Of a stretch of DNA of 40,964 bases, positions 1 through 40,964 are shown piece by piece. The first letter of the stretch is position 1. Each line of letters begins with the position of its first letter. The stretch is from positions 1 through 40,964 of the forward strand of contig JANWZO010000020.1 of the NCBI GenBank assembly GCA_025054615.1, written 5' to 3'. This DNA is from Kiritimatiellia bacterium. GTDB lineage: Bacteria > Verrucomicrobiota > Kiritimatiellia > CAIVKH01. The translations under genes and the position numbers were made by a program. The notes beneath the pieces were generated by a model. That model saw nothing but the letters and a program-made list of their open reading frames with translations, was not told the DNA's origin and ran no database searches.

Positions 1-485
1 TCAGGGAAGCGGTTGATGAATTAGGAGGCCTTCATCGCCCTCGTCCGCGCCCGCCTCGAAAAAGCCCAAAGCGTGTGATGAATAATCCAATCCATGGAGG
101 GTCGGGTTCCACCCCGACCATTGGAGGGACGGGTTCCACCTTGTCCCCAAAAGGCTCGCGTGGAACCGGGCCCTCCACGGTCAGGATGATTACGCGGATG
201 GATAGATCGGTCTTCACCGCTAGGATTTTGGAATTGAAATGACCTCCAGATCGACCGGTTCACGCGGCCTTCCACCTTTGCGACCTCCGCACCCATCCGC
301 GCCGACGATGCCGCAGATAACTGTATCCTCGCTGGACCCGCCTTTGACTATCGGACACGTTCGCTTGTTTTGCTCCTTCGAAGTTACTCCGATTGAAGGT
401 GGCGTCCCTCCGCCTTCATTGGGTCAGTTCAATCGAGTGAGCTAGGGGCATTTTCAAAGCGTGATGACGTGGCCTTCGACCGCGC
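1..485. other. left-edge intergenic region, no convincing gene
   Basis: No reading frame here looks like a real gene. Several short frames are open on both strands, but they run through the repeats at 95-177 and have the low-complexity Gly/Pro/Arg composition expected of translated GC-rich non-coding DNA. Bases 25-78 read as a plausible C-terminus (EAFIALVRARLEKAQSV, then stop), but an in-frame TAG at 22-24 cuts it off from upstream sequence. It may be a decayed gene end or chance. The supportable contents are the short repeats and the candidate promoter of the dikinase gene. Confidence 0.6.
95..177. repeat. three copies of an 18-bp GGAGGG/GTTCCAC repeat (two direct, one inverted)
   Basis: TGGAGGGTCGGGTTCCAC lies at 95-112 and TGGAGGGACGGGTTCCAC at 122-139, in direct orientation 27 bp apart. 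The reverse complement of a third copy, reading TGGAGGGCCCGGTTCCAC, lies at 160-177. Two or fewer positions differ from the shared pattern in each copy. The inverted copy lets the segment fold into a long hairpin. Such clusters resemble REP-type intergenic elements, but no REP-associated transposase is visible here. Confidence 0.7.
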
Positions 486-515
486 TTGACAGGCTGGCGA
501 GGGGGAACCTATGGT
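486..515 (+). promoter_or_regulatory. candidate sigma-70 promoter of the pyruvate phosphate dikinase gene
   Basis: A perfect -35 hexamer TTGACA at 486-491 is followed after 18 bp by TATGGT at 510-515, which matches four of six bases of the -10 consensus. Transcription would start near 522 and give a leader of about 45 nt before the ATG at 567. The match also argues against the in-frame TTG at 486 being the translation start, because it lies inside the -35 box. Assigned by motif only. Confidence 0.45.
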
Positions 516-566
516 CGAAATCTAGTGTCATTTGGTGCAGTAAGCCCCGCTAATAGGAGTCTGTTC

Positions 567-3338
567 ATGGCCAAGAAGAGTTCGGCAACCAAAGCCAAAA
601 AGTACGTCTACTTCTACGGGTTCGGCAAAAAGCACACGGAAGGCGATGCGTCCATGCGCGCGCTACTTGGAGGCAAGGGCGCGAATCTCGCCGATATGGC
701 GCTGGCCGATCTGCCCGTTCCACCCGGATTCACAATCACAACCGAGGCGTGCGCCTACTACTCCAAGAACGGTGGAAAATATCCGCCCGGGATGTGGGAG
801 CAGGTGCTCGAGCAGCTTGCCAAGCTGGAGAAAATGATGGGCAAGAAGCTGGGGGATGCGAAGGATCCGCTGCTCGTTTCCGTTCGCTCCGGCGCGGCGA
901 TCTCGATGCCCGGCATGATGGATACGGTGTTGAACCTCGGCATGAACGACAAATCCGTGCTCGGGTTTATTGAAAAGACGAACAATCCGCGCGCCGGCTG
1001 GGACTGCTACCGCCGGTTCCTCGACATGTTCGGCGACGTGGTGATGGGCCCGAGCACCGGGCTTACGCATCACGATTTCGAGGTCGAGATGAGCAAACTC
1101 AAGGCGAAGTACGGGGCGAAGGAGGACACCGACCTCACGGCGGACCAGCTCAAGGAGCTTTGTGAAATCTACAAGCGCGTCTATTACGAGAAGGTCGGCA
1201 AGCCATTCCCGCAGGATCCAATGGAGCAGCTCCGACTCGCGATCAACGCCGTGTTCAATTCCTGGAACTCCGAGCGCGCGGAGAAGTACCGCCAGATCAA
1301 CAAGGTCACCGGATTGCTGGGGACGGCGGTCAACATCTGCACGATGGTCTACGGCAATATGGGCAATACCTCGGGCACGGGCGTGGCGTTCACGCGCGAT
1401 GGAGCGACCGGCGAGAACAAGCCCATGGGTGAGTATCTCGTCAACGCACAGGGCGAGGACGTGGTGGCCGGCATCCGGACGCCGAAGCAGCTCGAGGAAA
1501 TGGCGAACGAGCCGGATCCGGCGTGGAAGGCGGCGGACAAGCAGCTTCGCGAAATCATGCACAAGCTTGAGCGCCGCTACAAATATCCCCAGGACGTCGA
1601 ATTCACCGTCCAAGAGGGCAAGCTGTGGATGCTTCAGACCCGCAACGCGAAGCGCACGGGTCTCGCCGGCGTCCGCTGGGCGGTCGAAATGGCGACCGGC
1701 AAGGATTTCTACACCGGGAAGAAGCAGGACAAAATCCTGACGCCGGAGGAGGCGATCAACACGGTCAGCGGGCAGGATCTCGAACAATTGCTCTTCCCGA
1801 TCTTCAACGCCAAGGCGGAGGCGGTCGCGGAGAAACTCACGACTGGTCTTCCGGCAGGGCCTGGCGCTGCCGTCGGCAAGATTGTGTTCAGCGCCCACGA
1901 TGCCGAGGCCATGGTCAAAGCGAATCCGAATGAAAAACTGATCCTTGTGCGTCATGAAACGTCGCCCGAAGACGTCGGCGGCATGTGGGCCGCGCAGGGC
2001 ATCCTCACGTCCACGGGCGGCATGACTTCGCATGCGGCGGTCGTGGCGCGCGGCTGGGGCAAGTGCTGTATTGCCGGCGCCGGCGCCCTGCAGATCGATT
2101 ATGTGAACAAAACCGTCACGTGCGGTTCGGTTGTCCTCCACGAGGGCGACTGGATCAGCCTGAACGGCTCCACAGGCACGGTCTATCGCGGGCAGATTCC
2201 GACGGAATCGAGCCCGATTGTCGCGGCCATCGTCGAAGGGAACAAGGAGGCGACAAAGCATCCTATTTATCGGATGTATAAGCAGATCTCTGACTGGGCG
2301 GACCAGATGCGGAAGATCAACGTGCGGACGAATGCCGACACGCCCAAAGATGCCGAGATCGCCGTCCGGTTTGGCGCTGAGGGTATCGGCCTTTGCCGTA
2401 CGGAGCACATGTTCTTCGAAGGCGACCGAATCTGGGCGAAGCGCGAATTCATTCTCGCGGAGACGAAGGAGGAGCGGGAGCGCGCCCTCGCGAAACTGCT
2501 GCCCTACCAGCGCAGCGATTTCGAGGGAATCTTCGAGGCGATGGATGGCTACCCCGTCACAATCCGTCTCCTTGACCCGCCTCTGCATGAGTTCCTCCCG
2601 AAAGATGACAAGGGCCAGGAGGAAATGGCGCGCCGCATGAACGTGCCCGTCGAGAAGATTCGCCAGCGCGTCAATCAGTTGCACGAGATGAATCCGATGC
2701 TGGGGCATCGCGGCTGCCGGCTGTCGATCACCTATCCGGAGTTGATCGTCATGCAGACGACGGCGATCATCGAGGCGGCGATCAACGTCTCGAAGCGCCG
2801 CATCAAGGTTCTGCCCGAAATCATGGTGCCGCTTGTCGGCAACAAAACGGAGCTGGATTTCTGCGAGCAGATCATCCGCCAGACGGCCGACAAGATCATC
2901 AAGGAGCGCAAGGCGAAGCTGACTTATTTGGTCGGCACAATGATCGAGGTGCCCCGCGCGGCGGTCACGGCCGATGAAATCGCGTCGACCGCGCAGTTCT
3001 TCAGCTTCGGCACCAACGACCTGACGCAGATGACGCTCGGCTTTAGCCGTGATGACATTGGCAGTTTCCTGCCAGACTATCTCGAGAAAAAGATCCTGCC
3101 GTACGACCCGTTCCAAAGCCTGGATATCAATGGCGTCGGCAAGCTGATTGAGATGGCTGTCAAGAAGGGTCGCGAAACCCGGCCGGACCTCAAGTGCGGA
3201 ATCTGCGGGGAGCACGGCGGGGATCCGAACAGCGTCAAATTCTGCGCGAAGGTGGGCCTCAACTATGTGAGCTGTTCGCCGTTCCGCGTGCCCATCGCGC
3301 GACTGGCGGCGGCGCAAGCCGCAACGGCCAAGAAGTAA
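567..3338 (+). CDS. ppdK: pyruvate, phosphate dikinase
   Basis: Cytosolic enzyme interconverting pyruvate + ATP + Pi with PEP + AMP + PPi, used for gluconeogenic PEP formation or PPi-linked glycolysis. The protein is 923 residues, usual for the family. The N-terminal nucleotide-binding domain opens with GGKGANLADM near residue 36. The swivelling phosphohistidine domain has GGMTSHAAV with the catalytic His at 489 and the regulatory Thr two residues before it. The C-terminal TIM barrel has GLCRTEHMFF and GICGEHGGDP, with the catalytic Cys at 880. The ATG at 567 is chosen because AGGAG at 555-559 sits 7 bp upstream; an in-frame TTG at 486 would add 27 atypical residues. It is monocistronic, with a candidate promoter at 486-515 and a terminator at 3368-3400. 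Pyruvate carboxylase at 36537 acts on the same metabolic node. Confidence 0.97.
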   Translation: MAKKSSATKAKKYVYFYGFGKKHTEGDASMRALLGGKGANLADMALADLPVPPGFTITTEACAYYSKNGGKYPPGMWEQVLEQLAKLEKMMGKKLGDAKDPLLVSVRSGAAISMPGMMDTVLNLGMNDKSVLGFIEKTNNPRAGWDCYRRFLDMFGDVVMGPSTGLTHHDFEVEMSKLKAKYGAKEDTDLTADQLKELCEIYKRVYYEKVGKPFPQDPMEQLRLAINAVFNSWNSERAEKYRQINKVTGLLGTAVNICTMVYGNMGNTSGTGVAFTRDGATGENKPMGEYLVNAQGEDVVAGIRTPKQLEEMANEPDPAWKAADKQLREIMHKLERRYKYPQDVEFTVQEGKLWMLQTRNAKRTGLAGVRWAVEMATGKDFYTGKKQDKILTPEEAINTVSGQDLEQLLFPIFNAKAEAVAEKLTTGLPAGPGAAVGKIVFSAHDAEAMVKANPNEKLILVRHETSPEDVGGMWAAQGILTSTGGMTSHAAVVARGWGKCCIAGAGALQIDYVNKTVTCGSVVLHEGDWISLNGSTGTVYRGQIPTESSPIVAAIVEGNKEATKHPIYRMYKQISDWADQMRKINVRTNADTPKDAEIAVRFGAEGIGLCRTEHMFFEGDRIWAKREFILAETKEERERALAKLLPYQRSDFEGIFEAMDGYPVTIRLLDPPLHEFLPKDDKGQEEMARRMNVPVEKIRQRVNQLHEMNPMLGHRGCRLSITYPELIVMQTTAIIEAAINVSKRRIKVLPEIMVPLVGNKTELDFCEQIIRQTADKIIKERKAKLTYLVGTMIEVPRAAVTADEIASTAQFFSFGTNDLTQMTLGFSRDDIGSFLPDYLEKKILPYDPFQSLDINGVGKLIEMAVKKGRETRPDLKCGICGEHGGDPNSVKFCAKVGLNYVSCSPFRVPIARLAAAQAATAKK

Positions 3339-3367
3339 GCCTTCAGGTCGTTTCCTTTCGAACAGGT

Positions 3368-3400
3368 GGGCCGGCCATAGTGGCCGGCCCGCTTGTTTTT
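3368..3400 (+). terminator. rho-independent terminator after ppdK
   Basis: A perfect 10-bp inverted repeat, GGGCCGGCCA / TGGCCGGCCC with a TAG loop (3368-3390), is followed by CGCTTGTTTTT. It lies 30 bp after the dikinase stop codon. In the opposite direction there is no T-run, so it should act on plus-strand transcripts and not on the convergent exchanger gene. A second smaller stem (CGGGTG/CACCCG) follows at 3402-3419. Confidence 0.8.
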
Positions 3401-3492
3401 GCGGGTGGCGCTGCACCCGTATGGAGTTGGCCCACCGCGAATTTTGGCGGGGCCCGGAGGAGTGAACGGATCTCTGCCCGATGCCGAGACCT

Positions 3493-4602
3493 TTACCCGG
3501 CGCGGGAAGGTTCTTTTGCGGCCGCTCGCCGCTGTGCGATGGCGCGGTGGGTAGTGACCGCTAGAGTGATGATCGTGAGGGGCACCACGAAGCACGCGAT
3601 ACCGACCATTACCCGCTGCGCATTCGGCCAGTGGGCGCCCAGCACGATTTGCTCAACGATGTAAAAGATGTAATAGCCCAGAAACAAAGCGCCCTCCCAT
3701 CGCGCAATGCGGTGGCCGGTGAAAAAGATCGGGAGGCAGACGATCGCCACGGCCATCATGACGGGCACATCGAACCAGAGTGATTGCGGCGGGGCGGAGA
3801 TGCCCTCGGGCGCGACGATGGCGGAGAACCCGAGCACGGACAGGAGATTGAAAATGTTGCTGCCAACGAGGTTCCCCACCGCGATATCCCGTTCACGCTT
3901 GAGCGCCGCGACTACCGAAGTGGCGACCTCGGGCAGAGAGGTGCCCGCCGCGACAATTGTCAGCCCAATGACGAGTTCGCTAACGCCAAGCCAGCGCGCG
4001 ATGGTGATACAGGATTTGACCAGCATTTGCGACCCGACAACCAGGAAGGCCAGTCCGAGCAGGCAAAAAAAGATGTTGATCAGGATATCGCGCCGCGTAT
4101 AGGCGCCCTCACCGAACTCGGATGCGTATTCTTCCAGGATTTCCTTTGACTCATCTCGGCTCTTCCGAATGCAGAAAACCGTGTAGCCTATGATGCCGGC
4201 GGCAAGCACAAATCCCTCAGCGCGGTCCACAAGACCGTCCGCTGCAAAAATCCAGGAGACCAAAGAGGCGCCAATCATGATCGGTACGTCGATCCATATC
4301 AGCCGGGCATCCACCTCGAGGCTGCTGATCAGCGCGCAAATGCCGAGGATGAACAGGATGTTGAAAATGTTGCTTCCGACGACGTTCCCGAATGCCAGGT
4401 CCGATTCGCCCATCCAGGCTGAAAAGGTACTGATGAACAATTCTGGCGCGCTCGTTCCGTAAGAGACGACGGTCAGACCGATCACCAGCGGCGATACTCC
4501 GAGACCCGCGGCGAGGCGCGAAGCGCCCCGGATCAGCAGTTCTGCGCCCCACACCAGCAGCGCAAAGCCGCCGATAAGAAGGGCGATCGTTATCCAGCTC
4601 AT
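3493..4602 (-). CDS. calcium/sodium antiporter (YrbG/CaxA-type, CaCA superfamily)
   Basis: Inner-membrane exchanger, predicted to extrude Ca2+ in exchange for Na+. The 369-residue protein has the duplicated CaCA structure. The first alpha repeat contains GTSAPELFIS with VGSNIFNILF, and the second contains GTSLPEVATSVVAA with VGSNIFNLLS. The acidic residues of these repeats bind cations. About ten hydrophobic segments are evident, with a short acidic cytoplasmic loop between the halves (near ESKEILEEYASEFGEG). Length is normal for bacterial members. It is the last gene of a minus-strand run, 52 bp after the SPFH gene, and converges on ppdK. Ion specificity cannot be read from the sequence. Confidence 0.92.
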   Translation of the reverse strand: MSWITIALLIGGFALLVWGAELLIRGASRLAAGLGVSPLVIGLTVVSYGTSAPELFISTFSAWMGESDLAFGNVVGSNIFNILFILGICALISSLEVDARLIWIDVPIMIGASLVSWIFAADGLVDRAEGFVLAAGIIGYTVFCIRKSRDESKEILEEYASEFGEGAYTRRDILINIFFCLLGLAFLVVGSQMLVKSCITIARWLGVSELVIGLTIVAAGTSLPEVATSVVAALKRERDIAVGNLVGSNIFNLLSVLGFSAIVAPEGISAPPQSLWFDVPVMMAVAIVCLPIFFTGHRIARWEGALFLGYYIFYIVEQIVLGAHWPNAQRVMVGIACFVVPLTIITLAVTTHRAIAQRRAAAKEPSRAG

Positions 4603-4654
4603 ACGCGCGAAAGATGCTCAAAGGGCTGCGCGAACGCAAGCGGATGCGTTCCAG

Positions 4655-6376
4655 TCATTTCGTTTCCTTCAACTGCAGAGCCCCCTCGAGTTCGCCGAAA
4701 CCGGCTCGGGGCAGGTCGGTCCACAGCGTGCCGGGGCCCGTGTGCAAGACGTTAATCCGAACCGATGGATTGAGCGCGCGAGCAAATTCCCAGAGCGAAT
4801 AGGCTTGGGGATCGCCAAAGGCGCGCGTGCGGAGGGTTAGCCCCCGGGCGCGCTCGCCCTCCACCAGTTCCACGACTCTGGCTGCGGCCTCGCCGAGCAG
4901 ACGCGTCCTTTCCGCGCGGACCTCAGCGGTTGCCTTCTCGATCTCGGCGACCTTTTTGAGCGTTTCGGCCTGGATCTGGGCGACCTGCCGTTCCTGGTCG
5001 GCGCGAATCTCCGCGCGCAGCTTTTCGGTCTCCTGGGCGACCTGCTCGCGGCGCTGTTCGATCATCTGCAATTCGGTATTCAATTCCGCCTGTTTTCGGG
5101 CGGTGTTTTGCTTTTCCTTGTTCGTCAGGTCCTGTTCGATCGCGATGCTGGACTGCTTGATGGGGGAGAGGATTTCCTCCGGCACATTGACGTGGCGGAT
5201 CAGCGCGTTGTGGATCACGATCCGCTTGTCATCGAGCGCCTCGCGGAGGGCTTCGGTCAATTCGTTTTGGAATTTCTCACGCCCTTCCCCGACGATGAAA
5301 TCCTTCGCGCGATAGGCCGAGCCTTTCAGGCGGGAGACGGAAAGGATCTGGGGCATAATGATTTTGTCCACGACCGCGGGCAGGTCGCCATACGTCCGAT
5401 AAATCCACGCGATATGTTCGGGCAGCAATTCGAATTCGACGGTCATGTCGAGGCTGATTTCGAAGCCGTCGCGCGAGGGGAATTCGACGAACTGGTTCAA
5501 GCTGAGCATCGCTTCACCGGACGGTCCGGGCGCCGCCGGAAGAGGCCGTCCAGGCCGAGCGCTCGGCAGCGGGCTGTCGGAGGTGGCGAATTCCATTTCT
5601 GAGGGCATCAGTTGCACCGCCGCCGCGCCACGTTCGCGCGCCAGGTATTCCCGGCGTTTCTCCGCCTGGTCGAGCAGTGCGCGCTGGCTGAGCATCTCCA
5701 CTGCTTGGTTTTGGGTGGCAAGTGGCGCCTTGGTGATGACAGCGCCGCCTATCTTCCCGAGCAGCGAGACCTGGTTGATGCCGATTTCGAGGACGTCGAC
5801 CTTCAATTCCTTGGGATTGATGTAGTAAAGCCCCGGCTGGAGGATGTCGCTCCGCACGCCTTTTTCGCCGGGCCCGGCGAATGCCCCCTCTGGCGGCTGG
5901 TTGCCGGAGAGGCTGGTGACGACCCCCGCATAGCCAATGGGGATGCTGACCGCGTCGATGATATCGACCGAATAGCCGTACGGATTGAGGCGATACTTGC
6001 CGGGGCCAAGCACGCCGCGTCGGATACCCTTCTGCCCTTCATCCGCCAGAAAAACACCGTCCGGCAGCTCTTCGCCAAATTTTGCAGTGAGAATACCGAC
6101 CTTGCCAGGCGGGATGAAAATAACAGGTACGATTTCCCAGTCGAAGAGGATGGGATTGCGGAAGTGGCGTCCTTCGCCGAGCGGAGCGGCCTGAATGCCC
6201 TTCTGGCCCGGCTCGGCCAGAAGCTGTCCCGGCCGCAGCGGTTCGCCGACTTTTGCGGTAAGGATCGCCATCTCATCCGGCCCCACATAAAACCGGCAGA
6301 AGAACCACATCCACATCGCCCAGAGCACCGCGAGCGCAATGGCGCCGGCGGCGGCCGTAAGGAGAAGCCGTTTCAT
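4655..6376 (-). CDS. SPFH/band 7 membrane protein with three N-terminal beta-repeats
   Basis: A 573-residue protein, probably a membrane scaffold oligomer like flotillin or HflK. An N-terminal transmembrane helix spans about residues 8-28. Three tandem repeats of about 57 residues follow (about 31-88, 89-145, 146-203). Each has the pattern G-x-[VIA]-[GA]-[IV]-[LV]-T, then E/PGxKG[IV], then LxPGxYxxNP. A linker of about 90 residues leads to the SPFH domain (about 295-400, LNQFVEFPSRDGFEISLDMT onward). A charged coiled coil (about 415-512) precedes a short tail. The start codon overlaps the stop of the upstream SPFH gene by 4 bp (ATGA), so the two are translationally coupled and probably form a hetero-oligomer. 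Function is unknown; the repeats are discussed in the findings. Confidence 0.88.
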   Translation of the reverse strand: MKRLLLTAAAGAIALAVLWAMWMWFFCRFYVGPDEMAILTAKVGEPLRPGQLLAEPGQKGIQAAPLGEGRHFRNPILFDWEIVPVIFIPPGKVGILTAKFGEELPDGVFLADEGQKGIRRGVLGPGKYRLNPYGYSVDIIDAVSIPIGYAGVVTSLSGNQPPEGAFAGPGEKGVRSDILQPGLYYINPKELKVDVLEIGINQVSLLGKIGGAVITKAPLATQNQAVEMLSQRALLDQAEKRREYLARERGAAAVQLMPSEMEFATSDSPLPSARPGRPLPAAPGPSGEAMLSLNQFVEFPSRDGFEISLDMTVEFELLPEHIAWIYRTYGDLPAVVDKIIMPQILSVSRLKGSAYRAKDFIVGEGREKFQNELTEALREALDDKRIVIHNALIRHVNVPEEILSPIKQSSIAIEQDLTNKEKQNTARKQAELNTELQMIEQRREQVAQETEKLRAEIRADQERQVAQIQAETLKKVAEIEKATAEVRAERTRLLGEAAARVVELVEGERARGLTLRTRAFGDPQAYSLWEFARALNPSVRINVLHTGPGTLWTDLPRAGFGELEGALQLKETK

Positions 6377-7905
6377 CGCTCGCCTCCTTTCGTCGGAGGT
6401 GCCAGGGCGCGGAACAGCTCGCCGAGGCCGCCGTCGCGATCGCTGGTCAGCACGAAACCGATCTGCGGGGCGATTTTCTGATAGAGCGTATATCGGGCGA
6501 ATGTCAGGCCGTCGCCAAACGCCGCGATCTGGTTGGTGATGACGGCAGCCTGGGCCTCATTGTCGAGCCGGATTACATCCCGCTCGGCCATGGCCCGGGC
6601 AATCTGTGCCTCCGCCTGGAATTTCGCCGCGTCGCGCTCAAGGCGCGCGACGTCGAGTTCGCGCTCTGCCGCCGACACGGCAACGGCCTGGTCCTGTTGC
6701 GCGCGGATCACGGCACGAATACGAACGGTTTCCTGCTGCACCTTCTCTTTGTTCTGGATAGCCAACATTTCCTGACGGACCAGTTCCGCCTTGGATTTGG
6801 CTTGTTCAATCTGTTGCTCAAACATCCGCGCGTTTTGAACGGCCACCTCCCGTTCGCGGATCACGCCGGCAATCTGGTCGGGCGGCCGGATGTTGCGGAT
6901 CAGGACGGACTTGATCGAAACGCCCCACGGGGCGCATTTGTCCCGAAGATGCGCCTCGAGGTTGTCCTGGAACTGCTGTCGGGTTTCCCCAACGATAAAA
7001 TTGATCGCGGGTTGTTTGCTGCCTTCGATCCGGCTGAACCCGCGGGCGCGGGGAAGGATGATTTTCTGAAGCACATCATCCATATCACCGATCCGGTGGG
7101 TCAGCAGGGCTGCGCTGGCGCGGTCGATGCTGAACTCGATCGTGCCCTCGACGTGGACCATAAAGCCGTCGAGGGTGAGAAAGGTGATCGCATCGTCTCC
7201 GCTCATTTCAAAGCGCTGGCTTTGCAGGTTGACCTCGACGACGTTGACGATGTAGGGGTTGAGATAATAGGTGCCGGGGTCGAGGACCTCCCGGACCACG
7301 CCCTTACGGCCCTGAGGAACGAGGAAGCCATTTCGCTCCTCGGCCGGGATATCATGGGACAGGATGTCTTCCCCGATCAGCGAGGTTACAACGCCGACAT
7401 GACCCGGGCGGATCGTCGTCGCATCGAATAATTCCACGTGGAAGGCATACGGATTGATTCGGTATTTGCCGGGCCGGAGCACCTCCGCGAGAATCCCTTT
7501 GGTTCCCTCGCGCGCGATGATTTCACCCGGCGGCAGGTTGGATCCATACAGCCGAGTCATCACGCCGAGTTTTCCGGCGGGGATGTCCGTCACTTCGTGG
7601 AACCGCCAGCCCCATGTGTAGGGATTTTTGAAATAGCGGCCCTCGGGCAAGACCTCGAGCTGGATGCCCTTTTGCCCGGGTTGCAGCGCGAGGATCTGGT
7701 CCGGCGGCAGATCGGCGCCCGTTTTACGGATCAGGACGGCGATTTGGTCCGGACCGGGCTCGATTCGGCAGAAATACCAGATGAACACAAAGGAGAGCGC
7801 GACCGCGAGTACGAGGAAAATCCCCGCGGTCGCGCCCCGCGCGGCGGGCGGCAACGCGCGGGGAACTCTTGGGGCGCCATGATTTGAGAAAGGGTTACTC
7901 CGCAT
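6373..7905 (-). CDS. SPFH/band 7 membrane protein, partner of the downstream SPFH protein
   Basis: A 510-residue paralogue with the same order of parts: transmembrane helix at about 26-46, three beta-repeats (about 48-108, 109-165, 166-233; the third carries an insertion), SPFH domain about 240-345, and a coiled coil rich in Glu, Arg and Ala (about 347-455). It lacks the long linker of its partner. The repeats keep LxPGxYxxNPY, for example LRPGKYRINPYAF. The ATG at 7905 is preferred. A GTG at 7929 is in frame but adds only eight Arg-rich residues, and neither has a strong Shine-Dalgarno site. It is the first gene of a coupled pair (4-bp overlap), and the exchanger gene follows. A role in membrane microdomain organisation or protease control is known for the superfamily; for this protein it is inference. 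Confidence 0.87.
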   Translation of the reverse strand: MRSNPFSNHGAPRVPRALPPAARGATAGIFLVLAVALSFVFIWYFCRIEPGPDQIAVLIRKTGADLPPDQILALQPGQKGIQLEVLPEGRYFKNPYTWGWRFHEVTDIPAGKLGVMTRLYGSNLPPGEIIAREGTKGILAEVLRPGKYRINPYAFHVELFDATTIRPGHVGVVTSLIGEDILSHDIPAEERNGFLVPQGRKGVVREVLDPGTYYLNPYIVNVVEVNLQSQRFEMSGDDAITFLTLDGFMVHVEGTIEFSIDRASAALLTHRIGDMDDVLQKIILPRARGFSRIEGSKQPAINFIVGETRQQFQDNLEAHLRDKCAPWGVSIKSVLIRNIRPPDQIAGVIREREVAVQNARMFEQQIEQAKSKAELVRQEMLAIQNKEKVQQETVRIRAVIRAQQDQAVAVSAAERELDVARLERDAAKFQAEAQIARAMAERDVIRLDNEAQAAVITNQIAAFGDGLTFARYTLYQKIAPQIGFVLTSDRDGGLGELFRALAPPTKGGER

Positions 7906-8027
7906 GCGATCACGATATCTCCGGTTCACCGTTGGCGAAAGCGCAGAATGACGGCGATATCAGGTCGCCAAAAAACCTAACCCCTCGCTGATGCTCCCTT
8001 AATAAATGTGGTTCAAAAACTTTATCT

Positions 8028-8792
8028 ATGAAGTCATTCTTTCTCTCCGTAGGGGTCTGGATTCTGACGGCAACGCTGCTCCACGCTCAAACCCAGATCG
8101 GTTTGCAGGCGGATCGATTCCGGTGGCGGGAATTTGACGAGGGGTCGAAACTACTAGAGGAAAGCGGTGTGATACCGGGAATATTCGTCCGCCACAACAG
8201 ATCGTTGAGCGACAAACTGGGCTTGCATGGCGAGCTTGTCGCTTTCGCCGGGACCGTGCATTACGATGGCGGTATTCAATCGCCCGAGGGTTTTATTCCC
8301 TTGGAGTCGCGTACCCGTTACACGGGGCTGAGGGCCGATGTCGATGCCTCCTATGCCTTTGGCGGCGAAGCCGCAATCGTGAGCCCTTTCCTCGGGATTG
8401 GCGCCCGGTATTGGCTGCGCGAGATCGGTCGCTTCATGCCCAACGGCTATGACGAGTACTGGTTCATGCCCTACGGCCGGGCCGGGGTTCGGCTCGATGT
8501 GCCCGCGAGCGGGAAGCGAGCTGATTTGTTCGCAACCGCGGCTGTAATTTTGCCCTTCGCGAATGACGAAGTGGTAAAAGGCGTCGAAGAGGCTGACGGA
8601 GATATTGAGGTTGAGCCGGACGAGGAGATCGGCTTCGAGGCCGAACTTGGCCTTAAAACAGGGCGCTGGAATCTCTCCGCATACTGGCAACTGCAGGATT
8701 TCGGCAAATCGGATTTCGATGAATCCGGCCAGTTCCTGCAACCGGATTCTGAAATGATGATCATCGGGCTCCGGGCCGGAATTTCCTTCTGA
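8028..8792 (+). CDS. exported outer-membrane beta-barrel-like protein, unknown function
   Basis: A 254-residue protein with a clear signal peptide (hydrophobic core SVGVWILTATLL, cleavage likely after LLHAQ). The mature part alternates hydrophobic and polar residues and is rich in Gly, Tyr, Trp and Phe (for example LGIGARYWLREIG and WNLSAYWQLQDFG). It ends in ...MIIGLRAGISF, a typical C-terminal beta-signal with terminal Phe for Bam-mediated insertion. It resembles small outer-membrane barrels of the OmpA/porin-like fold, but I recognise no specific family. No Shine-Dalgarno site is visible before the ATG. The next gene, 31 bp on, is another barrel candidate, so the two may form an operon. 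It diverges from the SPFH genes across a region of about 120 bp. Confidence 0.75.
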   Translation: MKSFFLSVGVWILTATLLHAQTQIGLQADRFRWREFDEGSKLLEESGVIPGIFVRHNRSLSDKLGLHGELVAFAGTVHYDGGIQSPEGFIPLESRTRYTGLRADVDASYAFGGEAAIVSPFLGIGARYWLREIGRFMPNGYDEYWFMPYGRAGVRLDVPASGKRADLFATAAVILPFANDEVVKGVEEADGDIEVEPDEEIGFEAELGLKTGRWNLSAYWQLQDFGKSDFDESGQFLQPDSEMMIIGLRAGISF

Positions 8793-8823
8793 TGTGCCGG
8801 GCCCAATTCAACGAGGTGCGTAT

Positions 8824-9561
8824 ATGAATAGACAATTTGTAGGGATGGCTCTGATGTCCGTCTTGCTGACCGGCGCCGCTGCGGCGGAAGACCTGCGGGC
8901 CGATGCTTCGCTGAAAGCATCGTCGGCGCGTATTTTTCGGGGCGTGACGCTCAACGACGGATGGGTGCTCGAGCCAGCCGTGCGGGGTCAGTGGCTGCCG
9001 TTCGAGATCGGGGCAACCGGTTTTTTCAATCTGGAGGATTACGACGGCGCGGCCGACGAATCGGAGTTTGCGGAAGTCGATTGGGATGTGGCGGTCCGCA
9101 TCCCTGTGGACACTCCGGCCGTCGCAGTTCGGTACAAGGAATATCATTTCCCTGATCTCGATGAGGAGAACGTGTGGCGTGAGATTTCGGCCGACGGCGA
9201 GTTTGGCGGCGTGCCCCTGTCTCCGGGAATCCTGGTTGCGTATGGCTTGGATGGAGCGATCGAGGACTCGTTTTACTCGGAGGCCGGTATCCGTCATGAC
9301 GCGGCGTTGGCGGATGACGTCAGCTTGAGGCTTGGCGCGCGCGTGGCCTATACAGTCCCCGAGGAGGGCGAGAGTGGCTTCAGCCACTACACGCTTTCGG
9401 CCTCGGTGTCTCACGGGATGGTCGAATTTGAAGTCGCGTATGTGGGCCAGCTCGACGACGAGGTGCTCCCGGACGCCTACATTGATCCGGACCTCGGCGT
9501 ATTCAGGTACGGATACGATGCGAAATTCGCGGTGACCGCCGCGCTTCGGCACCGCTTCTAA
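8824..9561 (+). CDS. exported outer-membrane beta-barrel protein (TorF-like), unknown substrate
   Basis: A 245-residue protein with signal peptide MNRQFVGMALMSVLLTGAAAAEDL, cleavage likely after AAA. The mature protein begins with the ASLKASSARIFRGVTLNDGW pattern seen in TorF/MltA-type putative outer-membrane proteins (repeated S-x-[YF]-x-x-RG near the N-terminus). It continues with alternating beta-strands and acidic loops and ends in ...VTAALRHRF with a terminal Phe. ATG 8824 is chosen because GAGG at 8813-8816 is 7 bp upstream; the GTG at 8794 lies right after the previous stop and would spoil the signal peptide. It is probably co-transcribed with the 8028 gene. Possible roles are a small porin or envelope structural protein; the substrate is unknown. 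Confidence 0.75.
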   Translation: MNRQFVGMALMSVLLTGAAAAEDLRADASLKASSARIFRGVTLNDGWVLEPAVRGQWLPFEIGATGFFNLEDYDGAADESEFAEVDWDVAVRIPVDTPAVAVRYKEYHFPDLDEENVWREISADGEFGGVPLSPGILVAYGLDGAIEDSFYSEAGIRHDAALADDVSLRLGARVAYTVPEEGESGFSHYTLSASVSHGMVEFEVAYVGQLDDEVLPDAYIDPDLGVFRYGYDAKFAVTAALRHRF

Positions 9562-9654
9562 ACACCCGGGCCCGACGAGGGGCCGCACGGGAAATTGTCT
9601 TCGCAAAAGCCGCTACGCGCGCTAGCTTCCGCGCGTGGGTTTGAGGCGTCTTCG

Positions 9655-11364
9655 ATGATTCGATCCAAATTCGGCCCGCCGGATTGGGCGCGCGATGCCA
9701 TTTGGTATCAGATTTTTCCCGAGCGGTTCCGAAATGGATCCGCGCGGAATGATCCTCGGCCCGAGGATTTTTTGGACGAACCGATCGACGGCTGGCGCGT
9801 GACCCCCTGGGGGATGGACTGGTACGCGCTCGACCGCTGGGAGCGGCCTTTCGGCGACTTTTGGAGAACCGTCTTCTGGCGGCGGTACGGCGGCGACCTG
9901 ATCGGAATCCGCGAGAAACTTGGATACCTGCAGGACCTCGGGATCAACGCGATCTATCTAAATCCGATTTTCATGGCGCCGTCGCTGCACAAATATGACG
10001 CCTCTTGCTTGCATCATGTCGATCCCTCGTTTGGCCCCGATCGTGCGGGGGATCTCAAGAAACTGGCGCGCGCTCGGGAAACAGAAGATCCGGCTTCGTG
10101 GATCTGGACGGAGGCCGACTTATATTTTCTCGAATTTCTAGCGGATGCGCACTCGAAGGGAATTCGGGTGATCCTCGATGGCGTCTTCAACCATTGCGGC
10201 CGTCGTTTCTTTGCTTTTCAGGATGTCCTCAGGTTCGGCCGGCACTCGAAGTACGCGGACTGGTTCAGGATCACGAAATGGAACGCCGACGGCACATTCG
10301 AATACCAAGGCTGGTTCGGCCACAAGATGTTGCCCGAATTCGCCCGAACCCCGCAGAACCTTGTGCCGCCGGTGCGCAAATACATATTCGAAATCACCTC
10401 CCGCTGGATGGACCCTAATGGGGACGGGGACCCATCTGATGGCATCGATGGATGGCGCTTGGATGTCGCATTTTGCGTGCCGCTCGGATTTTGGCGCGAC
10501 TGGCGCAAACATGTGAAGCGCATCAATCCCGAAGCGTATTTGACCGCCGAAATCGTTGGACGAGCGGATGATTATCTTCGCGGCGACACGTTTGACGCGG
10601 TGATGAATTACATGTGGCTGTTTCCAACGATCAATTTTTTCGCACCGCATGCAAAGGAATTCCCAGCCTCTACATTGCGCAAGCGTCTGAATGCGCTGCG
10701 CCGCGCCTATCCGCGCGCCGCGCTGCCCGTCCTACAGAATCTGCTGGACTCCCATGACGTCGGACGCGCGGCGTCGATGTTAGAAAATCTGAGGGAGCGC
10801 ATCGAAAATTTTGGGGAATACTTCGAGTTTTCACGCGCCAAAAACCGGCCCGCGTTTGTCACAACTCGGCCTGGGCCGGACGCGTGGCAGGCCCTCCGGC
10901 AGGCACTGCTGTTCCAAATTTGCTTCGAGGGAGCGCCCATGCTGTATTACGGCACAGAGGTCGGCATGTGGGGCGCAAATGACCCGTGCGACCGCCAGCC
11001 CATGTTCTGGGACGACATAGAATACGAAGACGAGCGACACACGCCCCAAGGGCTTTCGGATCCTGCACGCCGACAGGTGGACCAGGAATTACTCGCATTT
11101 GTCCGCCGTGCGATCGGCCTCCGGCGCCAGCACGCCGCCCTTCGGCGGGGCGACTTCCACTGGGTGAGGACCGCTAATGAATGGGTTGCCGCATTTGAAC
11201 GCCGAGGAATGGGAGAGCGAATCCGCGCATACTTTAATACCTCGGATGCGCCTGCTTCCGTGCCACTCGCTCGCGGCTGGAATGATCTCTGGAATGGAGG
11301 GTCTCTCGCGCGCAATCCAAAGGTGCCTGCGAGAGGATGGCTCCTAGCTATCCGAGGCGCTTAA
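9655..11364 (+). CDS. glycoside hydrolase family 13 (alpha-amylase/neopullulanase-like)
   Basis: A 569-residue alpha-glucan-active enzyme, probably hydrolysing maltodextrins or cyclodextrins in the cytoplasm since no signal peptide is visible. The GH13 regions are in order: DGVFNH (175-180), GWRLDVA with the nucleophile Asp270, AEIVG with the acid/base Glu299, and DSHD with the transition-state stabiliser at Asp366. The opening WARDAIWYQIFPERF is typical of neopullulanase/cyclomaltodextrinase members. Region IV reads SHD where NHD is more common. ATG 9655 is chosen because GAGG at 9643-9646 is 8 bp upstream; an in-frame start at 9595 would add 20 residues without a ribosome site. It follows two envelope protein genes, but a 93-bp gap suggests separate expression. 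Exact substrate specificity is not readable. Confidence 0.9.
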   Translation: MIRSKFGPPDWARDAIWYQIFPERFRNGSARNDPRPEDFLDEPIDGWRVTPWGMDWYALDRWERPFGDFWRTVFWRRYGGDLIGIREKLGYLQDLGINAIYLNPIFMAPSLHKYDASCLHHVDPSFGPDRAGDLKKLARARETEDPASWIWTEADLYFLEFLADAHSKGIRVILDGVFNHCGRRFFAFQDVLRFGRHSKYADWFRITKWNADGTFEYQGWFGHKMLPEFARTPQNLVPPVRKYIFEITSRWMDPNGDGDPSDGIDGWRLDVAFCVPLGFWRDWRKHVKRINPEAYLTAEIVGRADDYLRGDTFDAVMNYMWLFPTINFFAPHAKEFPASTLRKRLNALRRAYPRAALPVLQNLLDSHDVGRAASMLENLRERIENFGEYFEFSRAKNRPAFVTTRPGPDAWQALRQALLFQICFEGAPMLYYGTEVGMWGANDPCDRQPMFWDDIEYEDERHTPQGLSDPARRQVDQELLAFVRRAIGLRRQHAALRRGDFHWVRTANEWVAAFERRGMGERIRAYFNTSDAPASVPLARGWNDLWNGGSLARNPKVPARGWLLAIRGA

Positions 11365-11549
11365 GGGCAGGAGTGCCAAGCAAGTGGTTCACAGCGTCCG
11401 CGCGGGTTCGAGCCGCGCTATAGATCGCGAGAGTCGCCACGAACATAGACTTGGTCGGCGATCGGTGCCGGATACCGGGACACGAGTGAACCCGTGCGTT
11501 CCTCGCAGACCCATTCCGCGACAGCGGAAATGATGCATCCGATACGACG

Positions 11550-13715
11550 CTACTCCGTCTCGCCGGTCGGCTCCTCGTCGTCCCCCTGAAGAACAGGCAG
11601 CACCGGCGGAATGGCCGGAGGCGATTCGGACGGTTGTTCACGCGACCGAGCGGCCTCGAGCTCGGCCCGGATGGCGTCGACGTTTACGCCGTTCCGCCGC
11701 AGTTTTTCAGCGACTTTTTCGTTCTCCGGATCCAGTCGGAAAGATTTTGTCCACCAGTCGACGGCCTCTTCGAGGATGCCCAGTTTTTCGTAAATGTCCC
11801 CCAAGTGGTCGGTCAGTGTGGGGTCATCCGGCATTAGCGAAATCGCGCGCTCGATTTCCTCCCGCGCCTCCTCATAACGGCCTTGCATGAAATAAATCCA
11901 TCCACGCGTATCGATGTATGCAGCGTTATCGGGCGAGATTTCGAGCGCTCGGTTGACCAGACGGAGCGCCTCATCCAAGTTGAGGCCGCGTTCGGCCCAC
12001 ATGTAGGCGAGATAATTCAGGGCATCGACCCACGCATTGTAATCCTGGAGCCGCTCGGGCGTGGGGGCCATCTCGATGCATTTTTTGAACAGTGCGGCGG
12101 CTTCGTCAATTTGCCCTAGCCGCTCTCGAGCGGCGCCGTACCAGAAATAAAAGGACGCCGTGAGGATGTCATCGGCGAGATCGCTTTCGCGCGCGAGGGA
12201 CTCGGCCCGTTCAAAAGCGGCTGCGGCCTCCTCGTAGCGCTTCATGTGGCCGGCCAGCAGGCCCTGGTAAAGAAAAACATAAGGATTGTCGGGCTCGACC
12301 TCGGCGAGCTGGCGGAGCGCGTCGAGACCCGTCTGCCTGCGCTTCGGATCGGTCTCCCGCATAATTGCGCGGGTGATCAACTCTAGAAAATCGCTATTGT
12401 TCTTGAGTTCGTCGTCGATCAAACGGACGGCAAGATCGATTCGCCCGGCGTGCAGCGCCACGAGGGCGTGTGTCACATTGAAGTAGGGCACGAGTGGGGA
12501 CTGCTCGCCCTCTCGAAACCGATCGCGAAGCTGTTCAAAGAGGGAAAGCGCCTCTTCGAGCTGGTTCTGCCCGAGCCGTGTGTAGGCGAGCATCTCGATG
12601 AGACGGTTGTTCTCCGGGCGCCTACGGATTGCGTCCTCCAGTAGGGTTTGCGCGTCCTGGTTTCGCTGCTGGCTTAGCAGCAGAAGCGACAGCCGAAGGA
12701 TAGCAGTTACATCGCCGGGCTCTAGCTCCAGCGCGCGCCGGTAGGCCGCCTCGGCTGCGGTGGGATCGGTCGCCATTTCATGGAGATGGCCGAGCATGAT
12801 TTGCCGAAAAACATTAGTCGGCTGCTCGTCGGCGAGTCTGGCCATGGCGAGCACGGCGGCCGGCGCCTCAATCTGGCGCACCATCGCGGTCAGCAGGCTC
12901 AAGCGCCATTGAGCGTCGGGGGACTTGAGCCGCTCCACCTGCTCGATGGTTTCCAATGCCTTTCCGAGCTGGCCGCTGATGTTGTACAGCATGGCCAGGT
13001 GGAGCAGGGTCGCTTCATCGCGAGGTCCGCGAGAGACGAGCGGCTCGAAGATGCTGAGCCCCTCCCGGGCCGACCGGGCCGCGGCCTGCGGATCCTGGAG
13101 CGCGCTGGCGCGGCGAACAAGGATTTGGCCGGTCATCCGCACGAGATCCTGCTTTTCCCGCGCTCGCTCCAAGCCGCTCTGGAGCAGGTCGAGGGCGTCC
13201 TGGAATCGGCCCGCCCGCGCGAGCATCGCCGCGATCTCCAGGTAGGGCACCGGATCCCCAGGGTCGACTCGAATCGCCCGCCGGTAATAGCGGAGTGCCT
13301 CGTCCTGCCGCCCGGTAATGCGATGGATGACTGCCGCAAAGACTTGCGCCCGGGCCGATGCGGACCGCCGGTCAGCGAGGCGTTTTACAATCTCGCACGC
13401 CTCCTCGCCGCGCTGATCCCGCACGAGCATCAGCGCGACGCGGAACTGAAGTTCTTCGTTCTCCGGGTCCAGCTCGGCCGCCCGCAAAAAATTCGAAATG
13501 GCGCTGCCGTCACCCCATTCAGCGCTGATGCCGACAGCATAATGCGCGAGGGCGTCGGCAAAAGCTGCCCGCTCGGGCGGCAGGGATTTATCCGGCGCGA
13601 GGACCGGTTCGTCGGGTTCGGGGCGCTGCGATGGAGCCCGCGGCGTCGCGCAACCGGCCGCAGCCGCGGCGAGACACATCACCACCCCGAGCTGTAGTAA
13701 TCCGGCCCGGCGCAT
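11550..13715 (-). CDS. TPR-repeat lipoprotein
   Basis: A 721-residue protein built almost wholly of tetratricopeptide repeats, so a protein-interaction scaffold at the envelope. The N-terminus MRRAGLLQLGVVMCLAAAAAGC looks like a lipoprotein signal, with the lipidated Cys at about residue 22. TPR motifs run from about 60 to 690, with clear examples such as NAAYIDTRGWIYFMQGRYEE and LTDHLGDIYEKLGILEEAVD, typical of the C-terminal blocks of bacterial TPR lipoproteins. The tail is acidic and Pro-rich. The ATG at 13715 has no obvious Shine-Dalgarno site. The frame stays open further upstream, but that stretch overlaps the bS22-like gene and would hide the signal peptide. It is the last gene of a minus-strand run after hisG and the bS22-like gene (35 bp gap). 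Confidence 0.85.
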   Translation of the reverse strand: MRRAGLLQLGVVMCLAAAAAGCATPRAPSQRPEPDEPVLAPDKSLPPERAAFADALAHYAVGISAEWGDGSAISNFLRAAELDPENEELQFRVALMLVRDQRGEEACEIVKRLADRRSASARAQVFAAVIHRITGRQDEALRYYRRAIRVDPGDPVPYLEIAAMLARAGRFQDALDLLQSGLERAREKQDLVRMTGQILVRRASALQDPQAAARSAREGLSIFEPLVSRGPRDEATLLHLAMLYNISGQLGKALETIEQVERLKSPDAQWRLSLLTAMVRQIEAPAAVLAMARLADEQPTNVFRQIMLGHLHEMATDPTAAEAAYRRALELEPGDVTAILRLSLLLLSQQRNQDAQTLLEDAIRRRPENNRLIEMLAYTRLGQNQLEEALSLFEQLRDRFREGEQSPLVPYFNVTHALVALHAGRIDLAVRLIDDELKNNSDFLELITRAIMRETDPKRRQTGLDALRQLAEVEPDNPYVFLYQGLLAGHMKRYEEAAAAFERAESLARESDLADDILTASFYFWYGAARERLGQIDEAAALFKKCIEMAPTPERLQDYNAWVDALNYLAYMWAERGLNLDEALRLVNRALEISPDNAAYIDTRGWIYFMQGRYEEAREEIERAISLMPDDPTLTDHLGDIYEKLGILEEAVDWWTKSFRLDPENEKVAEKLRRNGVNVDAIRAELEAARSREQPSESPPAIPPVLPVLQGDDEEPTGETE

Positions 13716-13750
13716 AATGGAATTTGACGTTCGTATGAGGGTAGCGGGCG

Positions 13751-13852
13751 TTAGGAGCCCCACGTGCGCTTCTTGTGGCGCAGCATGCGCAAGCGTTTCC
13801 GGCGCTTGTGCTTGGCCATCTTCGCGCGTCTCTTTTTCTTGACGGAACCCAT
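13751..13852 (-). CDS. bS22/mS38-like small ribosomal protein (AURKAIP1/COX24 domain)
   Basis: A 33-residue, extremely basic protein beginning [18 protein letters not shown] and ending [11 protein letters not shown]. It matches the pattern of the mycobacterial small-subunit protein bS22 and the AURKAIP1/COX24 (mS38) domain of mitochondrial ribosomes: SV-[KI]-KKRR-x-[KR]-M, then a lysine/arginine helix with LR. Ribosomal small-subunit association is known for those relatives; here it is inferred. The upstream CACAAAGGAGAGT gives a strong Shine-Dalgarno site directly before the ATG. It sits 44 bp after hisG and 35 bp before the TPR lipoprotein gene, so it is probably co-transcribed. It is short enough to be missed by ordinary gene calling. 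Confidence 0.85.
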
Positions 13853-13896
13853 ACTCTCCTTTGTGCGGGCTGGCAAGACGCCCAACCCAACTGAAT

Positions 13897-14778
13897 TTAT
13901 GGAATGACTTTGTTGAGGGAAAGTTCAATGATGCCTTCCGCGCCGGCCGCTTTCAATTTCGGAATCAGGTCGCGCACGACCGGCTCATCCACGACCGATT
14001 CGACAGCATACCAACCCGTTCCGCTCAACGGCATCACCGTCGGCGCATGAAGAGCCGGCAGCAGGCGCACCACGGGGTCGAGCTGGGCGGCGCTGACATT
14101 CATCTTGAGAAGCACTTTCGTCTCCGCGGCGAGCGCGCCACGCAGGAGAAGCGCAATATTTTCGATCTTCGCGCGCTTCCACGGGTCCTGCCATGCTGTC
14201 TTGTTGGCAATAAACCGCGTGGTCGACTCCAGTACGGTATCCACAATCCGCAGGTTGTTGGCGCGGAGCGAGGAGCCAGTCTCGGTGATTTCGATGATGG
14301 CATCTACCAGATCCGGCGCCTTGACCTCCGTGGCGCCCCAAGAAAATTCGACATGCGCTTCAACGCCGTGCCGGGCGAGATACTGCCGGGCCAGCCCTAC
14401 CGCCTCGGTCGCGATTCGTTTGCCCTGCAGGTCCTTCACCGACTGAATGGGCGAGTCGTTCGGCACCGCCAGAACCCATCGAACGGGCCGCAACCCTTGT
14501 TTTGCGTAGACGAGATTGGCGACCTCGTGGACGTCGGATTGGTTTTCGACGATCCAGTCGTAGCCGGTCAGGCCAGCGTCGAGTAAGCCCTGTTCGACAT
14601 ACCGGCTGATCTCTTGCGCGCGGATGAGGCGCGCATCGATTTCGGGATCGTCCACGTTCGGCACATAAGACCGGGAACCTGCCGTGATTGTGAACCCGGC
14701 CTTTTTCATCATCGCAAAGGTGCTTTCCTGCAGGCTGCCCTTGGGCAGGCCCAGCACGATTTTTCGGGGTATCGTCAT
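13897..14778 (-). CDS. hisG: ATP phosphoribosyltransferase, long form
   Basis: First enzyme of histidine biosynthesis: ATP + PRPP to phosphoribosyl-ATP + PPi, cytosolic, feedback-inhibited by histidine. At 293 residues it is the long form with its own C-terminal regulatory (PII-like) domain, so no HisZ is needed. The N-terminus [24 protein letters not shown], the central [13 protein letters not shown] and the PRPP-binding signature around [20 protein letters not shown] are diagnostic. The C-terminal domain spans about 215-293 ([20 protein letters not shown] onward). GGAG 8 bp upstream supports ATG 14778 over an in-frame start at 14853. No other his genes are in the window, so the pathway is dispersed. 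It lies between a cobalamin-type binding protein and the bS22-like gene. Confidence 0.96.
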
Positions 14779-14865
14779 CCGTTTTCTCCGCCTCCCGCGG
14801 GGACCGCGCGGCCGGCGGCGAATGACCGCCAAAGCTGCTTCCCGCGGCGTCATGAGCCGCTCAAG

Positions 14866-15786
14866 CTATCGAATCGCGGTGTCCCTGTGCAATGACAAAT
14901 CCGCAAACAGGCCGGGATGCAGCGCCCTCGCGAGATGTTCGAGGCTGTCCACCAGCCGGGGTCCCGGCCGATTGAAAAACTGAGACCCGTCGAAAAAGAG
15001 CACGTGTCCGTCGCGGACGGCGGGGATCGACTGCATATCCGGGCGGCTTGAAATCCGCCCCCAATCAGCCCGGGCCTGGTCCGGGGAGTAACCGCAACAC
15101 GCGATCGCCAGGACGTCCGGCTTCGCACTGGCGATTTCATCCCAACCCACGCGTCGCGAGGGGCACCCTTCCTCACCCAACACGTTGACGCCGCCCGCCA
15201 GCCTCACCAGCTCCGGCGTCCAGTGCCCCGCGCAAAACGGCGGGTCAAGCCATTCCAGGAAGGCCACGCGGGGACGCGCAGAGAGATCATCCGTTCGCGC
15301 CCGAATTGCGGAGATGCGTGCACGCAGAGCGTCCACGGCCGCCTGTGCGCCGAAGGTCGCGCCCGCCGCCTCGCCGAGGGCCTGCATCCCAGCCAACACA
15401 TCGTCCAAACGCGAAGGCTGTAGAAAAAGCACATGAGGAGGCGGCGAAAGGCGTTTGGCGAGCGACGAGACAGCCCCCTCGGAGACCGCGCACACGCCGC
15501 ACAGGGCCTGTGCGACGATCAGCGAGGGGCGAAGGTCCGCGATGAGTTTTTCATCCAGATCGTAGAGCGGCTCTCCGGCGTGCGCACATTCGCGTACGAA
15601 CCGATCGATCTCCGCGCTCGTGGCCCCGGCCGGTAGCCGGGAACGTGTCACGCGGGGGTATTGCGCGACCCACGCCGGATGGTCGCATTCATGCGAGACG
15701 CCAACGAGAGCATGGGCCAATCCGATCGCGCACACCATTTCCGTTGCGGCGGGGAACAGCGTCACAATTCGGGCAGTATCCGTCAT
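14866..15786 (-). CDS. cobalamin/Fe-siderophore-type substrate-binding protein (BtuF/TroA fold), no signal peptide
   Basis: A 306-residue member of the class III periplasmic-binding fold, COG0614-like. Hallmarks are the start RIVTLFPAATEMVCAIGLAHALVGVSHECDHP, the central Q-x-L-CGVCAVSE segment, and WDEIASAKPDVLAIACCGYSPDQA in the second lobe. These features fit cobalamin-binding members. ATG 15786 is chosen because AGGA lies 7 bp upstream; the next in-frame ATG (15804) has GGAG directly abutting it. No start gives a signal peptide, and no ABC permease or ATPase gene is nearby. It may therefore be a cytoplasmic corrinoid-binding protein. I see no cobalamin riboswitch in its leader. Probably first gene of a run with hisG (87 bp gap). 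Confidence 0.8.
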   Translation of the reverse strand: MTDTARIVTLFPAATEMVCAIGLAHALVGVSHECDHPAWVAQYPRVTRSRLPAGATSAEIDRFVRECAHAGEPLYDLDEKLIADLRPSLIVAQALCGVCAVSEGAVSSLAKRLSPPPHVLFLQPSRLDDVLAGMQALGEAAGATFGAQAAVDALRARISAIRARTDDLSARPRVAFLEWLDPPFCAGHWTPELVRLAGGVNVLGEEGCPSRRVGWDEIASAKPDVLAIACCGYSPDQARADWGRISSRPDMQSIPAVRDGHVLFFDGSQFFNRPGPRLVDSLEHLARALHPGLFADLSLHRDTAIR

Positions 15787-15886
15787 CTTGCCGATCCTGC
15801 TCATCTCCACAGCACACTCATTTCGGACAAGCGCCCGGACTTCAAGGGCCTGGGGTCTTCCCGCTGAGTTGTCTATTTGCGGCATC

Positions 15887-15928
15887 TACAGAATTTGACT
15901 CGGCCTGGATGTTTTTGCCGAGTCTGTA
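15887..15928. repeat. inverted repeat beside the palindrome array
   Basis: TACAG (15887-15891) and ACTCGGC (15898-15904) pair with GCCGAGT (15917-15923) and CTGTA (15924-15928). The result is a 12-bp stem in two parts with a 6-nt bulge and a 12-nt loop. It ends two bases before the first array palindrome. On neither strand is a convincing T-run placed to make it a terminator of a gene end, since both flanking genes read away from it. Confidence 0.7.
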
Positions 15929-15930
15929 AT

Positions 15931-16070
15931 TTCCATGGCATGGAAATGGCGGCGAAAATTTTTCCATGGCATGGAAACAGTGGAGGAAATTTTTTCCATG
16001 GCATGGAAAAGCTGTGCGAAAATTTTCCATGCCATGGAAAATCGGGACGAAAATTTTCCATCGCATGGAA
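15931..16070. repeat. five-copy palindrome array, TTCCATGGCATGGAA, 31-bp period
   Basis: TTCCATGGCATGGAA occurs at 15931-15945, 15962-15976 and 15994-16008. Variants TTCCATGCCATGGAA and TTCCATCGCATGGAA lie at 16025-16039 and 16056-16070. Start-to-start distances are 31, 32, 31 and 31 bp. The 16-17 bp spacers each end in a conserved [CG]GAAAATT or GGAAATTTT and have a variable middle of about seven bases. GAAAATTTTC is itself a palindrome that overlaps the next unit. The array lies between divergent genes: the cobalamin-type binding protein (start 15786) and citrate synthase (start 16237). It is not coding. Confidence 0.95.
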
Positions 16071-16143
16071 GCGCGCCGGCCATGCGGCACCGAATTCCGG
16101 AAGGCGTGAATCGAAAAGGCGGGACGCGGCGCCGCGGGTCCGA

Positions 16144-16149
16144 TATGAT
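16144..16149 (+). promoter_or_regulatory. possible -10 element upstream of citrate synthase
   Basis: TATGAT matches five of six -10 consensus bases and lies 88 bp before the citrate synthase ATG. The expected -35 position (GGGACG at 16121-16126) matches only weakly, so an activator would be needed if this is a promoter. The palindrome array ends about 50 bp further upstream, at a suitable distance for such an activator. Confidence 0.3.
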
Positions 16150-16236
16150 CCTCGCTCGTGACAGCGCTTGCGCGGCTTCATCGGGCGCCAGGGGCGATGG
16201 CGCCGCGCGGCTGCGTCGACCCGGAGGAAATCAGCC

Positions 16237-17343
16237 ATGAGCCACGGGAAAGGATTGGAAGGAGTCATCGCGGGAACGACGGCCATCTCCGAGATTCATG
16301 ATGGAGTCGGTGGGATCCGGTATCGAGGGTACGAGCTGAGCGAACTGTGCGAACGGTCAACCTTTGAAGAGGTGGCGTTTCTATTGCTGCACGGCCGGCT
16401 GCCCGACCGCGCGGAGTTGAGTGCGTTCCGGCAGACGCTGGTCAACCTTCGGGCGCTCCCGGAGCGCATGCGCCTGCTGCTCGAACAGTTGCCCGCGGAC
16501 GCGCATCCGATGGATGTGTTGCGGACTAGTGTCTCGGCGATGGGCTGCTTCGAGCCCGAGAGCCGCTTTCGGGACCAGTTTGCGGTAGCGTACCAGCTTA
16601 TCGCGAGCCTGGGCTGCTGCGTCGTGTACTGGTGGATCTACCACCGGCAGGGCCGCCGCATCGATACGCGGATCGGCGATGACACGATCGCGGGAAATTT
16701 CCTGCAGACGTTGCTCAACCGGACGCCCGACCGGGCGCGCCTGCGCGCGCTCGACGTTTCGCTGATCATCTATGCCGAGCACGAATTCAACACCTCCGCT
16801 TTTGCCGCCCGAGTGATCGCGTCCACGCTGTCGGACTTTCATTCGGCCATAGCCGGGGCCATCGGTGCGCTCAAGGGCCCACTTCACGGCGGCGCAAACC
16901 AGGCGGCGATGGAACTGCTGGCGCGTTTTCGGACGCCGGAGGAGGCCGAAGCGGGTATTCGCGAGATGCTTGGACGCGGCGAGAAAATCATGGGATTCGG
17001 CCACCCGGTGTACAAACACCGCGCCGACCCGCGAGGCGATTTGATCAAGCCGTGGGCCGTCCAACTGGCCAGCGAGTCGGAAGAGGGGCGTCGAATGCTC
17101 GCCGTCGCCGAGCGGATCGAGCGGGTGATGCGCAGCGCGGGCAAGCCGGGGCCGAATGTCGATTTCTATACGGCTATCGTCTATGAGCAGATCGGGATTC
17201 CGGCTCCGTTGGCCACGGTCCTCTTTGCCCTGGCGCGGACAGTCGGCTGGTCGGCGCACATCCTCGAACAGCGGGCGGACAATCAGATCATTCGGCCGTC
17301 TGCCCGATATGTCGGCCCGGCCCCGCGGCCCTATCCGGGCTAA
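16237..17343 (+). CDS. citrate synthase (or 2-methylcitrate synthase), short bacterial type
   Basis: Condenses acetyl-CoA with oxaloacetate to citrate. The 368-residue length fits the compact dimeric type shared by bacterial citrate and 2-methylcitrate synthases. Catalytic residues are visible: His217 in GPLHGGAN, His256 in GFGHPVYK, and Asp309 in NVDFYTAI. The N-terminal IAGTTAISEIHDGVGGIRYRGY segment and EHEFNTSAFAARV are typical. GGAGG at 16223-16227 is 9 bp upstream of ATG 16237; an in-frame start at 16168 would add 23 residues without support. No prp genes are nearby and isocitrate dehydrogenase lies 3.5 kb on, so the TCA role is favoured. Its stop codon shares two bases with the stop of the convergent hydrolase gene. 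The palindrome array may regulate it. Confidence 0.93.
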   Translation: MSHGKGLEGVIAGTTAISEIHDGVGGIRYRGYELSELCERSTFEEVAFLLLHGRLPDRAELSAFRQTLVNLRALPERMRLLLEQLPADAHPMDVLRTSVSAMGCFEPESRFRDQFAVAYQLIASLGCCVVYWWIYHRQGRRIDTRIGDDTIAGNFLQTLLNRTPDRARLRALDVSLIIYAEHEFNTSAFAARVIASTLSDFHSAIAGAIGALKGPLHGGANQAAMELLARFRTPEEAEAGIREMLGRGEKIMGFGHPVYKHRADPRGDLIKPWAVQLASESEEGRRMLAVAERIERVMRSAGKPGPNVDFYTAIVYEQIGIPAPLATVLFALARTVGWSAHILEQRADNQIIRPSARYVGPAPRPYPG

Positions 17344-18221
17344 GGCTTTCTTGATCCCCGAGACCTTGGCCGCGCCAGGCCGAGCCCAGCCAGCCAACGC
17401 GCGACGCGCCGAGCCGCGTCCATTTCCTTCCCGTGAAAGCTGTGGTCCGCTCCGGGCACGATCTGCACGTGCTGGTTCGGCGAGCGAAGGAGGGCGCAAA
17501 GCCTTTCAGCCATCGCGGGAACCGGCATGCAGGCATATTGCTCGCGTTCGGGCAGCAGAACGAGCGCTGGGATCTGCAGGGATCCGAGTTCGGCCATCGG
17601 TCCCTCGAATCGGAACAACCGGGCTTCAATGCGCGACGGGTCGGCGATGCTCAGGAAGCGCCGCGCGGTGAACCCAAGAAACGCCGGCTCGCCCTGCAGG
17701 CGGAGAATTTTACGGCCCTGTCCCTGGTTGACCATGCGCCTGGCGACGCGTACAGCCGTCGAAAACCGCGCGCCCAGTTCGCGCCGCGCGATTGCGTAGT
17801 CATCGCCTGGCGCCGCGAACACCAGCGCCTGGACATCGAGGGGGCGCCGCAGCCGCACGTAATACAAGGCTTTCTGGCATCCGGTGCTGTGCCCGATGAG
17901 GATAAATCGCCGGTAGCCGCGCGATCGTCCGAAGGCAATCGCGCTGTCGAGATCGAACCGACAATGCTCGAACACCTCGTCAGCGGTCTGATGCTCGGCG
18001 CCCCGATTGTTGAACGAAAGCACGTCGATGCCGCGGGCGGGCAACAGGCGGAGAAACGCCTTTTTGAATGCGGACCGGTAGAAATTGCTGTGCATGCCAT
18101 GCACGAAAATGGCGAGAGTCGGACTGCGCCGATCGCTGCGCGCCCAGAAACCATCCAGCGGCCGTTTGCAGCCTTTGGCGCACAGTTCGACCAGCGCGCC
18201 GTCAATCTTCCGGTGTTGCAT
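17340..18221 (-). CDS. alpha/beta hydrolase (serine esterase-like)
   Basis: A 293-residue cytosolic alpha/beta hydrolase. The oxyanion-hole strand reads FVHGMHSN (about 39-46). The nucleophile elbow is GHSTGCQ with Ser112, and the catalytic His is probably in VPGADHSFHGKE near the C-terminus. The GHSTG elbow and the overall layout resemble DUF1749/SidJ-type esterases; the substrate is unknown. ATG 18221 leaves room for the divergent gene that starts at 18268. An ATG at 18287 is also in frame but would overlap that start. Neither has a good ribosome site. It converges tail-to-tail with citrate synthase, with overlapping stop codons. Confidence 0.8.
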   Translation of the reverse strand: MQHRKIDGALVELCAKGCKRPLDGFWARSDRRSPTLAIFVHGMHSNFYRSAFKKAFLRLLPARGIDVLSFNNRGAEHQTADEVFEHCRFDLDSAIAFGRSRGYRRFILIGHSTGCQKALYYVRLRRPLDVQALVFAAPGDDYAIARRELGARFSTAVRVARRMVNQGQGRKILRLQGEPAFLGFTARRFLSIADPSRIEARLFRFEGPMAELGSLQIPALVLLPEREQYACMPVPAMAERLCALLRSPNQHVQIVPGADHSFHGKEMDAARRVARWLAGLGLARPRSRGSRKP

Positions 18222-18267
18222 CTTGAGATCAGAGAATCCAGTCTGGCGGGGTGCTGTGGATCGTTCA

Positions 18268-18891
18268 ATGCGAATAAACAGCCTCATTGTATCAACGTGG
18301 ATCCTCTGCGCGGCGTGTGCATCCGCCCAGATCCCGCCGGATTTCGGGGAGACGTTTCAGCGCGTGGCATCGCTCGTCGACCGCGAGGACCTCACCGCGA
18401 TGGACCTGGCAAGAGGCTCGATGGATGCTGCCCGCCTGATCGCCGTGGGTCCCGCGGCCCTGGATGAAATGGGATCGAGGTTCCGAGGGGCTGCAACGTT
18501 CGGAGAGGCGGCTACATCCGGCTTATACCTCGCCGCGTGGGGCGGCAGCGCCCACCTTGCACTGATCAAACGCGAGTTGGAGTCGAATCCCACCAAGCGC
18601 GGTTGGCTCCATCGTTTGGTCGGCACAGAAGAGGCATTTTTGGCGCATCTAGACTCCGGAGGCCGCTATCAGCCGCTGCTTCAACTCATGCCGGATGTCG
18701 GTGGTGTACGCGCGCTGACTCATCTCCTCATGCGGTCTAAGGATCCGTTGGTCCGGCGCGCGGGATTGTTCTGGGGCTACTGGTTGGCCGATCGTGCCTA
18801 CTGGAACGCCGTTCGCGCCCTCGCGAAAACCGAGCGGGACCGCACGACGCTGCGGCTGGTGCAGGAAATCTTGAAACGGGCTAGCGAATAG
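18268..18891 (+). CDS. exported helical protein, unknown function
   Basis: A 207-residue protein with signal peptide MRINSLIVSTWILCAACASAQ, cleavage probably after SAQ; LCAAC gives a weaker lipoprotein alternative. The rest is predicted mainly helical, with hydrophobic/alanine pairs such as RLIAVGPAALDEMGSRF and VRRAGLFWGYWLADRAYWNAV. This pattern suggests HEAT-like repeats, although I cannot define the units. The family is not recognised. It is divergent from the alpha/beta hydrolase and 147 bp before the pseudouridine synthase gene, a gap that holds no visible feature. The frame stays open upstream to 18085, but that part overlaps the hydrolase gene and lacks a ribosome site. Confidence 0.65.
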   Translation: MRINSLIVSTWILCAACASAQIPPDFGETFQRVASLVDREDLTAMDLARGSMDAARLIAVGPAALDEMGSRFRGAATFGEAATSGLYLAAWGGSAHLALIKRELESNPTKRGWLHRLVGTEEAFLAHLDSGGRYQPLLQLMPDVGGVRALTHLLMRSKDPLVRRAGLFWGYWLADRAYWNAVRALAKTERDRTTLRLVQEILKRASE

Positions 18892-19038
18892 CAGGCGCGA
18901 GTCTGCACAGGCCCGGATCATCCAGATTTCGCGGGCGGAGCGTTTGGCAACCGAATTGAGGACTGCCGGTTTTGATTCGAGCGCGCGGCGGGCTGCACCG
19001 AGATTCGTGAGACATGGTATGTTCAAGCGACCCCCAAA

Positions 19039-19770
19039 ATGGACGCGATGACGATTTGTCCCCGTGTGCTTCTGGACGATGAGGCGATTCTTGCAGTCGA
19101 CAAGCCAGCCGGCCTTTTGGTGGCGCCGGATCGCTACGACAAAAACGCGCCGCACCTGATGGCGTGGGTCCACCGCGAATTCGGGCCGACCGTCTTCAAC
19201 GTCCATCGCCTCGACCGCGACACCAGCGGCGCCGTGCTATGCGCAAAAACCAAGGCTGCGCTGGATGACCTCAGCCTCCAATTCGAGCGTGGCGAGGTGG
19301 ACAAGGAGTACGTTGCGCTCGTCCGTGGACGGCCGCCCGCCCATCAGGGGACGATCGACCGGCCGATTGTGGTGGATCTCGAGCATCCTGGCCGGATGAA
19401 GGCGGCCCGGCGCGGCAAACAGGCCATCACGGTTTATGAGGTTGTGGAGAGGTTCCGTGGCTACTCTTGGCTTCGACTGCGCCCGAAAACCGGTCGCACG
19501 CACCAACTGCGGGTGCACCTTCAATACATCGGCTGTCCGATCGTCGCCGATCCCTGGTATGGCGACGGGCGCCCCCTGTTGCTGTCCGAGATCAAGCGCG
19601 GATACAAGCCGCCGCGCGAGGGCGAGCGGCCGTTGCTCAGCCGGCTCGCGCTCCATGCGCATCGACTGACCTTCCGCCATCCGCTTCGCGGCGATCAGAT
19701 CGTTGTCGAATCGCCGATTCCTAAGGAAATGGACGCCGCTCTCAAACAGTTGCGCAAGTGGGCTGCATGA
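19039..19770 (+). CDS. RluA-family pseudouridine synthase
   Basis: Isomerises specific uridines in rRNA or tRNA to pseudouridine. The 243-residue protein has the family signature HRLDRDTSG with the catalytic Asp59. It also has the RNA-binding motif LRLRPKTGRTHQLRVHL and the ending YIGCPIVADPWYG. It lacks an N-terminal S4 domain, so it is a short member similar to TruC/RluA forms; the target site is not predictable. The start is probably ATG 19039, though ATG 19048 is also possible, and no clear Shine-Dalgarno site is seen. Its stop overlaps the ATG of the following Rsm22-family gene (ATGA), a coupled pair of likely ribosome/RNA functions. Confidence 0.93.
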   Translation: MDAMTICPRVLLDDEAILAVDKPAGLLVAPDRYDKNAPHLMAWVHREFGPTVFNVHRLDRDTSGAVLCAKTKAALDDLSLQFERGEVDKEYVALVRGRPPAHQGTIDRPIVVDLEHPGRMKAARRGKQAITVYEVVERFRGYSWLRLRPKTGRTHQLRVHLQYIGCPIVADPWYGDGRPLLLSEIKRGYKPPREGERPLLSRLALHAHRLTFRHPLRGDQIVVESPIPKEMDAALKQLRKWAA

Positions 19771-20906
19771 CGTATCCGACCGAACTGGAGGCTTTCTGGC
19801 TTCGCGAGGCGCGCACCGTGTGGGGCGCGCGGAACGAGTCGGAGCTGATCGAATGCGCGCGGCCGTACGTCCAGGCGTTGAGCGATCGATTTACGGTGGA
19901 TCGCGGGCGCGCCATTGAACTGTACGCGGATGATCCCGCATCGCGAGCGGCATATGGGTTGTTTTTCTTCCCTCAAACGTTTGCGCGGACGCTGAAGGTT
20001 CTTGAGGAATGTTGGCGGGCGCCGACCGGCGTGCATGAGGTGCGGATTTTGGATCTCGGCGCAGGCACGGGGGCGGCCGGTTTTGCCGCGCTGTCGATGC
20101 TCGGCGGGAGGCGGGCGATCCTGTGCGCCGTGGACCGCTCGCGTGAGGCGCTGGACGCGTTGCGACGTCTGGCCGAATCGGCCCGCGCGTTATGGCCGGC
20201 TGCCGAGGTGCAAACTGTACAGCGTGACCTGACGGAACCGCCGTCCGCACCGGATTTGTTTGATCTGATCCTGTGCTCCTTTGCCCTCAACGAGATTGCG
20301 GAGGGCTGTCCCTCGTTCGACGCGGCCGAATGGATTTGCAGCCAGATGGACCGCCTGAAGCCGGAGGGATTGCTGGTGCTGATCGAGCCTGCCCTTCGCT
20401 CCTGCGCGGAGCGGCTCGAGCGATTGCGGGATCGTGCGGCCGCGGAGGGATGGGCCAACATCGTTGGCCCGTGCCCGCATCACGGCCCATGCCCGATGCT
20501 CGCGGAGGGGCGATTCTGGTGCCATGAAGTGCGATCGTGGCAGCCTCCGCGGATCGCCGAAACGATCAACCGCCTCCTCTACCGGGATCTGCCGCACCTG
20601 AAGTTCAGTTTCCTCGCGGTCCGCAGATCTCGCGGCCGGGGCGCCATCAGCGACGCGCACCGCGGGCGGCTGGTTGCTCCACTCACGCCGCAGCGCGGGA
20701 AATTTGTCACGCGGGTCTGTTGCGCGGACGGCCAACTCCGGGAGTTGGAAATTCTCACGCGGAGCTTGGACGCGGCCGGTCGGGCGACTCTGCGCCGCAT
20801 GGAGCGCGGCACGCGGGTGGCGTTTGTTCCCGATCGCGTCCTCGGCGACGGCACCCTCCGCGCAAGCTCTCTAATCGCTTTAGAACCGAACGGGCCGACT
20901 CACTGA
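19767..20906 (+). CDS. Rsm22/METTL17-family ribosome-associated methyltransferase-like protein
   Basis: A 379-residue protein with a class I methyltransferase fold: motif I LDLGAGTGAAGFAAL, and DLILCSFALNEI at motif IV. The region CPHHGPCPML...FWCHEVRSW followed by LLYRDLPHLKFSFLAVRR is characteristic of Rsm22. Cys236, Cys242 and Cys252, with Cys318 or Cys319, match the ligand pattern of the [4Fe-4S] cluster described for yeast Rsm22 and METTL17. Those relatives assist small-subunit assembly in mitochondria; a role in bacterial 30S maturation is inference. ATG 19767 overlaps the RluA stop by 4 bp; a GTG 9 bp upstream is less likely. Its 3' end overlaps the convergent isocitrate dehydrogenase gene by 7 bp. 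Confidence 0.85.
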   Translation: MTYPTELEAFWLREARTVWGARNESELIECARPYVQALSDRFTVDRGRAIELYADDPASRAAYGLFFFPQTFARTLKVLEECWRAPTGVHEVRILDLGAGTGAAGFAALSMLGGRRAILCAVDRSREALDALRRLAESARALWPAAEVQTVQRDLTEPPSAPDLFDLILCSFALNEIAEGCPSFDAAEWICSQMDRLKPEGLLVLIEPALRSCAERLERLRDRAAAEGWANIVGPCPHHGPCPMLAEGRFWCHEVRSWQPPRIAETINRLLYRDLPHLKFSFLAVRRSRGRGAISDAHRGRLVAPLTPQRGKFVTRVCCADGQLRELEILTRSLDAAGRATLRRMERGTRVAFVPDRVLGDGTLRASSLIALEPNGPTH

Positions 20907-22336
20907 CCCTGGCCGAGCGAGAAGCCGGGTTTGCCGTCGAATTCGTAAAGGTGCTCGGTCTTGACAAACTCGATGCCGGCGTCAGCGATTCGGCCCAGAA
21001 GCGCGAGGATGTCCCGATGCGTGGTCGCGGCGCTGGACGGCGCAATGAAACGGCAGCGCCAGTGGTCCACGCAGAACGTCTCGGGCAGGCCGTCCGGCCA
21101 GACCTTCACGCCGCGGTTGGTGACCATCTGCAGGTCCAGCGGCGCGGCGGCGCATTTGCGCAGCCGATCTCCCAGCGCGTTCGCATCGTGGCGTCCGCAG
21201 ACAAAAACATCGACGCCGACCAGTTTCTTCACCGTAGGAGCGGGCGGTTTGATGGGTGGGATCGCGATGCGGCCGCCCACGTATTTGGACGCCGGCAGCC
21301 TCTCGGGTTTTTGGCCGAGGCGCGCGATGACGGCCTGCGCAAACTCCAGCGTGCCGAGTTTGGCGCGGCTTCGCGACGGCGTGTAGAGGTCGGCGGTGTG
21401 CTGGCCGTCCTCAATGGTTTTGAGCCAGGCATTGTGGATGGTCTCGGCGTGGTCGTTCAGGCCGAGGTGCGCGAGCATTTTGACCGCGCTGAGCAGCAAG
21501 CCGGACGGATTGGCAATCCCTTTGCCGGCAATGTCAGGGGCGGACCCATGAATCGCCTCAAACATCGCGAAGTGTTCGCCAATGTTGGCAGAGGGAGCTA
21601 GGCCGACGGAGCCGGAAATTTCCGCTACAATATCGGAGACGATATCGCCGTAGAGATTAGGGGTGACCACGACGCTGAACAGCTCCGGCGCATCGGCGAT
21701 TCGCGCCATGCCGATGTCCACGATCATGTGGTTGCGCTCGATGTCCGGATATTCGGCGCCGATCTCTTCAAACAGCTTGTGGAACAAGCCGTCGGTCATC
21801 TTCATGATGTTGTCTTTCGTCATGCAGGTGACCTTGCGCCGCCCGCGGTGCCGCGCATATTCGAAGGCGTAGCGGATGAGCCGTTCGCTGCCCGGGCGCG
21901 TGATCAGTTTGAGACACTGATAGACGTCTTCGGTCTGGCGGTGCTCGATGCCGGCGTACACATCCTCCTCATTTTCGCGGATGATCACGACATCCATGTT
22001 GGGGTGCTTGGTGTCGACGAAGGGGTGATAGGAGCGGACGGGCCGGACGTTGGCGAAGAGGCCCAGCGCCTTGCGCAGCGTGACGTTGAGGCTCTTGTAG
22101 CCGCCGCCCTGCGGCGTGGTAATCGGCGCTTTCAACAGCACACCGGTCTCGCGGAGGACGGACCAGGTTTCGGGCGCGATGCCGGCCGAATGGCCCCGCA
22201 GATAGACTGCTTCGCCGAGTTCGATTTCTCGGTAGGCCAGCGGCGCCCGCGCGGCGTCCAGCACCGCAAGGGTGGCCTCCATGATTTCGGGACCGATTCC
22301 GTCCCCACGAGCAATCGCAACGGGATAGGTATTCAT
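20900..22336 (-). CDS. icd: NADP-dependent isocitrate dehydrogenase with C-terminal extension
   Basis: Oxidative decarboxylation of isocitrate to 2-oxoglutarate. The 478-residue protein has a core of about 343 residues plus an extension of about 135, like the Thermus-type enzymes that carry an extra C-terminal domain. Substrate-binding segments are visible: YKSLNVTLRKALGLFANVRP, VIIRENEEDVYAGIEHR, and the signature NLYGDIVSDIVAEISGSVGL (227-246), followed by EAIHGSAPDIAGKGIANPSG. The extension (VGVDVFVCGRHDANALG onward, ending in IEFVKTEHLYEFDGKPGF) is the recognisable domain of this subfamily. NADP preference is inferred from subfamily. It faces the Rsm22-family gene with a 7-bp tail overlap and starts 27 bp after the NTF2-like gene, so co-transcription with that gene is possible. 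Confidence 0.94.
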   Translation of the reverse strand: MNTYPVAIARGDGIGPEIMEATLAVLDAARAPLAYREIELGEAVYLRGHSAGIAPETWSVLRETGVLLKAPITTPQGGGYKSLNVTLRKALGLFANVRPVRSYHPFVDTKHPNMDVVIIRENEEDVYAGIEHRQTEDVYQCLKLITRPGSERLIRYAFEYARHRGRRKVTCMTKDNIMKMTDGLFHKLFEEIGAEYPDIERNHMIVDIGMARIADAPELFSVVVTPNLYGDIVSDIVAEISGSVGLAPSANIGEHFAMFEAIHGSAPDIAGKGIANPSGLLLSAVKMLAHLGLNDHAETIHNAWLKTIEDGQHTADLYTPSRSRAKLGTLEFAQAVIARLGQKPERLPASKYVGGRIAIPPIKPPAPTVKKLVGVDVFVCGRHDANALGDRLRKCAAAPLDLQMVTNRGVKVWPDGLPETFCVDHWRCRFIAPSSAATTHRDILALLGRIADAGIEFVKTEHLYEFDGKPGFSLGQGQ

Positions 22337-22363
22337 AGCGATAGCCGGGCTCCTCTAGGATTG

Positions 22364-22927
22364 TTAGTTTTTCGGCCCATCATATTCCAACGAAGAATGA
22401 TGGACGACAATCCGCAAATGACCCTGCTCGTCTTTGATGAACTGCCAGGTCTTGTCCACGGTGGTGATCTTGCCTTGTCGATCGGTCAGGCGCACCTTTC
22501 CCATGGTGGTTGCTGTATCGCCGTCGATATAAATGGCCGCGTTTTCGACCTCCACGTGGGTCCATCCAAGTAGGGCGAACCCTGTGTCTTCTGGGAACGC
22601 CGGATTTCCGCCGATGAAATACGACAGCGCCCCTTCTCGTGTGGTGCGGAACGTGTGGGGCGCGCGGGTAAGTGTCGGTTTGAACAGTACCGCGCCGAGT
22701 TGATACGCATAGGCCGAATCGATCAGCGCCTCGGCGCGGGCGACCGCGGCGGCGTGGCCGCCCTGAGCGAATGCCTCGCCGATTTCGACGAGACCTCGCC
22801 CCCATGCCTGTTGCGCGGCCAAGACTTCTTTTTCGCTGATGGCTCGGTTGACTACCGCAACCTCTCCGAGGGCGGAAGATGCTGCCGCTAGGAGCACGGC
22901 GGCGAGGATTCGTGCCCGTGAGTTCAT
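22364..22927 (-). CDS. exported NTF2/SnoaL-like protein
   Basis: A 187-residue protein with signal peptide MNSRARILAAVLLAAASSALG, likely cleaved before EV. The mature domain starts ISEKEVLAAQQAWGRGLVEIGEAFAQGG, then an Ala-rich helix, then beta-strands that include VENAAIYIDGDTATTMGKVRLTD and KTWQFIKDEQGHLRIVVHHSSLEY. This order (three helices, then a curved sheet ending in VHHSS) is that of the NTF2-like/DUF4440 fold. Relatives are sometimes named phosphoribosyl-AMP cyclohydrolase in databases; that name is not supported by sequence features here. It lies between sbtA (40 bp) and the isocitrate dehydrogenase gene (27 bp) on the same strand. Ligand unknown. Confidence 0.7.
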   Translation of the reverse strand: MNSRARILAAVLLAAASSALGEVAVVNRAISEKEVLAAQQAWGRGLVEIGEAFAQGGHAAAVARAEALIDSAYAYQLGAVLFKPTLTRAPHTFRTTREGALSYFIGGNPAFPEDTGFALLGWTHVEVENAAIYIDGDTATTMGKVRLTDRQGKITTVDKTWQFIKDEQGHLRIVVHHSSLEYDGPKN

Positions 22928-22967
22928 GGGGCGTCTCCTTTCATGGGTTTGACTTCAGTTTCAGAAT

Positions 22968-23951
22968 TCAACAGCCGGTGAGCCATTGCGCGAAGCTGTA
23001 GTACATCGGGAGGCCGATGAGCAGGTTGAACGGGAAGGTGATGCCGAGCGAGCAGGTGAGATAGATGCCGGGATTCGCCTCCGGCAAGGCGGCACGGACG
23101 GCGGCCGGCGCGTCGATATAGGAGGCGCTGGCCGTAATGGCCCCGAACACAAACGCTCCTCCGGCCGACAGCCCCAGCGCGTGCCCGAGGGCAACGCCGG
23201 CCAGGCCGTGCAAGGTCGGCGCGGCGATGCCCCAGGCCAGCAGTTTGGGCCCTAGTTGGACAAATTCCCGAAGTTGGCGTGCCGCGACCATCCCCATCTC
23301 GAGGAGGAACAACACCAGCACGCCATAAAATCCGTCCTTGAACACCGGCTTGATGGGCGCGAACCCCTTTTCGCCAATCACGGCGCCGATGACGAGGCCG
23401 CCGAGCAGCAGGATCACGCTGCGGCCGCGGAGCGTGTCGATCAGGATTTCTCGAATGGGCACCGACCGCCCCGCGCGCTCGCGCTTGAGGGCCATTCGCG
23501 CGCAAAACAGCGCCGTGAGAATGCCCCATTCCATAATGGTGACAAAAACCGGCATATAGGGCTCCGCCGGGTGGCCCTGTTGCGCCGCGAAATTTAGCGC
23601 CGCGAGGAAGGTCACTGACGAGACCGACCCGTAGAGGGCGGCCAAGCCCGCCGCGTTGGGGGTGGACAGCCGGAGGATGCGGCGCGCCGCCCAGAAACTC
23701 CACGTGGGGATCGCCAGTGCGACCGCGGCTGCGCCCAGCATCGGCTTCCACAGCGCCGACCACGGTTGCGACGCCAGCTCCACTCCGCCCTGAAGCGCGA
23801 TCGAAAGGACCAGGTAAATGGAGATCGCATTTAGCACAGGCGGCGGGAACTCGAGTTCGCTGCGGATCAGCGTCGCGAGCATGCCGACAGCGAAGGCCAG
23901 CACAAGCGGCGAGAGCAGGTTCTGTAGCAGCAAGGCGTGAGCTTCAGTCAT
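22968..23951 (-). CDS. sbtA: SbtA-type sodium-dependent bicarbonate transporter (DUF897)
   Basis: A 327-residue inner-membrane protein with about ten transmembrane helices in two inverted halves. The diagnostic C-terminal stretch ITASASYIDAPAAVRAALPEANPGIYLTCSLGITFPFNLLIG closely follows cyanobacterial SbtA, and the first half has YGSVSSVTFLAALNF. SbtA imports HCO3- with Na+. Transport of bicarbonate is known for cyanobacterial members; for heterotrophs the substrate is less certain. AAGGAG 8 bp upstream supports ATG 23951. A bicarbonate supply would suit pyruvate carboxylase, but that is speculative. No PII-like SbtB gene is adjacent; instead a winged-helix regulator gene diverges from it across 127 bp. 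Confidence 0.88.
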   Translation of the reverse strand: MTEAHALLLQNLLSPLVLAFAVGMLATLIRSELEFPPPVLNAISIYLVLSIALQGGVELASQPWSALWKPMLGAAAVALAIPTWSFWAARRILRLSTPNAAGLAALYGSVSSVTFLAALNFAAQQGHPAEPYMPVFVTIMEWGILTALFCARMALKRERAGRSVPIREILIDTLRGRSVILLLGGLVIGAVIGEKGFAPIKPVFKDGFYGVLVLFLLEMGMVAARQLREFVQLGPKLLAWGIAAPTLHGLAGVALGHALGLSAGGAFVFGAITASASYIDAPAAVRAALPEANPGIYLTCSLGITFPFNLLIGLPMYYSFAQWLTGC

Positions 23952-24041
23952 GAGGAGGGCTCCTTCCCGGCTCGCGCGTTGACGATCTGTCGCGAGCGAG
24001 CTAGGCTTATTTCATTCATCAATTGTGATTCGCTATTCATA

Positions 24042-24075
24042 TTTCGCGAAAAACAATTGACGAAATATATTTCGT
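24042..24075. promoter_or_regulatory. palindromic operator candidates between sbtA and the winged-helix gene
   Basis: ACGAAATATATTTCGT at 24060-24075 is a perfect 16-bp palindrome ending 3 bp before the regulator's ATG. TTTCGCGAAA at 24042-24051 is a second perfect palindrome. Both share CGAAA/TTTCG half-sites in an otherwise AT-rich gap. This fits binding of the dimeric winged-helix protein for autoregulation and control of sbtA. Confidence 0.6.
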
Positions 24076-24078
24076 ATC

Positions 24079-24390
24079 ATGGGCCTGTCAAGTCGGTTGT
24101 CTGCAAAAAAAAAGCGCCCGCACGAGTGGACGTTTCTGACCAACCACTCGCATGTATTGCTCTGTCTCGCCCAACAGCCTGACATGGTGCTGCGCGAAGT
24201 GGCCGAGCGCGTGGGGATTACCGAACGCGCGGTGCAGAACATTGTGGCCGACCTCATCGAGGCGGGCGTGCTGATCCGTGAGCGCGTGGGGCGGCGGAAC
24301 CACTATCGCATCGACCCGCGCCGCCCGCTGCGCCACCCCATCGAGGCCCACCGAACGGTGGCGGATCTGCTGCGCCTCGTTGAGCGCTGA
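24079..24390 (+). CDS. small winged-helix transcriptional regulator
   Basis: A 103-residue DNA-binding protein. The winged helix-turn-helix spans about 20-82. [20 protein letters not shown] and [19 protein letters not shown] give the helix-turn-helix and recognition helix, and [14 protein letters not shown] gives the wing (MarR/ArsR-like). No ligand-binding domain is present beyond a short C-terminal helix. No Shine-Dalgarno site precedes the ATG; a 16-bp palindrome sits there instead. It diverges from sbtA, so it is the likely regulator of that gene, and possibly also of the purine permease 82 bp downstream. Confidence 0.82.
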
Positions 24391-24472
24391 GTTTCGGTCC
24401 GCGCTGCGTGCGAGGTCGCGGTGCGGTCAATCGGCGGTTGCTACACCCGGACCTTGCGGGTACAAACGCGCC

Positions 24473-25828
24473 ATGTTTCGGAAATATGCCGAACACTATT
24501 TCCGATTGTCGTTTCACGGCACCACGGTGCGGACGGAGCTGGTCGCTGGAGCGACGACGTTCGTCACGATGGCGTATATCCTCTTCGTGAATCCGGCCGT
24601 GTTGGCGACGGATTTTGCGGGAAACCCCACTGGGCTAGACCCACAGGCGGTATTCCTCGCCACGGCCCTTTCGACGGCTTTCGCCTCGGCGCTTATGGGT
24701 TTTTATGCGAATCTTCCCATCGCTCAGGCGCCGGGGATGGGGAACAACTATCTTTTCGTGTCGGTCGTCATGGCGGTGGGGGCGCTCGGATATGCGCAGC
24801 CATGGCGCATTGCGCTCGGCTGTGTGTTTTGGTCCGGCGTTCTGTTTCTTGCGCTTTCCCTGGCGCGGGCGCGCAAGGCCATCATCGATGCGCTGTCGCC
24901 CAGCCTGCGGTCCGGCATTTCCGTCGGCATTGGTCTGTTTATCACTTTCATCGGCCTGAGAAACGCGGGGGTGATCGAGGGCAAGCCTGGCACGTTGCTC
25001 GGGTTGAACACGGATTTGGATTTTCGGGCACTCCTGGTGTTTGCGGTAGGGCTGCTGACGATGGTGGTGGCCCACGTCCGCCGGTGGCCCGGATCCATCC
25101 TCGCGGGGATCGGGGCTTCGGCGGCACTCGCCTTGGGGCTGGGTCTCACGCAGGCGCCCGCACGGTGGTTCGGTTGGCCCGAGATCCGCGAGCCGGCCGC
25201 GTTCCGGTTCGACCTGGCCGGCTCGCTGTCGTTGCAGTTTCTGCCATTCATCCTGATGCTCGCTTTCACGGACATGTTTGATACGGTGGGTACACTGGTC
25301 GGCGTCACCGAACGCGCGGGGTTGGCCCGAAACGGAGAAATTCCGAATGCAAATCGAGCGCTGATTTCCGACGCGGCAGGCACTGTCGTGGGCGCCGCGC
25401 TCGGGACCAGCACGGTCACGACCTACATCGAGAGCGCGGCGGGCGTGGAGCAGGGCGGGCGCACCGGCTTAATGGTGGTTTTCACGGCCGCCTGTTTCCT
25501 ACTCTCCATTGCTGCGGCGCCCGCCGTGGAGGTCTTTGCCGGCCACCCAGCCGTGACCGCCCCGGCGCTGATTTTCGTCGGATTATTTATGTCGTTGGAA
25601 ATCCGGCGCATCCGCTGGGATGATCTGTCCGAGTCGCTGCCGGCGTTCCTTACGCTTTTGCTCATTCCGCTGCTGTTTTCGATTGCGGACGGGATCGCGA
25701 TCGGCATGATCGCCTATGCCGTGGTGAAAGTCGCATCGGGTCGCGCCCGCGATGTCCGATGGCCCATGTGGGTGGCCGTGGTCTTGCTGGCGGTGTTTCT
25801 AGCGACGGTTCGCGCGCGGTTGGGCTGA
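24473..25828 (+). CDS. NCS2-family purine permease (AzgA-like)
   Basis: A 451-residue inner-membrane transporter of the NCS2/AzgA group, importing hypoxanthine, guanine or adenine by proton symport. The N-terminal TELVAGATTFVTMAYILFVNP is diagnostic, as are APGMGNNYLF in the third helix, ALVGVTERAG-like FTDMFDTVGTLVGVTERAGL, and ALGTSTVTTYIESAAGVEQGGRTG. About 12-14 transmembrane segments are seen, with the usual length. The ATG at 24473 starts the conserved block; earlier in-frame starts lie inside the regulator gene. It lies just downstream of the winged-helix gene and 4 bp before the rhomboid gene, so these may be co-transcribed. Substrate choice is not readable. Confidence 0.92.
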   Translation: MFRKYAEHYFRLSFHGTTVRTELVAGATTFVTMAYILFVNPAVLATDFAGNPTGLDPQAVFLATALSTAFASALMGFYANLPIAQAPGMGNNYLFVSVVMAVGALGYAQPWRIALGCVFWSGVLFLALSLARARKAIIDALSPSLRSGISVGIGLFITFIGLRNAGVIEGKPGTLLGLNTDLDFRALLVFAVGLLTMVVAHVRRWPGSILAGIGASAALALGLGLTQAPARWFGWPEIREPAAFRFDLAGSLSLQFLPFILMLAFTDMFDTVGTLVGVTERAGLARNGEIPNANRALISDAAGTVVGAALGTSTVTTYIESAAGVEQGGRTGLMVVFTAACFLLSIAAAPAVEVFAGHPAVTAPALIFVGLFMSLEIRRIRWDDLSESLPAFLTLLLIPLLFSIADGIAIGMIAYAVVKVASGRARDVRWPMWVAVVLLAVFLATVRARLG

Positions 25829-25832
25829 TTCC

Positions 25833-26576
25833 ATGTTTCCGCTTCGCGACACCATTCCAAGTCGTTGCGCGCCGATTGCCACGTGGGCGATTATTGCGGC
25901 CAACGTGGTTGTGCACGTTCTGGCGTCGCTGCTGCCGCCCGACGCGCACGAGCTGGTGATCCGTGTGTTTGGCCTCGTTCCCGCGCGAATTCTCGATCCG
26001 CTCTGGCAGGATCGCGTCGGCTGGTTTGGCGCGGGATTGCCGCTGTTGACGCACATGTTTCTGCACGGCAATTGGGCGCATCTGATCGGCAACATGTGGA
26101 CCATGTGGATTTTCGGGGATAACGTCGAGGATCGCATGGGCCCGGGCCGTTTTCTGGCCTTTTACCTGCTCTCCGGCCTCGCCGCCGCACTGGCCCAGGT
26201 TTACATGTTTGCCGATTCGAACATCCCGATGGTCGGCGCGTCCGGCGCCGTTGCCGGCGTGCTGGGCGCCTACCTTATTATGTTCCCCCGATCGGAAGTG
26301 ATCACATTGGTGCCGATCCTGTTCTACCCGCTCTTTTTCTCGCTGCCCGCGGTCACCTACCTCTTCATCTGGTTCTTCACGCAGATCTGGTCTGCGGCGA
26401 TTGAGGGCCTGCTGCCGCGCACGCACGGCGGCGGCATCGCATGGTGGGCGCATATTGGCGGGTTCGTATTCGGCCTCGTGGCGCATCCGTTCTTCCGCGC
26501 GAGTCGGCGATGCCGGCCGCGCCGATTTGAACAGGACGAGTTCGGCATCGAGGGCGCCTGGCGCCCGTGGAGGTAA
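25833..26576 (+). CDS. rhomboid-family intramembrane serine protease
   Basis: A 247-residue integral membrane protease with about six transmembrane helices. Catalytic features are present: HGNWAHLIGNMW (loop 1/helix 2 with the conserved His and Asn), GASGAVAG with the nucleophile Ser137, and WWAHIGGFVFG with the catalytic His207. The C-terminal tail is cytoplasmic, Arg-rich, and ends EGAWRPWR. Rhomboids cut transmembrane helices of substrates; the target here is unknown. The next gene, a ClpP-class membrane protease, starts 3 bp after its stop, so they are co-expressed and may act in one membrane quality-control route. It follows the purine permease by 4 bp. Confidence 0.92.
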   Translation: MFPLRDTIPSRCAPIATWAIIAANVVVHVLASLLPPDAHELVIRVFGLVPARILDPLWQDRVGWFGAGLPLLTHMFLHGNWAHLIGNMWTMWIFGDNVEDRMGPGRFLAFYLLSGLAAALAQVYMFADSNIPMVGASGAVAGVLGAYLIMFPRSEVITLVPILFYPLFFSLPAVTYLFIWFFTQIWSAAIEGLLPRTHGGGIAWWAHIGGFVFGLVAHPFFRASRRCRPRRFEQDEFGIEGAWRPWR

Positions 26577-26579
26577 GCG

Positions 26580-27416
26580 ATGGATTTCGGCCAGATTTTC
26601 TGGATGTTTTTTATCCTGACCGCGCTGCAGCCGGTGATCCGTCAGCGCATGCTCGAGGGAGCGCGCCAGCGGTTGATTGCGCGCATCGAGAACCGACGCA
26701 AATCGCGCGTGATCCTCCTGGTGCACCGGCAGGAAACGATGAGCCTGCTCGGCTTTCCGATCATGCGCTACATCGACATCCAGGACGCGGAGGAATTGCT
26801 GCGCGCGTGTGAGATGACGGACGAGTCCGTCCCTCTGGACATTGTCCTGCACACCCCTGGGGGCTTGGTTCTGCCCTCGCTCCAGATCGCGCGGGCGGTC
26901 CGCCAGCACAAGGGCAGGGTAACCGTCTTCGTCCCGCACTACGCAATGTCGGGCGGCACGTTGATCGCGCTGGCGGCGGACGAGATTGTGATGTCGCCGC
27001 ATGCGGTGCTCGGGCCCGTCGACCCGCAGCTCAATGGGATGGCGGCCGCGTCCATCCTGAAGGTCGTTGAAAAGAAACCGGTCTCGGAAATTGATGACCA
27101 GACACTGATGCTTGCCGACAACGCCGCGAAGGCCATCGCACAACTGAAGGACGCGGCGCGGGAACTGCTCACGAGGACCCTGCCGGTGGAAAAGGCCGAG
27201 CCGCTGGCCGCGCTTCTCGCCGGAGGGGAACGTTGGACGCATGATTTCCCGATCACCGCGTCGATGGCGCGGGAGCTTGGCCTAAACGTCAGCACCACCA
27301 TGCCGCGCGATGTGATGCAGCTGATGAGCCTTTATCCGCAGCCGAAGCGCGGCACCGCCAGCGTCGAATATCTGCCCGAGCGCCGCATCGGCCGTCCACG
27401 CGCTGGCGGTTCGTGA
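26580..27416 (+). CDS. SDH/ClpP-class membrane-anchored serine protease (DUF114-type)
   Basis: A 278-residue protein with one N-terminal hydrophobic helix (about 6-20) and a cytosolic ClpP/crotonase-fold domain. Family features are IVLHTPGGLVLPSLQIARAV (about 88-107), the nucleophile Ser124 in HYAMSGGTLIALAADEIVM, and LGPVDPQLNG. A C-terminal helical part and the Arg-rich tail follow. These define the serine dehydrogenase-proteinase (SDH/SppA-like) family, common in archaea and diverse bacteria. Its role is probably membrane protein turnover. It is the second gene of a pair with the rhomboid (3-bp gap) and converges on argC with 36 bp between stops. Confidence 0.9.
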   Translation: MDFGQIFWMFFILTALQPVIRQRMLEGARQRLIARIENRRKSRVILLVHRQETMSLLGFPIMRYIDIQDAEELLRACEMTDESVPLDIVLHTPGGLVLPSLQIARAVRQHKGRVTVFVPHYAMSGGTLIALAADEIVMSPHAVLGPVDPQLNGMAAASILKVVEKKPVSEIDDQTLMLADNAAKAIAQLKDAARELLTRTLPVEKAEPLAALLAGGERWTHDFPITASMARELGLNVSTTMPRDVMQLMSLYPQPKRGTASVEYLPERRIGRPRAGGS

Positions 27417-27452
27417 ACGAGGGGAGGACGCCCCCTGTAGAAGGTCTCTGGC

Positions 27453-28511
27453 CTACGGGTACTGGCCGGGACGGTCCAGCCCCATCGTCTCTGGAAAGCC
27501 GAACAGGAGATTCATGGTTTGCAAGGCGTTACCGGCCTGGCCCTTCATCAAGTTGTCAATGTGCGAAATCACGCGCAACTTGTTGGTGCGTTCGTCGACA
27601 TCGACGATCAAGTTGCAGTAATTGCTGCCGCGAACGTGGGCCGTACCAATGGCGGCGTTGCGGTCATAAATTCGGACGAAGATGTTCCCCTTGTGGAAGT
27701 CGCGGTAGGCGTCCATGACCTCCTTGCGCCCGATACCGGGGCGCAGTTCCCCATAGAGGCAGGAGAGAATGCCGCGGCACGCCGGCACCACCTGCGTCGT
27801 AAACGTGACGGCAACTGGCTGACCGGCCAGACGGCTCAGTTCGCGCTCGACCTCAACGACATGCTGATGACCCGTCAGCCGGTACGCATTCATGTTGTCG
27901 TACCGGGCGGGGTAGTGAAAGCTCGGATTCGGCTTTTTGCCCGCGCCGCTGACGGCGCTCTTGCAGTCACAAATGAGGCTGTCGAGTTCGACCAGCTTGT
28001 GCGCCACCGCCGGAGCGAGGCCGATTTCCACGCCAACGGCGAAGCAGCCGGGATTCCCCGCCAAGCGAACAGATCCGTTCAACTGGGAGCGGCGCAGCTC
28101 CGGAACGGCGTATACGGAGAGCGGCAACAAATCGGGCGCCTTGTGTTCCGTGGGTTTTCCCAGCCGGCGCGCATACTCCGCGTATTCCTCTGGCGTTTGG
28201 AACCGGAAATCTCCGCTGTAATCAATCACTCGGGCCCCTTTCTCGAGCTCGGCGCGCGCGCCGGTCATTCCAACGCCGTCGGGCGTAGCGAAGAAGACGA
28301 CATCGGCCGGCTCCTGCGCTGCCGGATCGTCCGGCTTCAAAATGGGCAGGTCGATGAAGCCGTCCAAGTGTGGATAGAGCTCGCTCATTTTCATACCGGT
28401 GTCGGCCGCGGCAACGAGCGTCCGGATCTTCACCTCGGGGTGCCCGAGCAGCAGTTCGGTGATGCCCACGCCGCCGTATCCGCCCGCGCCGATGATTTTT
28501 GCCGTGATCAT
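27453..28511 (-). CDS. argC: N-acetyl-gamma-glutamyl-phosphate reductase
   Basis: Third step of arginine biosynthesis: NADPH-dependent reduction of N-acetylglutamyl phosphate to the semialdehyde, cytosolic. The 352-residue protein has the N-terminal Rossmann motif IIGAGGYGGVGITELLLGHP, the active-site Cys156 in LAGNPGCFAVG, and the C-terminal HVRGSNYCNLIVDVDERTNKLRVISHIDNLMKGQAG. The last stretch is a strong ArgC signature. GGAGG lies 4 bp before the ATG. No other arg genes are in the window. It lies downstream of the small heat-shock gene on the same strand, but a terminator at 28682-28748 separates them, so it should have its own promoter. Confidence 0.96.
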   Translation of the reverse strand: MITAKIIGAGGYGGVGITELLLGHPEVKIRTLVAAADTGMKMSELYPHLDGFIDLPILKPDDPAAQEPADVVFFATPDGVGMTGARAELEKGARVIDYSGDFRFQTPEEYAEYARRLGKPTEHKAPDLLPLSVYAVPELRRSQLNGSVRLAGNPGCFAVGVEIGLAPAVAHKLVELDSLICDCKSAVSGAGKKPNPSFHYPARYDNMNAYRLTGHQHVVEVERELSRLAGQPVAVTFTTQVVPACRGILSCLYGELRPGIGRKEVMDAYRDFHKGNIFVRIYDRNAAIGTAHVRGSNYCNLIVDVDERTNKLRVISHIDNLMKGQAGNALQTMNLLFGFPETMGLDRPGQYP

Positions 28512-28681
28512 GGAGCCTCCGTTCGATGTTCGCGCGCATCATAGGACAGCCCTCGCGGGGCGCCATCCGAAAACGCGGGAATCGACGCGCTAGATCCAGA
28601 ATCGGGCAGATGATGTCCGTAAAAATGTCGCTCGGCCAGCGCCCTGTAGGCAGCGCCTGCGGCGGCTGGGCCGCCGCAAAC

Positions 28682-28748
28682 AAAAAAAGGGCGCGCGCGG
28701 CATCTTTTCGGGGAGGGAGAAGGAGGAGGCGATGCCTTTCGCGCGCCC
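28682..28748 (-). terminator. terminator after the small heat-shock gene
   Basis: On the minus strand GGGCGCGCGAAAGGCATC (28748 to 28731) pairs with GATGCCGCGCGCGCCC (28704 to 28689), with a small internal bulge and a loop of about 26 nt, and is followed by TTTTTTT (28688-28682). It starts 28 bp past the heat-shock stop codon and separates that gene from argC. Confidence 0.75.
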
Positions 28749-28776
28749 AAAAATTTCCTTCGCCAAAGGCGCCGCG

Positions 28777-29475
28777 TCAGAGAACAGTCACTCGGCGAGG
28801 CTCGTCTCCGCGCGTCGCCTTGGGGACGACGATAGTCAATACGCCGTCCACATATTTCGCCTCCATATTATCACCCTGCACGGGACCCGGCAAGACGAGA
28901 ACGCGCTGAAACCGACCCGTGCGTCGCTCTTGCCGGATGATCCTGCCGGAAGGGTCCCGCTCATCCTTCACTTCGGCGGTCTGGCCGGAGACGCTGAGGG
29001 TCTGGCCGTTCAGATTCACCGAGATTTCGGATTTGTCCACGCCGGGCAGATCGATGCGGACAATGTATTTGTCGCCTCGGTCCTCAATGTCCGCGCTCGG
29101 CGAGAAGAGGCGGGGCGCCAGTCGATCCCTCGCGCCAAACGGCGAGGAGCCAAACCGCCGGAAGGACTCGTCGAACAGCCGCATCATCTGCTCGCGGATT
29201 CGTTCCATTTCCGCGAATGGATCTCCCAGAGGACCTGGGAAAGGATCTGCGAACCAGTCATCCCGATCCGGTTGCGTCGGCGTTTGGACCGACGGGTTTG
29301 CGCCGGTCCGCTGGCCTGGGGAGACGGACGGTTCTGTCCGCTCGCTTCGGACCGCGAGAAGCCCCTGATTGAGTTGCATCTGGTAGAGCACGTAACCCTG
29401 GACCGCCACGGCCGCAATCAGAAGGGCCAGAATCGCGCCGACGATCCAAGGGCCGAATTTTCCCACTTGAATCAT
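28777..29475 (-). CDS. membrane-anchored small heat-shock protein (Hsp20/alpha-crystallin)
   Basis: A 232-residue protein. Residues about 10-32 (PWIVGAILALLIAAVAVQGY) form a single membrane anchor. A Pro/Arg-rich linker follows, then an amphipathic segment (GDPFAEMERIREQMMRLFDE). The alpha-crystallin domain covers about 130-228: YIVRIDLPGVDKSEISVNLN, the central strands, and YVDGVLTIVVPKA, where an IxI-like motif is expected. Ordinary bacterial Hsp20 proteins are soluble, so the anchor would place holdase activity at the inner membrane, facing cytoplasm or periplasm. AAAGGAGG 9 bp before the ATG is a near-perfect ribosome site. It diverges from the fumarase/aspartase gene. Confidence 0.88.
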   Translation of the reverse strand: MIQVGKFGPWIVGAILALLIAAVAVQGYVLYQMQLNQGLLAVRSERTEPSVSPGQRTGANPSVQTPTQPDRDDWFADPFPGPLGDPFAEMERIREQMMRLFDESFRRFGSSPFGARDRLAPRLFSPSADIEDRGDKYIVRIDLPGVDKSEISVNLNGQTLSVSGQTAEVKDERDPSGRIIRQERRTGRFQRVLVLPGPVQGDNMEAKYVDGVLTIVVPKATRGDEPRRVTVL

Positions 29476-29555
29476 CGTAATCTACCTCCTTTCGATCTAA
29501 TTTGACCGGCCACGGGGCTGGGGCGTTGAATCGTGCCGCTGCCGCGATGTTTTCT

Positions 29556-29583
29556 TTGCCCGCGGCGCCGCAGCGGATATATT
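29556..29583 (+). promoter_or_regulatory. candidate promoter of the fumarase/aspartase gene
   Basis: TTGCCC at 29556-29561 and TATATT at 29578-29583 are separated by 16 bp. The -10 matches five of six consensus bases; the -35 matches three. The start of transcription would lie near 29590, leaving a leader of about 15 nt that contains the GGAGG at 29596-29600. Confidence 0.35.
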
Positions 29584-29604
29584 GCAGAAGATTTCGGAGG
29601 ACCC

Positions 29605-30990
29605 ATGAGCGCAACGCGCCTCGAAAAGGATTCATTCGGCGAGCTTGCTGTGCCCGCCGATGCTTATTACGGCGTCCACACGTGTCGCTCTCTTCAAAAT
29701 TTCAATGCGGCCGGAGAGCCCGTTCCCCGAGAAATCATTCACGGCATCGTCAAACTCAAGCTTGCCTGCGCAAAAGCCAACCATCACCTCGGGCTGCTCG
29801 ATGACAAGAAAACCGGAGCCATCCTCGCAGCTTGCGAACGAATTCTGAGGGGCGAACTCGACGATCAGTTCCCGATCGATTGTTTCCACGCCGGATCGGG
29901 AACATCCTGTAACATGAATGTCAACGAGGTCATCGCCAACGTCGCCAACGAAGCTCTCGGCGGCCGGCGCGGCGACCGCGGGCTGGTCCACCCGAACGAC
30001 GACGTCAATAAGGGCCAGTCCACCAACAACATCTTTCCCTCGGCGATCCGCGTGGCGAATGTGGATCTCACCAAAAATACGCTCGCGGCCCTGCGCCAGC
30101 TCATCGCGCGGTTAGAAGAGAAGGCGGCGGAATTTTCCGACGTGATCAAGAGCGGTCGCACGCACCTTCAGGACGCCGTGCCCATGACGCTAGGTCAGGA
30201 GTTTGGCGCATGGGCCCATGCGCTGAAAAAGGCGGCGCGGCGCATCGAGGAGGGTCGCGATAAACTGCTCGAAATTGGAGAGGGTGGCAATGCGATCGGG
30301 ACAGGGATCAACACCAAAAAGGAGTTTCGCCCGCTGATCGCGAAATATCTCGCCGAATACACGGGCGATGCGTATCGGCCCGCCGAAAACGGCATCGAAA
30401 TCACACAGTTTCTGACCGACAAGGCCGAAATGTCCGGTGCCCTCCGGTTGGCCGCGATGGACATCAATAAGATTTGCAATGATCTCCGGCTGCTCTGCTC
30501 CGGGCCCAACACGGGATTGGCGGAAATTGTCCTGCCCCCCGTCGAACCGGGCTCTTCGATCATGCCCGGCAAAATCAACCCGAGCATTGCCGAGGCGACC
30601 AACATGGCGATGATGCAAATCATGGGTCACGACGCAGCCGTCCAAATCGCTTGCGGCGCGGGCCAGTTGGAACTCAACACGCACATGCCGCTCATTGGTC
30701 TCAACATGGTCAAATCGCACCGCATCCTTGCGCGAGCAGCTGTCTCGCTGGCGGAAAAATGCGTCGCCGGAATTCGGGCAAACCGGGACCGCTGTTATCA
30801 ATATTTCGAGACCAGCGGCGGCCTCGCCACGGTGCTGAATCCCATTTTGGGCTATGACAAGGTTGCCGCGCTGGTCAAGGAGGCGCTGGCGACCAAAAAG
30901 ACCGCAAAACAGTTGGTCGTCGAAAAAGGGCTCATGACCGCCGATCAATTCGACGAGCTGGTCAGGAACAGTACCGGTCCCAACTTGTGA
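29605..30990 (+). CDS. class II fumarase/aspartate ammonia-lyase superfamily enzyme
   Basis: A 461-residue member of the fumarase/aspartase superfamily, which adds or removes water or ammonia at fumarate. The mobile loop signature GSSIMPGKINPSIAEATNM carries the catalytic Ser. SGTSCNMNVNEVIAN, HPNDDVNKGQSTNN and GRTHLQDAVPMTLGQEF are the other conserved blocks. Assignment is split. The opening GELAVPADAYYGVHT and QDAVPMTLGQEF resemble aspartases, while EPGSSIMPGKINP and GYDKVAALVKEAL resemble class II fumarases. The SdhC gene 76 bp downstream and other TCA genes favour fumarate hydratase; this is context, not proof. GGAGG at 29596-29600 supports ATG 29605. Confidence 0.9.
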   Translation: MSATRLEKDSFGELAVPADAYYGVHTCRSLQNFNAAGEPVPREIIHGIVKLKLACAKANHHLGLLDDKKTGAILAACERILRGELDDQFPIDCFHAGSGTSCNMNVNEVIANVANEALGGRRGDRGLVHPNDDVNKGQSTNNIFPSAIRVANVDLTKNTLAALRQLIARLEEKAAEFSDVIKSGRTHLQDAVPMTLGQEFGAWAHALKKAARRIEEGRDKLLEIGEGGNAIGTGINTKKEFRPLIAKYLAEYTGDAYRPAENGIEITQFLTDKAEMSGALRLAAMDINKICNDLRLLCSGPNTGLAEIVLPPVEPGSSIMPGKINPSIAEATNMAMMQIMGHDAAVQIACGAGQLELNTHMPLIGLNMVKSHRILARAAVSLAEKCVAGIRANRDRCYQYFETSGGLATVLNPILGYDKVAALVKEALATKKTAKQLVVEKGLMTADQFDELVRNSTGPNL

Positions 30991-31003
30991 GGTGTGACGC
31001 GCC

Positions 31004-31018
31004 GCGAATGACATTCGC
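31004..31018. promoter_or_regulatory. perfect 15-bp inverted repeat upstream of sdhC
   Basis: GCGAATG A CATTCGC is a perfect 7-1-7 palindrome in the 76-bp gap between the fumarase/aspartase stop and the sdhC ATG. It has no T-run, so a terminator role is unlikely. An operator or a small mRNA hairpin is possible. Confidence 0.45.
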
Positions 31019-31066
31019 ATCTTGCATGAAGGTTTCATTACGGAGTTGGCTTGGTCAGGAGTTGCA

Positions 31067-31789
31067 ATGAGCAAACCTTGTTTTCTCTGTTCCTCTGTCG
31101 GGCGAAAGGTCGTTGCAGCCATTTCGGGCATCGCGTTGATGCTCTTCATCGTCGTGCACCTCGCAGGGAATCTGACCTTGCTCGTTCCCGACCAGGGGGC
31201 GACGTTCAATGCGTATGCACACAAACTCAACTCCCTGGGACCGCTGCTGTGGGTCGCTCGCGCGGGGCTGTTGATTTTCTTTCTGGGCCATGTGATTACG
31301 GCGATCGGCGTCCGCCTCGACGAGCGTCGTCTGCGGCCGATCGGATACGAGTTGCGCGCCAGTAAGGGCGGTCCGAGCAAACAAACCTGGTCGTCGAGGT
31401 CAATGCTGATCACCGGTCTGATCCTCTTGGTGTTTGTGCCGTTCCACATATGGATGTTTTCGCTTAACCAGGGTGCGCCGCACGCGAGGGTGGTTCAGGA
31501 TGGGGTTGAAATGAAAGACGTCTACCTTGCCGTCGTGAAGGGTTTCAAAGATCCTGTGAAGGCGTGGGGCTATGTGGTCGTGATGGTGCTGCTCGGATTC
31601 CACCTTCGCCATGGATTTTGGAGCTCTCTCCAGTCACTCGGCGCACTGAGTGCAAGGTGGACGCCGGCAATTTATGCGGCGGGTCTGGTGTTCGCGCTGC
31701 TCATGGCGATCGGTTTCCTGATTTTGCCCCTCTACATTCTGTATGCCGGCCCGGACCCCGCGACACTCCGATTGGCCGCTGGGGGATGA
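31067..31789 (+). CDS. sdhC: succinate dehydrogenase/fumarate reductase cytochrome b subunit (SdhC, b558 type)
   Basis: A 240-residue, five-helix dihaem cytochrome b that anchors succinate:quinone oxidoreductase in the inner membrane. Candidate haem ligands are His31 (VVHLAGNLTLL), His75 (LGHVITAIG), His127 (PFHIWMF) and His179/His182 (GFHLRHGFWSS). These match the TIGR02046-type family found in operons ordered sdhC-sdhA-sdhB. AGGAG at 31057-31061 is 5 bp before ATG 31067. Unusually, no sdhA or sdhB follows: 349 bp of non-coding DNA and an unrelated cluster come next. The partner subunits must be encoded elsewhere if the complex is functional. It is probably co-transcribed with the upstream enzyme. 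Confidence 0.9.
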   Translation: MSKPCFLCSSVGRKVVAAISGIALMLFIVVHLAGNLTLLVPDQGATFNAYAHKLNSLGPLLWVARAGLLIFFLGHVITAIGVRLDERRLRPIGYELRASKGGPSKQTWSSRSMLITGLILLVFVPFHIWMFSLNQGAPHARVVQDGVEMKDVYLAVVKGFKDPVKAWGYVVVMVLLGFHLRHGFWSSLQSLGALSARWTPAIYAAGLVFALLMAIGFLILPLYILYAGPDPATLRLAAGG

Positions 31790-32110
31790 GGGTCAAGCCG
31801 TCTTAGGCCCTTCGTCGAAATTCAGCGTTTTCTCCTGCGATCGCGGAGATCAGGGGTAGGCCGTTTCATCGGCCACGACCGAACAGAATCGGCCTGTCCT
31901 CTGGCGACTTCCTCACGGCTGCCAGGCTTGGGGAGAGGGAGCGCCTCATGTTTTAGCGGAGCGACAAGCGCGAGGCCCGGATCACATCTTGATACAATTT
32001 CGTAGCTTTATTCAAATAATATTACAAGAATGTTTTTCCGGTTCGGATTTCAGCAGAGCCCGTGTTTCATAACCTACTGAACAACAGTTTCTTGCGTTCT
32101 AATCACCGCA
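31790..32110. other. intergenic region with AT-rich upstream segment of the sigma-54 promoter
   Basis: No gene is visible; no start of sdhA is present in any frame. A near-palindrome TCTCCTGCGATCGCGGAGA with one bulged T lies at 31831-31849. Bases about 31985-32110 are markedly AT-rich against the surroundings. This is a common setting for enhancer or bending-protein sites upstream of a sigma-54 promoter, but I cannot define a specific activator site. Confidence 0.55.
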
Positions 32111-32127
32111 TGGCACGGAGATTGCTT
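32111..32127 (+). promoter_or_regulatory. sigma-54 (RpoN) promoter of the Anbu cluster
   Basis: TGGCACGGAGATTGCTT matches the -24/-12 consensus TGGCACG-N4-TTGCW at every defined position, with correct spacing. GG at 32112-32113 and GC at 32124-32125 are the invariant pairs. Transcription would start near 32136-32138, at or next to the first in-frame GTG (32139) of the ATP-grasp gene. Sigma-54 promoters need an enhancer-binding ATPase activator, so the cluster should be inducible. Confidence 0.88.
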
Positions 32128-32138
32128 GCCATTTCGGC

Positions 32139-33596
32139 GTGATTTCTCCGAATTCATTGAATGAATTCCATTACGATGAGATCGGCGCATATGACGAATT
32201 AATCGAAGGAGGCGAATTTCGTCCCCATGCCCGGGCGATTGGCGAGATGTTGCTCGCGCAGCCCTGGGAGGTTCTGGTCCGCCATCAACAATCCGCCGAG
32301 CGGATGATGCGCGATCTCGGGGCGACCTTTACCGTCTACGGGAATGCGGAAGGGACGGAGAAGATCCTGCCGTTTGACATCGTGCCGCGGCTGGTGACGG
32401 CGTCTGACTGGGACCGGATTGAGAGGGGGCTGATCCAGCGCGTCGAGGCCCTTAATCTGTTTCTGCAGGATGTATATGGCGCCCAGCGGATGATCAAAGA
32501 GGGGCGGATCCCCGCCGAAGTGGTGCGATCGGCTGCGCATTTTCGGCAGGAATGCGTGGGTCTCGAGCCTCCGCTGGGTGTCTGGTGTCACATCACCGGT
32601 ACAGATCTGGTTCGAGACGAAAAGGGCGATTTTTACGTGCTGGAAGACAATCTGCGCTGCCCGTCGGGCGTCTCCTATGTGCTGGAGAACCGCCGGGTAA
32701 TGAAACGCATTTTTCCGGAGCTATTCCAGCGGCTGGGCGTGCGGCCCGTCGAGGATTACCCCGACCGCCTCCTCGATGTGCTGCAGGCGATCGCGCCAGA
32801 GCACCGAGCCAAGCCAAGCGTTGTTGTCCTAACCCCTGGACCCTACAACTCGGCGTATTTCGAGCATTCGCTGCTCGCGCGGGCCATGGGCGTGCCGCTG
32901 GTACAGGGCGAGGACCTTATGGTGCATCAGGGCCGAGTCCTCCTGCGGACGACAAGCGGCTTGGAGCCGGTCGACGTCATCTATCGTCGAATTGACGACG
33001 ATTTTTTGGACCCTTTGGCCTTTCGGCCCGATTCGGTGCTCGGAGTGCCCGGACTGATGGAGGCCTATTGCAGCGGAGGCGTTGCGATCGCCAACGCGCC
33101 GGGGACGGGCGTCGCGGACGACAAGGTTGTCTACGCCTACGTGCCAGAGATGATCCGATTTTTTCTGGATCAGGAACCTATCCTGCCCAACGTCCCGACC
33201 TATCTGTGTTGGGTCGAATCCGACCGGAACTACGTCCTCGAGCACATCGACCGACTGGTCGTCAAAGCGGCCAACGAATCCGGCGGATACGGCATGTTGA
33301 TCGGGCCGGTGGCGACGCGAGCGGAACTGAATGACTTTCGCAACCGCATCCGGGCGGCGCCGCGGAATTACATCGCGCAGCCCGTCATCTCGCTGTCCAC
33401 CGCGCCTGTCCTTGTCAAGGATCGTTTCGAGCCCCGTCATGTTGATCTCCGTCCATTCATTCTTTATGGGCATTCGATCCGCGTGTTGCCCGGCGGTCTC
33501 ACGCGGGTGGCGCTGAAGAAAGGTTCGCTCGTCGTCAATTCCTCTCAGGGCGGGGGTAGCAAGGATACCTGGGTTTTGTCGGAGGACACATGCTGA
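32139..33596 (+). CDS. circularly permuted ATP-grasp type 2 protein (DUF404/407, COG2308)
   Basis: A 485-residue predicted peptide/amide ligase with a permuted ATP-grasp fold. Family segments include [105 protein letters not shown] and the closing [24 protein letters not shown]. Relatives are predicted to make unknown peptide-like products or tags. The start is uncertain: GTG 32139 lies at the predicted transcription start and would give a leaderless message, while TTG 32157 lies inside a 19-bp inverted repeat. It is the first gene of the sigma-54 cluster. Its stop overlaps the next start by 7 bp, so translation is coupled to the alpha-E gene. Confidence 0.9.
32150..32168. promoter_or_regulatory. 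perfect 19-bp inverted repeat at the start of the Anbu cluster transcript
   Basis: GAATTCATTGAATGAATTC has 9-bp arms around a single G. It begins about 13 bp after the predicted sigma-54 transcription start and overlaps the first codons of the ATP-grasp gene, including the alternative TTG start. It could be a repressor operator or an mRNA hairpin that limits translation. Confidence 0.7.
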
Positions 33597-34591
33597 GCCG
33601 GGTCGCACAATCTGTCTACTGGATCGGCCGCTACATCGAACGGGCTGAGAACATCGCCCGCTTTGCCGAGGTGAATCAATATCTGACGCTCGACCTGCCG
33701 CCAGGCGCCGGCGAACAATGGGAGCCGCTGATCGACATCACGGGGGACCGGGCCGAATTTTTCGACAGGTACGGCGAAGCGACGCGCGAGAATGTGCTGC
33801 GGTTTCTGACGTTCGATACGCGCTATGCCAATTCGATTGCCTCCTGCATCCGCCGCGCGCGCGAGAACGCCCGCTCCGTGCGCGACGTCATTACGCTTGA
33901 GCTGTGGGAGCAGATTCACCGGTTTCACGAGATGATCACAGCGGCGGCCGAGCGATTTTCCGGCGGCATGATCCCCTATGAGTTTTACTCGCAGGTCCGC
34001 AACGCGAGCCATCTGTTGCACGGATTGGCCGATGACACCATGTCCCACGGCGAAACCTGGCACTTCTTGCGCCTCGGCCGGATGCTCGAGCGAGCCGACA
34101 AGACCGCGCGGCTGCTGGATGTGAAATACTTCATCCTCCTGCCGTCCGTCGACGAGGTCGGCATGCCGTGGGACGACCTGCTGTGGTGCGCAGTGTTGAA
34201 ATCCGCCAGCGCGCTGGAAATGTACCGCAAGCGGTTCGGGCGCGTGCGGCCGGATCGAATCATTGAATTTCTTATTCTCGACCGGACGTTCCCGCGATCG
34301 GCGCTCTACTGCATCGACCGCGCGCAGGGCCACCTGCATGCCATCAGCGGAACGCCGGCGGGCGCGTTCCGGACTCCGCCCGAGCAGCAATTGGGCCGGC
34401 TACACGCGCGTCTGACCTATGCCCGCCCAGAAGACCTGGTGCTCGCCGGCCTTCACGAGGTGCTCGACGAGCTGCTCGCCGACCTCAACGCCATCAGCCG
34501 GGGAATCCACGACACCTATTTTTCACCTGGGCCTGCGACCATCCGCACGGAAGCCATCCTGGTCTACAACCCGCAGCAACAGCAGCAGTAG
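33590..34591 (+). CDS. alpha-E domain protein (DUF403, COG2307)
   Basis: A 333-residue, mainly helical protein. The opening [29 protein letters not shown] is the signature of the alpha-E family, with [25 protein letters not shown] and [34 protein letters not shown] downstream. Biochemical role is unknown; the family almost always accompanies the permuted ATP-grasp protein. The ATG at 33590 overlaps the previous stop by 7 bp, and the transglutaminase-like gene starts 9 bp after its end. A Gln-rich tail (PQQQQQ) closes the protein. Confidence 0.92.
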
Positions 34592-34600
34592 CGCCAGCCC

Positions 34601-35440
34601 ATGCTGTTCAACGTGCGCCACACCACGCTCTACCGGTACAGCGCGCCGGCCCTGCTGGGTCCGCATGTGTTGAGGCTGTGTCCCCAGCAGGCGCCCGGTG
34701 TCCGCGTGATTCGCTGGTCGATTGATATCCGACCCAAGCCCGTTGGCGAGACTGACTACATCGACGATGCGGGAAATTTTGTGCATGCCGCCTGGTTCGC
34801 GGGCAGTACCGAATCCCTGAGCATCGCCACCTCGATCGAGGCGCGCACGATCCCGCGCAACCCGTTTGATTTCATCGTCACGAACCCCGGCGCGCTGGTG
34901 CTGCCCGCCAAGCTGGACCACGCGCGTCTATTGGCTCCCTATCTCAAGCCGGTCCAACAAAGCGGCGCCGTTGCGCGCCTGTCGGCAAAGCTTGCCAAGC
35001 AGGCCGGGTCGCGAACGCTCGAATTCCTCCGCATCGCCGCCGAGCACCTGGCCGGATTCCACAAGACCATTCGGGAGGAGGGCCCGCCCCAACCACCATC
35101 CAAAACTCTCGCCAGCCAAACCGGCGCCTGCCGGGATCTGACCGTCCTTTTCATGGACCTTTGCCGGTGGCAGGGCCTTCCCGCCCGATTCGTCAGCGGT
35201 TACTGGCGCGGTCGCCGCCCCGTGGATCGCCACCACCTTCACGCGTGGGCGGAAGTCTATTTGCCGGGCGCTGGCTGGCGAGGGTATGATCCGACCTGTG
35301 GACTGGCCGTCAGCGACGAGCACCTGCCGCTGGCAGCGGCGCCCGCCCCCGAAGGCGCCGCTCCGGTTGAAGGAACCTACGGCGGCGGTGCTATTGAATC
35401 CACGCTGTCCTGGCAAATCCGAATCGACGTCCGGCCGTGA
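34601..35440 (+). CDS. transglutaminase-like cysteine protease/amidase (COG1305)
   Basis: A 279-residue protein with the bacterial transglutaminase-like N-terminal beta domain (MLFNVRHTTLYRYSAPALLG) and the papain-like core. The catalytic triad is Cys177 in TGACRDLTVLFMDLCR, His214 in HLHAWAEVYLPG, and Asp230 in GWRGYDPTCG. Such proteins in this cluster are thought to cut or transfer amide bonds, possibly on the product of the ATP-grasp enzyme. It has no signal peptide, so it acts in the cytosol. Gaps of 9 bp to alpha-E and 12 bp to the Anbu gene indicate one operon. Confidence 0.93.
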   Translation: MLFNVRHTTLYRYSAPALLGPHVLRLCPQQAPGVRVIRWSIDIRPKPVGETDYIDDAGNFVHAAWFAGSTESLSIATSIEARTIPRNPFDFIVTNPGALVLPAKLDHARLLAPYLKPVQQSGAVARLSAKLAKQAGSRTLEFLRIAAEHLAGFHKTIREEGPPQPPSKTLASQTGACRDLTVLFMDLCRWQGLPARFVSGYWRGRRPVDRHHLHAWAEVYLPGAGWRGYDPTCGLAVSDEHLPLAAAPAPEGAAPVEGTYGGGAIESTLSWQIRIDVRP

Positions 35441-35452
35441 AAGGAGTGCTCT

Positions 35453-36217
35453 ATGACGTTTTGCCTCGGGATGAAAGTGAAAGATGGACTTGTTGGCATT
35501 GCGGACACTCGCGTGACATCCGGCACCGAGTGCATCCGGGCCCGGAAGATCTCAACCTATTTTGGCGACCGCTATGCCTTCTTCATGATGACGTCCGGGC
35601 TCCGCTCCGTCCGCGACAAGTCCCTGACCTATTTCGAGGAGGCGCTGGATGCGCGACTCGGCGAATGCGACAGGCTCTTCAAGGCCGTGAACCTCTTCGC
35701 CGAACAGGTCCGGCGCGTCGCCAAGGAGGACCGAGAGGCGCTGATGGCCTCCGGACTCCATTTCAACATCCACACCCTTATCGGCGGGCAGATGGCCGCC
35801 GACAAGGAGCACAAGTTGTTCCTGCTTTATCCTGAGGGAAACTGGGTCGAGGTCGGGCAGGGGACGCCTTATCACATCATCGGGGCCTCCGGCTACGGAA
35901 AGCCCGTCCTTGACCGAACGCTCAAATACACCGACCCGATGCGGTTCGCCCTGAAGGTCGGCTGCCTCGCTTTCGACTCCACCCGCATCAGCGCGGCCGA
36001 CGTGGACTTCCCCATCGACGTCGTGCTTTATCCGTCCGGGTCGTTCGAAATGATCGAGCACCGTTTCGAAAAACAGGACCTCGCGGACATGTCGGCGTGG
36101 TGGCAGGAACGACTTCGGAAATCCGTTTCCGAACTGCCGGAAAACTGGATGGAGACCCTGTTGTCTCGCGCCGCGGAGATCGACCCTCGACGCCAGATCG
36201 CTGTTCATCCCACCTGA
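35453..36217 (+). CDS. proteasome-type protease Anbu (bacterial proteasome-related, COG3484)
   Basis: A 254-residue N-terminal nucleophile hydrolase of the proteasome beta/HslV superfamily. MTFCLGMKVKDGLVGIADTR shows the family start: removal of Met exposes the nucleophile Thr2, with the usual D-x-R (ADTR) pairing. The core continues with KISTYFGDRYAFFMMTSG and HTLIGGQMAADKEHKLFLLYPEGNWVEV, then GYGKPVLDRTLKYTDPMRFALKVG. Known Anbu proteins form self-compartmentalised helical or ring assemblies without a dedicated unfoldase; their substrate is uncertain. AGGAG 6 bp before the ATG supports the start. It is the last gene of the cluster of ATP-grasp, alpha-E and transglutaminase genes. Confidence 0.93.
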   Translation: MTFCLGMKVKDGLVGIADTRVTSGTECIRARKISTYFGDRYAFFMMTSGLRSVRDKSLTYFEEALDARLGECDRLFKAVNLFAEQVRRVAKEDREALMASGLHFNIHTLIGGQMAADKEHKLFLLYPEGNWVEVGQGTPYHIIGASGYGKPVLDRTLKYTDPMRFALKVGCLAFDSTRISAADVDFPIDVVLYPSGSFEMIEHRFEKQDLADMSAWWQERLRKSVSELPENWMETLLSRAAEIDPRRQIAVHPT

Positions 36218-36536
36218 AGCCGAGCTTCGCTCCCGCGGAAAGACGCCCCCCTCGACAGGGTCTGCAAGAACCACCCACGTTCCGGCACGCTTGCCAGAAC
36301 CAGTCTGAACGCGCCTCCGAATCGACAGCCCGCGGTGTCTCTCGCTGGTGGACAACCGCGGCGGCCCGCACGGCGAACGGGAATCGCCATCACCGGAAAC
36401 CATCGCGACCTCCTCCGCCGCCAGTGGAGAGGCCGCCTAGCGCATGTCCAGCGCAAACCGGAGGGTCCCGCGTAAATTCCGCTTTCCTTAGTGCAGAAAA
36501 ATCAAAATCATCGCAGACCGTTGAGGAGCCCATTTG
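36218..36536. other. intergenic region before pyruvate carboxylase
   Basis: No gene, RNA or convincing terminator is visible in these 319 bp. The short open frames have arginine/proline-rich, shadow-like composition. The last 60 bp turn AT-rich and contain GAGGAG at 36523-36528, the ribosome site of pyruvate carboxylase. A promoter is likely in the AT-rich end, but no good -35/-10 pair stands out. Confidence 0.5.
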
Positions 36537-39995
<3,459 letters not shown>

Positions 39996-40107
39996 GCCGC
40001 CGTCCTGCGGCCGGCGTCCAAGTGCGTGACACGACGGGTGGCAGCGGGAAGGTCCGCGCTATCGGATGGTGGGGTCGCTACCTGACGCCGCAGGAACGGA
40101 GAGGAAG

Positions 40108-40964
40108 CTACGGATCGGATTCTTCCTCAAAATGCGCGCCGATCTGGCTCAGCGTTTCCCGCACCTTCTGATTCAGGGTCGATTCTCGGATTCCGCCCGA
40201 TGGCGAGCGCGCCGTCACAATGACCTCCACCTCCAGCTCCGCGCCGTCATTCCGTAGAGGACCAATGACCCCGCGCACGACATCCGTGAGTTTGTCCCAC
40301 GGTACCTGCGCATGCACCTTATAGAATCGAATGCCAGATTCGCTCGGTTGCGACGGCGAGCAGGCAGAGGCCGCTGTTTCTCTCACGGCAGTAGGTTCCG
40401 GCCCGGCTGCGACTGCACGCCCGCCTTCGGGTGGCGGAACGGCTTGGATTGCTGCCGCTCGCACGAGGATGGCCCCATCGTCCAGGTCGTCGGCCGAGAG
40501 TGCGACGCGGAAAAGGATCTCATCGCCCATGCGGATACCAAACAGGCCGTCCCGAACACCCTGCACAATAGCCTCCCGCACCACCTTCTCGCTCTCCAAC
40601 ATTGGCAGATGCGGATACTTCAAGAACGCCTCGACGATCTCGCCCACAGGTTTTTCGTTATCATCCGGCCGCAGCGCCTTCTCCAAGACTCGCCGCGGCG
40701 GCAACCGGCTCACCAACACATCCTCGGCGCGCAGAAAGTCCCCCACGCGTCGGGTCAGCAGCGACCTTTCCCCCACGGTCGGCAGTCCCAGATCAAACCA
40801 GGCCGCTTCCGTCCCGCCGGCCTTCGCCACGTGCCGATAGGTGCTGATTATCCGGAAGCCGATGCCGTCTTCGGCGTCCTTCATTTTGCTCATCAACCAC
40901 TGCTTGTTCTCTTCGTGTAATTGCTGGTGCAGCGTCCGATCTTCACGAATTGCGCGGAGGGCGA
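40108..40964 (-). CDS. C-terminal part of a DUF499-type ATPase, cut by the window edge
   Basis: The frame stays open from 40108 to the right edge, so at least 284 C-terminal residues of a larger protein are present; an in-frame TTG/ATG near 40896 is internal. Recognisable blocks are AIREDRTLHQQL...ISTYRHVAKAGG, RRVGDFLRAEDVLVSRLPPRRVLEKAL, FLKYPHLPMLESEKVVREAIVQGVRDGLFGI, and the ending VPWDKLTDVVRGVIGPLRNDGAELEVEVIVTARS...STLNQKVRETLSQIG. This layout resembles the C-terminus of DUF499 AAA-type ATPases, about 1000 residues long, which are often encoded beside DUF1156 methyltransferases and helicases in anti-phage loci. The ATPase domain lies outside the window. It converges on pyc, 112 bp apart, with nothing visible between. 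Assigned from memory of the family pattern. Confidence 0.6.
   Translation of the reverse strand, partial: ALRAIREDRTLHQQLHEENKQWLMSKMKDAEDGIGFRIISTYRHVAKAGGTEAAWFDLGLPTVGERSLLTRRVGDFLRAEDVLVSRLPPRRVLEKALRPDDNEKPVGEIVEAFLKYPHLPMLESEKVVREAIVQGVRDGLFGIRMGDEILFRVALSADDLDDGAILVRAAAIQAVPPPEGGRAVAAGPEPTAVRETAASACSPSQPSESGIRFYKVHAQVPWDKLTDVVRGVIGPLRNDGAELEVEVIVTARSPSGGIRESTLNQKVRETLSQIGAHFEEESDP

Follow-up and report, generated by a model that had tools for sequence, protein, structure and literature searches.

Which signal and which regulator switch on the ATP-grasp/alpha-E/transglutaminase/Anbu genes of a Kiritimatiellia bacterium is the question raised by the 40,964-nt stretch of DNA analysed here (the window). 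What Anbu and its ATP-grasp, alpha-E, and transglutaminase partners do is a question of long standing; the four proteins have been proposed to form a system that synthesises and cleaves peptides (proposal cited in PMC5666114). Nitrogen control of this cluster is already known in Proteobacteria. The genes I35_5080-83 of Burkholderia cenocepacia H111, which encode DUF404/407, DUF403, and transglutaminase proteins, depend on sigma-54 and NtrC (PMC5491218), and nitrogen limitation induces the Anbu operon PP_2685-2688 of Pseudomonas putida, an effect attributed to NtrB/NtrC (PMC7801951, PMC3325844; also the passage of PMC5666114 that cites Hervas 2008). In one study, the homologous operon was still induced 14-20-fold in a P. 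putida rpoN mutant (PMC7801951), which counts against the reading given below. A 2025 survey computed sigma-54 promoters before COG3484 (Anbu), as is done here, with enrichment in Proteobacteria only, and its relevant passages do not mention Kiritimatiellia (PMC12316311); a 2011 sigma-54 survey does not name these genes (PMC3162934). What is new, as far as the literature shows, is the reach of this control into Kiritimatiellia, together with the ACA-N4-TGT enhancer and the candidate activator, a NifA-like protein, described below.

The names that the initial annotation of the window had given to the four genes were borne out by Pfam matches and, for Anbu, by a phmmer match (Table 1). The genes are adjacent, as is characteristic of Anbu operons, and their junctions of -7, +9, and +12 nt are compatible with a single operon. 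A gene for an sdhC-type cytochrome b (31022-31789) directly precedes the ATP-grasp cluster; neither sdhA nor sdhB intervenes.

Table 1. Features of the operon and of its predicted control region (positions in the window)
Feature	Position	Strand	Basis
Distal enhancer half ACAATTTCGT	31994-32003	+	ACA-N4-TGT, one mismatch; exactly 30 nt before the proximal copy
Proximal enhancer half ACAAGAATGT	32024-32033	+	ACA-N4-TGT; starts 87 nt before the -24 element
Predicted sigma-54 (-24/-12) promoter TGGCACGGAGATTGCT	32111-32126	+	0 mismatches; same placement in 27/35 class loci
Predicted +1	32137	+	C 32125 counted as -12; from standard sigma-54 geometry
ATP-grasp protein, circularly permuted	32139-33596	+	PF14403, E=9e-173
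Alpha-E protein	33590-34591	+	PF04168, E=2.7e-101
Transglutaminase-like protein	34601-35440	+	PF08379 and PF01841
Anbu, proteasome-related protease	35453-36217	+	phmmer to Anbu chain 5loy_A, E=7.7e-33

Sigma-54 promoters carry a -24 GG and a -12 GC at fixed spacing, with the start about 12 nt past the GC, and their transcription requires RpoN and ATP-dependent activation from enhancers some 80-200 nt upstream. In agreement with the initial annotation, TGGCACGGAGATTGCT shows no mismatch to TGGCACG-N4-TTGCW and its GG (32112-32113) and GC (32124-32125) are correctly spaced; the predicted +1 falls within the 32136-32138 interval where the transcript start had been expected. It is the sole match with zero or one mismatch on either strand of the window, and base composition leads to an estimate of ~0.01-0.02 perfect sites in 41 kb. 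The motif match by itself is not conclusive, since the genome (2.48 Mb, 95% complete) contains four perfect matches, TGGCACGGAGATTGCT included, at least two of which lie inside ORFs: ATGGCACGAATTTTGCTC coincides with the first codons of a response regulator gene (MARILL...), another falls within an opposite-strand ORF, and one, at 188285-188300 of contig C1, is intergenic and lies 135 nt ahead of a ClpB-like ORF (L007). The one-mismatch pattern was found 22 times genome-wide vs 16 times in a reversed control, i.e., without clear enrichment. The first of these, near an activator gene on contig C5, was considered as an activator promoter and rejected, as it is coding sequence (MARILLVDDE).

The promoter reading was therefore decided by comparison, in which conservation among relatives and the enhancer pair are conclusive and the motif alone is not. 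The ATP-grasp protein was found in 38 of the 346 class genomes searched, most of those compared being drafts, and 35 short-form loci, counting the window, had usable upstream DNA. These were scanned from -80 to +11 of the expected gene start with a matrix made by hand from the published consensus (threshold score ≥10). A sigma-54 site at the expected place, which the initial annotation had suggested looking for in relatives, was present in 27 of the 35, vs 1.1% of random 92-nt windows from the same loci; the binomial tail of ~3e-46 overstates the significance, the loci being related and the statistics here uncorrected for phylogeny. The site recurs across several families of the class, and none was found ahead of eight fused ATP-grasp paralogues from the same genomes that served as a control (L043-L050, ~37% identical). 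About a quarter of the class loci do not carry the promoter, namely those of family f8 and others, including the Anbu-bearing L072, L074, and L089. Among promoter-bearing class loci, a recognisable Anbu gene was present, within the stretch read, only in the window, L076, and L088. Judged from these gene neighbourhoods, the promoter tracks the ATP-grasp/alpha-E pair and not Anbu; its original description as the promoter of the Anbu cluster holds for the ATP-grasp/alpha-E operon and fails for Anbu, which most promoter-bearing members of the class do not have.

Beyond the class, a site was present in five loci from Verrucomicrobia or a MAG, two from Poribacteria, and one from a planctomycete among 80 named loci, and in none of the cyanobacteria among them; convincing sites were absent from the cyanobacterial, most acidobacterial, and desulfuromonad clusters. 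Proteobacterial plasmid copies with a site were those of K. pneumoniae, B. multivorans, and A. caldus, while those of A. brasilense, P. ferrooxidans, S. meliloti, and B. cenocepacia CMCC(B)23006 were not convincing and that of E. roggenkampii had only a distant site, ~400 nt upstream. The verrucomicrobial, planctomycete, and MAG promoters L135, L145, L147, and L152 have no ACA-N4-TGT pairs and share a TTGACCA-like upstream element, which is perhaps the site of another activator.

The AT-rich region claimed upstream of the promoter is present at ~31985-32040, and it holds two copies of an ACA-N4-TGT palindrome, the putative enhancer halves, at -87 and -117 relative to the -24 element. The palindrome was found upstream in 26 of 29 class loci, vs a mean of 1.3 and a maximum of 5 in shuffled sequences, and palindromes with spacings other than 4 occurred in at most four loci each. 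Class-wide, the offset between the copies peaks at 30 nt, about three helix turns, and hence both copies would lie on one face of the DNA. No enrichment was seen at spacing 10 for the classical NifA site, TGT-N10-ACA, and none of the 37 upstream regions scanned contained a GCAC-N5-GTGC box of the NtrC type. When 23 class genomes were searched for the pair without regard to genes, ~17 distinct places were found vs 3 in a reversed control, and most of these precede ammonium transporter genes (PF00909) or the ATP-grasp gene; as a rule, a sigma-54 site stands in between. A relaxed search of the window's own genome gave several matches, mostly chance-like in appearance. The pair is best read as an enhancer made of putative activator binding sites.

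Genes of nitrogen metabolism appear to share this arrangement. An enhancer together with a sigma-54 site precedes glutamine synthetase III in 16 of 20 class genomes; in the window's own genome, one AT-rich pair match, with one mismatch (contig C3:23553), is located 114 nt ahead of TGGCACAAAGCCTGCT, the sigma-54 site of such a gene. Both elements also precede amtB in L068, L077, and L090. In one relative (G002), the sigma-54 promoter is followed by the ATP-grasp, alpha-E, transglutaminase, nadE, nifA-like, amtB, and glnK genes in that order. Neither AmtB nor a canonical P-II protein was found in the 95% complete assembly of the window's genome, which keeps glutamine synthetase III and its nitrogen-type enhancer; a 26-bit P-II match was considered as GlnB/GlnK and rejected, as it reads as a divergent P-II-like protein beside an RND-type transporter. 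In L226 (G001) and L231 (G017), genes for putative outer-membrane proteins adjoin the enhancer pair and stand immediately after nifA-like or next to amtB; the protein of L231 is a Gcw_chp protein, and that of L226, with a similar start, has no Pfam match. Both are possible extra members of the regulon. In L230 (G003:C37), the pair and TGGCACATCGAATGCT precede the gene of a short protein whose DNA-binding domain is of the OmpR type (PF00486), possibly a secondary regulator.

The initial annotation had pointed out that a genome without rpoN would speak against its prediction, and had called for the activator gene to be found. A single rpoN gene is present, on contig C25 (PF04552, 204.7 bits), together with three genuine sigma-54 activators, one of which is a plausible candidate with a matching enhancer motif. 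This NifA-like protein (contig C2:20771-22321, minus strand) consists of GAF, AAA+, and Fis-type HTH domains, is encoded directly after nadE, the gene for NAD synthetase, and scores above the NCBIfam cut-off for NifA (TIGR01817; 551.6 vs 528.85 bits); its best homologue in each further class genome tested (38 genomes altogether) is 44-90% identical. Of 20 nadE-nifA-like operons, 18 have one ACA-N4-TGT copy at the start of nadE, vs at most 3 in shuffles. A site at the start of a regulator's own operon is the usual sign of autoregulation, and in principle the nadE-start site could belong to a different regulator. Because of this site, the gene order in G002, and the homologues across the class, the NifA-like protein is named as the likely activator of the ACA-N4-TGT promoters, although its connection to the motif is indirect. 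It shares domain architecture and TIGR01817 score with the NifA of nitrogen fixation but differs from it in being encoded with nadE, in having no shown action on nif genes, and in its putative site, ACA-N4-TGT instead of TGT-N10-ACA.

The other two activators provide the alternative that survives best, namely that the promoter is nitrogen-related and that one of these proteins acts on it as NtrC. Both have receiver, AAA+, and Fis-type HTH domains and are encoded beside histidine kinases (C11:43602, with an AtoS-like kinase, and C5:25949), and the homologous Burkholderia cluster is under NtrC. However, they score only 466 and 444 bits against an NtrC cut-off of 558.6, which none of the three activators passes; the C11 kinase-regulator pair has no ACA-N4-TGT ahead of it; and the motif recurs at the nadE-nifA-like operon, whose regulator gene has amtB-glnK and the cluster as neighbours in G002. 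We consider this alternative rather unlikely. The locus conforms neither to a classical NtrC regulon, for which an NtrC equivalog and a TGCACC-N5-GGTGCA box were sought, nor to a classical NifA regulon with upstream TGT-N10-ACA sites. The B. multivorans homologue, for its part, carries an NtrC-type box, TGCACC-N5-GGTGCG.

As for the stimulus, nitrogen is favoured because glutamine synthetase III and amtB are preceded by the same ACA-N4-TGT enhancer, and the cluster is very probably switched on under nitrogen scarcity. Of the two kinds of induction originally suggested, nitrogen stress fits this common enhancer, and nothing was found that points to envelope stress. That the sigma-54 operon answers envelope or some other stress instead could be argued from the open function of the ATP-grasp/alpha-E/transglutaminase set and from the perfect intergenic site ahead of the ClpB-like ORF, but is judged quite improbable against an enhancer common to amtB-glnK and glutamine synthetase III and a homologous cluster that is nitrogen-regulated in Burkholderia and Pseudomonas. 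Least probable is a chance -24/-12 match in an operon run by a housekeeping promoter: the three further perfect matches and the unenriched one-mismatch pattern would allow it, but the recurrent placement among relatives, the conserved enhancer pair, the enhancer and sigma-54 unit also ahead of glutamine synthetase III and amtB, and an upstream region in which no sigma-70-like site was found all speak against it.

Taken together, the comparisons make it likely that TGGCACGGAGATTGCT is a genuine sigma-54 promoter of the operon, with paired ACA-N4-TGT enhancers, in a nitrogen-starvation regulon whose most likely activator is the NifA-like protein. In the mechanism proposed, nitrogen limitation would be sensed by this activator, via its GAF domain or a partner, and the activator would bind both enhancer halves and loop to the sigma-54 polymerase waiting at the promoter, where ATP would drive melting and the ATP-grasp/alpha-E/transglutaminase/Anbu operon would be transcribed. 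The regulon would comprise this operon and glutamine synthetase III and, in relatives, amtB-glnK as well, while the NifA-like protein probably represses its own nadE-nifA operon through the single nadE-start site. The operon itself may serve to make or recycle peptides so as to cope with low nitrogen. As the regulon seems to work in a genome apparently without AmtB and canonical P-II, the activator may sense nitrogen status directly. The wider proposition, of a Kiritimatiellia nitrogen-starvation regulon in which paired ACA-N4-TGT sites place ammonium uptake, glutamine synthetase III, and the ATP-grasp/alpha-E/transglutaminase(/Anbu) genes under a nadE-linked, GAF-type NifA-like activator, is held with more reserve, as somewhat more probable than not.

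Compared with the window, the B. cenocepacia H111 cluster has the same core genes, a sigma-54 dependence that is predicted here, and a nitrogen response that is likely here; it differs in its activator, NtrC as opposed to a GAF-type NifA-like candidate with ACA-N4-TGT pairs, and in ending with a second large transglutaminase protein where the window has Anbu. The P. putida Anbu operon resembles that of the window in its induction by nitrogen limitation, presumed for the latter, and differs in phylum and, apparently, in activator. That the gene set belongs, far from the Proteobacteria and apparently with another activator and another enhancer, to a regulon shared with genes for glutamine synthetase and ammonium transport would make nitrogen control a lasting part of the biology of this system. 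If so, nitrogen control of one gene set would have arisen by convergence, through activators recruited independently in two phyla, and Anbu systems would then be likely to scavenge nitrogen or recycle peptides. For experimenters, the finding indicates nitrogen limitation as the growth condition to use, and it offers a defined DNA motif and a possible regulator with which to study nitrogen control in a class that has hardly been studied.

Lastly, the promoter bears on the start of translation. The ATP-grasp gene may start at GTG 32139, which would be near-leaderless, or at TTG 32157, the codon aligned with the ATG used by the closest relatives; this TTG lies 46 nt from the -24 T, against 43-47 nt in those relatives. 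Since about ten relatives have a start codon 27-29 nt from the -24 T, almost at the predicted +1 (L077-L080, L088, L090, L093, L095, L096, and L101), near-leaderless translation of the operon may be real.
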